In this document: in pieces, positions 1 to 64,000 of the stretch
Layout of the letters: each line of letters starts with the position of its first letter
Position numbering within the stretch: position 1 is the first letter of the stretch
From: Sulfoacidibacillus thermotolerans
GTDB taxonomy: Bacteria > Bacillota > Bacilli > Alicyclobacillales > SLC66
NCBI RefSeq assembly: GCF_003144315.1
Contig: NZ_MPDK01000006.1
Span: forward strand, 62,001-126,000
DNA length: 64,000 nucleotides
Direction of reading: 5' to 3'
Notes under the pieces: model-generated
Told to the model about the DNA's origin: nothing
The model's input: the letters and a program-made list of their open reading frames with translations, nothing else
Database searches by the model: none
Position numbers and translations under genes: made by a program

Positions 1-1944
1 TCCGGGCACCCAGGACTTCCCATGGGCGCTGCCCCGATGGCTTATACGTTGTGGAGCCGCTTCCTCCGGCATAATCCAAAGAACCCATCCTTTGCAAACC
101 GAGATCGATTTATTTTATCTGCTGGGCATGGTTCGACACTTCTCTATAGCTTACTCCATCTATTTGGTTATGATCTAACGCTCGATGATTTAAAGCAGTT
201 TCGCCAATGGGGAAGTAAAACACCTGGACATCCCGAACGCGGGCATACACCAGGCGTTGAAACCACGACAGGCCCGCTTGGCCAAGGGATCGCTAATGCC
301 GTGGGTATGGCCATGGTCGAACGGTTTCTCGCCACAAAATACAATCGCCCGGAATTCCCTTTATTCGACCATCGCACCTATGCATTAGTGGGCGACGGCG
401 ATCTTATGGAGGGAATTTCTTACGAAGCTGCTTCACTTGCTGGACACCTTGCCCTTGACAAACTGATCGTATTGTATGATTCAAATGATATTTCACTGGA
501 TGGACCGACCGAAAACGCATTTACTGAAGACATCGTACAAAGGTTCACAGCCGCCAACTGGAACGTGCTGCGCGTCGAGGATGGCAATGACCTAAACGCA
601 ATTGCACAGGCTCTGCAGACCGCTCAAGAACAAACTGGTCGCCCCACACTCATTGAGGTGCGCACGACCATCGGATACGGAAGTCCAGGGCGCCAAGGAA
701 CTGCAAAAGCGCACGGTATGCCACTTGGCAGCGAAGAAGCGCGTTTGGCAAAAGCTGCATATGGTTGGCATTATGAAGAAGCATATACGGTGCCTAAAGA
801 AGTTCGTCAGCACCTCGCTCCATGGATTGAACAAGGTGAACGCATAGAGCGTGCCTGGAATGAGCAATTCAACCGCTATAAAGCAACTTATCCTGAGCTT
901 GGTGAAGAAGTCGAAAAAGTTTTGTACGGCCAACTGACAGACAACTGGGATGCTGAACTCCCAACTTTCACGCCGCAGTCCGGCGAATTTGCCACACGCC
1001 AAGCCTCCGGTCAAACGATCAATGCACTGGCAAAGCAGATCCCAAACCTGTTAGGTGGTTCTGCAGACCTCGCTTCTTCCAATGAAACAACCATAAAGAC
1101 AGAAGCCACCTTTTCTCGCCACAATTACGCGGGTAGAAATTTGTGGTTTGGAGTGCGTGAACACGCCATGGGAGCTATTTTAAACGGGATGGCAGCACAT
1201 GGCGGCGTCCGCGTCTACGGGGCTACCTTTCTTGTCTTTTCAGACTATCTGCGACCTGCAATTCGTCTTGCCGGGCTCATGAAATTGCCAGTGACCTACG
1301 TCTTTACCCATGACAGCATTGGAGTAGGCGAAGATGGTCCAACCCATCAACCGATTGAACATTTAGCGTCTTTGCGCATCATCCCAAACGTCGTGCTCAT
1401 TCGCCCCGCAGACGCCAATGAAACTGTCGCTGCATGGCGCTATAGCATAGGTCAAAATGAACATCCAGTAGCGCTCGCCTTAACTCGCCAAAAACTACCA
1501 GTTCTTCCCGGAACAGATCAATTGGCGCAAACAGGTGTCGCTCGAGGTGCTTATATCCTGAGTAAAGAAGCTACTGAACGGATTGACGCAATCCTACTTG
1601 CCTCAGGCTCTGAAGTCAGTCTTGCCTATCGAGCAAAACAGCGCTTAGAAGCGCAGGGACTCTCCATTCGCCTTGTGAGTATCCCGTCTTTTGCACTCTT
1701 TGACATGCAGGATCAAGCATATCGTGACGAGATCCTCCCTCCACACATCACCGCTCGTGTGGGTGTAGAAATGGCACATCCTTTTGGGTGGGATCGCTAT
1801 CTTGGAAATGCTGGAGAAATGGTCGGCATTGATCACTTTGGCGCGTCTGCCCCAGCGCCAGAACTCATGAAACACTTTGGCTTTACAGAAGACGCTGTGA
1901 TCAGCGCAACCCTGCGTAGCATCGAAAGGAGTCATCAAGCATGA
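1..1944 (+). CDS. tkt: Transketolase, 5' end cut off by the window
   Basis: Transketolase moves two-carbon ketol units between sugar phosphates in the non-oxidative pentose phosphate pathway, using thiamine diphosphate and a divalent metal in the cytoplasm. The frame is open from base 1 (reads [15 protein letters not shown]), the usual conserved block near the N-terminus, so the true start and a few tens of residues lie upstream. The thiamine-diphosphate motif GDGDLMEG and the following N ([10 protein letters not shown]) are present, as are the middle pyrimidine-binding domain ([29 protein letters not shown]) and the C-terminal domain ([16 protein letters not shown]). The stop overlaps the start of the transaldolase gene by 4 bases, so the two are translationally coupled. 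Product certain; paralogue identity (tkt or tktA) not resolvable. Confidence 0.96.
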
Positions 1945-3035
1945 ATCACCGCTTGCAAGAACTGATCGCACTAGGTCAAAGTCCTTGGCTTGACTATATT
2001 CGAAAAGACATGTTGAACAACGGTGATCTGGAGAGACAAGTCGCGTCTGGCCTGCGCGGCGTCACCTCCAACCCCGCCATTTTTGAAAATGCCATTGCAA
2101 AAAGTGATCTCTATAAAGAAGCAATCCAACAACTCGCCAAGTCGGGTGCTTCAACTGAAGCAATCTATGAAGCATTGACAACATCTGATATTGCGCAAGC
2201 GGCAGATATTTTGTCGCCTGTATTTAAAGCGACTGAAGGTGCAGACGGATATGTGAGCCTCGAAGTGCCCCCTGATTTGTGCGACGACCATGAACAGACT
2301 CTCATCGAAGCGCGACGTTTATGGCACATGATTAAGAAGCCTAATTTAATGATTAAAGTGCCGGCAACCGCTGAAGGTCTCATCGCTATCGAACAGCTGA
2401 TCAGTGAAGGGATCTCCGTAAATGTCACATTGATGTTTACGATGACAGACTATCAACAAGTCGCAGAGGCCTATTTACGCGGACTTGAACGCCGCGCAGT
2501 AAATGGCCTACCCCTTTCGACCGTCGCATCGGTTGCAAGTATTTTTGTCAGCCGTATAGATAGTGCAATCGAGACGCTCGCGCCACGCATCGATGTTTCT
2601 ACCCTCATTGGAAAAGTAGCTGTAGCAAACAGCCGAATGATTTACCGCGAATTTACTCGAATCTTTACGAGCGAGCGATTTGCTAAGTTACAAGCTCTCG
2701 GCGCTCGTGTACAACGCCCTCTTTTTGCGTCGACTGGGACAAAAAACAAACAACTTTCTGACGTGCTTTATGTCAATGAGCTGATTGGACCTAATACGGT
2801 GAATACGATGCCACCTGCAACACTTGAGGCATTCCTAGATCACGGAGTCGCTTCACGCACTGTCGATCAACATCAAACAGAGGATGCAGCGATTTTGAAT
2901 CAATGTGCAAGCCTTGGCATCGATCTCGAAGCAATTGGACAAGATTTAAAACAAAAAGGACTTGTACAATTCAAAGAAGCTTTCACCCGCTTACTGGCAG
3001 CTATTGAACATGAGGTTGCCAAAGTAAACTCATAA
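1941..3035 (+). CDS. tal: Transaldolase (long, about 364-residue type)
   Basis: Transaldolase transfers a dihydroxyacetone unit between sugar phosphates and completes the non-oxidative pentose phosphate pathway with the preceding transketolase. The protein has the family blocks [16 protein letters not shown] near residue 40, the Schiff-base lysine in [17 protein letters not shown], and [12 protein letters not shown]. At 364 residues it belongs to the longer mycobacterial/cyanobacterial-like class rather than the short 210-220-residue TalC type usual in Bacillus. The ATG overlaps the tkt stop (ATGA), with AAAGGAG a few bases upstream inside tkt. A strong hairpin follows the stop, so tkt-tal probably ends a transcription unit that begins left of the window. 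Confidence 0.95.
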
Positions 3036-3042
3036 ATAGAAG

Positions 3043-3087
3043 AAAGGTCGAGCGGCATCAAGATGATTGAATGCCACTCGACCTTTT
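3043..3087 (+). terminator. Rho-independent terminator after tal
   Basis: A 14-bp stem (AGGTCGAGCGGCAT against ATGCCACTCGACCT, one G.T-type mismatch) closes a 12-base loop and is followed by TTTT. It begins 8 bases after the tal stop and lies before the convergent permease gene. The A-run on the left side could let it also stop transcription from the other direction. Confidence 0.85.
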
Positions 3088-3118
3088 CACTGTAAAATCG
3101 AATTCTAGAATGAAAAAA

Positions 3119-4525
3119 CTAAGCTACCCTTGCTGCTTGCTTCACTTGCGTCTTTTGCCCTAACTTCGTGAACAAGATATACAGCACAGCCGCCACTACA
3201 AACCCTACATAATATGAGATATCACCTAACTGTGGGAGTTTTGCGGCAATCAAACCCGTAAAAAGCGTCTGATTAAAGAAGAAACTTGACGCTGCAATCG
3301 CTAAGACAAATGCCCATAACCCCGCTTTAATACGTCCACTTCCCTCATAGAAGTCGGCAATCCGTTGACTGTGACGCCGATACAGAACATAATCCACTAA
3401 AACAATCGCCAGCCAAGGACTGACCCAGTAGCCCAACAACAACAAGAAATTATTATAACTATTATAGTATCCTTCCGCGCCTGCAAGATACGACAGCACG
3501 CCTCCTAAAATCCCTAACAGCATCGCCGCGACCCAACGTTTCGGAGCCAGCGTGCGCACCCATTTCACATCAATGGCCAACAACGAGAGTGATCCGGAGT
3601 AGATGTTCAATACATTTGCCGTAACAGTGCCTAAGATGATCGCTAACATCGCAAATACGACAAGAACGTGCGGCATCAAACCCGTCACGAGATCTGTCGG
3701 GGTCGTGATGTTCTTTACCGTCGCCAATCCAGCCCCCAACAATTCAAGCCAAACTGCTGGTATGACATTCCCCCAGAATGCCGAATGAAACGCTTTTTTA
3801 AATGATGTACTCTGAGGGAGATAGCGACTATAGTCTGAACTAAATGTCAACCAGCCCATCATATAAGATAAAGAAGTGCCCATCGCAAGAACAAATGATC
3901 CAAAGAGTCCACTATAGAGAGGGGCTTTCATATTTACAGCAATACCAAAATGAATATGGCCAAGTGCATAAACACTTACGATTAAAAAAATCACAGCTAA
4001 AAAAACTGCAGAAATACGCTCGACAAAATGAATTAAATTATGTCCATAAATACTGACCACTGCCTGGATCACAATCATAATCAGCAAATCGCCAACAAAT
4101 CCAACGGGCAATAACCATTGTAGAGCATATACACCAAGAACTGTATTTACTGCATACCAGCCAATCCCCGAAATAAAATTAAAAAAGGCAGGTACAAAAT
4201 TCCCATAGAAGCCAAATGCTCCGCGAGATTGAATCAACTGCGGAATTCCCCATTTATAGCCAAACATTGTGAGAAATCCAATCGCCGCTGCTCCGAGCGC
4301 TGTCCCCACAATGATTGAAAGGGCTGCTTGTGCCAAATTGAGACCAAACAATCCGACAGACAGTGCGCCAAGAGTTAATGTCGCAAATTCCAAATTGGCG
4401 CTAAACCATAAGGTAAATAGGTTGCGCGGCTTCCCGTGCCGCTCTTCTGTGGAGATCGGATCAATGCCGTGGGGCTCAACATGTAAAACCTCATCCCCAT
4501 AATAGTTTACCTCTGTTGACTCCAT
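3119..4525 (-). CDS. NCS1-family purine/cytosine-type permease
   Basis: A polytopic membrane transporter of the nucleobase:cation symporter-1 family (purines, cytosine, allantoin or hydantoins). Twelve hydrophobic segments can be followed through the sequence. The N-terminal cytoplasmic part ends in GKPRNLFTLWFSANLEF, and TM2-3 contain GYKWGIPQLIQSRGAFGFYG and FFNFISGIGWYAVN, which are family hallmarks. I chose the ATG at 4525 because AGGGAGG lies 5 bases ahead of it; an in-frame ATG 15 bases earlier overlaps that ribosome site. The upstream DNA holds a promoter and a paired PurR-box, which favours a purine base as substrate. It is convergent with tal and divergent from hsp20. The exact substrate cannot be read from sequence. 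Confidence 0.88.
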   Translation of the reverse strand: MESTEVNYYGDEVLHVEPHGIDPISTEERHGKPRNLFTLWFSANLEFATLTLGALSVGLFGLNLAQAALSIIVGTALGAAAIGFLTMFGYKWGIPQLIQSRGAFGFYGNFVPAFFNFISGIGWYAVNTVLGVYALQWLLPVGFVGDLLIMIVIQAVVSIYGHNLIHFVERISAVFLAVIFLIVSVYALGHIHFGIAVNMKAPLYSGLFGSFVLAMGTSLSYMMGWLTFSSDYSRYLPQSTSFKKAFHSAFWGNVIPAVWLELLGAGLATVKNITTPTDLVTGLMPHVLVVFAMLAIILGTVTANVLNIYSGSLSLLAIDVKWVRTLAPKRWVAAMLLGILGGVLSYLAGAEGYYNSYNNFLLLLGYWVSPWLAIVLVDYVLYRRHSQRIADFYEGSGRIKAGLWAFVLAIAASSFFFNQTLFTGLIAAKLPQLGDISYYVGFVVAAVLYILFTKLGQKTQVKQAARVA

Positions 4526-4573
4526 GAGAACCTCCCTCATCTACTTTTCAATCAGTGCATGATGCTACTTATT

Positions 4574-4601
4574 ATGATACGGAACTATACGATTCAGTCA
4601 A
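4574..4601 (-). promoter_or_regulatory. Sigma-A-type promoter of the NCS1 permease
   Basis: On the minus strand TTGACT (-35) and TATCAT (-10) are 16 bases apart, about 50 bases upstream of the chosen start codon. The PurR-like inverted repeat lies immediately upstream of the -35 box, the usual arrangement for PurR repression in Bacillus. Confidence 0.6.
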
Positions 4602-4610
4602 TAGAAAACA

Positions 4611-4644
4611 CGAACATATCCCAACAAAATTTCCTAAATGTTCG
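4611..4644. promoter_or_regulatory. Candidate PurR operator (paired PurBoxes)
   Basis: CGAACAT at 4611-4617 and its perfect inverse ATGTTCG at 4638-4644 are separated by 20 bases. With flanking A/T bases each half resembles the B. subtilis PurBox (AWWWCCGAACWWT), which occurs as a divergent pair about 16-17 bases apart. It lies between the divergent permease and hsp20 genes and abuts the permease promoter. PurR responds to PRPP, so the permease would be derepressed when purines are short. The match is by eye. Confidence 0.65.
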
Positions 4645-4708
4645 TATCCGCATGTGCCCACACTTCGTGCTAAAAATGCCATAAGACATAAAGGAGGAGG
4701 GCGATTTT

Positions 4709-5134
4709 ATGCGGAAATTACGTGACAGTGATGGCCAGCCTAGTCCATGGCAAGATTTTCTCCAATTCCCCTTCGATCCGAGTATTAAAAAATGGTTAGC
4801 GTGGCTCGACCCCAAACGTCTCGATGCATTCTTTGCTGAATTTGAACAACAAGTCGTTGTAACAGAGACGAAAGATCATTATGACATTATTGTAAATTTG
4901 CCAGGGGTGAAAAATCCGGAGGACATTACTGCGACCCTGCAGGGGCAAGTGATCCATTTAAAACGTCAAGTACAGCGAGAAACACGCGTAGATCGCGATC
5001 ATAGCACAATATCTTCTTTTTATTACCATCATTTCGAACGAGCTGTACACCTTGAAAAAGCGGTTCGCTGGCGCGATCGCACCATCACCTGTACATCTGG
5101 CCGTTGGCAATTGCGGCTACCTAAAAAGAACTAG
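4709..5134 (+). CDS. Hsp20/alpha-crystallin family small heat shock protein
   Basis: A 141-residue protein with the alpha-crystallin domain from about residue 45 on: VVVTETKDHYDIIVNLPGVKNPEDITATLQG is divided over two beta strands, and the C-terminal strand shows the FERAVHLEKAVRW pattern. Small heat shock proteins bind unfolding proteins without ATP. In Bacillus, short members such as CotP are spore-coat proteins, and the gene neighbours here are sporulation genes, so a coat role is possible but not shown. AAAGGAGGAGGG lies just before the ATG. The canonical C-terminal I-x-I motif is not obvious (it ends LRLPKKN), so oligomerisation may differ from classical members. Confidence 0.85.
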   Translation: MRKLRDSDGQPSPWQDFLQFPFDPSIKKWLAWLDPKRLDAFFAEFEQQVVVTETKDHYDIIVNLPGVKNPEDITATLQGQVIHLKRQVQRETRVDRDHSTISSFYYHHFERAVHLEKAVRWRDRTITCTSGRWQLRLPKKN

Positions 5135-5196
5135 GCCCACTTCGTATAATGAACCCGTCACTTGTAGAATCTATCGCTAGGGGAGGTGATTCAGTG

Positions 5197-5373
5197 ATGT
5201 TGAGTGGAGTAAAATGTCTTGTCGACCAGTGTGTATACAACCAATCCCTGCATTGCACGGCTGCATCCATTTTAATTAAATCGCAAGGGAATGACGTTGT
5301 GGGAACAACTCGTGGGACATTGTGTGATACATTCTCCTATCGTAATCCGAATCACCCCAAAACCCAATCTTAA
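5197..5373 (+). CDS. DUF1540 family small cysteine-rich protein
   Basis: A 58-residue protein with the DUF1540 cysteine pattern: KCLVDQCVYN, then HCTAASILI, then a final TLCDTF. The four to five cysteines suggest a small metal or disulfide fold; members are common in spore formers and have no settled function. The ATG at 5197 is preceded by GGGGAGGTGA with 6-7 bases spacing, so the longer frame beginning at 5149 is not used. A GTG at 5194 is an alternative start. The gene lies between hsp20 and the 3' part of spoVR (convergent), with an inverted repeat after the stop. Confidence 0.8.
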   Translation: MLSGVKCLVDQCVYNQSLHCTAASILIKSQGNDVVGTTRGTLCDTFSYRNPNHPKTQS

Positions 5374-5379
5374 GTAAAA

Positions 5380-5411
5380 GAGCGCCAAAGCTTTTGTCCC
5401 CTTTGGCGCTC
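5380..5411. terminator. Bidirectional hairpin between the DUF1540 gene and spoVR
   Basis: GAGCGCCAAAG and CTTTGGCGCTC form a perfect 11-bp stem with a 10-base loop. It sits 7 bases after the DUF1540 stop and 20 bases beyond the spoVR stop of the convergent strand. The T-run is weak on either side, so termination is likely but not certain. Confidence 0.65.
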
Positions 5412-5430
5412 GAACTTACAGCACTAAAAT

Positions 5431-6068
5431 TTATAGAAATTTCCTCGTCATCTTTTTCCCATCATAGGTAAAAAGAACTGATCTCCCTTCCACAACCGTC
5501 TCTAAATGGATCGACCTGCCCCACAATCGATATACATAAGGGAGCGTCTTTTCCGTATACTTCACATCCAGTTCAACCCCTTCATAGGCATGTCGCAAAT
5601 AGAGTTCCCCTGTCAATTGGTAATCCCCATCTTGCACCAAAATCACTGGATATCCACCATTCACGCGTGATGCACAGAGTTTATCACGCACCTTTTCCCA
5701 ATCTTTTTCGACGATCCGCCACTCATTCCCAACTTTTTGATAGAGATATAAGTCCAACTCTTCGACTAAATCTCTTGTCAAATAGTTGCGAATAAAAGAA
5801 GCATCACTTTCCGTTTCACGTACCTCAAAAATCTTCGCACGCCCCTGACCAGGTTGTAAGCCAAATCGCTTTTGCTCTTCTGCGCTTGGGTGATCGTAGT
5901 GTTTTTCAATCGCTTCCCACAATTTTACACCCAGTAAATACGGGTTGAGACTAGTGCGCGAGGGTAAGACGACGCCTGAATGTGTGTGTGCAAAGTCTAA
6001 TGCTTCTGCATCGGTCAATTCCATTTCACGCATGATTCGTAAATGCCAATACGTAGCCCAGCCTTCGT
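5431..6068 (-). CDS. spoVR: spoVR, 3' segment (cut off from its 5' half by element E1)
   Basis: This segment encodes the C-terminal 208 residues of SpoVR after the shared repeat codons for EGW: ATYWHLRIMREMELTDAEAL, then HSGVVLPSRTSLNPYLLG. These blocks normally follow directly on ETKIMNEGW, which ends the other half at 13214. Upstream of 6068 the frame runs on as open but unrelated sequence (to 6141) with no ribosome site, so the piece has no start of its own. Joining 14020-13214 to 6057-5431 gives an uninterrupted 477-residue protein, close to the 468 of B. subtilis SpoVR. SpoVR is a mother-cell protein affecting spore cortex; its biochemical role is unknown. It is not a decayed pseudogene: both halves are fully open and conserved. 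Confidence 0.93.
6058..6068 (-). repeat. E1 attachment core, copy 1 (spoVR 3' junction)
   Basis: The 11-bp core ACGAAGGCTGG (minus strand) ends with codons for EGW of the 3' half of spoVR. The bases on both sides differ from those of the other copy, so the repeat is exactly 11 bp. Confidence 0.92.
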
Positions 6069-6078
6069 ATCGCAAAAG
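6061..6078 (+). repeat. E1 inverted arm, left end
   Basis: GCCTTCGTATCGCAAAAG, the exact reverse complement of the arm at 13197-13214. In the excised circle the two 18-bp arms would flank a central CA (TG on the minus strand), giving a 38-bp site symmetrical except for its middle two bases. That is the expected form of a serine-integrase attP. Confidence 0.88.
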
Positions 6079-6179
6079 AACTTCCTGCAAAAAGTCCACC
6101 CCATATGAACGGAGGAGTATAAATACAGGACAACCGCACACAATAAGTTTGTATTGAATTAAATTTCAACACTGGTGGT

Positions 6180-7583
6180 GTGAAGGTGGAAACGATCTGG
6201 CTTGACCGATGGCAATTTGGCATCACAACCGTCTATCACTTTTTCTTTGTCCCTTTGACCATTGGACTTGCGTTCCTCATCAGTATTATGGAGACCCTCT
6301 ACGTCGTCAAAAAAGATACCATGTATCGGCGCATGGCGCAGTTTTGGGCAAAACTATTTCTCATCAATTTCGCCACAGGCGTTATTACAGGGATTATGCA
6401 AGAATTTCAATTTGGGATGAACTGGGCTTCTTATTCACGTTTCGTTGGAGATATTTTCGGTCCTCCACTTGCGATTGAAGCACTGGCCGCCTTTTTTTTA
6501 GAGTCCGCGTTTGTGGGAGCATGGCTATTTGGGTGGGATAAATTACCCCCTAAAGTGCATCTCTTTACGATCTGGATGGTCACGGTCGGTACCAGTCTTT
6601 CTGCCTTCTGGATTCTCGCCGCCAATTCCTTTATGCAAGAGCCAGTAGGTTACGTTCTGGCTCATGGACGTGCAGAAATGAGAAGCTTTGGAGCGGTCAT
6701 TGTCAATCCACAACTACGCCTTGAATTTCCGCATGTTTGGCTTGGTGCCATCACAACCGGAGCCTTCTTTGTCGCTGGCGTAAGTGCTTACTATTTGCTG
6801 CGCAAGCGCGAAGTCGCTCTGTTTGCTCAATCATTTCGACTCTCTATTTTTACAGCAGTGATCTCAAGTGTATTAGTACTTGTCGTGGGACATGCTCAAG
6901 CACAACACCTGATGAAAGCTCAACCCATGAAAATGGCTGCCGCTGAGGCGCTCTGGCACACGAGTCCCTACCACGCTCCTTGGACATTGGTAGCTTGGAT
7001 TGACTCGAAACACCATAGCGATCCATTTACGATCAAAATTCCCTACGTGCTAAGTATTCTTTCCTATAATCACACATACGGCAAGGTTCCTGGCATCGAT
7101 GAACTACAAGCTAAATATCAGAAACAATACGGGCCAGGGAACTATGTGCCTTCCGTATGGGTCGAATTCTGGACATTTCGCATCATGGTGTTTGCAGGTA
7201 CGATCATGATTTTCCTACCATTATACGGAACATTTTATGGACTGCGCCGCGATGAACTATTTGTGACGCGACGAACCTATCTGCGATGGATGCCATGGGC
7301 GATTAGCTTGCCGTACCTTGCGAATACCACAGGTTGGATTATGACCGAAATGGGAAGGCAACCATGGGTTGTTTACGGATTGTTAAAAACTAATCATGGG
7401 ATTTCTCCAACTGTTGGTTCACCCCTCATTTGGATGTCAATCTTAGGGTTTGGCGCAATCTATACGGTCTTTGCGGTAATTGATGTATTTCTTTTCGTCA
7501 AATTTATCCGCAAAGGGCCCGATCCAGAATTCGCATCTGATGAAATGGACGCAAAGTCGGTTCGTCCGTTATTTGAATCTTGA
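6180..7583 (+). CDS. cydA: Cytochrome bd ubiquinol oxidase subunit I
   Basis: CydA carries the quinol site and the three hemes of cytochrome bd, a membrane oxidase that reduces O2 to water without pumping protons. The 467-residue protein starts with LDRWQFGITTVYHFFFVPLT (first heme-ligand histidine), has FGMNWASYSRFVGDIFG, FPHVWLGA, and the quinol-oxidase signature MGRQPWVVYG. The Q-loop is short, as in Firmicutes and cyanide-insensitive oxidases. The start is GTG at 6180, 111 bp inside the left end of E1. It precedes cydB by 47 bases, and cydCD assembly genes are not in the window. Cytochrome bd is known to resist sulfide, which fits the sulfide genes further right in the same element. Confidence 0.95.
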   Translation: MKVETIWLDRWQFGITTVYHFFFVPLTIGLAFLISIMETLYVVKKDTMYRRMAQFWAKLFLINFATGVITGIMQEFQFGMNWASYSRFVGDIFGPPLAIEALAAFFLESAFVGAWLFGWDKLPPKVHLFTIWMVTVGTSLSAFWILAANSFMQEPVGYVLAHGRAEMRSFGAVIVNPQLRLEFPHVWLGAITTGAFFVAGVSAYYLLRKREVALFAQSFRLSIFTAVISSVLVLVVGHAQAQHLMKAQPMKMAAAEALWHTSPYHAPWTLVAWIDSKHHSDPFTIKIPYVLSILSYNHTYGKVPGIDELQAKYQKQYGPGNYVPSVWVEFWTFRIMVFAGTIMIFLPLYGTFYGLRRDELFVTRRTYLRWMPWAISLPYLANTTGWIMTEMGRQPWVVYGLLKTNHGISPTVGSPLIWMSILGFGAIYTVFAVIDVFLFVKFIRKGPDPEFASDEMDAKSVRPLFES

Positions 7584-7630
7584 CCTTGCGATTACCAAGA
7601 CCTATGACGTCTTTTACGAGGTGAACCTTG

Positions 7631-8644
7631 ATGGATCTAAACACATTGTGGTTTATTTTAATCGCTGTACTGTTTATCGGTTTTTTCATCTTAGAAGGAT
7701 TTGATTATGGTGTTGGGATGATTACACCTTTCTTAGGGAAAACAGATGAAGAACGCCGATTGCTGATCAACAGTATTGGTCCCTTTTGGGATGCGAACGA
7801 AGTGTGGTTTATCACAGCAGGTGGGGCACTATTTGCCGCCTTTCCAAATTGGTATGCCACTTTATTTAGCGGCTTTTATGTTGCGCTGTTTCTGCTGTTA
7901 ATTGCGCTCATGATGCGCGGGGTCGCATTTGAATTTCGCAGCAAATTGAGTCATCCAAGCTGGCGTAGCTTATGGGATTGGGCAGCCTTCACTGGGAGTT
8001 TGTTGCCCCCGTTTCTTTGGGGTGTGGCCCTGGCAAACTTTATGCATGGCGTACCAATCGATCAACACATGAACTTCACAGGATCTTTCTGGGATTTGCT
8101 AAACCCCTATGCCCTGCTTGGCGGGATTAGTTTAACTCTGATGTGTCTTTTGCACGGCGCCTTATTTCTCACCTTGCGATTTCATGGAGAACTTCAGGAA
8201 CGAGCAAGAAACGCAGCAAAGCGCATTGGAATTTGGACCACTCTGACCATGTTTTTCTTTGTGATTTACAGTTACTACGAAACAGACATCTTCCAAAAAG
8301 TCGGTTTGGATCCCGGAAGTTTACCTGTCTTTGCCGGAATGTCTATTCTCTCTGTCCCCTTTTTGATTTTTACAAAACACGATGGCTGGGCATTTTTATT
8401 TAGCTCCTCCACCATCGCCTTTTCCGTGGCTACTGTCTTTTTTGACTTGTTCCCACGTGTGATGATCAGTTCTCTGAATCCTGCATGGGATTTAACCATT
8501 TACAACGCCGCAGGCAGTCACTATTCTCTAACCATTATGTCAATTGTAGCAGTAACCATTCTCCCCATTGTGATCCTCTACCAAGCTTGGACTTACTGGG
8601 TTTTTCGACACCGCCTACAACCAGGTGGACATCTGGATTACTAA
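7631..8644 (+). CDS. cydB: Cytochrome bd ubiquinol oxidase subunit II
   Basis: CydB is the second integral membrane subunit of cytochrome bd. The 337-residue protein shows the N-terminal signature FFILEGFDYGVGMITPFLG and the conserved INSIGPFWDANEVWFITAGG, followed by about eight hydrophobic segments. The ATG at 7631 has GAGGTGA seven bases upstream; the TTG just before it is not needed. It forms an operon with cydA and ends in a strong hairpin. It lies fully inside E1, so the oxidase would leave the chromosome with the element if excision occurs. Confidence 0.95.
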   Translation: MDLNTLWFILIAVLFIGFFILEGFDYGVGMITPFLGKTDEERRLLINSIGPFWDANEVWFITAGGALFAAFPNWYATLFSGFYVALFLLLIALMMRGVAFEFRSKLSHPSWRSLWDWAAFTGSLLPPFLWGVALANFMHGVPIDQHMNFTGSFWDLLNPYALLGGISLTLMCLLHGALFLTLRFHGELQERARNAAKRIGIWTTLTMFFFVIYSYYETDIFQKVGLDPGSLPVFAGMSILSVPFLIFTKHDGWAFLFSSSTIAFSVATVFFDLFPRVMISSLNPAWDLTIYNAAGSHYSLTIMSIVAVTILPIVILYQAWTYWVFRHRLQPGGHLDY

Positions 8645-8655
8645 TTACAAACACT

Positions 8656-8716
8656 CACCAAAAGATCGAGGCCTACAATACCAGTACGATTTGGTATAGG
8701 CCTCGATCTTTTGGTG
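8656..8716. terminator. Long hairpin after cydB
   Basis: CACCAAAAGATCGAGGCCTA pairs with its inverse TAGGCCTCGATCTTTTGGTG, extended inward by ATACCA/TGGTAT after a 3-base bulge. It lies between cydB and the convergent rhodanese/MBL gene, with internal A/T-runs on both sides of the stem, so it can act for both strands. Confidence 0.85.
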
Positions 8717-8745
8717 CGATCAAAATGAGTGAAACGTGAGATTTG

Positions 8746-9873
8746 CTATGCGAGATGTTTCACTGCACAGCGATTCGGGCCAATCTCGAGTTCTGTCGCC
8801 TCTTCATCTCCTACCGAAACTTCACCGCGATTAATCTTCACAATGGTTTCATAGTTTGGCGGCGTGGCTGCCCCTGTTTGGCCTGCAACAGCTTCCGTAA
8901 AAACGGACTCTTCTCCACCTCTGACGAGTTCATTTGTAGCACGCAGTTCACCAAGTGTTGCCCCAATATAACCAGCTTTTGAAACCTCTCGAAAATCCGA
9001 ATAATGCGCTGGCAGCACGATCACATCGTCGGATAGCTTGTTAATGCGCTGAATCACTGTTTCATAAAGCATTTTTGCCCATTCCCTTGCTTTTCCCCCA
9101 AGATCAGGTCGACCTAAGCCGCTGACAAAAACCGTATCTCCAGATAGCAGAAACTTCCCATTTACTAAAAAGGAGGTACTCCCGGGTGTATGACCAGGCG
9201 TCGGGATCGCAAGAACCTCTAACGAAGATTCCCCAAATTTCAGCACAAGACCATCCGTTAAGGCTTCAAAGGGAATTTCGCCCCCCTGCATCTCACTGGC
9301 TGCAATCCAATATTTCCCCCCAGTGCGAACAGACAATGCATGCCCTCCTGAAATATGATCTGCATGAAGATGCGTATCTAGAATATGTCGAATCTGTACT
9401 CCTTTTGCTTTCGCTAACTCCAAATACTCTTCAATGTGACGAGCAGGATCAACAACCAGCGCTTCCCCTTGAGAGTATAAAAAATAAGACAAACACCCTT
9501 TAGCTGGTCGAATCACTTGTAACATCTCAAGAGCGGCTGACGATGTGACTTGAACTTTACGATAAAATTCACTCCACGCCTCCATTCCGCCTTGTAAATA
9601 CACGACAGCGTAACCTTTTCCTTTTAGAAAATGCGTAACCTCCTGCGCGGACTTCCCTTTTGCACAAACGACTACAATTTCTCTATTTTTAGGTAATTGA
9701 CCTTCTGGAATGCCTTTTTGAAGGATTGAACCAGCAATATTTACAGATTCCACTCCATAATCTTCAATATGCCATTCTAAATAATCACTTGCTGACCTCA
9801 CATCTAAAATAAAGACACCGCCAGGTGACTGAATTCTGCGATTCAATTCTTCAACTGTTATAAAACTCAACAT
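8746..9873 (-). CDS. Rhodanese - metallo-beta-lactamase fusion (persulfide dioxygenase-like)
   Basis: A 375-residue fusion. Residues 1-110 are a rhodanese domain with the catalytic-loop cysteine in VVVCAKGKSA. From about 120 on is a metallo-beta-lactamase domain with the metal motif THLHADHISGG, a later PTPGHTPGS and LSGDTVFVSGLGRPDLGG, the form seen in persulfide dioxygenases (ETHE1/CstB-like). Such enzymes oxidise glutathione or low-molecular-weight persulfide to sulfite; the rhodanese part moves sulfane sulfur. AGGAGG precedes the ATG. The SQR-like gene lies just upstream on the same strand, but a hairpin separates them. Domain order here is rhodanese first. Function is inferred from domains and context. 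Confidence 0.85.
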   Translation of the reverse strand: MLSFITVEELNRRIQSPGGVFILDVRSASDYLEWHIEDYGVESVNIAGSILQKGIPEGQLPKNREIVVVCAKGKSAQEVTHFLKGKGYAVVYLQGGMEAWSEFYRKVQVTSSAALEMLQVIRPAKGCLSYFLYSQGEALVVDPARHIEEYLELAKAKGVQIRHILDTHLHADHISGGHALSVRTGGKYWIAASEMQGGEIPFEALTDGLVLKFGESSLEVLAIPTPGHTPGSTSFLVNGKFLLSGDTVFVSGLGRPDLGGKAREWAKMLYETVIQRINKLSDDVIVLPAHYSDFREVSKAGYIGATLGELRATNELVRGGEESVFTEAVAGQTGAATPPNYETIVKINRGEVSVGDEEATELEIGPNRCAVKHLA

Positions 9874-9945
9874 AGACGCCTCCTATCATGTAAATTCCCA
9901 CAAGTCATCCATCGACTCGCGCTTTATTCTCCCCCTTTACAAAAA

Positions 9946-9984
9946 GAACAATTCCACGCGCAACACCGCGGAATTGTCCTTTTC
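9946..9984 (-). terminator. Terminator after the SQR-like gene
   Basis: On the minus strand GGACAATTCCGCG pairs with GCGTGGAATTGTTC around a short loop and is followed by TTTTTG. It lies 20 bases after the stop of the flavoprotein gene and before the rhodanese/MBL start, so the two genes probably have separate transcripts. Confidence 0.75.
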
Positions 9985-10004
9985 CTTCTCCTTTTCTCGT
10001 TTAT

Positions 10005-11228
10005 CTACCGACTCTCAAAGCGACCTAAATACACGTTTAACAATCGCTGTGCAATCTGTGGCGGCATCTTCCCTTTAAATTTAACCATGTAGTTATCAAA
10101 AGACGTTTTCATCATGTGTGACATCGTGCTATGGTACGAAATATCCATCGTACCTCCCCACAACGTATTCGAACGAATGAGCATGGCTTTTCTGTGTCCC
10201 ATATTCATGATACAAAATACTTCAGGCTCATAATCATAACGAGATCCTTCTCCTGTAATACGCTGGCGAAGAATACTCGCCACAAGGTTCCCTTGTTCTA
10301 CTGCCAAATGCCCGAGTTTTGGGACGGTGCGTGATGCGACATCGCCAATTGCATAGATATTGTCATAATCGAGATGCTGAAAATCCTCATTTGTGGGAAC
10401 AAATCCCGCTTCATCCCCAAGACCCGACTCTAGGATGATATCGGGTCCCCGATATGTAGGGATAAGGATGGTCAGTGCAGATGAGATTGTCGTGCCATCT
10501 TTAAAACGTATCTGATCTTGTTCAATACTTGAAATCACTTTATTCGTCATGACTTCTACTTCATGTTTGCGTGCCAATTGCTCAAATGCTTCATGTACTT
10601 TGTCCCCCACATCTTCAAAGAAAATCTCCGCAGGACTGAAACAAATAATACGCGATTGATCCCTTGTTCCACGTTTGCGCAACTCGCTATCGATCATAAA
10701 AGCCACTTCACCAACAGGTCCCTCACAAGCCGTCTCTAAATGGGGGACGTCCTTTAGCCGCGTCCCGGACAGCATTGGGCCTGAACCAATTAAAATATTC
10801 CCCTTCTCAAATTTTTCAATCGCTTCCCACATGCGCGGGGCCAAAATATCTGTACAAACGGAATAGCCATAACGGTCAAAACCAGGAACAACCGAAAAGT
10901 CTTTCTTCCCTCCCAATGCAATAATGAGAAAATCATAGGTGATCCGTGTCTCATCTTCGAGGTAAACGATTTGTTCCTTAGGATCAATTTTCAGTACTCT
11001 GCTGCGAATGAAGCGCCCGTAATTTTCGATCACGGGCCGCAGAGCAAATGTTACATCACGAATATCCTTTTCTCCAAGCGCAACCTCAGGGAGAGAAGGT
11101 TTTAACAAAAATGTTTCCCGCTCATCGATCACCGTCATTTGAACATCGCGTGCACTCGCCCATGTAGCAAGATGATAAAAAACAGTCAGGCCGCCAAAGC
11201 CCGCACCAACAATCACGATGTGTTTCAT
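10005..11228 (-). CDS. Sulfide:quinone reductase-like FAD oxidoreductase
   Basis: A 407-residue two-dinucleotide-binding flavoprotein: FAD motif IVIVGAGFGGL at the N-terminus, and a second FAD contact YAIGDVASR near residue 292-300. Three cysteines lie at about 125 (YSVCTD), 168 (ETACEGP) and 339 (VFCIMNMG), matching the spacing of redox cysteines in sulfide:quinone oxidoreductases and absent from NDH-2 NADH dehydrogenases. SQR oxidises sulfide to persulfide/polysulfide and reduces membrane quinone. Start ATG at 11228 with GGAGGGAAGCAG ahead; the longer frame to 11249 overlaps that site. Next to a persulfide dioxygenase-like gene and cytochrome bd, a sulfide-oxidation chain is plausible. The alternative is a generic NDH-2-like enzyme. 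Confidence 0.75.
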   Translation of the reverse strand: MKHIVIVGAGFGGLTVFYHLATWASARDVQMTVIDERETFLLKPSLPEVALGEKDIRDVTFALRPVIENYGRFIRSRVLKIDPKEQIVYLEDETRITYDFLIIALGGKKDFSVVPGFDRYGYSVCTDILAPRMWEAIEKFEKGNILIGSGPMLSGTRLKDVPHLETACEGPVGEVAFMIDSELRKRGTRDQSRIICFSPAEIFFEDVGDKVHEAFEQLARKHEVEVMTNKVISSIEQDQIRFKDGTTISSALTILIPTYRGPDIILESGLGDEAGFVPTNEDFQHLDYDNIYAIGDVASRTVPKLGHLAVEQGNLVASILRQRITGEGSRYDYEPEVFCIMNMGHRKAMLIRSNTLWGGTMDISYHSTMSHMMKTSFDNYMVKFKGKMPPQIAQRLLNVYLGRFESR

Positions 11229-11281
11229 CTGCTTCCCTCCATTGCCCACTTGATTCTCTTAGGTTTCGTATTAAAAAAGGA

Positions 11282-12790
11282 TTATATACGCATAGAACGG
11301 TGATTCTGCTCGTTTCCACGCAAGACGAGATGTAAGTGAATTTCCATTTCTTCGCGTCCCAAGAGAACCACCTTATCAATGAAAGTTCGTAACTTTGCCT
11401 TTGCTACGTCCATAGGAAGTTGTTCTAGGGCACAAATAGCATTTCTTGCCTTCTGTTCCAAGATGCGCGCGAATGTCCCATCTTCTAAGGTGTCTAGTCG
11501 CTTTTCCTGTAGTTCATGAGCTTCAGCTTCATAGCGCTCTAACGCGATCTTCTCGCGCTGAAGATCGGCTAATTCAATCAATCCTGCTGTATAAGCTTCT
11601 ACTTGTCTTTGATAGCGCCGTTTTGCCGCTTCCATCTGCTGCTTGCGTCGTGCCTCTGCGGCATCGCAAACTTTTTTTATTTCTACCTGTATATACGTCC
11701 GATCAACATCTTGTAAAAGTTGGTCAATCCCTTCCTTAAACCACTTCTCTACCTCATCTGCCCGATAAGACGTGCTTTGACAGGTTCCTTTATTTGCATA
11801 TCCTGAACAACGATATACACGATAACGCGTAGCGCCACCAGACCATCCGATGGCCATCGAAGACCCACACTGCCCACAAAAAAGGAATCCCCCTAACAAA
11901 TGAGGACTCGTTTTTGCTCGGGGGGCTGTCGGGGAGACCTGATTGTGAAGAATGCGCTGCTGCACATGATCCCATAATTCTTGATCAATGAGCGCTGGAT
12001 GTGAATTAGGAAGTACAACCCAGTCTTCTTCATCGCGCACTCGTCGCGTTTTCGTACTCGAATCGACGCGGTTCCACACTAAAGTGCCGCGATAGGCTGG
12101 ATTCGTTAAGAGTAACTTGATGGCGCGAACAGACCACTGTTTATTCTGACGGGATGGAATCGCTTCTTTGTTTAATTGTTTCGCAATTGCGAGATACCCG
12201 AGTCCTTGCTCCCAAAACATGCGAAAGACCCGACGCACGACTTGTGCCTCTGGTTCGTACACCACCAGTTGTTTCTCTACTAAACGGTAGCCATAAGGAT
12301 GCTGTGTCAACCAACGGCCAGATTTTGCAGCATGTAGCATATTCTCAAACACGCGCTCACGAATGCGCTCACGTTCAAATTCTGCAACAGCGCCAAGTAC
12401 CTGCAATGTCAGACGACCTGCCGGCGTATCTGTATCAAACGCTTCACTTGTCGATACAAATGCAACCTGATGATCATGAAAAAGGTCAATAAGGGTAAGT
12501 AAATCGAGTAACCTTCTACTGAGTCGATCCAGTTTCGTCACCATCAACTTCTCGATGGTTCCTGCCCGTACTTCACGCAAAAGTCTTGTTAGAGCTGGGC
12601 GATCTAGATCTTTAGCCGAATATCCATCATCAATAAACTCCACGATTTCGACATTCCATCCCATCGCGCGACAGTATGCAATCAATCGTGTACGTTGTTC
12701 TTCAAGTGAAACTCCTTCTTTCGCCTGCTCATCCGTTGAAACTCGGCAATAGATCGCGACACGTGTAAGTCGTTGTTCTTGTAGTGCCAA
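11282..12790 (-). CDS. Large serine recombinase of element E1
   Basis: A 502-residue site-specific recombinase. Residues 8-150 are the resolvase catalytic domain with the nucleophile serine in YCRVSTDEQ and the arginine-rich VTKLDRLSRR. A recombinase DNA-binding domain (PYGYRLVE) follows, then a zinc ribbon with CGQCG and a later Cys pair (YRCSGYANKGTC), then a helical coiled-coil stretch near 360-440 that in this family controls synapsis. The TTG start at 12790 has GAGGAGG eight bases ahead. It lies about 420 bp from the right att core of E1 and is the obvious enzyme for its excision, in the role of SpoIVCA for skin. No sporulation promoter could be assigned with confidence upstream. Confidence 0.93.
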   Translation of the reverse strand: MALQEQRLTRVAIYCRVSTDEQAKEGVSLEEQRTRLIAYCRAMGWNVEIVEFIDDGYSAKDLDRPALTRLLREVRAGTIEKLMVTKLDRLSRRLLDLLTLIDLFHDHQVAFVSTSEAFDTDTPAGRLTLQVLGAVAEFERERIRERVFENMLHAAKSGRWLTQHPYGYRLVEKQLVVYEPEAQVVRRVFRMFWEQGLGYLAIAKQLNKEAIPSRQNKQWSVRAIKLLLTNPAYRGTLVWNRVDSSTKTRRVRDEEDWVVLPNSHPALIDQELWDHVQQRILHNQVSPTAPRAKTSPHLLGGFLFCGQCGSSMAIGWSGGATRYRVYRCSGYANKGTCQSTSYRADEVEKWFKEGIDQLLQDVDRTYIQVEIKKVCDAAEARRKQQMEAAKRRYQRQVEAYTAGLIELADLQREKIALERYEAEAHELQEKRLDTLEDGTFARILEQKARNAICALEQLPMDVAKAKLRTFIDKVVLLGREEMEIHLHLVLRGNEQNHRSMRI

Positions 12791-12921
12791 CGAATCGCCT
12801 CCTCGTCCACCCCTCTCAAAATGTATATGAGCAATACCTCAACACGAGTAGGAATCAATTGCAAAATGGAAGGTCGATCTCTTCTGTATCGCTCATAGAC
12901 TAGACTCGAGGAGGGACGATT

Positions 12922-13179
12922 ATGAGTTTGAACATACGCTTTACTACATTTTATAAAGGAGAACAAGTATCCTTTACTACGCTTGACCAAATCACCAATC
13001 CCTCACTGCACGACATCCTGCAACAAGAGTTGCTGACCTTTAGCCAATCACTGCGCGAAATGGCCCTGCGTTCACTGATTTCTGACACCGCTGGCGAATC
13101 CCTAGCACAAATGGCCCATATCTCTTTTTTCTCTACAACCCCAGCTCCCATTTCGAGCGAGCACGATCCGGATGCATGA
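12922..13179 (+). CDS. Small protein divergent from the E1 recombinase
   Basis: An 85-residue protein I do not recognise. GAGGAGGGACGATT precedes the ATG, a strong ribosome site, and the gene is divergent from the recombinase with 131 bp between them, ending 35 bp before the att core. The middle (about residues 25-60) is predicted by eye to be helical and the C-terminus is rich in S, T and P. No DNA-binding motif is evident. By position it could be the recombination directionality factor that lets a serine integrase excise, as SprB does for SPbeta, or a repressor of the recombinase. Element E2 has a small gene in the same place. Function unproven. Confidence 0.6.
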
Positions 13180-14020
13180 CAAAAACCCCTATAGCACTTT
13201 TGCGATACGAAGGCCAGCCTTCGTTCATGATTTTCGTTTCCACCTGTGGCCAGAAGTAAAGCATTTCTTCTCGAATCACCGTCAAAATATCGCGTTGCCA
13301 GTCTTCTAAGATTTTACTATGCGTGATCAGAAAAAGTACGAGGTCTTTGTCTGCTTGCGCAAACACCTCTTTTCTCGATTTGTTTACTGTCTGTGCACCT
13401 GTTTCCTGTCCACTTAATCTCTCATCAAGTGCAAACAAATCTGCATATGGGTCGGCGAACTCTCTTTTTTCTGCTAGCTCGCGTCTCTGATCGCGCAAAC
13501 GCTGGCGGCGCAGCGTAGTTCGTGAAGCGTCCACATGCTCTTGAATCGCCAGCGCCGCATCAAGAATTTGTTCCACCGCCTCTTTGCCGTATTCCATTTC
13601 ATATGCGCGAAAGCGTTCTGCACTCGCTGCCATTGAATCGACGACATTGCGCGCAGTATGGGCAAAGAGTGCGTTATTTTTAAAGAAATCACAATGAGCC
13701 AATACGTGTGCGCTCACCAATTTATTTTGGACTAACGAGTTACTGTCAAGCAAAAATGCATAGCAGGGGTCGGAATTAATCACAAGTTCATAAATGCGAC
13801 TCAGACCCAAATCGTAATCGAGCTTCATTCTATGGTAAGCTTTACCGAAAGACCAATGTGAAAACCGTGTGGGCATTCCTTGATACGCACCAAATGTGTA
13901 GAGTACATCCGCTGGAACAATCTCAAAGCGCATGTCGTAAAAATCAAGCCCAAAACGCCTGGCGATATCCGTCATTTCCTCAATCGCCCGCTCAAGTTCG
14001 CGCACTTCCTCAGGACTCAT
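13133..14020 (-). CDS. spoVR: spoVR, 5' segment (interrupted by element E1)
   Basis: Residues 1-269 are the N-terminal part of SpoVR, with the blocks [54 protein letters not shown] and [19 protein letters not shown]. At the E1 core the frame enters the element and adds 26 foreign residues before a stop at 13133. The start ATG overlaps the TGA of the yhbH 3' segment (ATGA), as expected for adjacent operon genes. In the integrated state only this truncated product could be made; after E1 excision codon 269 joins 208 more codons at 6057. B. subtilis spoVR is under sigma-E control; no separate promoter is seen here. Confidence 0.94.
13197..13214 (+). repeat. E1 inverted arm, right end
   Basis: CTTTTGCGATACGAAGGC, the perfect inverse of 6061-6078 at the other end of E1, overlapping the 11-bp core by one base. 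It supplies one half of the predicted symmetrical attP in the circular form. Confidence 0.88.
13214..13224 (-). repeat. E1 attachment core, copy 2 (spoVR 5' junction)
   Basis: Second copy of ACGAAGGCTGG on the minus strand, in the codons for NEGW at residues 266-269 of SpoVR. The central TG (13215-13216 in plus coordinates) is the predicted crossover dinucleotide. Confidence 0.92.
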
Positions 14021-14177
14021 GCCGTTTCACCACCTTCGCGCCCCGGCTCTGTACTAAAAAACGTTCGCAGAGCTTTATAAACTTCACTTTTTTCGTGAAT
14101 TAAAGCATTGCGAAAACGGGGTGTACGAAAATGCCGATAGGCGCTCATGAGCGTGGAACTACGATTGTATTGATTGA
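14017..14177 (-). CDS. yhbH: yhbH, 3' segment (cut off from its 5' part by element E2)
   Basis: This short segment encodes the C-terminal end of YhbH: after the shared codons for NQY it reads [13 protein letters not shown], then [15 protein letters not shown], the conserved end of the family, and stops at 14017 overlapping the spoVR start. It is missed by ORF callers because it has no start codon. Joined to 24160-23143, it gives a complete 388-residue protein (B. subtilis YhbH has 392). No frameshift or stop interrupts it, which shows selection for the joined product. Confidence 0.92.
14166..14177 (-). repeat. E2 attachment core, copy 1 (yhbH 3' junction)
   Basis: TCAATCAATACA on the minus strand, identical for 12 bp to 23143-23154; the neighbouring bases differ on both sides. 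It overlaps the codons for NQY. The stop of the first E2 gene (PBP) is only 22 bp away. Confidence 0.9.
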
Positions 14178-14198
14178 ACTACACACTCTATCCCCACA

Positions 14199-16331
14199 TT
14201 AGTTCACCTCAGCTGCAAAATCCACTTTCACACTTGTCCCAAGCGGCACAAACCGCCCCGGTGCAAGACTTTGATTTACCGCAAAGCCAACTCCTGAGGG
14301 GATGAGCCGCAGTCCCAGAGAGGAGCATAGTTTCATCACTTCCGTCATTAACATCCCTTGGAAATTCGGCAGACGCACCTGTGCAACCTCTTTCCTTTGT
14401 ACTTCGACAGCAACAGTTGTTCCAAACGGCACACGTACACCAGCATGTGGCCACTGATCGATAATTGTCCCACTTCCCCCAATCACTTGTTCCTTTAATC
14501 CTATATGATGTAAAAACTGAGCAGAACGCCCGGTGTCTGAACCGATAAGCGAGGGTACAGAAACATATTGTATCGCAGGATGGGACGCTAAGTTCCCTGA
14601 TTGTCCATGTAGTTGCGCTGTCACATGGGGAGGAATCCCTAGATAGCGAAGTGTACGTAACAAGACATATCGGGCCGCCGGCGTCGCGACCCAATCCCCC
14701 CACTGGGCTGTATGATGAGGTTCATTGACCGTGACATAGATTTCAACGGCAGGATGATCGGCTGGGGCGAATCCAATAAATGATAAGTTATATAAATCTT
14801 TATAGTATCCGCCGCCTGGTTTAGGAATTTCCGCCGTCCCTGTTTTGCCTGCAACCCTGTAGCCAGGAATCATCCCAACATTCCCTTGGGGGTCATCATC
14901 CACCACTTTTACCATCACATTCGTCACTTTTTTCATAATCGAACGCGGTGCGACCCTGTGCACAATATGCACGTGGTGTTCATAAATAACCGCACCCGAC
15001 GGAGAAACAATTTTCTGTACTACATACGGAGTAAGTAGGTCCCCGCCGTTGGCAATGGCTCCAATCGCCGCAATTTGTTGAATTGGAGTCACAGCGAGTC
15101 CTTGCCCAAATGTCATGGTTGCAAAGTCTACAGGGTTTATATTTTTTTCTGGAAATATAATCGAGTGTCCTTCTCCGGGTAAATCAATCCCCGTGCGGTG
15201 ATTAAAGCCAAAGAGATCTAAGTAATGATAAAAATTTTTAACTCCCTCTGCTTGTCCAATATGAATCAACCCCACATTGCTCGAATAAATGAGAGCTTGT
15301 TCATAGGTAAGGCGTCCCCAGCCGTAAATATTCCAATCATGGATGGGTACACCGTCCACAACATCCACACCTGACATATACGTTTGATTGAGTCGTATGC
15401 TGTGCGTGGCAAGCGCCCCCGTCAATACTTCCGGTTTAAATGTCGACCCTGGTTCAAATGGATCGCTAATCGCCCAATTGGTATAGAGCGTGGACGCTGG
15501 ATACTTCCAGTATTCATTTGGGTTGAAGGTTGGCAGTGTGGCCATCGCGAGAATCGCACCCGTGTTCGGATCAGCAACAAGAATTGCAGCCCTTTTTGGC
15601 GTAAAACGTTTTTGAATGATCGCCAAGGCCTTTTCCGCATATCGTTCAATGACAGGATTTATCGTGAGGTAGACATTATCGCCATTTTGTACGGGTTTTG
15701 TCTGAATTGGATAAAACGGAATCGGATTCCCTGAGGTATCTTGAATAAATTCGCGATAACCGGGTTTCCCAGCGAGATACTGATTATAGCTACGTTCAAT
15801 TCCCGTCGCCCCTTGGCCGTGTTCATCAGTAAATCCTATGACGTGACAAGCCAAAGTTTGGTCTGGATAAACGCGGACATACGCCTTGTAAATTGTATAG
15901 GCATTCGAAAGCCCCAAATGTTGAAATAACTGGACTACGCGCTCTTTCGTAAAAAGCGAAACGTGAATTAAATACGGATAGAGTTGTAACCAGATCACAT
16001 GTGGACGTTGTAAATCTGCCGCTAAACTCGTTTGATTTACATGTAAAATACTAGACAAGCCACTCGCCACTTTAGCTAATTTATCCTGATTGCGAATGGC
16101 TTGTAAATTGATATCGACCGTATACGCAGGGGCGCTATAAGCTAAAATCCCACCTGTCGCATCATAAATCGTTCCGCGAATCGGCTCAATCACATCGTCT
16201 GCATCCCACTCAGCTGTTGCGCGCGAAGCGAGAAACGCATCTGCAGTTTGCACGTACCCGATCCGCGCGAGCACCACGAGAACCGCCACCACAAAACCTA
16301 TTTGTAAACCACGCACGCGCAATTTCCGCAC
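14199..16331 (-). CDS. Class B penicillin-binding protein with two PASTA domains (SpoVD/FtsI-like)
   Basis: A 710-residue membrane-anchored transpeptidase that crosslinks peptidoglycan. One N-terminal membrane helix (about residues 9-25) precedes a dimerisation domain, then the transpeptidase domain with SxxK in EPGSTFKPE, SSN in YSSNVGLIH and KTG in AGKTGTAE. Two PASTA repeats follow from about residue 585 (VPSLIGSDTGRSAQFLHHIG; LPNFQGMLMTEVMKLCSSLG). PASTA-bearing class B PBPs of Bacillus are SpoVD (spore cortex) and PBP2B (septation); which one this matches is unclear. The GTG start at 16331 has AGGTAAGATG before it. It is the outermost E2 gene and is not in a division cluster. Confidence 0.9.
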   Translation of the reverse strand: MRKLRVRGLQIGFVVAVLVVLARIGYVQTADAFLASRATAEWDADDVIEPIRGTIYDATGGILAYSAPAYTVDINLQAIRNQDKLAKVASGLSSILHVNQTSLAADLQRPHVIWLQLYPYLIHVSLFTKERVVQLFQHLGLSNAYTIYKAYVRVYPDQTLACHVIGFTDEHGQGATGIERSYNQYLAGKPGYREFIQDTSGNPIPFYPIQTKPVQNGDNVYLTINPVIERYAEKALAIIQKRFTPKRAAILVADPNTGAILAMATLPTFNPNEYWKYPASTLYTNWAISDPFEPGSTFKPEVLTGALATHSIRLNQTYMSGVDVVDGVPIHDWNIYGWGRLTYEQALIYSSNVGLIHIGQAEGVKNFYHYLDLFGFNHRTGIDLPGEGHSIIFPEKNINPVDFATMTFGQGLAVTPIQQIAAIGAIANGGDLLTPYVVQKIVSPSGAVIYEHHVHIVHRVAPRSIMKKVTNVMVKVVDDDPQGNVGMIPGYRVAGKTGTAEIPKPGGGYYKDLYNLSFIGFAPADHPAVEIYVTVNEPHHTAQWGDWVATPAARYVLLRTLRYLGIPPHVTAQLHGQSGNLASHPAIQYVSVPSLIGSDTGRSAQFLHHIGLKEQVIGGSGTIIDQWPHAGVRVPFGTTVAVEVQRKEVAQVRLPNFQGMLMTEVMKLCSSLGLRLIPSGVGFAVNQSLAPGRFVPLGTSVKVDFAAEVN

Positions 16332-16502
16332 AGATCATCTTACCTGCCTTTTTATGGATATCGTGTTCACAATTGTGCCACAACAGCTCCACTATAGGCC
16401 ATGCAGATCGTCCTATGCTCATAAAGCACTCTATCATAAATGAACTTTAATAAAAACATATAACAGGTACTATATCCATTTTAAGGATTTCGTTTTTGCT
16501 GC

Positions 16503-17852
16503 TTATCGATTTCTCGTATCGATCGCAAAGTACGCGAGCGCTTCCGCAACGAGTGACTGGGTCCCAACAATCGCCACTAGCCCGTCATCCCCTACCGTCG
16601 CCATTGCCTGAGCAATTGCGTCATCGACCGTTGCCGCCTCATGTACCCTAGCAAACTGAGCAGCAAACGCATTCGCATCTTGCGGAAATGACAAGTGCGG
16701 ATTTTTCAACTGTGGAAGCCACAATTCTTGACAAAGTGGCGCTAGCACTTCAAGCAAACCACGATAATCCTTATCTTTTGGAACTGCCACGATGAGGTGA
16801 AGGCGGGCATACTGCATCAGTTCGAGCAGTTCACGCACATATTGTGCGCTCTCACGGTTGATCGCCCCATCGATGAAAATGCGAGGCGGCCCAGAGAGCA
16901 CTTGACAACGACCCGGAATTTGAACTTCTTGCAGTGCCTGTCGCACTTTTTCTGGATCTAAAGCCCCCCCGACAAACCACTCGGCAGTAGCCATTGCAAC
17001 AGCTGCATTATCCGCTTGATGCCGTCCGAGCACACGCATATGTAGTGCACTATACTCCCGACGTCTTGTCTGTACTGTAAAATGCGTTCCCATTTCCATC
17101 GCACGAATGTCACGAACAAAAAAATCATCATCTAAACTTTGCATCAAAACGCCTTGATTGCGACTCTCCTCACGTAAAATCTGCGCAGCCACTGACTGTT
17201 GCCGACCCACCACAACTCCTGTCAATTCTGCAGTCACAATGCCTGCTTTATTGTAAGCAATATCTGATAAATGTGGTCCGAGCTGTTCTGGATGTTCAAA
17301 CAATACAGGAGTTATCACCGCAAATTCCCCTTGTACTGCATTCACATCATCATAGCGAGCGCCCCGCCCAAGCTCAATCACATTCACATCTGTCTGCTCT
17401 TGTGCAAAATACAACATCGCAACTGCGGCAGTAACCCCGACAGGGCCAAAATATTCATGTGGTGCCATACGCTTTTCCAACTCGACAAGTGGCACCTGAA
17501 CCTGTGCTAACAAACGCATGAAATCCTTCTCCGAGATCGCTTGGCCGTTGACGCGAATGCGCTCTGTAAAGTCAATCAGGTGGGGACTTGTAAAAAGCCC
17601 CACCCGGTAACCATGCTGTTCTAATACTTGCGCAATCATCCGGGAAGTAGACCCTTTCCCCTTACTTCCAGTCACTTTGATATTACGCTGATGCCGATCC
17701 GGACTCCCTAATGCATCAAGCAAGCGGCGTGTATGTGCAGGATTACGTGTATCCCGATCTAGCCCTTGACTTCGGTAAGGCTTCGATCGTGTATAGCTAG
17801 AAAACACAAAAGAGACTGCATCATAAAAGCGAGTGAACACTCGACTCCCCAA
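16503..17852 (-). CDS. Mur ligase family protein, FolC-like (folylpolyglutamate synthase type)
   Basis: A 449-residue ATP-dependent ligase. The ATP-binding loop KVTGSKGKGSTSRM lies near residue 60, SPHLIDFTERIRVNG near 90 is the folate-omega-loop region of FolC, and RHQADNAAVAMATAEW is the Mur ligase central block. FolC adds glutamates to folate. Deviations: the usual ELGxGGRxDATN is changed to ELGRGARYDDVNAV, so substrate may differ from folate. Start uncertain: TTG at 17852 (AAAGGA close by) or GTG at 17840 (GGGGAG four bases ahead). It is cargo of E2, between two PBP genes, so a cell-wall-related Mur-like role is conceivable. Confidence 0.8.
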   Translation of the reverse strand: MGSRVFTRFYDAVSFVFSSYTRSKPYRSQGLDRDTRNPAHTRRLLDALGSPDRHQRNIKVTGSKGKGSTSRMIAQVLEQHGYRVGLFTSPHLIDFTERIRVNGQAISEKDFMRLLAQVQVPLVELEKRMAPHEYFGPVGVTAAVAMLYFAQEQTDVNVIELGRGARYDDVNAVQGEFAVITPVLFEHPEQLGPHLSDIAYNKAGIVTAELTGVVVGRQQSVAAQILREESRNQGVLMQSLDDDFFVRDIRAMEMGTHFTVQTRRREYSALHMRVLGRHQADNAAVAMATAEWFVGGALDPEKVRQALQEVQIPGRCQVLSGPPRIFIDGAINRESAQYVRELLELMQYARLHLIVAVPKDKDYRGLLEVLAPLCQELWLPQLKNPHLSFPQDANAFAAQFARVHEAATVDDAIAQAMATVGDDGLVAIVGTQSLVAEALAYFAIDTRNR

Positions 17853-17942
17853 ATCCTTTCTTCATCCATATTCCATCACCCTAAAATATGGATCTATTAG
17901 TAAAGAGAAAAACGAGGGTTTGACGCAAATTAAAAAAAAATT

Positions 17943-19841
17943 TTAGGGGTGCTTCGTCACGGTTTGTGCTGCATGTTGCGCCTGCTCAGCAAAATAAGCA
18001 TCAATGACGGTCTTAGACATCGGAGCTGCAGCGCGGAAACCTTCTCCCGTAACATTCGGAATGACAGCAGCAACCGCAATTTGCGGATTGTTATAAGGAG
18101 CAAATCCGATAAACACAGAGTTGTTGCGCCCCGGTATTCCACTCTCTGCTGTCCCCGTCTTTGCCGCCACATTGATCGGATCATTGCCAAAAAAGTAGGT
18201 TGCAGTGCCAAGTGTCCCATGTGTAGCAAGTTCCATACCTTGTTTAATCAATTGTAAATAATACGGGTTCACATTCACTTTATCAATTACATGCGGTTGA
18301 ATGACTTTAATCACCTTCCCAGACGGCGAGGTAATCTCATGCACGACTTCAGGCTGATAACGATACCCCCCGTTTGCAATCGCTGCTACATACGTGGCGA
18401 GCCCAATCGTCGAATACGCTTCCTCTTGACCAATCGCCGCAGCGGGAAGATCGTAGAGCGTCGGTGGATTCGCGATTGTGACATACCCTGTCGCTTCATC
18501 CGGAAGGTCGATGCCTGTAGGGCTTGTAAGGCCAAACTCTTTGCCCATCGCGTCAATTTGCTTTAACGCCGCAACCCGCGGCCCAGTCAACCAGCCTTCA
18601 ATATTTTGCGGAGGGTTATTTACATTAAAGTGCCCCATGTCAAGACCCACTTGATAAAAATACGTGTCGTCCGAAACTTCAAGTGCCTCGCGCAACCCGA
18701 TGACACCGAATCCTGCCTGATTCCAGTTGCGCATATAATAGGTTCCAATTTGTAGCCCACCTGTATCGTCGACTTTTAACGTAGGGGACATTTCATGATT
18801 CATCAGTGCAGCAAACGCGGTGAGCGGTTTTTCTGTCGAACCCGGCATATATAGGCCTGACACTGCTCGATTTAATCCTGCGTCATTTTGCAGAAAGTCT
18901 TGGTAGTGTTGTGGTGAAATTCCACCAATCCACCATTCTGGCTTATACGAAGGATAACTTGCCATCGCTAGGACAGCACCTGTATGCACGTTCATCACGA
19001 CAATCGTACCCGAATCGACATTCGTTTCTCCGATGGAACGCAAAAATTGGATTCTGTGTATCAGCGCCTGCTCTGCCACTTGCTCAAGCTGTCCATCGAG
19101 ATTCAACACAAGATTGTCTCCAGCCTTTGCGGGCAAGCGAATCGTTCCTCCCGACAAGGGCACACCCGCTGGATCAACCGGAATTTTCTCAGCCCCTGCC
19201 TTTCCCCGCAGAACACTTTGATATTGCTCTTCAAGCCCAGCTAATCCAACGAGAGAACTCGGATTATAACCTTGTTTTTCATATTGCGCCACATCCTGAG
19301 AAGGAATGGGCCCGATGTAACCGATCTCATGAGCTGCCAGATAGCCATCTGGATATACACGCACAGGAGTAGTGATCATCGTAATGCCCGGAAGGGAATT
19401 GCGATGTTCTGCAACATAAGCAAGTTCAACTGGTGTAGCATTTTGCACGAGCGTCACGGTTGCAAAACCGGGCTTTGCCGTTGTCATGTCATAAAGTAAG
19501 GTGCTAGCCTTTATATTCAATACAGGTGATAATCTTTTCGCAATCAGAGAAGCAGAGGCAAGATCGTTCGGATAGCGAATAAAAACAATGTTAAAATCTG
19601 CCTTATCTGCTGCTAATACGTTACCTTCACTGTCATAGATCCAACCACGCGGGCCAGGAATCGGAATCGTGTCGTAGTTTTGCACAGAAACTTGTGATTG
19701 AAACAACTGATTTTCTGTGATCTGCATGTATCCTAAACGCACCAAAAGTGCAGCACTTGCCAACACGGTTGCGAGAAACATGCCCTGAATTCGCCTTGGT
19801 GCATGGCGCTTCACCGGACGTTCTTCGCGCCGGACACTCAC
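17943..19841 (-). CDS. Class B penicillin-binding protein, PBP2/PbpA-like
   Basis: A transpeptidase of about 632 residues with one N-terminal membrane helix (MFLATVLASAALLVRLGYM), a dimerisation domain, and the catalytic motifs SxxK in MPGSTEKPLT, S-D-D in EVSDDTYFYQVG and KTG in AAKTGTAESG. The second motif is usually SxN or, in PBP2, SCD; here SDD. PBP2-type enzymes work with RodA/SEDS proteins in side-wall growth. The GTG at 19841 has AAGGGGG eight bases ahead and is preferred to the ATG at 19865, which has no ribosome site. It lies in E2 with a second class B PBP, an unusual load for a mobile element. Confidence 0.88.
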   Translation of the reverse strand: MSVRREERPVKRHAPRRIQGMFLATVLASAALLVRLGYMQITENQLFQSQVSVQNYDTIPIPGPRGWIYDSEGNVLAADKADFNIVFIRYPNDLASASLIAKRLSPVLNIKASTLLYDMTTAKPGFATVTLVQNATPVELAYVAEHRNSLPGITMITTPVRVYPDGYLAAHEIGYIGPIPSQDVAQYEKQGYNPSSLVGLAGLEEQYQSVLRGKAGAEKIPVDPAGVPLSGGTIRLPAKAGDNLVLNLDGQLEQVAEQALIHRIQFLRSIGETNVDSGTIVVMNVHTGAVLAMASYPSYKPEWWIGGISPQHYQDFLQNDAGLNRAVSGLYMPGSTEKPLTAFAALMNHEMSPTLKVDDTGGLQIGTYYMRNWNQAGFGVIGLREALEVSDDTYFYQVGLDMGHFNVNNPPQNIEGWLTGPRVAALKQIDAMGKEFGLTSPTGIDLPDEATGYVTIANPPTLYDLPAAAIGQEEAYSTIGLATYVAAIANGGYRYQPEVVHEITSPSGKVIKVIQPHVIDKVNVNPYYLQLIKQGMELATHGTLGTATYFFGNDPINVAAKTGTAESGIPGRNNSVFIGFAPYNNPQIAVAAVIPNVTGEGFRAAAPMSKTVIDAYFAEQAQHAAQTVTKHP

Positions 19842-19974
19842 ACTCTTAGCCCCCTTGGTCTGCATTCATGAATTGATTCACTCATTTTACCGTAACTCTA
19901 TCAGACTGTCATGGGACTATCCTACAATTCCCCAATGAAACTTGTAGCAACCGTGTGATTCGATGATCAACCCA

Positions 19975-21156
19975 TTATGTCCGTCGCGCATTAAGAACGA
20001 CATTCCCTGTTGCGAGAATTAAAATCGCGAGCGTGATCACTCCAAACCCAGCCGGAAATGTGATCACCAGCGGACCAACCAATGGAGGTAGAAGCGCAAC
20101 CCCCACATTAGAAGCCATACTAAATCCCGCCGTTTGTACTCCTGCCTTATGTATTTCGCGCGCCATTTCTGCAGTAGCCCCAAGCGCAAGCGCATAGCAA
20201 CCATTCCCAAAAAAACCAAGCAACAAAAAGATCCACTGTAGAGTGCTGACACTCACAACAAATCCCCCTGTAAACTCCAGTACGACAAACAGACTAAATA
20301 ACGTTGTTAGTCCCATCAGCACACTTTGCCATATGCCTGAATGCCCGAAAAAATCCGCCAATAGCGGGAATCCAATCGCACCAATCCCAGAACCGATAAA
20401 AGTGAGCGCAGTTAACGTTCCTCCTAGTTTTACCGCATCCGGAATGTGTAAGTGTAACAAGACACTTACTGCGATCCCGCCAAACATCACACTCGTTGAA
20501 GCAATCGCAAATCCCACCCACCACCAGCGCGGTGAACCAAAGACGATACGCTGCTCATCCACCTGCCGCTGCTCTTTGTGCGGTAAGTGATTGAGTGCGA
20601 TAAATAAAAAGACCCCTGCCACGAGATTCACTGCACTAACAATCGCAAGCGCACCTGTAAATCCGAAGTTTTGTAAAAGGGTTGGCCCCACGTAAGAACC
20701 TGCCGCCATCCCTAAAAAAAGCATTCCGATTGCCAACCCAGTAACTGTTTTTATGTGCTTGATCTGAACCTGTAAAATAACCGCGCCAATTGGTGAAATG
20801 AGCAGGGGATAAGCAACGGCTGCAATTGCTTGCGCCACGAAGAACCAGTCGTATGAAAAAGCAAATATGCGCCCAAAAAGCCCGATAAAAGAAAGAACAA
20901 TTGCCGTGCGCAACACAGGGGCGATCCCATCTTTACGCGCCCACCAAGCTGCAGGGAGACTAAATACAATCATTGCAAACCCATAAAGCGATAAAAACAG
21001 CAGCACAGAACCGAGTGATGTGTGCAGTTGGCGGATGAGTTGTGGAACCATCGGGGCCAATACAAACCATGCTGCACCCACAGAAAAGGCAAATCCTACA
21101 TACGCAGCGGTAAACAAACCTGGCGAAACTTCTCGAGCCTCAAAACGGGATTCCAT
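19975..21156 (-). CDS. MFS transporter
   Basis: A 393-residue protein with twelve hydrophobic segments and an MFS motif-A-like loop between TM2 and TM3 (AAWWARKDGIAPVLR). TM5 holds GMAAGSYVGPTLLQNFG, similar to the motif C region of exporters. The charged middle loop is HLPHKEQRQVDEQ. GAGGAGGGGGCTT precedes the ATG. No substrate can be assigned. It is cargo of E2, transcribed in the same direction as the interrupted sporulation operon. Confidence 0.85.
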   Translation of the reverse strand: MESRFEAREVSPGLFTAAYVGFAFSVGAAWFVLAPMVPQLIRQLHTSLGSVLLFLSLYGFAMIVFSLPAAWWARKDGIAPVLRTAIVLSFIGLFGRIFAFSYDWFFVAQAIAAVAYPLLISPIGAVILQVQIKHIKTVTGLAIGMLFLGMAAGSYVGPTLLQNFGFTGALAIVSAVNLVAGVFLFIALNHLPHKEQRQVDEQRIVFGSPRWWWVGFAIASTSVMFGGIAVSVLLHLHIPDAVKLGGTLTALTFIGSGIGAIGFPLLADFFGHSGIWQSVLMGLTTLFSLFVVLEFTGGFVVSVSTLQWIFLLLGFFGNGCYALALGATAEMAREIHKAGVQTAGFSMASNVGVALLPPLVGPLVITFPAGFGVITLAILILATGNVVLNARRT

Positions 21157-21212
21157 AAGCCCCCTCCTCGCAATGTTTTTATTTTATGACAATACCATGA
21201 AACTCCCTTCAA

Positions 21213-21419
21213 TCACTTAGTTTTTTTTTGCTCATTTCCTTCGCTTGGGGTCTGAACCATGCGCACGACCACATCCATAAACGCCCGCGCCCAATCACTT
21301 TGCTCTTCCACTTGCCGCAAAAACCATTGAAACTGCACTTCTGCAGAGTGTCGCAACAGATCTGAACCATGTATCGAAATGAGACTGTTGCCAATCTGAA
21401 TGGTTTGTTCTTTGCTCAT
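21213..21419 (-). CDS. Small protein divergent from the E2 recombinase
   Basis: A 68-residue protein I do not recognise, with GGAGG seven to eight bases before the ATG. It starts 102 bp from the divergent recombinase gene, the same layout as the 85-residue gene of E1. The middle (LLRHSAEVQFQWFLRQVEEQ) looks helical and amphipathic; the C-terminus is charged (NEQKKTK). It shows no clear identity with the E1 small protein. By position it is a candidate directionality factor or regulator for E2, but it could also be an unrelated small gene. Confidence 0.6.
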   Translation of the reverse strand: MSKEQTIQIGNSLISIHGSDLLRHSAEVQFQWFLRQVEEQSDWARAFMDVVVRMVQTPSEGNEQKKTK

Positions 21420-21520
21420 CGCTCACGCCTCCACATCTCTACTATATGAATCTGTTGCGCTTCACCGACCTCAGAAATAATTTTGTGAATTTGTGCGTAA
21501 AGTGATCATGGGAGGAAAGA

Positions 21521-23071
21521 ATGATGGCCAATTACCCGTCAAACTTACATGCAGTCGCTCTATACTTGCGCAAATCGCGAGCAGATCTAGAAGCAGAAAA
21601 CCGCGGAGAGGGCGAAACACTTTCAAAACACCGCCGTACCCTCTATGCATTTGCTGCCAAATATAACTACTCTATTCTCGATGTTTATGAGGAAATTGTT
21701 TCAGGCGAGCGCATTATCGACCGACCAGAGATGCAACGCCTGCTGCATGCAGTGGCAGACGGTCGCTACCAAGCTGTCTTATGCATGGATATCGATCGCT
21801 TAGGCCGTGGAAACATGGTAGATCAGGGGATGATTCAAGACCTCTTTAAGCACTCGCAAACTCTGATTATTACACCGCGCAAAGTATATGATTTACAAGA
21901 TGAAATGGATGAAGAATGGAGTGAATTTGAAGCTTTCATGGCGCGCCGAGAGTTAAAATTAATCACCCGTAGAATGCAACGAGGACGCCGGCAAAGCGCA
22001 TTGGAAGGGAAAAGTGTGAGTCGCAAACCACCTTATGGCTATCTGCGTGATCGCACACTTCACCTACAGCCAGATCCCGCGACAGCCCCAATCGTGCAAA
22101 TGATTTTTGCACTCGCTGCAAAAGGGGAAGGAGCACAGCGAATTAGCACTCACTTGACCACACTTGGCATCCCCTCGCCAAGCGGGCAGAATCATTGGGA
22201 TCGCTCAACGATCTATTCGATTTTGCAAAATCCTGTATATCAAGGACACATTCGCTGGGGTCACTATCAATATCAAAAAACCGCGCAACGAAAAAATGGA
22301 TATTCACGAAAACTTGCTGCTGAGCACACAAAAGTAATGAAATACGATGCGCATGAACCTCTTGTAGATCCAGTCACTTATGCGCTGTACAAAGAGAAGA
22401 GCAAACGGCATCCGAGCGTACCTATGCGCAAAACATTATCCAATCCACTGGCTGGACTGATCGTCTGTGCGCGCTGTGGACGCACAATGATGCGCAAAAA
22501 AACGTATCACCGTCCTTATAATCGACTGCTCTGCCCTACTCCTGGATGTTCAACGCGAGGCACGCATTTTGAATTAGTCGAGCAACGCATCCTTCATACC
22601 TTACAATCAACGTTATCAGGCATCCACTTCTCTGCAGACAAAGAACAACACTCTTTATTGATTCGCCAACTCAGCGAACGAACGGGACAAACACGCAAGT
22701 TTGAGTCCCTACAAGCCACCCATTTGCAAATACAAAAACAACTAAACACTCTCTACGAACTTGTCGAACAGGGCATGTACGACTCCACTACATTTAAAAC
22801 ACGCCGCTCACTGCTTTTGGATCGCTTAGCCAAACTTGAACAGGAACTATGCGAAGCCACAAGCGAACAAGCACATTCCCTAGAAACTGCCGCCACCTTG
22901 CAGTCATCTTTGGCAACCGTGCACGATCCCTGGGTGCTCTATGAAACACATACTTCAAGCGAGTTGAAAAATCAGTTGCTCAAGCTATTTATCGCACACA
23001 TCACGTATCGTCGCGAACAAGATTGGAAACCACCTGATCACTTTGAGTTAATAATCACACTGCGATTGTAA
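21521..23071 (+). CDS. Large serine recombinase of element E2 (SpoIVCA-like)
   Basis: A 516-residue recombinase. The catalytic domain shows the nucleophile serine in LYLRKSRAD, then [42 protein letters not shown] and [14 protein letters not shown], blocks typical of the SpoIVCA/phage integrase branch. The DNA-binding domain (PPYGYLRDR), a zinc ribbon ([12 protein letters not shown], later CPTPGC) and a coiled coil (about 395-470) follow. GGAGGAAAGA precedes ATG-ATG. It ends 71 bp before the right E2 core and overlaps the extended reading frame of the yhbH 5' segment on the other strand by 24 bp. It is the natural candidate to excise E2. Confidence 0.94.
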
Positions 23072-24160
23072 CGACAAACTTACCGCTCTTTTGCAAGCGA
23101 TCTCTCCTCTTGTTGACCCATCGCGTGGAATACGTGCTGAACTGTATTGATTGATCTCACCGTAACCAAACACATTGCATACGTCCATCAGCTCTGTCAC
23201 GAGTTTGACGCATCGTTCATTGTCTGAAGATAAGTTATCGCCATCAGAAAAGTGAACAGGATAAATGTTGTACAACTGCGGCGAGTACCGCTCATCAATC
23301 AGATCCAGAGCCAATTGGTACGCGGATGAGCAAATCGTACCGCCGCTTTCTCCTTTTGTGAAAAATTCCTGCTCACTAACCAGTTTTGCTTCTGTGTGGT
23401 GAGCGACGAATTCGATCGCAACATGTTCATATTTCGTCCGCAAGAATCGCACCATCCAGAAGTAAAAAGTGCGTGCGATATACTTTTCAAACGTTCCCAT
23501 TGAACCAGAGGTGTCCATCATTGCGATCACGACAGCTTGCGAACGTGGAACTTGCACATCGTCCCACGTTTTGTAGCGCAAATCTTCCGGCGTAATCGGG
23601 TGCAAACCCGGATGACCAGATCTCGCGTTGCGCTTTAAAGTCTCTAAAATCGTTCGCTTTTTATCGATATTACTTTGTAAACCCTTCTTGCGAACATCGC
23701 GGAATTCCACATCATCAGCAACCAGTTGATCTTGCGATTTTTGCACTAAATAAGGGAGTTCAAGCTCTGCAAAAAGTACATCTTGGATCTCATCGACAGA
23801 CACTTCCGCCTCATAATAATCAATACCTGGTTGATCGCCAGCTCCATCACCTTGACCAGGGCCTTTGGCATTCCCTGGTTGTGGGTCGCGGGCTATTACA
23901 TCGCCGACTGACGTATTGCCATCTCCTTGACCTGCTTGCTGACTCTTGTTGTAATTAAAACGAAACCGATACTCATCCAAAGAGCGAATGGGCACTTTAA
24001 CAATTTGTTTGCCGTCTGTCATGATGATACTCTCTTCACTGACGAGATCGGGAAGATGATTGCGGATCGCCTCTCTTACCTTTTGCTTGTGCCGCGCTTG
24101 ATCCTGCTGGCCCTTGCGGTGAAGGGACCAGTCATCTTGACTCAGTGTAAATACACCCAT
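23048..24160 (-). CDS. yhbH: yhbH, 5' segment (interrupted by element E2)
   Basis: This is the N-terminal 87 percent of YhbH (DUF444 family), a sporulation protein with a von Willebrand A-like fold; the metal site [16 protein letters not shown] is intact. It reads normally to [12 protein letters not shown], then at the E2 core passes into 31 foreign residues (beginning [10 protein letters not shown]) and stops at 23048. The start is ATG at 24160, with AGAGGTGAGAG ahead and a family-typical N-terminus ([18 protein letters not shown]); the longer frame is not used. The partner kinase PrkA gene lies 119 bp upstream. In B. subtilis yhbH is a sigma-E gene; E. coli YeaH is the homologue next to the PrkA homologue YeaG. 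Confidence 0.94.
23143..23154 (-). repeat. E2 attachment core, copy 2 (yhbH 5' junction)
   Basis: TCAATCAATACA on the minus strand, in codons for INQY of YhbH. In the predicted circle a direct AGTTCA pair flanks this core, but the strong palindrome seen for E1 is absent. Confidence 0.9.
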
Positions 24161-24279
24161 GTCTCTCACCTCTTCGGATAGTTGCACAGATGGATCAGAA
24201 AGATGCGAGCAGGGCGTGTGTCAGTAGACGCACACCCTTCACAAGCACCTTGTAAAACGTTGAGCAGCCTAGTACCTTC

Positions 24280-26178
24280 CTACCGATTTAGTAAGCTGCC
24301 TGTATACTGCAGTAATTCATTGGCACACGATGCACAATAGCCGTATTCCTCCATGAGACGCCGACTGACTTCATTAATTTTCTTTAATTGATTGGAATCT
24401 GGCGTCTTCGTAGAGGTTGTTATTTTTACAACATCTTTAAGATCTGCAAACAACTTCTTCTCGATCGCTTCGCGTAAGCGTTCGTGTGAGTGATAGTCAA
24501 ACCGCTTTCCACGCCTTGCGTACGTTGAAATGCGAATTAAGATTTCCTCACGAAAAGCGCGTTTTGCATTTTCCGAAATGCCAATTTGCTCTTCTATCGA
24601 ACGCATCAATTTTTCATCGGGATCCATTTCCTCCCCGGTGATCGGATCCTTGATTCGCTGCCAATTACAATACGCCTCGACGTTGTCTAGATAGTTGTCC
24701 AGCAATGTTTTTGCGGATTCTTCGTACGAATAGACAAACGCTTTTTGCACCTCTTTTTTCGCCATTTCATCATACTCTTTGCGAGCAATCGCAATAAAAT
24801 TCAGTAATCTTTCGCGATCCTCTTTACTAATTGATGCATGCTGATCAAGTCCATCTTTAATCGCACGCAAGACATCCAGTGCATTGATACAACTTGTATC
24901 GCGCCGAATCAAAGCACTTGAAATTCGATTGATCACATAACGCGGATCAATTCCAGACATCCCCTCATCCGGCGCTTCTGCTCGCAATTCCTCGACATCT
25001 TTATCCTTAAATCCTTCCACACTGCGGCCATCATAAAGATACAATTTTTTCAAGAGATCCATTCCCTGTTTCTTCGATTCCTTTAAGCGCGTGAGCACAG
25101 AAAAGATTGATGCGGTCATAAGTGCATGAGGCGCGATATGCACATCACGCAGATCACTTTGCTGCACTAATTTTTCATAAATTTTCACTTCATCGGTGAC
25201 GCGTAAATTGTACGGGATCGGCATGACGATCATCCGCGACTGTAACGCCTCATTGCGCTTATTGGAAACAAATGCTCGATACTCAGTCTCATTTGTATGT
25301 GCAATGACCATTTCGTCGGCGCTAATCAGGGCGAATCTCCCCGCTTTAAAATTGCCTTCCTGTGTTAAGGAGAGAAGGTGCCAGAGAAACTTTTCGTCAC
25401 ACTTTAACATTTCTTGAAATTCCATTAACCCACGGTTGGCCTTATTGAGCTCACCATCAAAACGATAAGCCCGCGGATCACTCTCGGAGCCATACTCCGA
25501 AATGGTTGAAAAATCAATGCTGCCAGTCAGATCGGCAATATCCTGAGATTTAGGATCAGACGGGCTAAATGTCCCAATCCCTACCCGATCATCTTCTGAT
25601 AAGAGAATGCGCTCGACAACAATATCTTCAATTCGCCCGCCATAATCTATATCCACCTTCATGCGACAACTCGGGCATAAGTTCCCTTCGATGCGAACGC
25701 CAAATTCCGCTTCAAACTCCGGTCGCAGTTCCATGGGGACTAAATGCAATGGCTCCTCGTGCATAGGACAACCTTTTATTCCATACAGTGCACCGTCAGG
25801 CGTTCGCGAATAACGTTCAAGGCCCCGTTTTAACATGGTCACAATGGTTGACTTACCCCCACTGACAGGTCCCATGAGCAATAAAATCCGCTTGCGAACA
25901 TCCAGACGCTTTGCTGCAGAATGAAAATACTCCTCGACTAAACGCTCCAGAGCGAGATCGAGCCCAAAAATTTCATTTGAAAAAAATGGATAACTTTTAT
26001 GCCCATGGTCATCCACATGAATACCTGCTGCTTCGATCATGCGAAAAATTCGTGAATGTGCAGATTCGGCAATGGTTGGTTGTTTCCGTACTAATTCCAA
26101 ATAATCGATAAAAGTCCCTTCCCACGCAAGTTCCTCTTCTTTAGCTCGGAATGCGGCCAACCGATTAAGAATATCCAC
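24280..26178 (-). CDS. prkA: PrkA family serine protein kinase / AAA-like ATPase
   Basis: A 632-residue PrkA protein (B. subtilis 631). The N-terminal AAA-like part has a Walker A motif MGPVSGGKST near residue 90 and a cysteine pair motif LCPSC; the C-terminal part resembles a kinase-like domain. PrkA affects sporulation and sigma-K activation in B. subtilis and acts with YhbH and SpoVR homologues, with which it is co-inherited across bacteria. The start is GTG at 26178, preceded by AAAAGGGGGAAAAC and giving VDILNRLAAFRAKEEELAWEG in line with the family; the longer frame is not used. It is the first gene of the interrupted operon and is itself intact. Confidence 0.93.
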   Translation of the reverse strand: MDILNRLAAFRAKEEELAWEGTFIDYLELVRKQPTIAESAHSRIFRMIEAAGIHVDDHGHKSYPFFSNEIFGLDLALERLVEEYFHSAAKRLDVRKRILLLMGPVSGGKSTIVTMLKRGLERYSRTPDGALYGIKGCPMHEEPLHLVPMELRPEFEAEFGVRIEGNLCPSCRMKVDIDYGGRIEDIVVERILLSEDDRVGIGTFSPSDPKSQDIADLTGSIDFSTISEYGSESDPRAYRFDGELNKANRGLMEFQEMLKCDEKFLWHLLSLTQEGNFKAGRFALISADEMVIAHTNETEYRAFVSNKRNEALQSRMIVMPIPYNLRVTDEVKIYEKLVQQSDLRDVHIAPHALMTASIFSVLTRLKESKKQGMDLLKKLYLYDGRSVEGFKDKDVEELRAEAPDEGMSGIDPRYVINRISSALIRRDTSCINALDVLRAIKDGLDQHASISKEDRERLLNFIAIARKEYDEMAKKEVQKAFVYSYEESAKTLLDNYLDNVEAYCNWQRIKDPITGEEMDPDEKLMRSIEEQIGISENAKRAFREEILIRISTYARRGKRFDYHSHERLREAIEKKLFADLKDVVKITTSTKTPDSNQLKKINEVSRRLMEEYGYCASCANELLQYTGSLLNR

Positions 26179-26408
26179 ACGTTTTCCCCCTTTTCCGAGG
26201 AATCGACAACACTTTGCCGATCTCCTAGAATCCTGTGTCAGTTGCAACTCTGCTCAGGGCTTTGCGACTGGAAAAGAGATTGCACATGAGCGAGGCAATC
26301 CTCGCTGTAGTGTGTTACTATGCTTATGCGATGGTCAAGCTGTGGTTGCTCCAAACTTTGTGGGCACTTACACATTCGCAATTTTTTCAAAAAGGTAGGG
26401 ATGTGAGC

Positions 26409-27053
26409 ATGCGCGCATCGAAAACTCGGGTGATTTTTGAAGCAGCCATCGATATTTTCTCTGAGCGTGGCTTTGAAAAAGCGACCATGGACGACATAGC
26501 AGCCAAGGCCAATGTGGCAAAAGGAACAATTTATTACCATTTCAAAAGCAAAGAAGAATTGTTTGTCTTTTTGGTTGAGCAAGGAACGGAAATTCTCCGC
26601 GAACACGTTCTGGCAAAATTATCGGATCAAATGACACCAACCGATCAAATCCGAACGATTATTCACGAGCAACTGACCTTCTTTACAGACTATCGAGACT
26701 TTTGCATAATTATTCTTCGAGAAGCTTGGGGAGAAGAGCAAAGACAACGACAATTTCGAAGAATGCTCGTACATTACGTTCGCGCAATCGAAGAAGTCGT
26801 GTTAGCAGGAATTCAAACAGGGGAATTTGTAGAAGTCGACACCACGACGACTGCTTGGTCTATTTTTGGAGGACTTAGTATTACAGCTTTGCATCACTTA
26901 TTTGCTGACCCGAGTGTTGATTTGACGAGTTTGCAACCTCACTTTGAAGAGTTACTTTTGCGCGGTCTAATTCGCTCCGTGCCAAATACACATTCCTCAA
27001 CTGCAGAAGATGGCAATGCGCCATCTCCACTAACTGAGTCCGGGGAAATCTAA
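26409..27053 (+). CDS. TetR/AcrR family transcriptional regulator
   Basis: A 214-residue regulator with a typical N-terminal TetR helix-turn-helix: FEAAIDIFSERGFEKATMDD, then IAAKANVAKGTIYYHFKSKE. The C-terminal helical domain would bind a small ligand or be of fatty-acid regulator type (FadR/KstR2-like pattern TDYRDFCIIILREAWG). ATG 26409 has AGGTAGGG eight bases upstream; the longer frame upstream is not supported. It diverges from prkA, and its 3' end overlaps the convergent trmL gene by 24 bp. Its target is unknown, and prkA control is possible only because of adjacency. Confidence 0.88.
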   Translation: MRASKTRVIFEAAIDIFSERGFEKATMDDIAAKANVAKGTIYYHFKSKEELFVFLVEQGTEILREHVLAKLSDQMTPTDQIRTIIHEQLTFFTDYRDFCIIILREAWGEEQRQRQFRRMLVHYVRAIEEVVLAGIQTGEFVEVDTTTTAWSIFGGLSITALHHLFADPSVDLTSLQPHFEELLLRGLIRSVPNTHSSTAEDGNAPSPLTESGEI

Positions 27054-27494
27054 CTGTCGCAACGCCTCATACAGAGCGATCGCTACCGTATTTGACAAAT
27101 TTAAAGAGCGCATCGCTTGTCCCATAGGCAAGCGCAAACACGAGGAAGCATACTGCTCATGAATGAATGGGGGAAGGCCTGTAGTTTCCTTCCCAAAAAC
27201 AAGATAGTCCTCCCCGTGATATGAAACTTCCGTATAAGAACGCTTCGCGAATTTCGTAAAAAAATACATCTGTGCGCCCGATTGTTGCGCTTCATCGATC
27301 ACCTCATGAAGATCCTCATGAAGTCGAACATCTACCAGATGCCAATAATCGACGCCAGCACGGCGCAAGGAACGATCATCAATGTGAAACCCAAGCGGTT
27401 GCACAAGATGCAAAACGGTTCCAGTAGCTGCGCAAGTTCTCGCTACATTTCCCGTATTGGGCGGAATCTGTGGTTCGAATAAAACGATATGCAC
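27030..27494 (-). CDS. trmL: tRNA (cytidine/uridine-34-2'-O)-methyltransferase TrmL
   Basis: A SPOUT methyltransferase of about 154 residues that 2'-O-methylates the wobble base of tRNA-Leu isoacceptors. Conserved blocks: HIVLFEPQIPPNTGNVARTC at the N-terminus, LRRAGVDYWHL, VFGKETTGLP and the knot region RLPMGQAMRSLNLSNTVAIA. Starts considered: GTG 27494 (family-like MHIVLFEP) and GTG 27503 (three codons longer, but the AAAGGA site then lies too close). It overlaps the tetR 3' end. Function is confident from the high family conservation. Confidence 0.93.
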   Translation of the reverse strand: MHIVLFEPQIPPNTGNVARTCAATGTVLHLVQPLGFHIDDRSLRRAGVDYWHLVDVRLHEDLHEVIDEAQQSGAQMYFFTKFAKRSYTEVSYHGEDYLVFGKETTGLPPFIHEQYASSCLRLPMGQAMRSLNLSNTVAIALYEALRQLDFPGLS

Positions 27495-27545
27495 GAGAGG
27501 CACTTCCTTTATTTAATCATCTTATTTATGGACTTTATCCTATTT

Positions 27546-28490
27546 TTAGTTAGCTATGTGCAAAAACAGATAGCGTGTGTGCTCTGTCCAAGCATAACTG
27601 TCTTCATAGGAGTAATGGCGCATGCGACTATTCACAGTATGCGCATTGACCAACGGATCGCCATTGGCATCAAAGTTCGTGACGACAGTCATATGGTGAT
27701 AAGTTCCCGATCCAGTCCAATCATACCCGATTACATCACCGATGTGCAGTTTTTTTGGATCATCCACCACATGGACGCGAACACCAACTGACGCCTTACG
27801 TAAAAACTGAATCAGTGCATGTGCCACAGACCATGAGTAACTCCACTCCATTTTTGGCGCAGCGCGAAACCACCATCCCGATTCCCTGTTATCGGTGAAA
27901 ACGAGAGGTATGCGACCCGCGTGCAGCACTTGTGAGATAAAGTTTGTGCAATCCTCAGCAAAGCTCGGATACTCTGGATTTGCGCGATCCCACCAAAGTT
28001 CAGCATATCGGTGTGCCAAGATCCGCTCATAGCGAGTGATTGCCGATTCAGTGCGAATCCAGTCGCCGTCAGGCAACAGATCCCCACCCTCATCTTGCAT
28101 GTTAGGTGCGGATTGTACCTGCTCATTGCGATGACGATGCGAAACTAGTTTTACTTGTGCATCGTCTACTTGCCAGGTAAACACATGATCAATCACACGT
28201 TGTTCATGTTCTAATCTTCCGCACAGCTCGTAGATAAAGCGGATAGATTCACGTGCGACGACTTGAGTTTGTGTTGGGTCAAGAGCGGAAGATAACTTCA
28301 GTTGGACATCCGTGATCGTTTTTTTATCGACAGCTCCACGCTTTGCAAATAGTTGATCGCGGCGATTCATCTCAACAACGGCAGGCTGTATACCGCCTGT
28401 AGTGTACAATGTTTCATAGTCCCGTTCAATCCACATCTTGTTTCGTCTCGCAAACCAATCTTTGGTTGCACGAATTAACTCACTGCGCAC
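27546..28490 (-). CDS. Amidase-domain protein (Amidase_6, NlpC/CHAP-like cysteine fold)
   Basis: A 314-residue protein. The C-terminal half (about 160-314) is a putative amidase domain with the catalytic cysteine in EDCTNFISQVLHAG, the tryptophan-rich WWFRAAPKMEWSYSW, GDVIGYDWTGSGTYHHMTVV with the histidine, and the end motif VNAHTVNSRMRHYSY. The N-terminal half (30-155) resembles the helical/beta region common in the Bacillus relatives. No signal peptide is evident. GTG start at 28490. Such proteins are frequent in spore formers and may cleave cell-wall peptides, but no substrate is known. Confidence 0.8.
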   Translation of the reverse strand: MRSELIRATKDWFARRNKMWIERDYETLYTTGGIQPAVVEMNRRDQLFAKRGAVDKKTITDVQLKLSSALDPTQTQVVARESIRFIYELCGRLEHEQRVIDHVFTWQVDDAQVKLVSHRHRNEQVQSAPNMQDEGGDLLPDGDWIRTESAITRYERILAHRYAELWWDRANPEYPSFAEDCTNFISQVLHAGRIPLVFTDNRESGWWFRAAPKMEWSYSWSVAHALIQFLRKASVGVRVHVVDDPKKLHIGDVIGYDWTGSGTYHHMTVVTNFDANGDPLVNAHTVNSRMRHYSYEDSYAWTEHTRYLFLHIAN

Positions 28491-28617
28491 AGTGTGTCCC
28501 CCATTCCTAGGATTTCCCTAGATACATCGTATGCAGAAGAACAACTACTTAGCGATGTTTAGCAAGTCCAAGTTGTATGATAAACTAACTTAGAAGAAGT
28601 GTTGTGAGGTGAAACCG

Positions 28618-29388
28618 ATGGCCGACTTACCTGCTAAAGATCAATCCAATGACCGCAACACAGTTCGTGCTGTCGAACGCGCCCTAGATATTTTGCTTTG
28701 TTTCGGAAACGATCGAGATCTAGGTTTGACAGAAATTGCAAGCCGGGTGTCACTTCACAAAAGCACAGTTCATCGTTTACTTGCTTCATTAGAAGCTAAA
28801 GGATTTGTACAGCGCCATCAGCAGTCGGAGCGCTATCGACTCGGTTGGGTCGTGTTAGAACTAGCGAGTCAAATGTTCCAATCCGATGATCTCGTAGCTC
28901 GCGTTTTGCCAGCAATGACAGAACTGCGTGATCAAATTGGAGAAACTGTCAGTTTATATGTACGATCGGGCATTGAGCGAATTCGCATTCAGGCGGTCGA
29001 AGGAATCCACCCCGTGCGCCGCGTAGCTAATATTGGTAAGCGTTTCCCACTTTATGTCGGAGCATCGGGCAAAGTTTTGCTTGCCTTCTCGGATGAACAA
29101 CTTCTTGATGAATTGCGCTCACTTGGCGCATTTCCAGAAGAACTTGACCTTGCAGAATTAAGACGCCACTGTGATCAAATTCGATCCCAAGGATACGCGG
29201 TGAGCATTGAAGAACGTGAAGTGGGTGCCGCAGCAGTCGCCGCTCCCATTTTTGACCGCCAACATAAGTGCATCGCAGCCTTATCCATTTCTGGTCCTGC
29301 AGATCGCTATACGCCTAATCAAGTCTTACACTTTGCGAAAGCGTGTATGCAGACGGCTGAGTCCATCTCGCGGTACATTGGTCTTTGA
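28618..29388 (+). CDS. IclR family transcriptional regulator
   Basis: A 256-residue regulator: an N-terminal winged helix (LTEIASRVSLHKSTVHRLLA, about residues 37-57) and a C-terminal IclR effector domain (VGASGKVLLAF, GYAVSIEEREVGAAAVAAPIFD). IclR-type proteins control catabolic or glyoxylate genes and bind small organic acids. ATG 28618 follows GAGGTGAAACCG; the GTG nine bases earlier overlaps that site. No enzyme gene is adjacent, so the regulon is unknown. Confidence 0.92.
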   Translation: MADLPAKDQSNDRNTVRAVERALDILLCFGNDRDLGLTEIASRVSLHKSTVHRLLASLEAKGFVQRHQQSERYRLGWVVLELASQMFQSDDLVARVLPAMTELRDQIGETVSLYVRSGIERIRIQAVEGIHPVRRVANIGKRFPLYVGASGKVLLAFSDEQLLDELRSLGAFPEELDLAELRRHCDQIRSQGYAVSIEEREVGAAAVAAPIFDRQHKCIAALSISGPADRYTPNQVLHFAKACMQTAESISRYIGL

Positions 29389-29482
29389 TTTGATCTATCT
29401 GCACACAAAATATCTTTGTGAATACACTACCCAAAGAAGCCCCTGCGCGAGCATCTGCGCTGTTTCTTTGGAGGTGAAGTCA

Positions 29483-30946
29483 ATGGATAAACATGCTCTA
29501 CCACCATGGCTGCGACAAGTATGGCAGGAACTTACAAAGCCTCCCGCAGTCTTACAAAAGCCAGCAAATAAAACTAGATCTTCTCGTCAGCCCACGCAGC
29601 GGGATGTTGATGATGACGAATCTGACCCTACACTCTATGATAGTCCGACAGATCCTCCCTTAACTCCAAAGGAACCGATTGGATCCATTCAAACGGCTAC
29701 TCGCGCATCGCGCAGATATTTCGTTGCGCGTAAGACACCACAGCATCGCACCAAAACTAAACCGCGTCCGCGCAAAAAAGCACGGCCAGCAAAACAGATC
29801 CAAACACTCCCTCTTATGCAAGGTATCATGCAGATGGGACAACCCCAGCAACACGCGATTCAAACAACTGCTCCTAAGACTTCCGCACAACCACTGCGTA
29901 CCTTACGTACCAGTGAATCCACTAAAACAAAATCAGAAGTCTTAAGAGCACGACAATATTTTGAACATATTCGAACGGTAGAACCTATTCAAAACGTTTG
30001 GAAGGTCACCACAACAAATGACCGACAATACGCCTTAAAACAAACTACTCTGCCGATTGAACGCATTGCATTTATGGCGGACGCACTCGATGAGTTACAT
30101 CGTCGCGGATTTAAACGCGTTTCTCGCATCGTGCGCTCAGCACAAAGCAACAAACCTTATTTGATCGACAGCGGACATACATTCTACGCTTCGGAATGGA
30201 TGCCTGGACTCCCCGTACAACTTGCTTCGATGCGCCAATTAAACGCCGCAGCAAAAACGCTCGCGCAATTCCACGAGCACTCACGGAATTATGAATATGA
30301 ACCTTATCAACCTGCAAACGCATTTCACATTTTTGACCACTTATTGAATCGCAAACAAGATTTAATACGCCTGCGCAAGCGGATCGAACAACAACAAAAT
30401 AAAACAAAGTTCGATGAACTCTGCCTGCAACAATTCGAGAAAGCAGACAAGCAGGCCAATGAAGCTCTCGCCCTATGCAAGCTCCCTGAAGTCGAGACGC
30501 ATTTAAAACAGGCGTTACAACATCCTGGACTTTGCCATCTCGATGTGACACGCTCAAACTTAATCGTACATCCAGCCGGTTTTGTTCAGTTAATCGACTT
30601 CGACACCATGACGTTTGGTCCGCGTACATTAGACCTTGCACACCTTCTACGGCGCGCGATGCAAGCATATGGTGCCTGGTCCAACGAAGTAGCACTGATC
30701 CCACTGATTGCTTACAATCGCGTACAACCACTCGTACAAGGTGAATATCTATTACTCGAATCCCTTTTAACTTTCCCACACCGCTTTTGGCGAGTGGTTA
30801 ACGCTTACTATAATGACTTGCCAAATACAGACGAGTCTTTTCAATTTCATCTTAAACATCTTCAGGAATCTCTGGCTTTAGAAGGACAGCGAGAAACGTT
30901 CTTACAGACGTTTGCCCGGCAGGTCACACGCCGTATCCATTCCTAA
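29483..30946 (+). CDS. CotS-like spore coat / phosphotransferase-fold protein with long N-terminal extension
   Basis: A 487-residue protein. The first about 150 residues are basic and rich in P, K, R and Q (ARKTPQHRTKTKPRPRKKAR), low-complexity and probably disordered. From about residue 160 on there is an aminoglycoside-phosphotransferase/CotS fold: the lysine in YALKQTTLP, the catalytic loop GLCHLDVTRSNLIV and the metal motif IDFDTMTFG. CotS family proteins (CotS, CotI, YutH) are spore coat proteins of Bacillus. The ATG at 29483 has GGAGGTGAAGTCA upstream; the longer frame overlaps iclR and is not real. The basic extension is unusual for CotS. Confidence 0.82.
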   Translation: MDKHALPPWLRQVWQELTKPPAVLQKPANKTRSSRQPTQRDVDDDESDPTLYDSPTDPPLTPKEPIGSIQTATRASRRYFVARKTPQHRTKTKPRPRKKARPAKQIQTLPLMQGIMQMGQPQQHAIQTTAPKTSAQPLRTLRTSESTKTKSEVLRARQYFEHIRTVEPIQNVWKVTTTNDRQYALKQTTLPIERIAFMADALDELHRRGFKRVSRIVRSAQSNKPYLIDSGHTFYASEWMPGLPVQLASMRQLNAAAKTLAQFHEHSRNYEYEPYQPANAFHIFDHLLNRKQDLIRLRKRIEQQQNKTKFDELCLQQFEKADKQANEALALCKLPEVETHLKQALQHPGLCHLDVTRSNLIVHPAGFVQLIDFDTMTFGPRTLDLAHLLRRAMQAYGAWSNEVALIPLIAYNRVQPLVQGEYLLLESLLTFPHRFWRVVNAYYNDLPNTDESFQFHLKHLQESLALEGQRETFLQTFARQVTRRIHS

Positions 30947-30949
30947 AAG

Positions 30950-32086
30950 CTACTCCACATCAGGTACATTTGCCCACTCCATATCTTGTTTGACGAGTGG
31001 GTCTTGTTCCTGTGCATAAGCGAGCGCAACAAAAGGCTGTGTACCGCCCGCGTCGATCTGCTGTAACGCCCAAGCTGTTACTGCGCGAATTTCTGGTCGC
31101 ACATCCGACAAAAATGGCAATAAATCGGGCACTGCTTCCTTTGCCCGCAGATTTCCAAGAGCCAAAATCGCGTTACGTCGCCAAACATAATATCCCCGCC
31201 AAGCTGCCGCAGTATGTCCAAATTCACGCAAAAAGGCGCGACGAGATAATTTAAGAATATGTAACAATACAGGGTAACTTAGATCTGCCTGCGGAGTAAA
31301 CGCTTCAAGTTGGCCGAGCAAACTCACTTTATTTTTCGGGCATACATTTTGGCAAATATCACAGCCCCATAATTGTCCACCCATTGATTTGCGATATTGT
31401 ACAGGAATGATTCCTTTACTCTGTGTTAAATAGGACAGGCACCGTTGTCCATCCAAAATATAAGGTTCGACCAATGCCCCGGTAGGACAGGCAAGAATAC
31501 ATAAGTTGCAATCGCCACAAGAATCAAGCTCATCAACGGAAACATTAGGCTCAATCAAGATATCTGTAAGTAAACACCCTAAGAATACAAATGACCCGTA
31601 TTCTTTAGTGATAAGCATTCCATTCTTCCCGATCCAACCAATTCCTGCACGCTCTGCCACAGCGCGATCGACAAGAGGTGACGTATCTACAGCAATCTGA
31701 TAAGCGATCTCACGTCCCACTTGGCGCGAAAGTGCGTCTGCAATCACTTGTAACTGCTCTGTCAAAACCCGATGATAATCGCGTCCCCACGCATAGAAAG
31801 AGACCCTGCCACGCAATCCTTTAGGACGTCGCAACGCGCGCGTCGCTTTTGTAAGATATGGAACGGCAATCGCCACAATGCTTTTCGCCTCAGGCAAGAG
31901 AGCAGTAGGGTCAATACGCAATCGCGAATAGGGGTGTTCAAATCCCGTCGCACGCCCCTCGCGATAATACCGATATAATTTTTCTGCTAAATCCGGGAAT
32001 TCATCGGCTGTTGTCACTCCCACCACATCTACTCCCGACGTGTAGGCGATCTGCCGCAAACTCGCAAAAGAAATTTCATACACCAT
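30950..32086 (-). CDS. queG: Epoxyqueuosine reductase QueG
   Basis: QueG reduces epoxyqueuosine to queuosine in tRNA, the last step of queuosine synthesis, using cobalamin and two [4Fe-4S] clusters. The clusters are coordinated by CGDCNLCILACP and CDICQNVCP near residues 195-260, and the catalytic acid lies in the VDTSPLVDRAVAERAGIGWIGKNG block. The C-terminal part has HEAT-like repeats (ILALGNLRAKEAVPDLLPFL; RPEIRAVTAWALQQI), present in the longer members. ATG 32086 is chosen; a GTG three codons upstream is possible. The gene is convergent with the CotS-like gene, with only 3 bp between stops. Confidence 0.94.
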   Translation of the reverse strand: MVYEISFASLRQIAYTSGVDVVGVTTADEFPDLAEKLYRYYREGRATGFEHPYSRLRIDPTALLPEAKSIVAIAVPYLTKATRALRRPKGLRGRVSFYAWGRDYHRVLTEQLQVIADALSRQVGREIAYQIAVDTSPLVDRAVAERAGIGWIGKNGMLITKEYGSFVFLGCLLTDILIEPNVSVDELDSCGDCNLCILACPTGALVEPYILDGQRCLSYLTQSKGIIPVQYRKSMGGQLWGCDICQNVCPKNKVSLLGQLEAFTPQADLSYPVLLHILKLSRRAFLREFGHTAAAWRGYYVWRRNAILALGNLRAKEAVPDLLPFLSDVRPEIRAVTAWALQQIDAGGTQPFVALAYAQEQDPLVKQDMEWANVPDVE

Positions 32087-32112
32087 GGCTCTCACTCGTT
32101 TGTACTTGCAAA

Positions 32113-32556
32113 TTAGCGCGGAATCGCTGCGCGCGCGAGTTCATCACAACGCTCATTGTAATGATGCCCGCTATGCCCCTTTACTTTACCAAACTGCACC
32201 TCATGCAAAACTACTTCATCGATTAATTGCTCCCATAAATCTTTATTCTTTACAGGTTGACGATTGCTATTCACCCATCCGGTTTTCTGCCATTTAACAT
32301 ACCACTTTTGTGTAAAACAATTGACCACATAAGCAGAATCACTATAAACTGTCACCTTACAGGGCCGCTTTAATGCCCTCAACCCTTCTAGCACAGCTCG
32401 AATCTCCATGCGTTGATTTGTCGTTTGTTCTTCTCCGCCAGACAACTCGAGTTCACGTTCGCCAAAAACTAATATCGCAGCCCAGCCACCTGGACCTGGA
32501 TTTCCACTACAGGCACCGTCCGTATAAATGGAAACTGTCGGTAACTCAATCCCCAC
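32113..32556 (-). CDS. rnhA: Ribonuclease HI
   Basis: A 147-residue RNase HI that cleaves RNA in RNA-DNA hybrids. All four catalytic acids can be seen: D in YTDGACSGNPGPGG, E in NQRMEIRAV, D in VYSDSAYVV and D in YNERCDELAR; the basic handle region KWYVKWQKTGWVNSNRQPVK is of the E. coli type. It is just upstream of queG on the same strand (26 bp). Spore formers often carry a divergent YpdQ-type copy instead, so presence of a canonical RnhA with an intact handle is notable but not unusual. Confidence 0.95.
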   Translation of the reverse strand: MGIELPTVSIYTDGACSGNPGPGGWAAILVFGERELELSGGEEQTTNQRMEIRAVLEGLRALKRPCKVTVYSDSAYVVNCFTQKWYVKWQKTGWVNSNRQPVKNKDLWEQLIDEVVLHEVQFGKVKGHSGHHYNERCDELARAAIPR

Positions 32557-32765
32557 GTTTATTTCCCCCGCGCAAAAGACATCTTAAGTATTATCTGTTA
32601 CCTGTCACATTGACGCAAGCGCAATTGCACAGCATCTGATCTTCGCGCACAGATCATGAAGAGGGCGGTGTCTGCTTTGTTTCCATATCTGACTTCGTAT
32701 TGGGGTTGCTTTCCCCGCGTCTCTATAACTCTCCTTGTGACAATCAGTTATTGGGGATTGGATTG

Positions 32766-33536
32766 ATGAATGGCGCAATCTTATTCGGGCTTTTCACCGC
32801 ATTGACCTTGGGCCCATTTGCACAACACGCGGCGCCTATCCATGGACACCTTTACTGGGAAAAGCGTTCACCTGGTCATATCGTGTATTCAGTACAAACC
32901 ACAAAAAAATGGGTTGCCCTGACGTTTGATGATGGGCCAAATCCTAGATACACCCTTCCGATGATGAATATTCTCGATCAACAACACGCACATGCTACCT
33001 TTTTTGTGCTGGGTAAATTGGTGCGACAGTATCCTCAAATTGTGAAAGAACTCGCAACTCACGGTCATGAAATCGGCAATCATACCGATCAGCACTTGAA
33101 AATGGACAAGGTAAGTGCCGCAGACATTACCGCATGTGACAACGCAATTTTACAAGTCACAGGCAAACGTCCACAATTGCTGCGCCCCCCTGGCGGAGGT
33201 CTTTCTGAACACCTCGTAACCGTCGCTGAACAAACAAAACACATTATTGTCATGTGGTCTTGGAACGTCGATCCGCGAGATTGGTCACAACCTGGCGTTC
33301 AAAAAATTGTCGATCGTGTAGTCAAACACGTAACACCAGGAACAATTATCCTGCTTCATGACGGAGGAGGGCCAAGGTCGCAGACTGTCACCGCCTTAAA
33401 AGAGATTCTGCTACAGTTGAGTAAACAAGGTTATCAGTTTGTAACGATTGATCAATTGTTAACTGAGTGGAAGGAGTATCGCCCTTTCCCCCCAGACGAA
33501 ACTCACATGAGTCGAAAAGCTCCGCTAGGACAGTAG
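32766..33536 (+). CDS. Polysaccharide deacetylase (PdaB/NodB type), secreted
   Basis: A 256-residue NodB-homology enzyme with an N-terminal signal/anchor segment (MNGAILFGLFTALTLGPFAQ). Motif 1 is TFDDGPNPRYT, motif 2 is HEIGNHTDQH, motif 3 RPPGGG, motif 4 WNVDPRDW, motif 5 LLHDGGGPRSQT, so it is expected to be active and metal dependent. Such enzymes deacetylate peptidoglycan or chitin-like sugars; in Bacillus PdaA/PdaB act on spore cortex. ATG 32766 is favoured because it gives a normal signal peptide; a TTG at 32700 would add 22 residues. The end overlaps the convergent small membrane gene by 12 bp. Confidence 0.9.
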   Translation: MNGAILFGLFTALTLGPFAQHAAPIHGHLYWEKRSPGHIVYSVQTTKKWVALTFDDGPNPRYTLPMMNILDQQHAHATFFVLGKLVRQYPQIVKELATHGHEIGNHTDQHLKMDKVSAADITACDNAILQVTGKRPQLLRPPGGGLSEHLVTVAEQTKHIIVMWSWNVDPRDWSQPGVQKIVDRVVKHVTPGTIILLHDGGGPRSQTVTALKEILLQLSKQGYQFVTIDQLLTEWKEYRPFPPDETHMSRKAPLGQ

Positions 33537-33707
33537 TTTGGTGAGAAAATAAGTCAAAGTACCTCCACAGGAGACCACCATCAGAACGGCGCCGCCAACG
33601 GCGCCTAACCGATATTCATGTCGCCATAGCCACCTGATAAAGCTCCACAAATACACGATTAAAAGCAGTGGAGCAATCAATGTAATCAAAATATCGCTTG
33701 GATTCAC
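33525..33707 (-). CDS. Small membrane protein at the end of the ger operon
   Basis: A 60-residue protein with two hydrophobic helices (ILITLIAPLLLIVYLWSFI and AVGGAVLMVVSCGGTLTYFL). GTG 33707 has AAAGGAGGAAAAGCG directly before it, a perfect ribosome site that lies within the last codons of the preceding gerB gene. Small two-helix proteins encoded next to germinant receptor genes are known in Bacillus as D subunits that modulate germination; the similarity here is of size, topology and position only. Confidence 0.7.
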   Translation of the reverse strand: MNPSDILITLIAPLLLIVYLWSFIRWLWRHEYRLGAVGGAVLMVVSCGGTLTYFLTKLLS

Positions 33708-33720
33708 CGCTTTTCCTCCT

Positions 33721-34917
33721 TTAACGCACAATGGCGCGACGACGGAAACGATAACGCCCAGTCCCTTTACGGATGGAACTTGTTGAATCCTCTTTGCTGC
33801 GAGGTCGCCGTCTATGTTTAAGATAATCTATAAAAGCAGCCAAGAGTGCGAGGAACACAGGGAACGCAACACTAACCGTCCATCCATAGGGTTCAAACAC
33901 ATGTGCAGACAGAGCAAGAACAGTAGGAAAATCGGGTGGGAGAAACGAAAGCACGTACAGCAACAAGGCAAAAGGAAAGAGGAGCGGGCGATAAACTGGC
34001 ATGTGAAATGCATATGCATACAAATAAGCAGACAGCCAGAGCCCAAATCCCATCTTAATAATCGCCGCTGCCACCCAAAGAAATACGAAAATCGACTCCA
34101 ACCGTTGGATAAAACGCCCAACGTAAATGACGCGAGCTAACTGATAGAGCGGAAAAGGTACGCGACCAAGTGGAGCCACGGCAAACGTACCAATAAAGAC
34201 GACTAAAACAACGCTAAAAATAAGGGCTGCCGCAAGGATGCTCACCGCCCCGATATAGACAAACTGATTGCGATTGCGAATGGATGGGTACATAAACGAC
34301 AAAATCAACACATTGCAAAACAAGCTCGTGTTCATCGTCCCAAACCATAATGTCGCTTTCACCCCTCTCCCCCAAAGCGGAAGCAACAAACTGGAATCAA
34401 ACCACGACAGTGGCAACAACAGCAAAAGTCCCAACCCAATTACGAAAATATAGGAAAAAATCATGGCTGTGCGTGTTAACCCCTCGAGTCCTTTATGGGC
34501 GTAATACACGACAACAACAAGAAACGACAAGGCAATAAGTGCAGTGGGAGTTGAAGGCAGCACCGTAGTAACCACAGTTTCTGTAAATTCACGCATGACA
34601 AGTGCCGTTTGCGCAATAAAAAAAACAGTAAATATAAGCGCAATGGGAAGAGTTACAACCCGACCAAAAAGACGTGTAAGAACTTGTAAAATATTCTCTC
34701 CTGGAAAGCGAGTAAAGCAAAAGTGAACAATAAAAAATGCAGCCAAAACGATAACTCCTGAAACTAACGGAATTGCCCATGCCATACTCTGTCCCTCATA
34801 AGCAACGCGGGACGGAAAACTTAAAAACACATCCGTGGCAGTATAAATCGTCAGTAAAGCAGTGAGTTCGATGACACCGACGCGTCCGGTTTCGATCTCT
34901 GTAAGCGGTTTGCTCAT
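33721..34917 (-). CDS. Spore germination permease, GerB (GerAB) family
   Basis: A 398-residue inner-membrane protein with about ten hydrophobic helices, related to amino-acid permeases; GerAB-type subunits bind the germinant in the spore inner membrane. N-terminal TGRVGVIELTALLTIYTATDVFLS split over TM1, and the block VMREFTETVVTTVLPSTP, are family-typical. Start ATG 34917 with AGGTGG five bases upstream; ATG 34935 is an alternative. It follows gerA by 33 bp and overlaps the ribosome site of the small membrane gene. The C-terminus is basic (HRRRPRSKEDS). No gerC gene follows. Confidence 0.88.
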   Translation of the reverse strand: MSKPLTEIETGRVGVIELTALLTIYTATDVFLSFPSRVAYEGQSMAWAIPLVSGVIVLAAFFIVHFCFTRFPGENILQVLTRLFGRVVTLPIALIFTVFFIAQTALVMREFTETVVTTVLPSTPTALIALSFLVVVVYYAHKGLEGLTRTAMIFSYIFVIGLGLLLLLPLSWFDSSLLLPLWGRGVKATLWFGTMNTSLFCNVLILSFMYPSIRNRNQFVYIGAVSILAAALIFSVVLVVFIGTFAVAPLGRVPFPLYQLARVIYVGRFIQRLESIFVFLWVAAAIIKMGFGLWLSAYLYAYAFHMPVYRPLLFPFALLLYVLSFLPPDFPTVLALSAHVFEPYGWTVSVAFPVFLALLAAFIDYLKHRRRPRSKEDSTSSIRKGTGRYRFRRRAIVR

Positions 34918-34949
34918 TTGTAACCACCTATTCATCCATCAAGATTCAG

Positions 34950-36839
34950 CTAAGTCCGATTCCGCTTGTCCGCTTTACGAAGTGCTTCAATTCGTGCGCT
35001 CCACGGCCGCGTAATCCTTTCTTGGCGCTTTGTATCCTGTGCACCAAACGCAGCCGGACGCGTTTCCATTGTAAAAACTTTGCCGCGTGCAATGATATCG
35101 GGGGCTGACTTTTGCCAAGGAGCAATTGGAGATAAGAGCGGTACCCCGAAACTGCGCACACTTACAGTATGCATGACGAGCACCATAAGCCCCAGAGTAA
35201 TTCCATAGAACCCAAAGAATGCCGCAACGACAATAAATGCAAAACGCAAGACGCGGATAGAAAAGGATAAGTTGTAGTTTGGCATTGTAAATGATCCAAG
35301 TGCGGTAACAGCTACAATAATAATCAAAAGCGGACTGATAATACCTGCTGCTACCGCGGCTTGTCCGAGAATCAAAGCGCCCACAATGCCAATTGTCGGA
35401 CCGATCACAGAAGGAATGCGGATTCCTGCTTCCCGGATCAACTCCAATGAGAATTCCATAATTAAAACTTCAAATACGACTGGAAACGGAACACGCTCCC
35501 TAGAAGCAGCCACAGCTAACATCAAATCCGTTGGAATCATTTCTGGGTGGTAATTTGTTACAGCTATATAGAGTGCCGGCAACAATAGGCCGATCACAAG
35601 GGAGAGCATTCGAATCGACCGGATAAACGTTCCAAACGGCCACCGCAAATACGCATCTTCAGAAGTGTGCAACAGGGACCAAAACAACACGGGAGCTAAC
35701 AGCGCATAAGGACTCTGCCCCACAAAAATTGCCACCTGTCCTTCTGTCAAGCCATAAGCGACACGATCAGGTCGTTCGGTCGAGAGAAACCGCGGAAAAA
35801 CACTAATCGGGTCATCTTCCATAAACTGTTCGAGAAGTCCACTGTCAGGCATATAATCGACTTTGATACTCTTAATCCGCCGCTTTACTTCAGCAATCAA
35901 TCGTTCATTAGCCAATCCATCTATGTACATGATTGCAATATCTGTACTCGCCAACTCACCGATCTGTGTGATTTCAGTAATCAACTTGGTGGAACGTAGA
36001 CGAGAACGCACAAGTCCGGTATTCGCACGGAAATTTTCCGTAAACGCATCATGCGGTCCCCGCACCACCGCTTCAGTCTGGCTGACTCCCACCATACGAT
36101 GTTCCCAGCCCTTTGTTTCTACGGACAAAGCGGTCGCAACGCCCTCGAAAAAAACAACTGTGCTGCCGGCAAGGATGCTCTCTGTGACCTCCTTCCAAGT
36201 TTTCAACTCCATCACTTGATTCCCTGGCAGTAAATTTTCCTTGATCCACTTCATCGCAGCTATGCCTGATGAGTGTGATTCAAGTGTAGACAATAGCATA
36301 AGTGGTTCTAGAATGTGATTATTAATAATCGTCTTATCAGCCAACCCATCGACAAACACTGCAAATGCTGTTAAATGAGGCGACCCTCCAATGCGGAAAT
36401 TGCGTATGACGATGTCTGCATTTTTGGGCATGTGAAAAATGTGTTCTACAATATTGCGATTCCCTTGAATATCATATTGCACATGGGTGGGGAGTTTTTC
36501 TTGCCAAGCTGCATTGACTTTACGTTTTTTGGCACGCGCCTGTGCCCGCGCATGCAATGCAGCATAGGTTACAGGGGTTATCTGTTTCTTACCAAATACG
36601 TCAACTCCACGTTTTCCATTTTCTATTTGATCGGTATGACGTTCTCCATAATAAGCGTATGCAGCCTTTACATGCAGACGCAAATGGCGTGCCCTTCGCG
36701 CATTTCCAACCTTTTGCTGTCCCTTCGCGCGTTCTTCTATCTGTTGATGTTCCGCCTTATTTTCTGGAGTTAAGACGAACTGATGATCGAGCAATGAATC
36801 ATCCACCGTCAGCCAGCGCCATAGTTTATGCATTTGCAT
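34950..36839 (-). CDS. Spore germination protein, GerA (GerAA) family
   Basis: A 629-residue A-subunit of a germinant receptor, which forms ion channels in the spore inner membrane. The conserved part begins near residue 100 (NIVEHIFHMPKNADIVIRNF) and contains GPHDAFTENFRANTGLVRSRLRS divided over two blocks, TEGQVAIFVGQSPYALLAP, DAYLRWPFGTFIRSIRM and the membrane region to residue about 575. The first 95 residues are highly basic and hydrophilic, longer than in B. subtilis GerAA (482 residues total), and the C-terminal tail is also basic. ATG 36839 with GGGAG upstream. Forms an operon with gerB. Confidence 0.9.
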   Translation of the reverse strand: MQMHKLWRWLTVDDSLLDHQFVLTPENKAEHQQIEERAKGQQKVGNARRARHLRLHVKAAYAYYGERHTDQIENGKRGVDVFGKKQITPVTYAALHARAQARAKKRKVNAAWQEKLPTHVQYDIQGNRNIVEHIFHMPKNADIVIRNFRIGGSPHLTAFAVFVDGLADKTIINNHILEPLMLLSTLESHSSGIAAMKWIKENLLPGNQVMELKTWKEVTESILAGSTVVFFEGVATALSVETKGWEHRMVGVSQTEAVVRGPHDAFTENFRANTGLVRSRLRSTKLITEITQIGELASTDIAIMYIDGLANERLIAEVKRRIKSIKVDYMPDSGLLEQFMEDDPISVFPRFLSTERPDRVAYGLTEGQVAIFVGQSPYALLAPVLFWSLLHTSEDAYLRWPFGTFIRSIRMLSLVIGLLLPALYIAVTNYHPEMIPTDLMLAVAASRERVPFPVVFEVLIMEFSLELIREAGIRIPSVIGPTIGIVGALILGQAAVAAGIISPLLIIIVAVTALGSFTMPNYNLSFSIRVLRFAFIVVAAFFGFYGITLGLMVLVMHTVSVRSFGVPLLSPIAPWQKSAPDIIARGKVFTMETRPAAFGAQDTKRQERITRPWSARIEALRKADKRNRT

Positions 36840-36933
36840 AAGCGCACACTCCCACCCGTTTCTAAACTCCGTATCCCTTGTGACCCGCTTGTTCTCTCTT
36901 AAGATTCCCTTAAATTCCTTTATTATACAAATA

Positions 36934-36954
36934 GACAGCTCTTCACGAGCTGTC
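36934..36954 (-). terminator. Terminator downstream of nth
   Basis: GACAGCTC and GAGCTGTC form an 8-bp stem with a 5-base loop (TTCAC in plus orientation). It lies 35 bp after the nth stop and before the gerA start. On the minus strand it is followed by TATTTG, on the plus strand by a T-rich run, so it may act in either direction. Confidence 0.6.
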
Positions 36955-36988
36955 TCTTCTTCTTTACATATCTCCCGTTAAAAAGGTT

Positions 36989-37711
36989 TCACATCGTTTT
37001 CGATCCAACGTCATTGCCTGCATCATCCATCAACGATGCCGCTTTCGCTCGACTGCGCGCCTTGCCACGCAATTTTGCCTGTGCTTTAAAATATCGACAA
37101 TAAGTCGCTAACGAACAGAGTTCACACTTTGGACTGCGTGCCAAACACACTTGTCGCCCGTGCTCAATCAACCAATGATGAGCGGATGACCATCTGTCTT
37201 TGGGAATTCGTTTCATCAGTTGTTGTTCCGTTTCAAGCACATTGTCACTTTGTGCAAGTCCAAGTCGATTGGAAACGCGCTGCACATGCGTATCTACAGC
37301 AATTGCTGGAATTCCAAAAGCATTTGACAAGACGACGTTTGCTGTTTTTCGACCTACTCCAGGTAACTGTGTTAACTTTTCCATATCACGCGGGACTTGT
37401 GAATCGTAGTTTGCTACGAGCGCCTGGCTTGTCCCCACAATGTTTTTAGCTTTCATCTTAAATAACCCGCATTCCATAATCAAGGACTCTACTTCACTGA
37501 TATCTGCTTGCGCTAGATCTTTAGGGGTAGGGAAACGCGAGAATAGCTTCGGCGTAATCTGATTCACTCGTTTGTCTGTACACTGTGCTGATAAAATCGT
37601 GGCTATGAGCAATTCAAATGGATTTTGATGATGCAAGGCGCATTGTGCATCCGGATATAGTTCTTCAAGTGTACGAAGAACATCGGCAGTGGCAATTCGG
37701 GGTAACGCCAT
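36989..37711 (-). CDS. nth: Endonuclease III
   Basis: A 240-residue DNA glycosylase/AP lyase that removes oxidised pyrimidines. The helix-hairpin-helix LPGVGRKTANVVLS contains the catalytic lysine, the aspartate follows in AVDTHVQRVSNRLGL, and the [4Fe-4S] ligands are in CLARSPKCELCSLATYC. The C-terminal 35 residues are a basic extension (AKLRGKARSRAKAAS). It precedes (on its strand follows) the nucleotidase gene by 28 bp, so these may share a transcript. Confidence 0.95.
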   Translation of the reverse strand: MALPRIATADVLRTLEELYPDAQCALHHQNPFELLIATILSAQCTDKRVNQITPKLFSRFPTPKDLAQADISEVESLIMECGLFKMKAKNIVGTSQALVANYDSQVPRDMEKLTQLPGVGRKTANVVLSNAFGIPAIAVDTHVQRVSNRLGLAQSDNVLETEQQLMKRIPKDRWSSAHHWLIEHGRQVCLARSPKCELCSLATYCRYFKAQAKLRGKARSRAKAASLMDDAGNDVGSKTM

Positions 37712-37738
37712 CCCTACATCTCCCCCCTCGTCTACGTC

Positions 37739-39175
37739 CTATACCCAATGATATCTTGGTTTTTGTGCAGCGATCACCCGCTGTGGATTGGCCAACGCAC
37801 GGCCTAAAAAAGCCCGTAAAATAGGTGCATAATAGGAAAACTCAATCCCGCGAAGTGCTTTGTACATTGGAGATAATGCGACATATTCAGACGTTGCAAC
37901 GGTGTACACTCGTTCGGGGTCAAGAGTCTCTTCGCCAATCTCCATTCGAAGCACACGCGGTGCAATCTGCTGATCTGTAGCTGTCGTTTGTGCCATATAG
38001 AGAGTCGCTCCAGAAACGTGCAACCTCCCGACAAAATGGCCACGAAAGCCAAAACCAAAACCTTGTCGACGAACTAACTGCTCCTGATTTCCCTCTTCGA
38101 TCAACCGCAACAGAGTCTCCCCAGTTACAGACAAACGCACAGGACGCATGGGAGTGGCACAAATCGCCAAAAGGTCTCTTCGTCGAATCGTGCCTGCTAA
38201 ATATCCTCCAGTGATCACTCCACCATTTAAAATTGCAAGATCTGAAGACAGTTCCGAGCGCAACTCATCACAGAGCAAATTCACGATTTCCGATTCCCCA
38301 AAAAGTGAATGACTCAAATGCACGGGCAATTCGGCAACGGGGTGATCTAACCACATGAGAGCTTCTTCTTGCATGGAATCCATCGCTTCCACGACATGTC
38401 GGTCCGCAACCCCTTGCGCGTCTGTATACACAAGTGTTGCTGTCACACTTTCTAAGCGCCGCTTTGCGTTGATTTGTAAAACTGCATGCCCAAATGCATG
38501 TGCGTGTTTCCCCGCCTGCATAATCCAGATCCCTGACCGGTACTCCCCGCCATCTAAAAAATGATGTGTATGGCCACCAATGATTACATCGACAGGCAGA
38601 CCTTCATCTGCTAACGCTTGATCCAAATGCAATCCAAGATGCGAAAGCAAAATCACAAGGTCAGCTCCGCTTGCTCGCAGTTCTCTCGCAACTCGCCATG
38701 CAGTTTCAAGAGGATCTTCAGCCTCTATCCCAAGCGTCGCAAATGATTTTTCATAACGCACGGTAACACCAAATACCCCAATTTTCACACCAGCAAATTC
38801 GTATAGTTTCCCGTTCCGCAAATTTCCATCTACATCGTCATCTAATCCAGGTACCGTGAGATTCGAACAAAAGAGTGGGATCCCAGCTATTTTCGCAAGC
38901 CGCGCCCATTCACGTTTGTCAACAGTCAATGTTTCGTTATTCCCTAACACCCAGCCATTATAGGGAAGAGTGTGTAAAATGTGCGCATTGATCGCACCTG
39001 CCGTTGCATTTGATAATGGATTGGAGACATCAATGTGATCGCCCAAGTCAAAACACAAAACGTCTCGCCCCTGCGCCCGCAATTCGTCATACCGGGCGCG
39101 CAAGCGAGTCGCCAAATGAGAAAATCGCTCTAATTCACTGTGTACATCGTTCGTATGCAGGATGTGAAGTTCCAA
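37739..39175 (-). CDS. Cytoplasmic metallophosphatase / 5'-nucleotidase family (YunD-like)
   Basis: A 478-residue protein with an N-terminal metallophosphoesterase domain (HILHTNDVHSELERF, DLGDHID, GNNE, LSHLGLHLD, GGHTHHF) and a C-terminal 5'-nucleotidase domain (LAILNGGVITGGYLAGTI). There is no signal peptide, unlike the secreted UshA type, and it resembles Bacillus YunD. The D-x-H, GDx2, GNxE and GHxH metal ligands are all present, so it is probably an active nucleotidase or related phosphoesterase. It lies in a run of minus-strand genes with the HD protein 30 bp upstream. Confidence 0.88.
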   Translation of the reverse strand: MELHILHTNDVHSELERFSHLATRLRARYDELRAQGRDVLCFDLGDHIDVSNPLSNATAGAINAHILHTLPYNGWVLGNNETLTVDKREWARLAKIAGIPLFCSNLTVPGLDDDVDGNLRNGKLYEFAGVKIGVFGVTVRYEKSFATLGIEAEDPLETAWRVARELRASGADLVILLSHLGLHLDQALADEGLPVDVIIGGHTHHFLDGGEYRSGIWIMQAGKHAHAFGHAVLQINAKRRLESVTATLVYTDAQGVADRHVVEAMDSMQEEALMWLDHPVAELPVHLSHSLFGESEIVNLLCDELRSELSSDLAILNGGVITGGYLAGTIRRRDLLAICATPMRPVRLSVTGETLLRLIEEGNQEQLVRRQGFGFGFRGHFVGRLHVSGATLYMAQTTATDQQIAPRVLRMEIGEETLDPERVYTVATSEYVALSPMYKALRGIEFSYYAPILRAFLGRALANPQRVIAAQKPRYHWV

Positions 39176-39205
39176 GTTGCTTCACCCCCATCTATCAAAA
39201 TCAAT

Positions 39206-39781
39206 TCAGACAAGGGTACCTCGCAATTCGAGATCGTCTGCTGCCTTTTGTAATGCTGAAATGACAAAGGCAATATGTTCATCAAGCGAAATACCCAATT
39301 CCTCTGCACCGCGATACACATCTTCACGGTGAACGCCTTTAGCAAACGCCTTATCTTTCAACTTTTTCTTTACACTCGCGACATCGACATCAAACACACT
39401 TTTACTCGGGCGAACGAGAGCAACTGCAGTGATAAATCCACTCAATTCATCACACGCAAACAATGTACGCTCAAGTAAAGTCTCCCGCTTTATACCATTG
39501 TAGTCAGCATGAGCTTGGATAGCGCGAATCACATGTTCTGGATACCCTGCTTCAGCCAAAATTTTCGCCCCAACAATCGTATGTTCTTCAGGAGAAGGGT
39601 AACGTTCATAATCGAAATCGTGAAGTAACCCTACGACGCCCCACTCTTCCACATCTTCACCGAATTTATCTGCATAAGCACGCATAGCCGCCTCAACAGC
39701 CAAAGCATGTTTAATCAAACTCTTGTTTTGCGTATACTCAAGCAATAATTGATACGCTCGTTCGCGATCGCGAAAGTTCAA
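39206..39781 (-). CDS. HD domain phosphohydrolase-like protein
   Basis: A 191-residue HD-superfamily protein. The metal ligands can be followed: H in IKHALAVEAAM, HD in LLHDFDYERYP, H in EEHTIVGAK and D in FACDELSGF. Members of this small group are uncharacterised phosphohydrolases. TTG start at 39781, with TAAGGAGG eight bases before. The C-terminal part VKKKLKDKAFAKGVHREDVY is typical of the group. It follows the YktB-like gene by 13 bp on the same strand. Confidence 0.85.
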   Translation of the reverse strand: MNFRDRERAYQLLLEYTQNKSLIKHALAVEAAMRAYADKFGEDVEEWGVVGLLHDFDYERYPSPEEHTIVGAKILAEAGYPEHVIRAIQAHADYNGIKRETLLERTLFACDELSGFITAVALVRPSKSVFDVDVASVKKKLKDKAFAKGVHREDVYRGAEELGISLDEHIAFVISALQKAADDLELRGTLV

Positions 39782-39794
39782 ATGTACAGCCTCC

Positions 39795-40442
39795 TTACAG
39801 ATGCGCCACAGTCAGCAGATAAAGTTGCGCGAGTGGCTTCACAGCCGTTTGCAATTGCAATCCCAGTTGCTCTGCACTCATTTTCAGGACATCTTCTCGC
39901 GGCAGAGAAACGCCAAAAAGCAAATCTGCATTTTTCTTTTCGATGACACGCGTCGTCAATTGTTCAAATTCTGCTTTTGACAAAGTTTGTAGTTCCGTAC
40001 CTTCTGGTTTCATGTAATCCGGATACAACAAGTAGTGACTCGGCAATAAATCAAGCACACGCGTCACCTCGCGTTGTATGGCCCGACCAAAATCCGCTTT
40101 ATAAGGTGACTCATAAATAATCCCAAACTGCACAAATAGGTGAGTCTGCCACGCGCCAATCAGAAACGACGGCCACTTTTTATAGCCACGCGGATCAATG
40201 GAAAAGGCAACCCACGAATCTGTCGGAGGATTTGTCTTTCTGCGCGCATGCTTGGCGACATGTGCATAAAAAGGACGTTGCGTCAAATCTGTCAAAAACG
40301 GAGCGATATACTCTCCGATCGCTGTGAGTTTAGGACGCAGATGTGCCTTTAGCGCACCCATTCTAGCCTCAAGTCCGGGAACAGCAAAAACATCAAAATC
40401 TTCCTCATGCAACTGCAAAATTGTCGCCGCATCTCCCGTCAT
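39795..40442 (-). CDS. YktB family protein (DUF1054)
   Basis: A 215-residue protein of the DUF1054/UPF0637 family widespread in Bacilli. Typical features are the opening FDVFAVPGLEARMGALKAHLRP split by a loop, VAFSIDPRGYKKWPSFLIG, LFVQFGIIYESP and the C-terminal repeat of similar fold. No function is established for the family. It is in a minus-strand row with the receiver-like gene 18 bp upstream. Confidence 0.86.
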   Translation of the reverse strand: MTGDAATILQLHEEDFDVFAVPGLEARMGALKAHLRPKLTAIGEYIAPFLTDLTQRPFYAHVAKHARRKTNPPTDSWVAFSIDPRGYKKWPSFLIGAWQTHLFVQFGIIYESPYKADFGRAIQREVTRVLDLLPSHYLLYPDYMKPEGTELQTLSKAEFEQLTTRVIEKKNADLLFGVSLPREDVLKMSAEQLGLQLQTAVKPLAQLYLLTVAHL

Positions 40443-40460
40443 ACTCTCACCTCTGCAAAT

Positions 40461-40814
40461 TTACAACCATTCCTGCAGAATTGTCTCCGTCTCCATTTTA
40501 AATTTAGCATTAGCGTAAGCAGCGTCACACCCAGCACGCAAAGCTCGTGCCAAGCTCTCTTTTTGCGCATGCGGAGCAAATCCAATCACTTTGCTGCCGC
40601 TTTGCTTACTTACTTGCACCATCTCCTCAAGATCACTTCCAATTGAAGCTAAATCGAGGATCACTAATGCCGGTAGCACCTGGCCGATACGTGTTTTAAA
40701 CTCCTGAACATTAGACGCAAAAGCAATGGTACCGTCTAACTTAGCCACTGCTTCCCGCAATTGAACAGAAAACATAGAATCTGGGACAAACGCGAAAACT
40801 GCCTGGCCAGCCAT
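40461..40814 (-). CDS. Receiver-like stand-alone domain protein
   Basis: A 117-residue protein with the alternating beta-alpha pattern of a response-regulator receiver: AVFAFVPDS, LVILDLASIG with the candidate phospho-acceptor aspartate, KVIGFAPHA and a final AGCDAAYANAKF where K normally sits. The acidic pair near the N-terminus is missing, so it may be a pseudo-receiver. ATG 40814 is selected because GGAGGGATTGAG precedes it. There is no output domain. It lies between bioB and the YktB-like gene. Similar stand-alone genes occur in Bacilli without known role. Confidence 0.7.
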   Translation of the reverse strand: MAGQAVFAFVPDSMFSVQLREAVAKLDGTIAFASNVQEFKTRIGQVLPALVILDLASIGSDLEEMVQVSKQSGSKVIGFAPHAQKESLARALRAGCDAAYANAKFKMETETILQEWL

Positions 40815-40879
40815 CTCAATCCCTCCATTTGGCACCCTGTTTTAGCGTAGTGTATCACAATTCCCACAGGGAAGCAGAT

Positions 40880-41875
40880 TTACTGGGCATATTCTTCAAT
40901 CTCAAACCCCAAATCCTCGATCATTTTCCAGTCAGATGTAGGCTCCTGTCCTTGCGTAGTTAAGTAATCTCCTACAAAAATTGAATTAGCTGCGTACAGA
41001 GCAAGCGGTTGCAGACTCCTTAAATTGACTTCACGTCCGCCAGACACACGAATCTCTTTCTCAGGATTGACATACCGAAACATGGCTAACACTTTTAAAC
41101 AGTATCTTGGATCAAGCTCTCTGACACCTGCTAGCGGCGTGCCTTCAATCGGGTTAAGGAAATTGACGGGGATTGAATCCACATCCAGCTCATGTAGCGA
41201 AAAAGCGACATCTACTACATCTTGATGACTCTCTCCCATCCCTACAATGACCCCGGAGCAAGGAGACATCCCTGCTTGTTTTACATGTTCTACTGTATCG
41301 ATGCGATCTTGATAGGAATGCGTATGACAGATTTCCTCGTATCTATTTTCACTCGTATTTAAGTTGTGATTAAACCGTTGCACACCCGCGTCTGCCAATT
41401 GATTTGCATCCTCTTGTGAAATCAGCCCCATACAAGCGCAGATTTTTAATTGTGTGGTCGCTCTGATCTCACGAACAGCCGATGCCACTTCAGCCACTTC
41501 GCGCTTGCTCGGCTTACGGCCTGACATCACGATACAATAAGTGCCAGCCTTACGCTGAAGCGCTTCCTTTGCACCAGCGAGTAAATGCTCTTTATCCAGT
41601 AACGCATATTTCTCTACAGGCGCTTCAGAAACACTAGACTGTGAACAGTACCCACAATCTTCTGGACAAAGTCCACTTTTCGCATTAATAATCATGTTCA
41701 ATTTTACTTTATTCCCAAAATAATGTTTGCGGATTCGATAGGCTGCAGCTAATAAATCGAGTAACCGCTCATCTGGAGCTTCAAGTAACCTGAGTGCCTC
41801 TTCTCTGGAAATTTGCTTCCCGGCTAAAACTTTTTCGGCTAGAGCGCCATACTCTTGATGCAATTCACTAATCAT
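40880..41875 (-). CDS. bioB: Biotin synthase
   Basis: A 331-residue radical-SAM enzyme converting dethiobiotin to biotin. The radical SAM cluster motif CPEDCGYCSQSS, the [2Fe-2S] ligands (KICACMG region, TYCIVMSGR, and R in IRVSGGRE) and the block NHNLNTSENRYEEICHTHSYQDR, here broken by me for length, are all BioB-specific. No other bio genes are adjacent, so the window does not show the pathway; the organism may take up dethiobiotin or pimelate-derived precursors, or have the rest elsewhere. No BirA operator was recognised upstream. Confidence 0.96.
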   Translation of the reverse strand: MISELHQEYGALAEKVLAGKQISREEALRLLEAPDERLLDLLAAAYRIRKHYFGNKVKLNMIINAKSGLCPEDCGYCSQSSVSEAPVEKYALLDKEHLLAGAKEALQRKAGTYCIVMSGRKPSKREVAEVASAVREIRATTQLKICACMGLISQEDANQLADAGVQRFNHNLNTSENRYEEICHTHSYQDRIDTVEHVKQAGMSPCSGVIVGMGESHQDVVDVAFSLHELDVDSIPVNFLNPIEGTPLAGVRELDPRYCLKVLAMFRYVNPEKEIRVSGGREVNLRSLQPLALYAANSIFVGDYLTTQGQEPTSDWKMIEDLGFEIEEYAQ

Positions 41876-42064
41876 GCAGAATCGTCTCCTTTACATCGCT
41901 TGACTCTATTCATACGCGTCCGAGATACTATAGAGGCATTCTCGCACGGAGACCCCAGATCTTTTCACATTTTCGGACAATCTGCAGAAAGAGACAGCCT
42001 ATCGCTTATTTCTTGTTATACTATACCAGAATAAAGCACATAGCTTAAGATGGAGGTTTTTTGC

Positions 42065-42355
42065 ATGGTTGAACATGTAGTTCTTATTAAATGGAAAGCC
42101 GATGTATCAGAAGCGGAAAAACAACATCTTCTAGAGTCATTAAAGGCATTGCGAGATCAAATAGAAGGAATTCAAGAATTGCGTGTCGGCCATAATTTTT
42201 CTGCGCGCAGTCTTGGCTATGATGCAGGCCTCGTCGTGACTTTCGCTGATGTAGAAAGTCTTAGCTCTTACGGGCCGCATCCTTTGCACCAAAAGGTGGC
42301 CGTACGTCTAAATCAAGCCGCCGATCTACTTGCGCTAGATTTCCATCCCCTATAA
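42065..42355 (+). CDS. Dabb-domain (stress-responsive A/B barrel) protein
   Basis: A 96-residue single Dabb domain: VEHVVLIKWKADVSEAEKQ, the central LRVGHNFSARSLGYD and the end HPLHQKVA. Members form dimeric alpha/beta barrels; some are enzymes, most are uncharacterised stress proteins. ATG 42065 has GGAGG nine bases ahead; an earlier ATG at 42050 precedes that site and is rejected. It is a single-gene unit between divergent bioB and convergent HAD gene. Confidence 0.85.
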   Translation: MVEHVVLIKWKADVSEAEKQHLLESLKALRDQIEGIQELRVGHNFSARSLGYDAGLVVTFADVESLSSYGPHPLHQKVAVRLNQAADLLALDFHPL

Positions 42356-42418
42356 AAGTAGAACATCCTGTGCGCTTTCTCATTAGCATCGTACGCAGGA
42401 TGCCAGCAAAAACTTGTT

Positions 42419-43246
42419 CTAAGGCAAAGAGGCGGCATCCTGTTGTACATATACGTATTGCTCAAGAAATTTTGCAATTCCTTCGCGATCACATGAATCT
42501 GTCACAAAATCTGCAATGCTTTTCACTGCATCGCGCGCATTCCCCATCGCTACGCTTTTCCCAGCAAAAAGCAACATGTCGATATCATTCATTTCATCGC
42601 CAAACGCAATGATCTGCTCAGGTTCATAACCCAGCTGGTCGGCCACGTATGCGACTCCCCTTGCTTTTGAGGCCGCTTTATTTAAAATTTCAATCGTCCT
42701 TTGTGGATCTCCCCATTCGCGAATTGTGAGTGCTTCCCCAAATCTTTTCCGTAGTTCCCTTACCAAGACATCAACAGTAGACAGCTTCGGATAGACGGCA
42801 AAACTCGTAACATCCTCGCGAATCGCATAGCGCAAATCGCCAACCGCAACGGCAGAGAAACTCTCCACGGATAGCGCTAGGTTGATTGGGCCATACTTGT
42901 GCAAATAAAATTGCTCCCCTACTTCTGCCAACACGTTCTCTATTCCGATCTCATAACAGACGCCAAGTGCCGCTTTCACAGTCTGATAGGGAATCGGAAG
43001 GTGAAGTTCGCCGTATACACCGTGTGGATCATGAACAAATGCGCCATTTAGATTAACAAGGGGAGTACGCAATCCCAATTGGCGATGATAAGAAAGACTC
43101 GTTCGCTTCGGTCTGCCCGTTGCGATGACCACGTCATTTCCTAATTGCATCATACTTTGCAAAACTAACTTTGTACGTTCTGAAATGTGCTTTTGTGTAT
43201 TCAAAAGAGTTCCATCTAGATCAAGTGCAAGTAAATATCGGCTCAC
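42419..43246 (-). CDS. Cof-type HAD-IIB hydrolase
   Basis: A 275-residue haloacid-dehalogenase phosphatase: motif I LDLDGTLLNTQ, motif II ATGRP, motif III lysine near the ASKARG stretch and motif IV GDEMNDIDML. The C2-type cap lies between motifs II and III. These enzymes dephosphorylate sugar phosphates or flavin/pyridoxal phosphates in the cytoplasm; substrate unknown. A short CATCCTG...CAGGATG hairpin between this gene and the Dabb gene may end both. Confidence 0.9.
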   Translation of the reverse strand: MSRYLLALDLDGTLLNTQKHISERTKLVLQSMMQLGNDVVIATGRPKRTSLSYHRQLGLRTPLVNLNGAFVHDPHGVYGELHLPIPYQTVKAALGVCYEIGIENVLAEVGEQFYLHKYGPINLALSVESFSAVAVGDLRYAIREDVTSFAVYPKLSTVDVLVRELRKRFGEALTIREWGDPQRTIEILNKAASKARGVAYVADQLGYEPEQIIAFGDEMNDIDMLLFAGKSVAMGNARDAVKSIADFVTDSCDREGIAKFLEQYVYVQQDAASLP

Positions 43247-43383
43247 CTTGCATCACCTCCCCGAAAGATGCACCAGTTAGGTCTATAAACATACCATATC
43301 TTATAGGAGTTCAACGTACCATGTATCTTTCTTCCAAAAACCGGACATAAAGATACTATCAAGGTTTGGAGGGATTATTCAAA

Positions 43384-44004
43384 ATGGAACTGATGGAAAG
43401 GTGGGCATCGCGATCAGATGCGTGGACACCCGAAGATGATGTCACTTTAGCAGAACTTGTACTCAAACACATTCGAGAAGGCAGCACACAACTCGTTGCC
43501 TTTGATGAAGCGGCCAGCCTGCTTGGGCGGACGTCAGCTGCTTGCGGCTATCGCTGGAATGGAGTCGTTCGGCGTCATTATGAAGACGCAATTCGCGAAG
43601 CCAAGCAAATTCGCAGACGCACACTCGAAGATCGACGCAATCGACGGCCTACTCGCACACAAATCACACTTGGCACTGGTGAGGAACACGAATTTACATT
43701 AGATCTCTTAATCCGCGGACTGCGTGATTTTGAACGCCGTTACCACGAATTACAAGATACGATTGTAGCCTTGACAGAACAAAAGCGCGCACTCGAAGAA
43801 CAATTGGAGCAATCGCGGCACAAAACCATTCGGGAACATGTCTCGATCCCTGCAACACCAGAACAAATTGAGGAAGATTCACGCATGCTTCTCGCGATTA
43901 TGGAACGCGCGCGAAAGCTGATTGAAGCGGAAAGTGATTTGCCAAAAGCACGCTTTCGCATGGACGCTGACGGCAATGTAGAGCGCATTTCACAACAAGA
44001 ATGA
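43384..44004 (+). CDS. RsfA-family prespore transcription factor
   Basis: A 206-residue protein with an N-terminal Myb/SANT-like DNA-binding domain typical of RsfA/YlbO: WTPEDDVTLAELVLKHIREG, then FDEAASLLGRTSAACGYRWN. A coiled coil follows at about residues 110-150 (FERRYHELQDTIVALTEQKR). RsfA modulates sigma-F genes in the B. subtilis forespore. ATG 43384 has GGAGGGATT upstream; the longer TTG frame runs through that site. The exact paralogue (RsfA or YlbO) is not resolvable. Confidence 0.88.
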   Translation: MELMERWASRSDAWTPEDDVTLAELVLKHIREGSTQLVAFDEAASLLGRTSAACGYRWNGVVRRHYEDAIREAKQIRRRTLEDRRNRRPTRTQITLGTGEEHEFTLDLLIRGLRDFERRYHELQDTIVALTEQKRALEEQLEQSRHKTIREHVSIPATPEQIEEDSRMLLAIMERARKLIEAESDLPKARFRMDADGNVERISQQE

Positions 44005-44018
44005 GGGGCATGCCCCGA

Positions 44019-44585
44019 TTATTGATCGGCGTCGTCAGAAAGTCGCAAATTCTTTCGACGCCATTCACTTCTATTTATAGAAAAGACACCCTTACGCCCT
44101 TGCGCCATTTGTTGTAATTCCCCTAAATCCTCTTGAACACGTAACATGATCTCTTCTGGATAAGCATACTCCACCGCATTGCGCAAAAACTCACTCTGAT
44201 CGACAACGCGCATCGTACCTGTAGCATCGACCAATAAGTCAAGATCCAGGTCAACAAAGCGCACCTCTCGCTGCGTGATGTCAATCTCGGGGGGAGTGCA
44301 GCTATTACAATAATATTCTGTTTTGCCCTCTTTCAGAAGAATCATGACTTGATAAAACTTCGAAGAATAAAAACATGCAATCACATCGTAGGGACTATCC
44401 CACGTAACTCCAGTGGGTTCAAGGACTTTCTCCCCCGCCGGGATCCACATCGCAAAAGTCAACGCATCACCTCTCTGCTCTTCTTGCTGAGTTTGTAATG
44501 GATAGGCGCAAGTCCATAAACGGTGAAAACTGCCATCATATTTGATGCTACGAATACGCCAGCAAAGTTCGCGCTCCACCTTCAC
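44019..44585 (-). CDS. DUF402 domain protein
   Basis: A 188-residue protein with the DUF402 fold: RSIKYDGSFHRLW, a central YCNSCTPPEID and the acidic VRFVDLDLDLLVDATG, followed by FLRNAVEYAYPEEI. Relatives include nucleoside di/triphosphatases of the YgaC/Ntdp group, where the D-rich stretch binds metal. GTG 44585 has GAGGAGGAACG before it, so the longer frame to 44618 is rejected. It is convergent with the rsfA-like gene and follows the AI-2E-type gene on its strand. Confidence 0.8.
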   Translation of the reverse strand: MKVERELCWRIRSIKYDGSFHRLWTCAYPLQTQQEEQRGDALTFAMWIPAGEKVLEPTGVTWDSPYDVIACFYSSKFYQVMILLKEGKTEYYCNSCTPPEIDITQREVRFVDLDLDLLVDATGTMRVVDQSEFLRNAVEYAYPEEIMLRVQEDLGELQQMAQGRKGVFSINRSEWRRKNLRLSDDADQ

Positions 44586-44636
44586 CGTTCCTCCTCGCAC
44601 TGGACACTGCGCAATCAACGCGAAAAACGCTACTCT

Positions 44637-45761
44637 TTATTTGTGCTCATGCTCTCCCCACCGCAAAGAAGCACCTACCCAGCGTTGCGGCAGAAAATCG
44701 CGAAACATATGCGCGCGTAACAGAGAGCGAATGGCAATGAATGCAATCGGTCCTACTAAAAGTCCTAAAAAACCAATACTCGTAAGCCCTACATACATTC
44801 CAAAAAGTGTAGCAAATGTCCCAAGCCCCATGTTTGACGCGAGGATTTTTGGTTCAATACTATGGCGAATAAGAGAGGCGATCGCTTGGAGTAAAACGAC
44901 TTTCATAGCGATCACGAAGTGCCCTAGCGCAAAAGCTCCGATTGCCCAAGGAAGAGTGATTACGCCTGATCCAAGGATAGGCACCCAACCAGTAAAGCCA
45001 ATCGCAATCCCAAGAATCAATGCATAGCGAATATGCATGAGGGTTAACCCAATCACACAAATCACGCTTGTGACTGCAATTAAGACAAGCTGAGCGCGCA
45101 GCAATCCAGCCATCGCTCTGCCAACGTCTCCTGCTACACCTTCAAGTTTTATTCCCCACCCGGGAGGTAGGAGAATGCGCAGTCCGTGAATCAGTTGGGT
45201 CCGCTCTGCCATAAAAAAATAGGCCGCTACAACGGAGATCACGATAATAAACACAAGATCTGGTAAAAGAGCTGCGCCACTAATTAACGCACTCAATGCT
45301 GTCAATGCAAGCGCTCGGCTTTGTTCAATGAGTGAAGCGACGGAAGCTTGCATCGCACTAACCATTTTTGCAGGCAGATGTGCATAAACGATCGCACTCT
45401 TGTCAATCACTTGTTCAACCCAAGTTCTCCACGACAGAAAATACTGTGGAATCGCTTGCGAAAGGCTAGTGGCTTCCTCTGCCCCTTGCACAATGAGAAA
45501 AAGCAGCAACAAAACGAGTCCTCCGAGAACCACAACCAATGTAAGTACAATCGCAACTTTACGTGGAATTCCCTGATGTTCAAGGAAACGAGCGATCGGC
45601 AACAACAAGATGGCAATCAAAAAGCCAATGACAAACGGCGCAATATAACTTAGCACTCGCAAAAAAATGAAGGTGCTGACAGCTAGAAATACGAGCAGCA
45701 CCGCTACTTCGAGCACATGAGTCAGATAGATCCGCAATTCTTTGCGCGGGGGTGTGGACAT
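44637..45761 (-). CDS. AI-2E family membrane protein (YtvI-like)
   Basis: A 374-residue protein with seven to eight hydrophobic helices of the AI-2E transporter (PerM) family: the opening helix pair to YIAPFVIGFLIAILLLPIARF, the central extramembrane helix region, and the conserved C-terminal FTGWVPILGSGVITLPWAI and GLLVGPIAFIAIRSLL. YtvI of B. subtilis is a sporulation membrane protein of this family; other members export ions or signal molecules. It is likely cotranscribed with the downstream DUF402 gene. Confidence 0.83.
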   Translation of the reverse strand: MSTPPRKELRIYLTHVLEVAVLLVFLAVSTFIFLRVLSYIAPFVIGFLIAILLLPIARFLEHQGIPRKVAIVLTLVVVLGGLVLLLLFLIVQGAEEATSLSQAIPQYFLSWRTWVEQVIDKSAIVYAHLPAKMVSAMQASVASLIEQSRALALTALSALISGAALLPDLVFIIVISVVAAYFFMAERTQLIHGLRILLPPGWGIKLEGVAGDVGRAMAGLLRAQLVLIAVTSVICVIGLTLMHIRYALILGIAIGFTGWVPILGSGVITLPWAIGAFALGHFVIAMKVVLLQAIASLIRHSIEPKILASNMGLGTFATLFGMYVGLTSIGFLGLLVGPIAFIAIRSLLRAHMFRDFLPQRWVGASLRWGEHEHK

Positions 45762-45775
45762 CCATTGATTCTCCT

Positions 45776-47235
45776 CTAACGCGGCAGTTCAATTGTGAAA
45801 CGCGCGCCATATTCATCCGCATTTTCAGCGTAAATCTTTCCATGATGTTTTTCAACAATCGCCTTGGCAATGGAGAGTCCCAGCCCAGTGTCGCCTTTTG
45901 CCCCATGAAAAAAACGTTCAAATACGCGCGCCGACTCACCAATTGCAAGCCCATCCCCATCATCTTCGACAAGTATGATATTGCATTCCTGAATGATCAG
46001 TCGAATAAACACTTGGCGTTTCGAGTGGCGAATTGCATTGCTGACTAAATTAATCAGTGCTTGTACCATTTTATCCCGATCAACATACGCTAAGGCGGGT
46101 TGTTCGGGGATATCACACAATAATCGAACGCCTTTGTCTTTCGCTAAAGGATGAATACGCTCAATCGTCTGATAAATTAAATTGGCTAAATCCATGCGAG
46201 AAAACGTGTAAACCTCTTCCAATGTCTCCAATTTAGATAAATAAATCAGTTGATCCACAATATTCTTCAAGCGCACACTTTCAGAAGCTACAATCTCGAG
46301 AATACGCGGAGTTTCCGTAGGGGCAAACACACCATCACGCAATCCTTCCGCGTATCCGCGAATCGCCATGAGAGGTGTTTTTAACTCGTGCGAAGCATTT
46401 TGTAAAAAACGCTTTTGCCCTTCGTCAAACGCTTGTAATGAGCGTACCATACGATCGAATGCCGTCGCGATTTCCTCAAGTTCATCCCCCGTTTGAACTG
46501 CAATTTCCGCACGAAAATCACGATTTTCAACACGTTTAATTGCTGCTTTAAGTTGGCCAAACGGGTGCAGAATGCGGCGCATCATGACAAGTCCGACAAT
46601 AGCCGCAACCAAACTCGATATGATCAATCCTTTTGCAACTGCCAACCAAATTTGTGAAGTAATTCTTTGTAAATCAGAAATGCGGGCAAACAATACGATC
46701 ACTTTCGTCTTATCACTATTTGCCTCTCCCCCACCAGGCAAAGTAATCGTCTGTGGAGCACCAGCTCTTAGCATCTGCGGCACAAAGTTTGCAGTTTGAA
46801 GTTCAAAGGGGATCGCAGCAAATTCGAAAACCGGGTCACCCTTAGGATATGTACCGGTAGCAACTTGACCGTTTAAAGCTCTTGCGATCACATCTGGGAT
46901 TTGATCCAAAAGTGGATAGTCCGCTTTGCTAAACGTGTCCCACAAAATCGTGCCCGATGCATTGACCACAACGTATTCACGAGCGAGGGGATCCTCAACC
47001 GCTACAACTGTCTTAGAATTCTGAATGTCTTGCTGAGAATGGATGGCGAGTTGTGTGAACTCACGGTGCTTTAGATTCGCAATCAAATTGTGTCCATCGC
47101 GAATCAAGCTATTTTTCGTAGATGTAAGTACGTAATTCTCAATCGCTCCATTTGCTAACAATCCATTGAGAGCTAGTCGACAACAATGAGAAGATAAACA
47201 AAGACCACTTTAACCGCTATCGAGGTTTTTATCAC
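45776..47235 (-). CDS. Sensor histidine kinase with probable frameshift in the first membrane helix
   Basis: The open part (from 47161) has a periplasmic sensor region, a second membrane helix (GLIISSLVAAIVGLVMM), HAMP, the phospho-acceptor H-box NASHELKTPLMAIRGY, N-box NLVSNAIRHS, and G boxes DDGDGLAIG and TGLGLSIAKAIVEKH. There is no ribosome site at 47161. A GTG at 47235 overlaps the stop of the response regulator gene, has GAGGAG nine bases ahead, and reads VIKTSIAVKVVFVYLLIVV, a normal first membrane helix, before hitting TAG. One base lost or two gained near 47177-47182 would join it to LALNGLLANGAIENYVL. So the gene is either frameshifted or carries a sequencing error. Confidence 0.75.
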
Positions 47236-47951
47236 ATGGGGTACTCCTCACCTTCGAGTTTGTAGCCAAACCCCCACACCGTGACAATCTCTGCTCGAGA
47301 ATTCGCAGCTGCTAATTTTTTGCGCAATCGTTTGACGAGATCATCGATTGATCGTTCATCGCTGATAAACTCATATCCCCATACTTGCGTTAAAAGTTGT
47401 TCACGAGTAAACGCCTGAGACTTATGTCGGATGAAATGAGCAAGTAATTCATACTCTTTTGTCGTCAGTGGCAGGTCGTTCGTTCCGCTCACGATGCGAT
47501 GTTCACTATCGCGCAAAATAAGGCTGCCACACGCAGGCAAAGAAGTTTGCTGTTCAGCATCCAGAAACTGAGCACTCGGCGGTCGTATGCGTCGAAACAC
47601 TGTTCGCACACGTGCAACTAACTCGCGCGGAGAGAATGGTTTTGCCAAATAATCATCAGACCCAAGTTCTAAGCCAAGAATGCGATCTACTTCTTCATCG
47701 CGTGCAGAAACCATGATAATAGGTAGATCACTGCGAGCGCGAATCCACTTACAAAATTCATACCCATCCATACCCGGTAACATCACATCTAAGATCACCA
47801 TATTTGGCAATTGCGCTTCCATTGCAGCAACAGCTTCTTCTGCACCCGAAAAGATTTTTACAGAAAACCCCTCGCGAATCAGGTAGCGATCTACAACCAT
47901 TTGCACATTCTCATCATCATCGACCACGTAGATCAGCTTACGCGGTTCCAT
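47232..47951 (-). CDS. OmpR/PhoB-family response regulator
   Basis: A 239-residue regulator: receiver domain with DDDE, phospho-acceptor in VILDVMLPGMDGYEF, and K in LAKPFSPRELVARV; then a winged helix with LTTKEYELLAHFIRHKSQAF and DLVKRLRKKLAAA, ending VTVWGFGYKLE. The ATG at 47951 follows GGGGAGGCAGGCCGCCG; the longer frame to 47984 is not needed. It overlaps the kinase start by 4 bp, so these form one two-component system. Target genes are unknown. Confidence 0.93.
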   Translation of the reverse strand: MEPRKLIYVVDDDENVQMVVDRYLIREGFSVKIFSGAEEAVAAMEAQLPNMVILDVMLPGMDGYEFCKWIRARSDLPIIMVSARDEEVDRILGLELGSDDYLAKPFSPRELVARVRTVFRRIRPPSAQFLDAEQQTSLPACGSLILRDSEHRIVSGTNDLPLTTKEYELLAHFIRHKSQAFTREQLLTQVWGYEFISDERSIDDLVKRLRKKLAAANSRAEIVTVWGFGYKLEGEEYPM

Positions 47952-48005
47952 CGGCGGCCTGCCTCCCCGCAGCGAGCACTTCATTCGAGTGATTATTCAT
48001 TCATG

Positions 48006-48188
48006 TTATTGCATCCGTACTACCTTCGCTTTAATCACAAAGCCCAAAGCAGCTAGAACACAGCCTATTCCGACCACCAATAACCCATAGGTCATTTGTG
48101 TTCCCATCAAAATAGCTCCCCCTGCAAGAACGGCCATAACGAATAAAGAGAAGATGAAAAAACCAATTTTAGCACGCTTATTCAACAT
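48006..48188 (-). CDS. Small membrane protein (DUF5325/YlaF-like)
   Basis: A 60-residue protein with two hydrophobic helices (IGFFIFSLFVMAVLAGGAIL and GLLVVGIGCVLAALGFVIKA) and a basic start and end. GGAGTGATAA precedes the ATG, which overlaps the end of the FadR-type regulator gene by 11 bp, indicating coupling. The size and pattern resemble YlaF-type proteins of Bacilli, whose role is unknown; assignment tentative. Confidence 0.65.
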   Translation of the reverse strand: MLNKRAKIGFFIFSLFVMAVLAGGAILMGTQMTYGLLVVGIGCVLAALGFVIKAKVVRMQ

Positions 48189-48924
48189 TTATCACTCCAT
48201 CGGATTCGATTTGATGTGCGATCGGAACTTGGCGCAATTGTGCCACGCGATCCTGCAACGTTCGTCGATACAATTCGATCTGGCGCGCTGCCGCCTCGGC
48301 ATCCATATTTAAAATACTTCCATAGAGTGCACGATGCATTCCGATCATGAGATCATGCAACTGAATTTCTTTCCCTAGAAGAAGCAATACACTCGATAGC
48401 GGATGGTATAAGATACGTAACAAATTGCTGGCCATCGCATTTCCGCTCGCATCGACCATGCCCATGTGAAACATGCGTTCTCCTTCAACAACCAATTCAG
48501 GATTCCCGCGTCCAGACTCCATATAGAAGAGTGCCTCTGCTAAGTATGAACAGTCGTTTTCCGATCTGCGCTGCGCTGCAGAGGCGGCAATCCCTTGTTC
48601 TAACCACAGCCCTACCTCAAGCAACGCACGCAAATCAGACTGTCCTAACAGTAACGCCGCGTGTACTGGGCGCAAAACCGTATCAAGAGTAAGCATCTTT
48701 ACATAAGTGCCATCCCCATGACGCAACTCAAGAACCCCAGCGCCAACCATCAAACTGCAGGCTTCGCGTATTACCGCTTTTGACACGCCAAAACGCGTGG
48801 CGAGATGGGAAAGCGGAGGTAGTTTTTGCCCCGATGTCCATTCGCCACGCATAATCGCCGCCTCAAGCTGTTCCGCCACTTCGCGATACAGCACTTTCCC
48901 CGTCAGTTCTTTGTTTTTACTCAT
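48178..48924 (-). CDS. FadR-type GntR transcriptional regulator
   Basis: A 248-residue GntR regulator: N-terminal winged helix (YREVAEQLEAAIMRGEWTSG, then LATRFGVSKAVIREACSLM and HGDGTYV) and an FCD-type helical effector domain with acidic/histidine residues that may bind metal and an organic acid (FHMGMVDASGNAMASNLLRI). The target is unknown: neighbours are a Bax-inhibitor-like gene 7 bp upstream and a small membrane gene downstream. Confidence 0.9.
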   Translation of the reverse strand: MSKNKELTGKVLYREVAEQLEAAIMRGEWTSGQKLPPLSHLATRFGVSKAVIREACSLMVGAGVLELRHGDGTYVKMLTLDTVLRPVHAALLLGQSDLRALLEVGLWLEQGIAASAAQRRSENDCSYLAEALFYMESGRGNPELVVEGERMFHMGMVDASGNAMASNLLRILYHPLSSVLLLLGKEIQLHDLMIGMHRALYGSILNMDAEAAARQIELYRRTLQDRVAQLRQVPIAHQIESDGVINVE

Positions 48925-48931
48925 TCGAGCT

Positions 48932-49582
48932 CTAGTCTCTGCTTGAACGAGCGTTTAGCCCGAATAAGCGCAAGATGAAGAGGAATAGATTCACAAAATC
49001 CAAATACAACTGAAGTACAACAAGTGGGACTTGATCAACCGTGACCCCATAACGAGTCAGCCTGTTTACGTCAAAGAGCATGTAGCCGACGAAAACAGCA
49101 ATTCCTAGATAGGTATAGCCAAAAGAAAAGCCCGTAGAAAATGGCACAAAAATATTTACCAAGGAAAGGCCTACAAGAACCAAAATCCCTGCAAACAAAA
49201 ACTGTCCAAGCCAACTAAAATCCATCGATTTGCGCGATGCCACAAATGCTGTGACGCCAAACGTAGCCGCAGTGATTAAGAAAGCTTCTTGAACAATCCG
49301 CACACCGAGCATTTGCGTATAAGCAAAAAGCACTGGCGTTAATGTCATTCCTGAAATAAATGTAAAAGCGAGGACAAACCCCCATCCTGCCACTTGCCTC
49401 CGCCTAACCATAGACGCCGCAAACAGCATCACAAACTCAATGATGACAAGCGGCATAAAAAAGCCGGCAGGTACAAACTGACCAACGTAAGTTCCGACGC
49501 TGGCAGACAACAATGTGGCAAACAAACCAAGTAAAACACGGCTCTTTACAAACCGAGCCTCAACATTCGGATACCCATACAT
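48932..49582 (-). CDS. Bax inhibitor-1/YccA family membrane protein
   Basis: A 216-residue protein with seven hydrophobic helices of the BI-1 (TMBIM/YetJ) family, which act as pH-sensitive calcium leak channels in membranes (known for B. subtilis YetJ). The C-terminal YDVNRLTRYG-type motif is present as FDVNRLTRYG, and TM7 contains LQLYLDFVNLFLFILRLFG. AGGAGGGAAGCAACT precedes the ATG. A good promoter with a palindrome at its -35 box is located upstream (49624-49652). It is followed by the FadR-type gene. Confidence 0.9.
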   Translation of the reverse strand: MYGYPNVEARFVKSRVLLGLFATLLSASVGTYVGQFVPAGFFMPLVIIEFVMLFAASMVRRRQVAGWGFVLAFTFISGMTLTPVLFAYTQMLGVRIVQEAFLITAATFGVTAFVASRKSMDFSWLGQFLFAGILVLVGLSLVNIFVPFSTGFSFGYTYLGIAVFVGYMLFDVNRLTRYGVTVDQVPLVVLQLYLDFVNLFLFILRLFGLNARSSRD

Positions 49583-49623
49583 AGTTGCTTCCCTCCTTTA
49601 TCATGCCATGCCGTCCAAATTAC

Positions 49624-49652
49624 ATTGTACATCGTTTGTGACAGCATGTCAC
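49624..49652 (-). promoter_or_regulatory. Promoter with overlapping palindrome for the Bax-inhibitor-like gene
   Basis: On the minus strand GTGACA (-35) and TACAAT (-10) are 17 bases apart, each 5 of 6 to the sigma-A consensus. The perfect palindrome GTGACATGCTGTCAC (49638-49652) contains the -35 box, a natural place for a repressor. Its size resembles a small dimer operator; the regulator is not known. Confidence 0.6.
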
Positions 49653-49682
49653 TTCCCGTTTTACAGTTTACCCAATAACTGT

Positions 49683-49988
49683 TTAACAACCACTGTCTCC
49701 AATGCCTTGACTGTAAATGGAGAAGCTGTCCTCATACTCATCATATTCAACAATCAAAGGTTCTTGCGCAAGAGATGCCGTAAATGGATCAAGAATAACG
49801 GGCACGCCGTGGACTTCAATGACTACATCTCGTTCCGATCGCTCATCCAGAGCCATCATAAAACGCACCCCGCCTCAGCCAGGAGCAGCAGAGATACGAA
49901 TGTCATACGATTCGGCGTTTTCTTCACGGCGTATTTCGAGGATTCGCTGGGCCACCTTTTCATCCATGATGACTTTCGCTTCTAACAT
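49683..49988 (-). CDS. HesB-like protein with in-frame TGA (candidate selenoprotein)
   Basis: A 101-residue HesB/IscA-like protein if TGA codon 38 (49875-49877) is read as selenocysteine: the context is ISAAPG-U-GGVRFMMALDE, where relatives carry cysteine in G-C-GG-x-R-F. The frame continues to a normal C-terminus (GIGDSGC). HesB-like selenoproteins are a described bacterial family. A hairpin suitable as SECIS lies 18-38 bases after the TGA with GG in its loop. ATG 49988 starts 4 bases after the mutY stop, with GGCGGTGA ahead, so the genes are coupled. The alternative is a nonsense mutation. No selA/B/C/D gene is in the window to support decoding. Confidence 0.72.
49837..49857 (-). promoter_or_regulatory. 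Candidate bacterial SECIS hairpin
   Basis: In the mRNA GAU/AUC and GCUC/GAGC stems (separated by one G-G mismatch) close a five-base loop UGGAU. The loop GG is 27-28 nucleotides after the UGA, within the 16-37 range typical for SelB-bound bacterial SECIS elements. Hand-folded only. Confidence 0.55.
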
Positions 49989-49992
49989 GTTG

Positions 49993-51087
49993 TCACCGCC
50001 TTTCTGACATTCCCTCTACTTTTACATCCATCCACATTTTATTAAATACCTGTCCAAATGTATATCGCTCTCGTTGTTCTGCGCTGACCCACTGATAAGG
50101 CGCCTCGAGTACTAACCCCTCAGTTGCTTTGAACACATATAGTGATAAATTCCAGATGACATGAGAAAATAGGTGTACATATTTACGTATAAAAGTGATT
50201 TCTTGGGGTACATATCCGACAATCTCCCGAGCCAACATTCCGATCTGGCGCAAATCGCTCGCATCTACTTCTAAAGCAACGGCACTTGACATGAGCACAT
50301 GGGGAAATTCCCACAAATTAGCCAATAGCCCTTGTTGCGGACGCTTCCTTATCAAGAATTCACCACTTTGACTTTCAATCAGAAAGACTGCGCGTTCCTC
50401 TATACGCTGTGGTTTTTTACCTTTCTTATAGGGCAGTTCATTTTGTCGACCCGTCGCTCGCGCTTTACAGTATATTGTAAGAGGACACTCTACACACTTG
50501 GGTGTACGTGGAACACATATCCTTGCGCCTAGCTCCATGAGCGCTTGATTAAAGTCGCCTGGACAATCACGAGGGATGAGTTCAGTCACGATCGCCTCTA
50601 CACGTGTTCTTGTACGTGCACTCGCCACATCCTCTTCAAGTGCGAAGACGCGCGCCATCACACGCAAAACATTGCCATCGACTGCCGGAAGAGGAACCCC
50701 ATAGGCAATCGAGAGCACAGCTCCTACAGTATACGGCCCTACTCCTGGAAGTGCGCGCATCTGCTCATAACTGCGCGGTATTTCCCCTCCATACTTGGAG
50801 GCGACTTCCTTTACAGCCAAGTGTAGATTGCGTACGCGTGAGTAATAACCAAGTCCCTCCCAATTCTTGACCACTTCTTGTTCATCTGCTGCAGCAAGCG
50901 CATCAATTGAGGGATAACGCGTTATAAATCGCTCAAAATATGGTACTACCGTCTCCACTCGTGTTTGTTGCAACATCACTTCTGACACCCAGATTGCATA
51001 CGGGTCTTTGCTTCTGCGCCAAGGCAAATCCCGCTGAACCGTGCGATACCATTGGACTAACGCCGATGCGAACTCTTGCTTTGCCAT
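49993..51087 (-). CDS. mutY: A/G-specific adenine glycosylase MutY
   Basis: A 364-residue glycosylase that removes adenine mispaired with 8-oxoguanine. N-terminal domain: LPWRRSKDPYAIWVSEVMLQ with the catalytic glutamate, the helix-hairpin-helix LPGVGPYTVGAVLSIA, the aspartate in PAVDGNVLRVMAR and the [4Fe-4S] cysteines (C-6-C-2-C-5-C) in CVPRTPKCVECPLTIYC. The C-terminal NUDIX-like domain recognises 8-oxoguanine (FLIRKRPQQGLLANLWEFP). It is coupled to the HesB-like gene 4 bp downstream. Confidence 0.95.
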   Translation of the reverse strand: MAKQEFASALVQWYRTVQRDLPWRRSKDPYAIWVSEVMLQQTRVETVVPYFERFITRYPSIDALAAADEQEVVKNWEGLGYYSRVRNLHLAVKEVASKYGGEIPRSYEQMRALPGVGPYTVGAVLSIAYGVPLPAVDGNVLRVMARVFALEEDVASARTRTRVEAIVTELIPRDCPGDFNQALMELGARICVPRTPKCVECPLTIYCKARATGRQNELPYKKGKKPQRIEERAVFLIESQSGEFLIRKRPQQGLLANLWEFPHVLMSSAVALEVDASDLRQIGMLAREIVGYVPQEITFIRKYVHLFSHVIWNLSLYVFKATEGLVLEAPYQWVSAEQRERYTFGQVFNKMWMDVKVEGMSERR

Positions 51088-51177
51088 CAGATCTCCTCAC
51101 GAACAAATCATATGAAGTATACATTGTCGCCGCATATGTCATACTGGTAAATAGTTCAAAACAGGGGGAATCACTAC

Positions 51178-51357
51178 TTGAATCCATCCACTGATTATCA
51201 AGCTGCGCCGCTTTCCGCGCAGACTCTGTCCACACTTAAAAACATGGAGCAAGATTTGTCGGCGCAAGAAGGACAATCCATTATTCTCGTCGCATACACT
51301 CGCAACTCCTCAAGCACCCGTACCGACTCTTCTACTCCCTCTGCACCTTCACATTAG
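51178..51357 (+). CDS. Small acidic/serine-rich protein divergent from mutY
   Basis: A 59-residue protein from a TTG start with CAGGGGGAA nine bases upstream. It reads MNPSTDYQAAPLSAQTLSTL at the start, then a middle IILVAYTRNSS and ends in a serine/threonine/proline tail. I do not recognise it with confidence. Conserved small genes occur beside mutY in Bacilli (for example the SspE region), but this has no clear SASP pattern. It is divergent from mutY with about 90 bp between starts, and an inverted repeat follows. Confidence 0.55.
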   Translation: MNPSTDYQAAPLSAQTLSTLKNMEQDLSAQEGQSIILVAYTRNSSSTRTDSSTPSAPSH

Positions 51358-51379
51358 ACATCTGTTTTGAGACGATTCC

Positions 51380-51412
51380 CTTGCGTGCATAAGCATGTCT
51401 TTCGCACGCAAG
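51380..51412. terminator. Inverted repeat between the small gene and ampS
   Basis: CTTGCGTGC and GCACGCAAG form a perfect 9-bp stem with a 15-base loop, located between convergent genes. No strong T-run follows on either strand, so its function as terminator is uncertain. Confidence 0.5.
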
Positions 51413-51428
51413 AGAGCCGTTTGATCTT

Positions 51429-52547
51429 TTACTTTAAGTGCTCAGGATTTAGTTTTTCCAATTCCGGAACGACAAACCGACCATCCTTGCGGATCAGACG
51501 GCCGTCAAAGTATATCTCTCCTCCTCCATACTCAGGGCGCTGAATACACACAAGATCCCAATGAATTGCAGAATGATTGCCGTTGTAGGCTTCATCATAA
51601 CAATTCCCTGGTGTAAAGTGAAAACTTCCATCGATTTTTTCATCGAACAAAATGTCTTTCATTGGCTCCTTGATGTATGGATTCAGACCTAAACTAAATT
51701 CTCCCACATACCGGGCACCTTCATCTGTGTCAAAAATTTGATTTATGCGTTCCGTATCGTTGGCCTCTGCTTTTATGATCTTCCCCTTGTCAAACGTCAA
51801 GCGAATTTGCTCAAAGACATATCCTCGATAAGGGGAGGGAGTATTAAATTGAATAACTCCCGAGACTGAATCGCGTACAGGTGCTGTAAACACTTCCCCA
51901 TCAGGAATATTCATTTCCCCAGCACACGGAATCGCAGGTATGCCCTGAATACTAAAACGCAAATCCGTAGCACCTGGCCCCACGATGTGCACTTCGTCTG
52001 TCTGTTCCATCAGTTGTTTTAATGCCTGCATCGCATCTTTCATCCGCCCATAATCCAGGGTGCATACTTGGTAATAAAAATCCTCAAATGCCTCCGTACT
52101 CATATTTGCAAGTTGTGCCATCGAAGCATTCGGATAGCGCAATACGCACCACCTCGTCCCCTTGACACGCGCTTCACTATGTACCGGTGTCCCGTACAAC
52201 TTATCAAATAACGCCATTTTTTCACTAGGTACGTCTGCATACTCGTTGATGTTGTCATTTCCTCGCAACCCGACATAACAATCCATCTGCTCCATCAGTG
52301 TGCGATCCATCTCTGTCGCGAGCTGTAATTGCGACTCCGTGATGTCCATGAACCACTCCCGCCACACTTGTTGATCGCGAATTTGCACAAAAGGCAGTGC
52401 ACCTTGCGCATAAGCCGCTCTAACAATCTCTTTTCCTAAGTCAATCGAAGGCCCAAACATTTCAATCAAGATCTTATCCCCCGGCTTTGCAGCACAGGAA
52501 TAGGCAACGATCGTTTGAGCGAGCTTTTGTGCTCGTGCATCACGCAT
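51429..52547 (-). CDS. M29-family aminopeptidase (AmpS-like)
   Basis: A 372-residue metallo-aminopeptidase of the thermophilic aminopeptidase family. Typical metal and active-site blocks occur: CAGEMNIPDGEVFTAPV, VGEFSLGLNPYI, FDEKIDGSFHFTPGNCYDEA and SAIHWDLVCI. Such enzymes release N-terminal residues from peptides in the cytoplasm using two metal ions. ATG 52547 follows GAGGAGGGAATAAAA; the upstream frame to 52574 is rejected. Single-gene unit with convergent small gene downstream. Confidence 0.92.
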   Translation of the reverse strand: MRDARAQKLAQTIVAYSCAAKPGDKILIEMFGPSIDLGKEIVRAAYAQGALPFVQIRDQQVWREWFMDITESQLQLATEMDRTLMEQMDCYVGLRGNDNINEYADVPSEKMALFDKLYGTPVHSEARVKGTRWCVLRYPNASMAQLANMSTEAFEDFYYQVCTLDYGRMKDAMQALKQLMEQTDEVHIVGPGATDLRFSIQGIPAIPCAGEMNIPDGEVFTAPVRDSVSGVIQFNTPSPYRGYVFEQIRLTFDKGKIIKAEANDTERINQIFDTDEGARYVGEFSLGLNPYIKEPMKDILFDEKIDGSFHFTPGNCYDEAYNGNHSAIHWDLVCIQRPEYGGGEIYFDGRLIRKDGRFVVPELEKLNPEHLK

Positions 52548-52757
52548 TTTTATTCCCTCCTCGATTTGTTTCATTGATATGATATGTATTCTTTGCGTTC
52601 CTCACCGAATTGTATCATATCGACAGATAGCAAGCCGACTCACTCACACTACATCTCTGCTGCAACTGCAAAGACCGCCAATTGGTATAAGTCTCCTTTT
52701 GTCAGCACGCATGGGGTTTGGCTGTTTGCACAAGCTAGTGGTGGAGGTGTTGCGACC

Positions 52758-52946
52758 ATGTGGGATATGATGCAAAATGCACGACATCAAATGATGGGTC
52801 CGTCAAGACGGCAATCATCTTTTGGAACGCTTCCGGCCTTACTCCTTGGAGCAGGGGTCGGCATCGCCACTTGGGAACTTGTACGACGGCGCACACTAGC
52901 AACACCGCAGTCCGCTTCTTCTCCGCTTAGCGCCCATATGGAGTAA
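52758..52946 (+). CDS. Small hypothetical protein with one hydrophobic segment
   Basis: A 62-residue protein beginning MWDMMQNARHQMMGPSRRQ, with a hydrophobic segment (TLPALLLGAGVGIATWELV) and a basic stop-transfer RRR. GGAGGTG eight bases before the ATG and a perfect terminator after the stop support a real gene. The pattern recalls short DUF3918-type proteins of Bacilli, but assignment is unsure. Confidence 0.6.
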   Translation: MWDMMQNARHQMMGPSRRQSSFGTLPALLLGAGVGIATWELVRRRTLATPQSASSPLSAHME

Positions 52947-52949
52947 CTT

Positions 52950-52974
52950 GATAGACCCGCTAAGCGGGTCTATC
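52950..52974 (+). terminator. Rho-independent terminator
   Basis: GATAGACCCGC and GCGGGTCTATC form a perfect 11-bp stem with a TAA loop, followed by ATTTCAT. It lies right after the small gene and before the GntR unit. Confidence 0.8.
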
Positions 52975-53039
52975 ATTTCATAGATTGTTCACAATTCATT
53001 TCATTCCTTCTCGGCACTTTGCCATTACAATAGAAATGA

Positions 53040-53061
53040 AACGTTATAACAATATAATGTT
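53040..53061. promoter_or_regulatory. Imperfect palindrome upstream of the GntR gene
   Basis: AACGTTAT and ATAATGTT (one mismatch) flank six A/T-rich bases, 38 bp before the gene start, and the right arm overlaps a TATAAT sequence (53053-53058) that could be the -10 box. GntR-type regulators usually bind such sites in their own promoter, so autoregulation is plausible. The matching -35 box is not convincing. Confidence 0.45.
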
Positions 53062-53098
53062 ACATCCAATTTAGACGAGTGAAAGGTGGGGGAACTGC

Positions 53099-53836
53099 TT
53101 GGTCATCGCGCGCGCCGGATATCCGCTGTATCTTCAGCTCAAATCCTGGCTAGTAGAGCGCATTGAATCAGGGGAATGGCCGGAAGGAACCATGATCCCT
53201 ACTGAACAAGAATTGATGGCACAACACGGCGTTTCACGCACGACTGTGCGACAGGCGATTCTGGATCTTGTCGCTTCTGGCGACCTCGTTCGTCGCCAAG
53301 GAAAAGGGACCTATGTTGCCCGTCCCGATCACGTCATTACTTCCTCACCACTCTATGGTTTCAAGGAAGAATTCGATCAATTAGGACGTCATGTGGAGAT
53401 CCACTCGCTCGAAATCGATCTTATTCCTGCTGATTTGGCTGTCGCCACACATTTGCGCATCACGGCAGGAACGCCTGTCGTTCGCATCGGACGCGTCATC
53501 AGTGAATTTGGTGAACCGATTTTTGCCGATGAGAGTTATCTGCCAGAAGGATTGCGCCACGTATGCTCGCAAGAACAGTTGCGCCACGGCTCAATCTACT
53601 CTGCTTTAGAAGCTCACGGCATTGCGATTGCTTCAGGTGAACAGACGATCAGTGCACAAAATGCGAATTCGGATACGGCCATGAAACTGCATTGTGCAAT
53701 TGGTGATGCTGTGATTCATATCATGCGCACGACAAAAGATGGCAGTGGACAGCCCATTGAGTATTCGATCGCTCGCTACCGTGCAGATGCTTATGAATAT
53801 CGCGTGCGCTTGGCGCGCACCGTAAATCCTCATTGA
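53099..53836 (+). CDS. GntR-family regulator, HutC/UTRA type
   Basis: A 245-residue regulator: N-terminal winged helix (PLYLQLKSWLVERIESGEWP, then MAQHGVSRTTVRQAILDL and RRQGKGTYVARP) and a C-terminal UTRA ligand domain (FADESYLPEGL, IEYSIARYRADAYEYRV). TTG start with GGTGGGGG before it. Its stop is close to the DHA2 transporter start, and the two are probably cotranscribed, so the regulator may sense a substrate of the transporter. Confidence 0.92.
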   Translation: MVIARAGYPLYLQLKSWLVERIESGEWPEGTMIPTEQELMAQHGVSRTTVRQAILDLVASGDLVRRQGKGTYVARPDHVITSSPLYGFKEEFDQLGRHVEIHSLEIDLIPADLAVATHLRITAGTPVVRIGRVISEFGEPIFADESYLPEGLRHVCSQEQLRHGSIYSALEAHGIAIASGEQTISAQNANSDTAMKLHCAIGDAVIHIMRTTKDGSGQPIEYSIARYRADAYEYRVRLARTVNPH

Positions 53837-53889
53837 CACGATGGAATGGAGGGGAAATCCAAAGCTGCGCGACAGTTTTGGGTACTGGA

Positions 53890-55374
53890 ATGACAGACAA
53901 CGCGACGCACGCAGGACATTCGTTGCCGCTCAAATTTTTTACAAACAGGCCTAATTATCACTGGTATGTTGTCGCTACAGTGTGTATCGGCGCGTTTATG
54001 GCTGCATTAGATGGCAGCATCATCACGGTGGCATTGCCAACAATTGACCGTGAATTCAATGTAAACGTCAGCGCAAGTGCTTGGGTGGCATTGGCCTACT
54101 TGCTTACACTGACCGCTTTACTCGCAATGTTTGGACGGATCGCAGACATTGTCGGTAGACGCCCACTCTATACGATCGGGTTTACGATTTTTATTATTGG
54201 TTCTGCATTATGTGGAGCAGCTCCCACACTGGGTTTGCTCATTGGATTTCGCGTTTTACAAGGAATTGGTGCGACGATGTTGCAGGCAAATAGCGTCGCG
54301 ATCGTCACAGCCGCCGTTCCAGAAAAAGTACGCGGGAAAGCAATTGGCATACAAGGTTCAGCCCTCGCGGTAGGATTATCACTCGGTCCTGCCATTGGTG
54401 GATTGCTGATCGGTTTATTTGGTTGGCGCTCCATTTTCTACGTCAATGTTCCTGTCGGAATTATTGGAACAACGCTCGCAGCTATGATCCTGCCGATCGA
54501 TCTGCATAAAGATGCAAGCGCGAAGTCAAACTTTGATTACATCGGTGCCCTCTTACTCGCAATCACGCTGATTGCCTTTTTACTTGGATTGAATCAAGGA
54601 AACGATGATGGATGGGGTTCTCCGACGATCATTGGGTACTTCATTTCCACCGCCGTATTTGCAATCCTTTTTTACTTTCAAGAGAGGCGCCACCCTGCTC
54701 CACTTATCGATCTCTCCCTCTTTAAGATCGAACAGCTCACCTGGGGTAACATCACTGGAGCCTTGTCATATGGAGTTATGTATGGCGTATTGTATATTGT
54801 GCCTTACTTTTTTGAGGACGTTTTGCGAAAACCCTCTTCTTCATCCGGGTTATTGACGACGCCATTGCCCATCGGAATGATGTTGCTCGCTCCTATTGCC
54901 GGAAAAATTGCAGACAAATTAGGATCAAAACTCCCGACTGTAGCAGGAATGGGAATTGCCACGCTCGGTACAATTGCCCTCATTTTTGTCAATGCGAATA
55001 CAAATTTGCTATATTTGATTTTTGCACTCTTTTTTGTCGGTGTTGGGATGGGGATTTTTACCCCGCCGAATAATAGTTCTGTCATGGGAAGTACCCCTCG
55101 CAATCGCTTGGGTGTTTCTTCTGGGATGCTTAACATGTCCAGATCACTTGGACAAAGTCTTGGGATTGCTTACGCATTTGCCATTTTTCAAGGAGTTATT
55201 CTCCTGTATCACTTTACTCCGAAAAACGCCCCAGTCGGACCTTTGATCGCAGGTTTTAAATGGACGTTTATCGGTGTTTCCATCTTTGGTGTTGCAGCGC
55301 TTTTCATCTCGTTATTCCGTGGAAATGTGGCCAAAGTCGCACTGCCTGAAGAAGCAAAAATCGTCGAGGTGTAA
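53890..55374 (+). CDS. MFS drug:H+ antiporter-2 (EmrB/QacA) family transporter
   Basis: A 494-residue protein with 14 hydrophobic helices, the mark of the DHA2 group. TM1 has FMAALDGSIITVALPTI with the conserved D, motif A is GRIADIVGRRPLY, and motif C in TM5 is GPAIGGLLIGLFGWRSIF. Export of toxic compounds is the usual role. The first in-frame ATG after the gntR stop with a normal N-terminus is 53890, but its ribosome site is weak; a GGAGGGG further upstream has no good start at the usual distance. Ends in a strong terminator. Confidence 0.9.
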   Translation: MTDNATHAGHSLPLKFFTNRPNYHWYVVATVCIGAFMAALDGSIITVALPTIDREFNVNVSASAWVALAYLLTLTALLAMFGRIADIVGRRPLYTIGFTIFIIGSALCGAAPTLGLLIGFRVLQGIGATMLQANSVAIVTAAVPEKVRGKAIGIQGSALAVGLSLGPAIGGLLIGLFGWRSIFYVNVPVGIIGTTLAAMILPIDLHKDASAKSNFDYIGALLLAITLIAFLLGLNQGNDDGWGSPTIIGYFISTAVFAILFYFQERRHPAPLIDLSLFKIEQLTWGNITGALSYGVMYGVLYIVPYFFEDVLRKPSSSSGLLTTPLPIGMMLLAPIAGKIADKLGSKLPTVAGMGIATLGTIALIFVNANTNLLYLIFALFFVGVGMGIFTPPNNSSVMGSTPRNRLGVSSGMLNMSRSLGQSLGIAYAFAIFQGVILLYHFTPKNAPVGPLIAGFKWTFIGVSIFGVAALFISLFRGNVAKVALPEEAKIVEV

Positions 55375-55395
55375 TCGTGACCGCGCAGTTTGTTC

Positions 55396-55425
55396 GCGGG
55401 CAACCCTCGGTTGCCCGCTTTTTTT
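55396..55425 (+). terminator. Rho-independent terminator after the DHA2 transporter
   Basis: GCGGGCAACC and GGTTGCCCGC form a perfect 10-bp GC-rich stem with a 3-base loop followed by seven T residues. Very typical. Confidence 0.93.
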
Positions 55426-55450
55426 GTCAAGACTCCCCTGTGAAGAAGAC

Positions 55451-55486
55451 AACCAATGCCTATTGGTTTAGAAAAAAGTGTATAAT
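55451..55486 (+). promoter_or_regulatory. Promoter with palindrome upstream of cardiolipin synthase
   Basis: A TATAAT at 55481-55486 is preceded by the perfect palindrome AACCAATGCCTATTGGTT (55451-55468), which occupies the -35 position. A repressor or activator site is likely. No good -35 hexamer is seen at 17 bases. Confidence 0.5.
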
Positions 55487-55549
55487 GGCGTTTGCAGACT
55501 TATTTCCCGTATCGATTACGCATCTGTTGGCAATTAAGGAGCGATGAGC

Positions 55550-56776
55550 ATGTCCCTGTCCACGCACCTTGAAGATGGCTTTTTTATCGCAATTGGAATC
55601 ATTATTTGCTTACAAGTGACTGTCATACTCAGTTCAGCTATCAGTACGCGGTTTCGTCGTCGCCGCAGTTCGATTTCACTCGGTCGTCTCCAATTACCTG
55701 AAATCATTGTAAAAGACAATCGTGTGCAACTCTACACATACGGTATGAATTTATATCGAGATATGTTGGAAGATATTTATTCCGCAAAAAAATGTATCTG
55801 CATTGAATCTTTCATCTGGAAAGCGGATCGCATCGGGACTGCCTTTAAAGAAGCCGTCACAAAAAAAGCCCGTGAAGGCGTTGACGTTTATGTCATTTTC
55901 GACAATTTTGCGAATATGGTCGTCCCAAGCGAATTTAAGCGCTTCCCTGCAAACATTCACCTTATGCGTTATAAAGCATGGCGGCGGTTATGGGACTTTT
56001 TTGATCCTCGCCGACTTGCGCGGGATCACCGCAAGCTGCTCGTCATCGACCAGCAGATCGGCTACGTCGGAGGGTACAACATCGGAGATCTGTATGGAGC
56101 TAAGTGGCGCGATACACATGTGCGCATCGCAGGGGAGGGTGCAAAAAATCTATACTCATCTTTTGTTGATTTTTGGAATGCACACAGCGATGAAAGCGAC
56201 CATATGACAAAAGTCACAGGATCACTGTTTCCTTATATACGACTCTATGCAAATGATGCTACTCGACTGATGTTCCCCATCCGTTCGATGTACATCGAGG
56301 CGATCGATCTCGCAAAAGAGCGCATTCTCCTTACGACTCCATATTTTATTCCGGATCGCTTTGTATTAAATTCTCTCATTCGAGCGGCCAAACGCGGCGT
56401 CGATGTGCGTCTAATGGTTCCTGAACAATCAAATCACCTGCTTGCAGATTGGCTCGCCCGTACGTATTTTACAGAGTGCCTACGCCAAGGGATACGCATC
56501 TTCCTCTATCAAGGAGCGATGATTCATGCAAAAACAGCGACGATTGATAGAACATGGTCCACGATCGGCACAGCAAATCTCGATCGCCTCAGCCTCGTCG
56601 GAAATTTTGAACTCAATGTCGAATTTCTTAATCCCGAAGTAGCCGATCAAATGGAAGTCATCTTTATCGCAGACCTGCAGCACTGTCGAGAACTCCAATT
56701 ACACGAATGGGTACACCGCCCAATTCTTCAAAAATTGGGAGAGCTTGTGCTCTCCCCCTTATGGCCATTTTTATAA
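55550..56776 (+). CDS. Cardiolipin synthase-like phospholipase D family protein
   Basis: A 408-residue membrane protein with one N-terminal helix (FFIAIGIIICLQVTVILSS) and two phospholipase D motifs: HRKLLVIDQQIGYVGGYN and HAKTATIDRTWSTIGTANLD, each H-x-K-x4-D. Cardiolipin synthases condense two phosphatidylglycerols. Bacillus enzymes usually have two membrane helices, so this is slightly shorter at the N-terminus, like YwiE/YwjE types. ATG 55550 has AAGGAG nine bases upstream; ATG 55544 is an alternative. Confidence 0.88.
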   Translation: MSLSTHLEDGFFIAIGIIICLQVTVILSSAISTRFRRRRSSISLGRLQLPEIIVKDNRVQLYTYGMNLYRDMLEDIYSAKKCICIESFIWKADRIGTAFKEAVTKKAREGVDVYVIFDNFANMVVPSEFKRFPANIHLMRYKAWRRLWDFFDPRRLARDHRKLLVIDQQIGYVGGYNIGDLYGAKWRDTHVRIAGEGAKNLYSSFVDFWNAHSDESDHMTKVTGSLFPYIRLYANDATRLMFPIRSMYIEAIDLAKERILLTTPYFIPDRFVLNSLIRAAKRGVDVRLMVPEQSNHLLADWLARTYFTECLRQGIRIFLYQGAMIHAKTATIDRTWSTIGTANLDRLSLVGNFELNVEFLNPEVADQMEVIFIADLQHCRELQLHEWVHRPILQKLGELVLSPLWPFL

Positions 56777-56785
56777 AACTCCCCT

Positions 56786-58303
56786 CTATGAATAGACGGG
56801 TGCAGCAAATTCCTCGAGTCGTTTTTTTGAGTCACGATCAATCTCTGCATGCAAACTGTTGCCATGCGCATCCATAGTCACGATCGCTGGAAAGGCTTTG
56901 ACTTGTAAATGCCACATCGCTTCCGGAATACCAAATTGCTCAAGGAAATCGACGCCATCGACGTGTGTGACTGTGCGTGCATAATACTGTGCGGCGCCGC
57001 CAATGGCATTTAGATACACGGCGCCGTGCTCCTTTAACCCCTGAAGGGTTTTAGGTCCCATGCCCCCCTTACCGATGATTGCGCGAATGCCAAATTTTTT
57101 AATGATATCCGCCTGATAAGGTTCTTCTCGTGAACTTGTGGTCGGCCCAGCCGCCTTTACGTGCCAGCCCTCTTCATCTTGAAGCATAACAGGGCCACAA
57201 TGATACAATACAGCGCCATTCAAATCGACTGGTGCATCGTGATCCATCAAATATTTATGAAGTGCATCTCTTCCCGTATGCATGGCTCCGTCAATCAAAA
57301 CGACGTCCCCTACTTTTAACTTGCGGATCTGTTCTTCACTAATCGGTGCTTGCAAAACGATTGCGTGATCCGTCGAGATCCCGCCGCGATCGGAGAATTG
57401 CACATCCCCCTCTTTATACAGCCACTTTGTAATTTTTCCTGTATGTGCATTGATGACAACTCCCTGACGACGAAAAGCCCAACAGTTATACGCAACTGAA
57501 ACAAAGAAACTCGCCGGCAAGCGATTTTGCACCCCAATTTTGCACCCTAGCAACGTCACACGTCCACCAAAACCCATGGTACCTATTCCTAGTTGATTCG
57601 CCTTTTCCATGATGTATTCTTCTAAATCTCTTAGTTCTGGAATTGGATTTTCGTCTTCCAGTGAGCGAAACAACTGCTCTTTTGCATGTTGATACCCGCT
57701 GGTTCGATCCCCACCAATGGAGACTCCAACGACCCCTGCACTACAACCTTGACCTTGCGCCTGATAAACCGCATGCAAAATACACTTGCGCACGCCATCT
57801 AAATCACGTCCTGCTTTTCCTAGCCCTTCAATCTCCATCGGCAAACTGTATTGGATGTTTTTATTCTCACAGCCTCCGCCTTTTAAGATCAACTTGACTT
57901 CGATGTCATCGCGCTCCCACTGATGAAAATGAATAACAGGCGTCCCTGGCCCCAGATTATCACCGGTGTTTTTCCCTGTCAGCGAGTCGACTGAATTGGT
58001 TCGCAACTTCCCCATTTTTGTCGCTTCTGCGACGGCTGATTGAATCTGTTTTTCCATGATGATCTGATTGGCGCCAACTGGTGTAAACACCTCGAACGTA
58101 GGCATTCCGGTATCTTGACAGATTGGGCCTTGATCCGTTTCCGCCATCGCTACATTATTCACAATCGTATCGAGCGCGAGTGCAGCTCGACTGCCTACTT
58201 CTTCGCGCAACTGTGCTCGTGCTAGCGCACGGCGTACGTCAGGCGGCAAATTCGTCGACGTATCGATGATCAGTTCTAAAATGCTTTGTTGAAAATGATC
58301 CAT
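56786..58303 (-). CDS. Class I fumarate hydratase (iron-sulfur, alpha-beta fused)
   Basis: A 505-residue class I fumarase converting fumarate and malate in the citric acid cycle, with an oxygen-labile [4Fe-4S] cluster. Cysteines are in GPICQDTGMP, KGGGCENKN and GQGCSAGVVG; the C-terminal beta part contains DGAMHTGRDALHKYL and GPTTSSREEPYQADIIKKFG. It is the long fused form as in FumA/FumB of E. coli. B. subtilis has a class II enzyme, so presence of the class I form is a lineage trait. It is convergent with the cardiolipin synthase gene, 9 bp apart. Confidence 0.95.
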   Translation of the reverse strand: MDHFQQSILELIIDTSTNLPPDVRRALARAQLREEVGSRAALALDTIVNNVAMAETDQGPICQDTGMPTFEVFTPVGANQIIMEKQIQSAVAEATKMGKLRTNSVDSLTGKNTGDNLGPGTPVIHFHQWERDDIEVKLILKGGGCENKNIQYSLPMEIEGLGKAGRDLDGVRKCILHAVYQAQGQGCSAGVVGVSIGGDRTSGYQHAKEQLFRSLEDENPIPELRDLEEYIMEKANQLGIGTMGFGGRVTLLGCKIGVQNRLPASFFVSVAYNCWAFRRQGVVINAHTGKITKWLYKEGDVQFSDRGGISTDHAIVLQAPISEEQIRKLKVGDVVLIDGAMHTGRDALHKYLMDHDAPVDLNGAVLYHCGPVMLQDEEGWHVKAAGPTTSSREEPYQADIIKKFGIRAIIGKGGMGPKTLQGLKEHGAVYLNAIGGAAQYYARTVTHVDGVDFLEQFGIPEAMWHLQVKAFPAIVTMDAHGNSLHAEIDRDSKKRLEEFAAPVYS

Positions 58304-58450
58304 CTGTTTGCACCTACCCCGTGTTGTTTCCCCTTCAGTACAGCTATAACACTATTATACTCCATAATAAGTAGACACCGCGTCAGTCTGCCAAAACAAC
58401 ATGAACGCGATGTACATTCTTGACTTCACAATGCAAAGCAAATACAGTCT

Positions 58451-59938
58451 TTAATCTTTTGTTTTAAAAATAGACGACTTCTTTCCCACCTTGTAGAGTG
58501 GAGGGCGAACAAATAAAGCCTTAGCACCTTGCCAATCAAATGGAAACAAAGGCCATAAGTATGGAACACCAAGCGCACGTGTCCGCAACAACAAAACCAA
58601 GATGAACACAATCCCCACTGTAAACCCAATCCCGCCAAAGATCCATGATAAGACAATCATTAAGAGACGCATCAATCGATTTGCAGAGGAAAGTTCACGT
58701 GAAGATGTAGCAAACTGAGCAATTGCAGCTCCTCCCATAAATACCAATACTTCAGGAGAAACGAGATTCATCATCGTCGCAAATTGTCCAAATACAAGTC
58801 CTGACACAATGCCGATTGCTGACGCAAGCGTAGATGGCGTATTAATCACTGCCCGCTCAAAGAGATCGACTCCGAGTTGCGCCATTAGGAACTGTAACCC
58901 TAGAGGTAAAGGTAATGGTTTGGGGGTTCCTAAAAAAGCAATCGCTTTTGGCAAATGATCGTGTTCCGCAGCAAGCACGATAAAAAAACCGGGCGCCAAT
59001 ACAGAAATAAAACTAGCCAGAATAATGCCAATGCGCAAGTACAATCCCACGATGGGATAGGAGTGATAATCTTCGGGATGATGCAAATGATGGAACACCG
59101 TAGTTGGCCCTACAATCACTTCCGGCGTCGTATCGACAACCACTACCACTTGACCCTCAAGTAACCCTGTCGCTGCCACATCTGGACGTTCTGTATAACG
59201 GACAATCGGGTAAGGATTCCACCCTACTTTCCCCAACCATTCCGTCACCGCTTGTTCCCCCATCGCCACGATATCTGTCGGAATACTTTTTAAAGCCTGG
59301 CGAAACCGATCGACAAGTTGATCATTGGTGACATCTTGTAAATACATTAAACTCACATCTGTCTGTGAGCGCGCCCCGATTTGTAGAAGCTCTACACGCA
59401 ATCGCGGATCGCGCAAGCGCCTACGAATAAGCGCCACATTCATCAACATCGTCTCTACAAACCCATCGCGCGGACCTCGCACAATGCGCTCCACAGCCGG
59501 CTCATCAATGCTACGCATGGGATAGATCCGCGTGTCAATCATCAGGACCTCTTCATAGCCTTCAATAAATATGACAAGTGGCCCGGATAAAATAAAACGC
59601 ACTGCGTCTGACATTTTCGTAACAATTTGAACCTGAACAAAACCAATGGTCACATTGAGATAATTGACCAATTCATCTAATGTGAAGGACCGATTCGGGT
59701 GGCGATCGACAAATTCTTTGATCGTCATCTCTAAATTTTCCACGATGAGCACCATATTCATCGTTAAGAAATAGCCGTTTGCAGTATAGGCGGTCATTTT
59801 AATATCCGCAAAAACGAACGGTTTAGCAATCAGATCCCAACTCACACCAATTCCAAGCAGTTCCTTCAAAAACGCATCATTTTCTTCTAAATTTGCTGAA
59901 ATATTTACGTTTGAAAGAGCTTCCATCGCCGTCGTCAT
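58451..59938 (-). CDS. GerA-family spore protein, SpoVAF-like
   Basis: A 495-residue protein of the GerA family. Soluble N-terminal half to about residue 290 (including RGPRDGFVETMLMNVALIRR and TGLLEGQVVVVVDTTPEVIVG broken by me), then five or more membrane helices. The short N-terminus and block AYTANGYFLTMNMVLIVENL resemble SpoVAF, which in Bacillus is encoded in the spoVA operon and forms an ion channel that amplifies germination. Here there are no spoVA genes beside it. ATG 59938 has GAGGAGTGACGAAG ahead. Alternatively an orphan GerA A-subunit. Confidence 0.82.
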   Translation of the reverse strand: MTTAMEALSNVNISANLEENDAFLKELLGIGVSWDLIAKPFVFADIKMTAYTANGYFLTMNMVLIVENLEMTIKEFVDRHPNRSFTLDELVNYLNVTIGFVQVQIVTKMSDAVRFILSGPLVIFIEGYEEVLMIDTRIYPMRSIDEPAVERIVRGPRDGFVETMLMNVALIRRRLRDPRLRVELLQIGARSQTDVSLMYLQDVTNDQLVDRFRQALKSIPTDIVAMGEQAVTEWLGKVGWNPYPIVRYTERPDVAATGLLEGQVVVVVDTTPEVIVGPTTVFHHLHHPEDYHSYPIVGLYLRIGIILASFISVLAPGFFIVLAAEHDHLPKAIAFLGTPKPLPLPLGLQFLMAQLGVDLFERAVINTPSTLASAIGIVSGLVFGQFATMMNLVSPEVLVFMGGAAIAQFATSSRELSSANRLMRLLMIVLSWIFGGIGFTVGIVFILVLLLRTRALGVPYLWPLFPFDWQGAKALFVRPPLYKVGKKSSIFKTKD

Positions 59939-60074
59939 CTTCGTCACTCCTCTGCTAGGAGTATGCGAAGCTGGTAAGAACGCTATGCATATACATTTTT
60001 TGCTCTCCACAGATAGGTTATTTTAACCCGTTTGTAAAAGAAGTTTAATCAAAAGTACAGTTCCATCGCCTAAC

Positions 60075-60740
60075 ATGGACAATAAAGTGGCTATACTGCA
60101 GAGATCGAAGGAGGAATTTCACATTACAAACAACGTACATTGGCAACCGACTAAGGTATCTCGAGAAGCTCGTGAACATATGCACAAACACAAAAGTGCT
60201 GTTGTGTGGTTGACTGGACTTTCTGGTGCAGGAAAGTCAACTCTCGCTTTGCAATTAGAGTGGCGCCTTTACCAACAAGGAATTCACACCTACTTGCTTG
60301 ACGGAGATAATGTTCGATTTGGCTTAAATGCTGATCTCGGATTTTCTTTGCAGGATCGTCAGGAAAATATTCGCCGCATTGGACACTTAGCTAAGCTATT
60401 TGTCGATGCTGGGATCGTTGTCATTGTTGCGCTGATTTCGCCTTTACGCAAAGATCGCGAATGGGTACGCAGCCTTTTTCACTCTGAAGAATTTATCGAA
60501 ACCTACATCGATTGTCCGTTAGAGGTCTGCATGGAGCGAGATCCAAAGGGGTTATATAAAAAGGCGATGGATGGAACAATCACCGAATTTACTGGAATTA
60601 GTTCTCCGTATGAACACCCTCTGCACCCCGAATTGACGATTCACACTGACAAAAGCAGCGTGGATGACGCCGTTCATACGATTGAACAACATCTTTTTCA
60701 CATCATCTTGCCAAACCAAAAAACGCATCAAGCCATCTAA
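60075..60740 (+). CDS. cysC: Adenylylsulfate kinase
   Basis: A kinase of up to 221 residues that phosphorylates APS to PAPS, the active sulfate donor. Walker A is GLSGAGKST, followed by DGDNVRFGLNADLGFS and NIRRIGHLAKLF, and by ALISPLRKDREWVR. ATG 60075 has no ribosome site; AAGGAGG at 60108-60114 lies eight bases before an ATT (60123) that would give a family-sized N-terminus (ITNNVHWQPTKVSRE). The first gene of a plus-strand run cysC-sat-nrnA-like-sulfotransferase with 75, 19 and 17 bp gaps. Confidence 0.93.
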   Translation: MDNKVAILQRSKEEFHITNNVHWQPTKVSREAREHMHKHKSAVVWLTGLSGAGKSTLALQLEWRLYQQGIHTYLLDGDNVRFGLNADLGFSLQDRQENIRRIGHLAKLFVDAGIVVIVALISPLRKDREWVRSLFHSEEFIETYIDCPLEVCMERDPKGLYKKAMDGTITEFTGISSPYEHPLHPELTIHTDKSSVDDAVHTIEQHLFHIILPNQKTHQAI

Positions 60741-60816
60741 TTCATACGACCGATCGAACACATAGGTATGGCATTAAACTATACAAATGTAAAATACATG
60801 TGCAGGAGTGAACGCA

Positions 60817-62004
60817 TTGTCCAATATCTCTTCAAATGTAACTCCACATGGTGGACATCTCGTAGATCGATTCGTTACAGACTCCCAAGCGAGCTTTCCT
60901 ACATCTCACATCGAACGAGTCATACTTGATGATATTGGAGAAAGCGACCTGGTTCAGATCGCGACTGGAGCCTTTTCTCCGCTTACCGGATTTATGGGGG
61001 AGGAAGACTATCGTTCTGTCGTGCTGAACATGCGCCTAGCGAACGGCATTATATGGCCACTGCCAGTCACGCTGCCGATTTCACGAGAACAGGCAAAACG
61101 CATAGCGGTCGGCGATGCGGTGCTACTTGTAGATCGCGAGTCGATACCGCGCGCATGGATGGAAGTTACAAGTATTTTTCAAACCGATCTGCAAAGCGAC
61201 GTGTATGCTATCTACCTCACACAGGACACAGGACACCCTGGTGTTCGACGAACGTTTGAGCGTGGCCCAATCTTTCTAGGTGGACCTATTCATGTGTTTT
61301 CTACAGCGAATCCGCCACATGATTTCACACAATATATCCACACACCCAAAGCAGCACGCGATTTTTTCCAACATAGAGGATGGAAGACTGTCGTCGGCTT
61401 TCAAACGCGTAATCCAATCCATCGCGCGCATGAATACCTACAAAAATGTGCGCTTGAAATCTCCGATGGACTCTTTATTCATCCACTTGTAGGTCCGACA
61501 AAAGCAGATGACATCCCTGCAGATTTGCGCATGCGTGCCTATGAAATTGTAATATCCCATTATTACCCAATCAATCGTGTGGCGCTCGGTGTCTTTACAG
61601 CTGCAATGCGCTATGCAGGCCCCCGCGAAGCAATTTTACATGCACTTGTGCGCAAAAATTACGGTTGCACACACTTTATTGTCGGACGTGACCATGCAGG
61701 TGTTGGAAGTTATTATGGGACTTATGATGCACAAAAAATATTTGCAAAATTTTCTGCTGATGAGATAGGAATTACTCCGCTCTTTTTTGACCATGCCTTT
61801 TATTGTAAAGCTTGTGGTGGAATGGCGACCGAAAAAACCTGCCCACATGATGAACACACGCGTCTCTTTTTGTCGGGTACAAAAGTTCGTGCCATGCTTC
61901 AAGCCGGTGTAGAACCGCCAGTCGAATTCACCAGACCAGAAACTGCACGCATTCTCATGGAATATTATACACGAGGCAATTTTTCTAAAGCAGCAGAAAA
62001 GTAA
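60817..62004 (+). CDS. sat: Sulfate adenylyltransferase (ATP sulfurylase)
   Basis: A 395-residue ATP sulfurylase making APS from sulfate and ATP. Motifs: QTRNPIHRAHEYLQK (Q-x-RNP-x2-RAHE), GRDHAGVGSYYG and the zinc finger-like YCKACGGMATEKTCPHD. TTG 60817 follows GGAGTGAACGCA; the GTG nine bases earlier overlaps the ribosome site. Together with cysC it forms PAPS. There is no cysH or sulfite reductase gene in the window, so the products may be used for sulfation rather than assimilation. Confidence 0.95.
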   Translation: MSNISSNVTPHGGHLVDRFVTDSQASFPTSHIERVILDDIGESDLVQIATGAFSPLTGFMGEEDYRSVVLNMRLANGIIWPLPVTLPISREQAKRIAVGDAVLLVDRESIPRAWMEVTSIFQTDLQSDVYAIYLTQDTGHPGVRRTFERGPIFLGGPIHVFSTANPPHDFTQYIHTPKAARDFFQHRGWKTVVGFQTRNPIHRAHEYLQKCALEISDGLFIHPLVGPTKADDIPADLRMRAYEIVISHYYPINRVALGVFTAAMRYAGPREAILHALVRKNYGCTHFIVGRDHAGVGSYYGTYDAQKIFAKFSADEIGITPLFFDHAFYCKACGGMATEKTCPHDEHTRLFLSGTKVRAMLQAGVEPPVEFTRPETARILMEYYTRGNFSKAAEK

Positions 62005-62023
62005 GCATTCGGAGGTATCGTCT

Positions 62024-63055
62024 TTGGACCACTCACCCTTACTCGCACCCTTACTTGACGCAAAAAACATTCATCTCTTTACGCATGTACGTGGCGACCC
62101 GGATTCAGCCAGTTGCTTCGCACTCGCACTCGCTTTGCAAAAACTCGGGAAAACAGTGAGTGTCTCTCACGATCTGCCTGCGCATCTACATTGGCTGCAT
62201 GATGGATTCTCTTTCCCTTCACAAAGCGACGAAGGTGCCTTGCGCGTCGCCATTGACACAGGAAATTATGCCCGGCTTGCCTTTACTCCTGCAGTGCGCG
62301 CAAAGATTGCCGAATTGATCGCTCACTTTGGCACTGAACAACAGGTTCCGTCGCAACGACTTTGGTCAATCGAACCGATAGATGTAGTCATTGATCACCA
62401 TGCCAGCAACAAAGGATACGGACGCCTTAACTGGATTGTCCCTACTGCGAGTTCCTCTGCCGAATTGCTGACAGAGCTCATCGCCGCATTAGAAGCAACA
62501 AGCGGAACGATCCTCTTTTCAGAAGAAGTTTGTCGCCTGTTATATACAGGGATTGTCTCCGATACACAGTGGTTTAAGCGCGATGTAACCCCGCGTACGT
62601 ATACGATGGCAAGTTTACTGGAAACGCGTGCAAAGATCGACAAAGTGGAAATTGCTGAACGACTCGCAGAACGTTCGATTGCATATTTCCAAATCGGCGC
62701 AACGCTGCGCGCAAACTTCAAACAATACGATGACTTACTCGTATCGTTCCTCGACCGCCAAGCACTCGAACAAGTAGGTCTTACCGCAGAAGAAGCTGCG
62801 CAAACGATGGAAGAACTCGAACACTTACCTGGCAAGATATTTATTCTTTTTGTTGAATTGGCAACTGGGGAAATTCGCGTGCGAATTCGCGGAAAAGGAG
62901 TTGTGATTTTGTCACTCGCACAACAATTTGGCGGCGGCGGTCATGAATTCCGCGCAGGAGCTACTCTTTCCTCATGGCGTGAGATGCAAACCGTCATTAC
63001 CTATGCACAAAAATTACTCGCCATTCAGGCGAAAGAATCCGAATTCTCGCTGTAA
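62024..63055 (+). CDS. DHH/DHHA1 phosphoesterase, NrnA (pAp phosphatase)-like
   Basis: A 343-residue DHH-family protein: N-terminal THVRGDPDSASCFALALAL, VAIDTG, the signature VIDHHASNKGYG, the block YTGIVSDTQWFKR and C-terminal DHHA1 GGGGHEFRAGATL. NrnA/YtqI of B. subtilis degrades short RNA and hydrolyses PAP, the by-product of PAPS use. Placement directly after cysC-sat and before a sulfotransferase supports a PAP-recycling role. TTG 62024 with GGAGGTATCGTC upstream. Confidence 0.9.
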   Translation: MDHSPLLAPLLDAKNIHLFTHVRGDPDSASCFALALALQKLGKTVSVSHDLPAHLHWLHDGFSFPSQSDEGALRVAIDTGNYARLAFTPAVRAKIAELIAHFGTEQQVPSQRLWSIEPIDVVIDHHASNKGYGRLNWIVPTASSSAELLTELIAALEATSGTILFSEEVCRLLYTGIVSDTQWFKRDVTPRTYTMASLLETRAKIDKVEIAERLAERSIAYFQIGATLRANFKQYDDLLVSFLDRQALEQVGLTAEEAAQTMEELEHLPGKIFILFVELATGEIRVRIRGKGVVILSLAQQFGGGGHEFRAGATLSSWREMQTVITYAQKLLAIQAKESEFSL

Positions 63056-63072
63056 GGAGGCGAATCATCCCC

Positions 63073-63966
63073 GTGTTTCCTGATTTTTTACTAGTTGGCG
63101 CCGCAAAATCTGGGACAAGTTCACTAGATCGCTATCTTGCGGAACACCCGCAAATCTACATTCCACCCAAAAAAGAAGCACATTACTTCAGTATCCCTAG
63201 TTTCCCCGCAAAATTCCAAGGCCGCGGCGATGAGGGCATGAACACGCACACAATTAGACAGCGCGAACAGTATGAACAGCTTTTTGTTCCTGCGCAAAAG
63301 GGGCAGGTCGTTGGTGAATCCTCAGCCTTCTACCTCTATTATCCAGGCACAGCCGAGCGTATCTATCATGCCAATCCAAATATGAAGATCATCATTACAT
63401 TGCGAAATCCTGTGGATCGTGCATTTTCCGCCTACATGTATCTTTTGCGAGACAATCGCGAAGAACTTTCTTTTGAAGCCGGATTAGAAGCAGAATCCGA
63501 ACGGAAAAAGCAAGATTACGAGCCCATGTGGCTCTATAAAGAACTCGGTCTCTACAGTAGCCAAATCAAGCGCTACTTTGAGGTATTCCCGCGTGAACAA
63601 ATAAAAATTATCTTATTTGAAGATTTTACGGCTCACACCTCTGAAATCATGCGCGATCTTTATACCTTCTTAGCCGTTGATCCATCTTTTACACCAGATA
63701 CTTCAATGCGCTATAACGAGTCGGGCGTACCAAAATCGCGCGCACTCTTTACATTCATTGCACAGCCAAATGCACTAAAAGAACTCGTGAAGCCGTTCAT
63801 TCCAGCCTCTATGCGCGAACGCCTCGGCAACCGAGCAAAGTCATTACTACTGGAGAAGGTACAAATGAATCCCGCGACACGACGATTCTTAACACAATAT
63901 TATCAAGAGGACATCATACGTCTCCAGGAGCTCATAGGGCGTGATTTACAGAAATGGTTACTATAA
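63073..63966 (+). CDS. PAPS-dependent sulfotransferase
   Basis: A 297-residue sulfotransferase: the 5'-phosphosulfate-binding loop LLVGAAKSGTSSLDRYLAEH at the very N-terminus and the 3'-phosphate-binding motif LRNPVDRAFSAYMYLLRDN near residue 113. It resembles heparan-sulfate-type and bacterial carbohydrate sulfotransferases rather than tyrosine enzymes. No membrane helix is seen, so it acts in the cytoplasm on a carbohydrate, lipid or small molecule precursor. GTG 63073 has TAAGGAGG ahead. It is the last of the four-gene sulfation run; what follows beyond 64000 is unseen. Confidence 0.92.
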   Translation: MFPDFLLVGAAKSGTSSLDRYLAEHPQIYIPPKKEAHYFSIPSFPAKFQGRGDEGMNTHTIRQREQYEQLFVPAQKGQVVGESSAFYLYYPGTAERIYHANPNMKIIITLRNPVDRAFSAYMYLLRDNREELSFEAGLEAESERKKQDYEPMWLYKELGLYSSQIKRYFEVFPREQIKIILFEDFTAHTSEIMRDLYTFLAVDPSFTPDTSMRYNESGVPKSRALFTFIAQPNALKELVKPFIPASMRERLGNRAKSLLLEKVQMNPATRRFLTQYYQEDIIRLQELIGRDLQKWLL

Positions 63967-64000
63967 TCGATTGGAGAAACGAACGCGAATCCTCCACCGT

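Follow-up and report, generated by a model that had tools for sequence, protein, structure and literature searches.

In the A-type carrier IscA, the ligands are three cysteines, Cys35, Cys99 and Cys101. HesB-like selenoproteins have been described from bacteria (PMC1794560), a point also made in the initial annotation of the locus treated here, and a UxGP motif has been given for them (PMC13188914). The only member to have been tested in the laboratory, the HesB-like selenoprotein of Methanococcus maripaludis, was found by mutagenesis and 75Se labelling and is without clear function (PMC11097638).

We analyzed a stretch of 64,000 nucleotides from Sulfoacidibacillus thermotolerans (contig NZ_MPDK01000006.1, positions 62,001 to 126,000; hereafter the window), which contains a hesB-like gene with an in-frame TGA. 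The predicted product would be of the same kind as the M. maripaludis protein, which is archaeal and is likened to it here by description. With the proteins described by the TIGR01911 and NF038090 models it shares a small HesB domain, a putative selenocysteine (Sec) at the first conserved Cys position, a predicted SECIS element directly 3' and, as in most members, a single C-terminal Cys or a short Cys tail. By contrast, the clade to which it belongs lies far under the cut-offs of both models, shows UGG[VMI]R where UxGP would be expected, forms a long branch and is linked to mutY. Compared with IscA, SufA and ErpA (PF01521, TIGR00049), the predicted fold and two of the three ligand positions are the same, whereas Sec would replace Cys, the CGC tail is cut to one terminal Cys, and a canonical copy (CGCGSSF) is encoded elsewhere in the genome.

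Results

The gene (Fe-S_biosyn, A-type carrier-like) lies on the minus strand, a detail absent from the initial annotation, at 49683..49988 of the window: its frame runs from an ATG at 49988 to a TAA ending at 49683 and comprises 101 codons plus the stop codon. With the TGA taken as a residue, the translation is MLEAKVIMDEKVAQRILEIRREENAESYDIRISAAPG-U-GGVRFMMALDERSERD...GIGDSGC (101 residues). The initial annotation had described a HesB-like frame broken by one TGA at the expected Cys codon, continuing for 63 codons and liable to be truncated by standard annotation, and on each point it proved accurate. The single TGA in the frame is codon 38 (49877-49875, minus strand), in the motif AAPG-U-GGVRF; exactly 63 codons follow it; and standard ORF calling yields nothing but a 61-aa tail with a GTG start (49868..49683). 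The codon of the conserved C-terminal Cys101 is at 49686..49688 on the same strand.

None of the curated family models that we tested reaches its cut-off with the hesB protein: as a single sequence, it scores 26.0 against 26.3 for PF01521, and it obtains 26.7 against 66.35 bits for TIGR01911 (HesB_rel_seleno) and 29.3 against 85 for NF038090 (IscA_HesB_Se). Since, in addition, the UGA breaks the frame, annotation pipelines are expected to miss or truncate the gene. The motif that begins at the TGA reads UGGV in hesB and UGG[VMI] in the host-family clade rather than UxGP, while UGGP is found in a second family of the order and in most Sec forms of the phylum. In the tree, the host-family clade stands on a separate long branch (support 98/92). 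The scores under the cut-offs, the UGG[VMI]R motif and the supported branch together indicate that the hesB genes of the host family are, as judged from their sequences, a divergent branch of the already known HesB-like selenoproteins; a divergent, family-wide branch is thus added to this group in Bacillota.

Bacterial SECIS (bSECIS) elements have been modeled with a loop of 3-9 nt, a G in the first two loop positions, a UGA-loop spacing of 16-37 nt, an upper stem of 4-16 bp and a minimum free energy of at most -7.5 kcal/mol (PMC13188914). The candidate bSECIS hairpin of hesB (49837..49857, minus strand) falls within all these limits. Its stem, GAUgGCUC / GAGCgAUC, contains one G.G mismatch and an unbroken upper part of 4 bp; the apical loop UGGAU (49849-49845) starts 25 nt after the UGA; and the predicted energy is -15.7 kcal/mol. 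The hairpin GCUC-UGGAU-GAGC, with its GG 27-28 nt past the UGA, is therefore present as initially claimed.

The same hairpin recurs in the 37 Sec-type genes collected across the phylum, with a loop UGGA[UCA] at a constant 25 nt past the UGA. Codon usage in the stem-loop is fixed: an Ala, Thr or Val codon of the form NNT in 37/37 genes (background 20%), Leu CTG in 37/37 (29%) and Glu GAG in 36/37 (39%), the sole gene with GAA (L067) having a matching U on the opposite side. RNAalifold recovers the hairpin unaided. In the 37-gene alignment, 91.9% of the cells are paired, and 35 cells keep their pairing with both sides changed; none of 500 shuffles matched the observed paired fraction, number of both-sides-changed cells or covariation score, and slid controls were 25-45% paired. 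The pair 24-38 is seen as G-C, C-G, U-A and A-U, and the pair 25-37 as G-C, A-U and G-U. In the host genus, 24-38 is a G.G mismatch with further pairs on each flank, so that the host hairpin is less well formed than the hairpins of its relatives. Note that the inner stem never varies among the 15 members of the host family, so that covariation controls are not decisive there; they became so once Sec-type genes from the whole phylum were included.

The host assembly that contains the window (2.87 Mb, 99.86% complete) encodes the machinery for Sec insertion. The initial annotation had pointed to selA, selB, selC (tRNA-Sec) and selD as the genes whose absence would speak against a selenoprotein, and all of them are present: one tRNA-Sec gene (65 bits against a gathering score of 47; anticodon TCA according to ARAGORN), selA (501 bits), selB (634 aa, 368 bits) and two selD genes (397 and 336 bits). 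The objection that the genome lacks sel genes therefore fails. A gene for tRNA 2-selenouridine synthase is also found. At least four further host genes have a TGA at a catalytic Cys site: both selD genes, each with one in-frame TGA within the matched stretch (SGUGCK and AGUAAK), and two peroxiredoxin genes, in which the TGA takes the peroxidatic position (TPGUT, STIUPT). Molybdopterin-family genes of the host (formate dehydrogenase type) were checked as well and are without in-frame TGA.

Some features of these loci are recorded here as side observations. The two selD genes (L020 and L021, at G000:C24 and G000:C59) are different from one another, and each carries TGA in place of the catalytic Cys; selD is doubled in the same way in at least five further host-family genomes. 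The canonical Cys HesB gene (CGCGSSF; L001/L090, G000:C48:387858-388744) is directly downstream of the peroxiredoxin gene with TGA at TPGU, so that the second HesB of this genome is likewise tied to a selenoprotein. The other peroxiredoxin gene (FSTIUPTEL) is L094, at G000:C70:133995-134384. A TPP riboswitch (L003:332-228) lies about 1.2 kb from the tRNA-Sec gene.

Among 59 genomes of the order, close homologues of hesB were found in 19 (15 of the host family and 4 of the second family), with one internal TGA each. The TGA falls in the same alignment column in 19/19 translated homologues, which also have an invariant Cys at or adjoining the C-terminus; across the phylum, TGA occupies the Cys position in 37/37 Sec-type genes. 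A Cys form of the mutY-linked hesB clade was not found in the 59 genomes. The selA gene is present in 19/19 genomes with a TGA-containing hesB and in 10/40 other genomes of the order (Fisher p = 1.4e-8, the genomes being related and not independent). Purifying selection acts past the UGA: of six species pairs, five give dN/dS values of about 0.05-0.16 there, and the sixth and closest (G053/G054) has too few changes for an estimate. Across the 14 SECIS codons, dS is lowered in the three same-genus pairs. A scan of genome contigs with hesB returned one relative, from a congener; when 398 genomes of the phylum were searched with a profile, many more TGA-containing HesB homologues from varied families appeared, and HesB proteins of this kind are widespread in Bacillota. 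Since the TGA, the C-terminal Cys and the hairpin occur together in essentially every Sec-type homologue examined, the pattern is well beyond chance.

These results bear on readings in which no Sec is inserted. The truncated product given by standard gene calling is what one would obtain if the TGA were a nonsense mutation or a sequencing error, the gene being in decay or wrongly assembled. However, the same TGA is present in 15/15 host-family homologues, taken from separate assemblies, and in the four of the second family, purifying selection persists beyond it, and the host genome decodes Sec; its conservation across genera rules this explanation out, and we give it practically no weight. 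The GTG start just past the TGA could alternatively mean that the UGA is a true stop, separating a 37-residue peptide from a 61-residue tail, or plain readthrough could insert another amino acid. Yet the stop is constantly UGA at the Cys position (37/37 genes), it is followed by a SelB-type hairpin at a fixed spacing, every genome of the order with a TGA-containing hesB has selA, and the predicted fold spans the UGA, all of which makes a stop or unspecific readthrough very improbable. The sel genes, the Cys/Sec alignment, the occurrence of the TGA across genera and the covarying hairpin support the selenoprotein reading put forward in the initial annotation, and hesB of S. thermotolerans almost certainly encodes, on this sequence evidence, a genuine HesB/IscA-type selenoprotein.

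The AlphaFold2 model of the protein (pLDDT 89) has IscA (1r94) as its best match in the PDB (E 3.9e-5, TM 0.74), and the family profile matches the structures of HI1723, AQ_1857, IscA and SufA (E down to 1.4e-22, for HI1723). The initial annotation had called for an alignment at the TGA position, and this places Sec38 on the first conserved Cys of canonical HesB/IscA proteins, both the host's own HesB (L001) and HI1723. Sec38 aligns with Cys35 of IscA, and Cys101 with the first Cys of the CGC tail (IscA Cys99), although residues 99-101 have a pLDDT below 50 and the placement of Cys101 is poorly modeled. Two of the three Cys ligand positions are thus kept (Sec38 and Cys101); the third has been lost here, which is also the case for most aligned Sec-type homologues.

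The gene directly upstream of hesB, on the same strand, is mutY (49993..51087, minus strand), which encodes an A/G-specific adenine glycosylase with an intact [4Fe-4S] motif, C-X6-C-X2-C-X5-C. The coupling of hesB to mutY noted initially holds as a genome arrangement: the gap to the hesB ATG is 4 nt in the window, and in 14/15 host-family genomes mutY precedes hesB on the same strand, overlapping it or at a distance of at most about 140 nt (in the 15th, the contig begins just ahead of hesB). The MutY cluster motif is intact in 13/13 readable host-family copies, the 14th copy being truncated. The coupling does not hold beyond the host family: no mutY was found beside the Sec-HesB genes of the second family or of the phylum, and linkage to mutY was accordingly rejected as a general rule for Sec-HesB. 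The link to MutY is thus suggestive, and limited to the clade. Downstream of hesB are genes for a membrane protein with weak similarity to YccA, an FtsH modulator (48932..49582, minus strand), and for a GntR-family regulator (48178..48924, minus strand) that is conserved near the mutY-hesB pair in the host family. As judged by eye from ORF starts, the upstream neighbor of Sec-HesB in other lineages is a fumarate hydratase alpha-like gene (divergent; L041, L052 and L054) or selB (L059, L061 and L074); the fumarate-hydratase-like neighbor is that of the second family.

Discussion

The sequence features suggest how the protein would be made and what it might do. SelB and Sec-tRNA(Sec) would bind the hairpin just past UGA-38, which would be decoded as Sec without a stop, to give a protein of 101 residues. 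According to the model, this would adopt an A-type carrier fold with Sec38 in the place of IscA Cys35 and Cys101 in that of Cys99. Iron or an Fe-S cluster could then be held between two protomers by two Sec and two Cys ligands, an arrangement to which we give roughly an even chance of being correct.

The fold and the ligand positions point to an A-type carrier of Fe-S or metal as the probable role of the protein. It might instead have a redox role, involving a Sec38-Cys101 selenenylsulfide, or bind heavy metals or metalloids rather than carry Fe-S. Such a role would be compatible with the retention of two of the three canonical ligands and with the lack of a Cys form of the clade in the order, and a 2026 review describes homology to thiol oxidoreductases, or the presence of redox motifs, for many uncharacterized selenoproteins (PMC13188914). 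On the other hand, cluster-binding IscA has the same fold, with ligands at both of the retained positions, and the neighbor in the host family is an Fe-S enzyme, MutY, whose cluster ligands are intact. We therefore view a redox or metal-binding role as a real but lesser possibility, and an A-type Fe-S or metal carrier as somewhat more likely.

Because of the tight linkage to mutY, the carrier may, speculatively, take part in the maturation of Fe-S proteins, MutY among them. That the Sec protein of this clade has delivery or repair of the MutY cluster as its dedicated function seems unlikely; if it did, the accuracy of oxidative-damage repair in these bacteria would depend on selenium supply. 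A putative Sec-containing A-type protein fixed beside an Fe-S repair enzyme offers a natural system in which the reason for selenium use by HesB-like proteins can be addressed.

Among the canonical Cys homologues examined, the SECIS element is absent, with one relic. The relic is in L082 (G061), a HesB that belongs to the Sec type but has Cys (CSGP): GCTCTGGATGAT is what is left of the SECIS loop, and the same genome has a TGA-containing copy elsewhere. It is possible that L082 reflects a recent change from Sec to Cys following a duplication.
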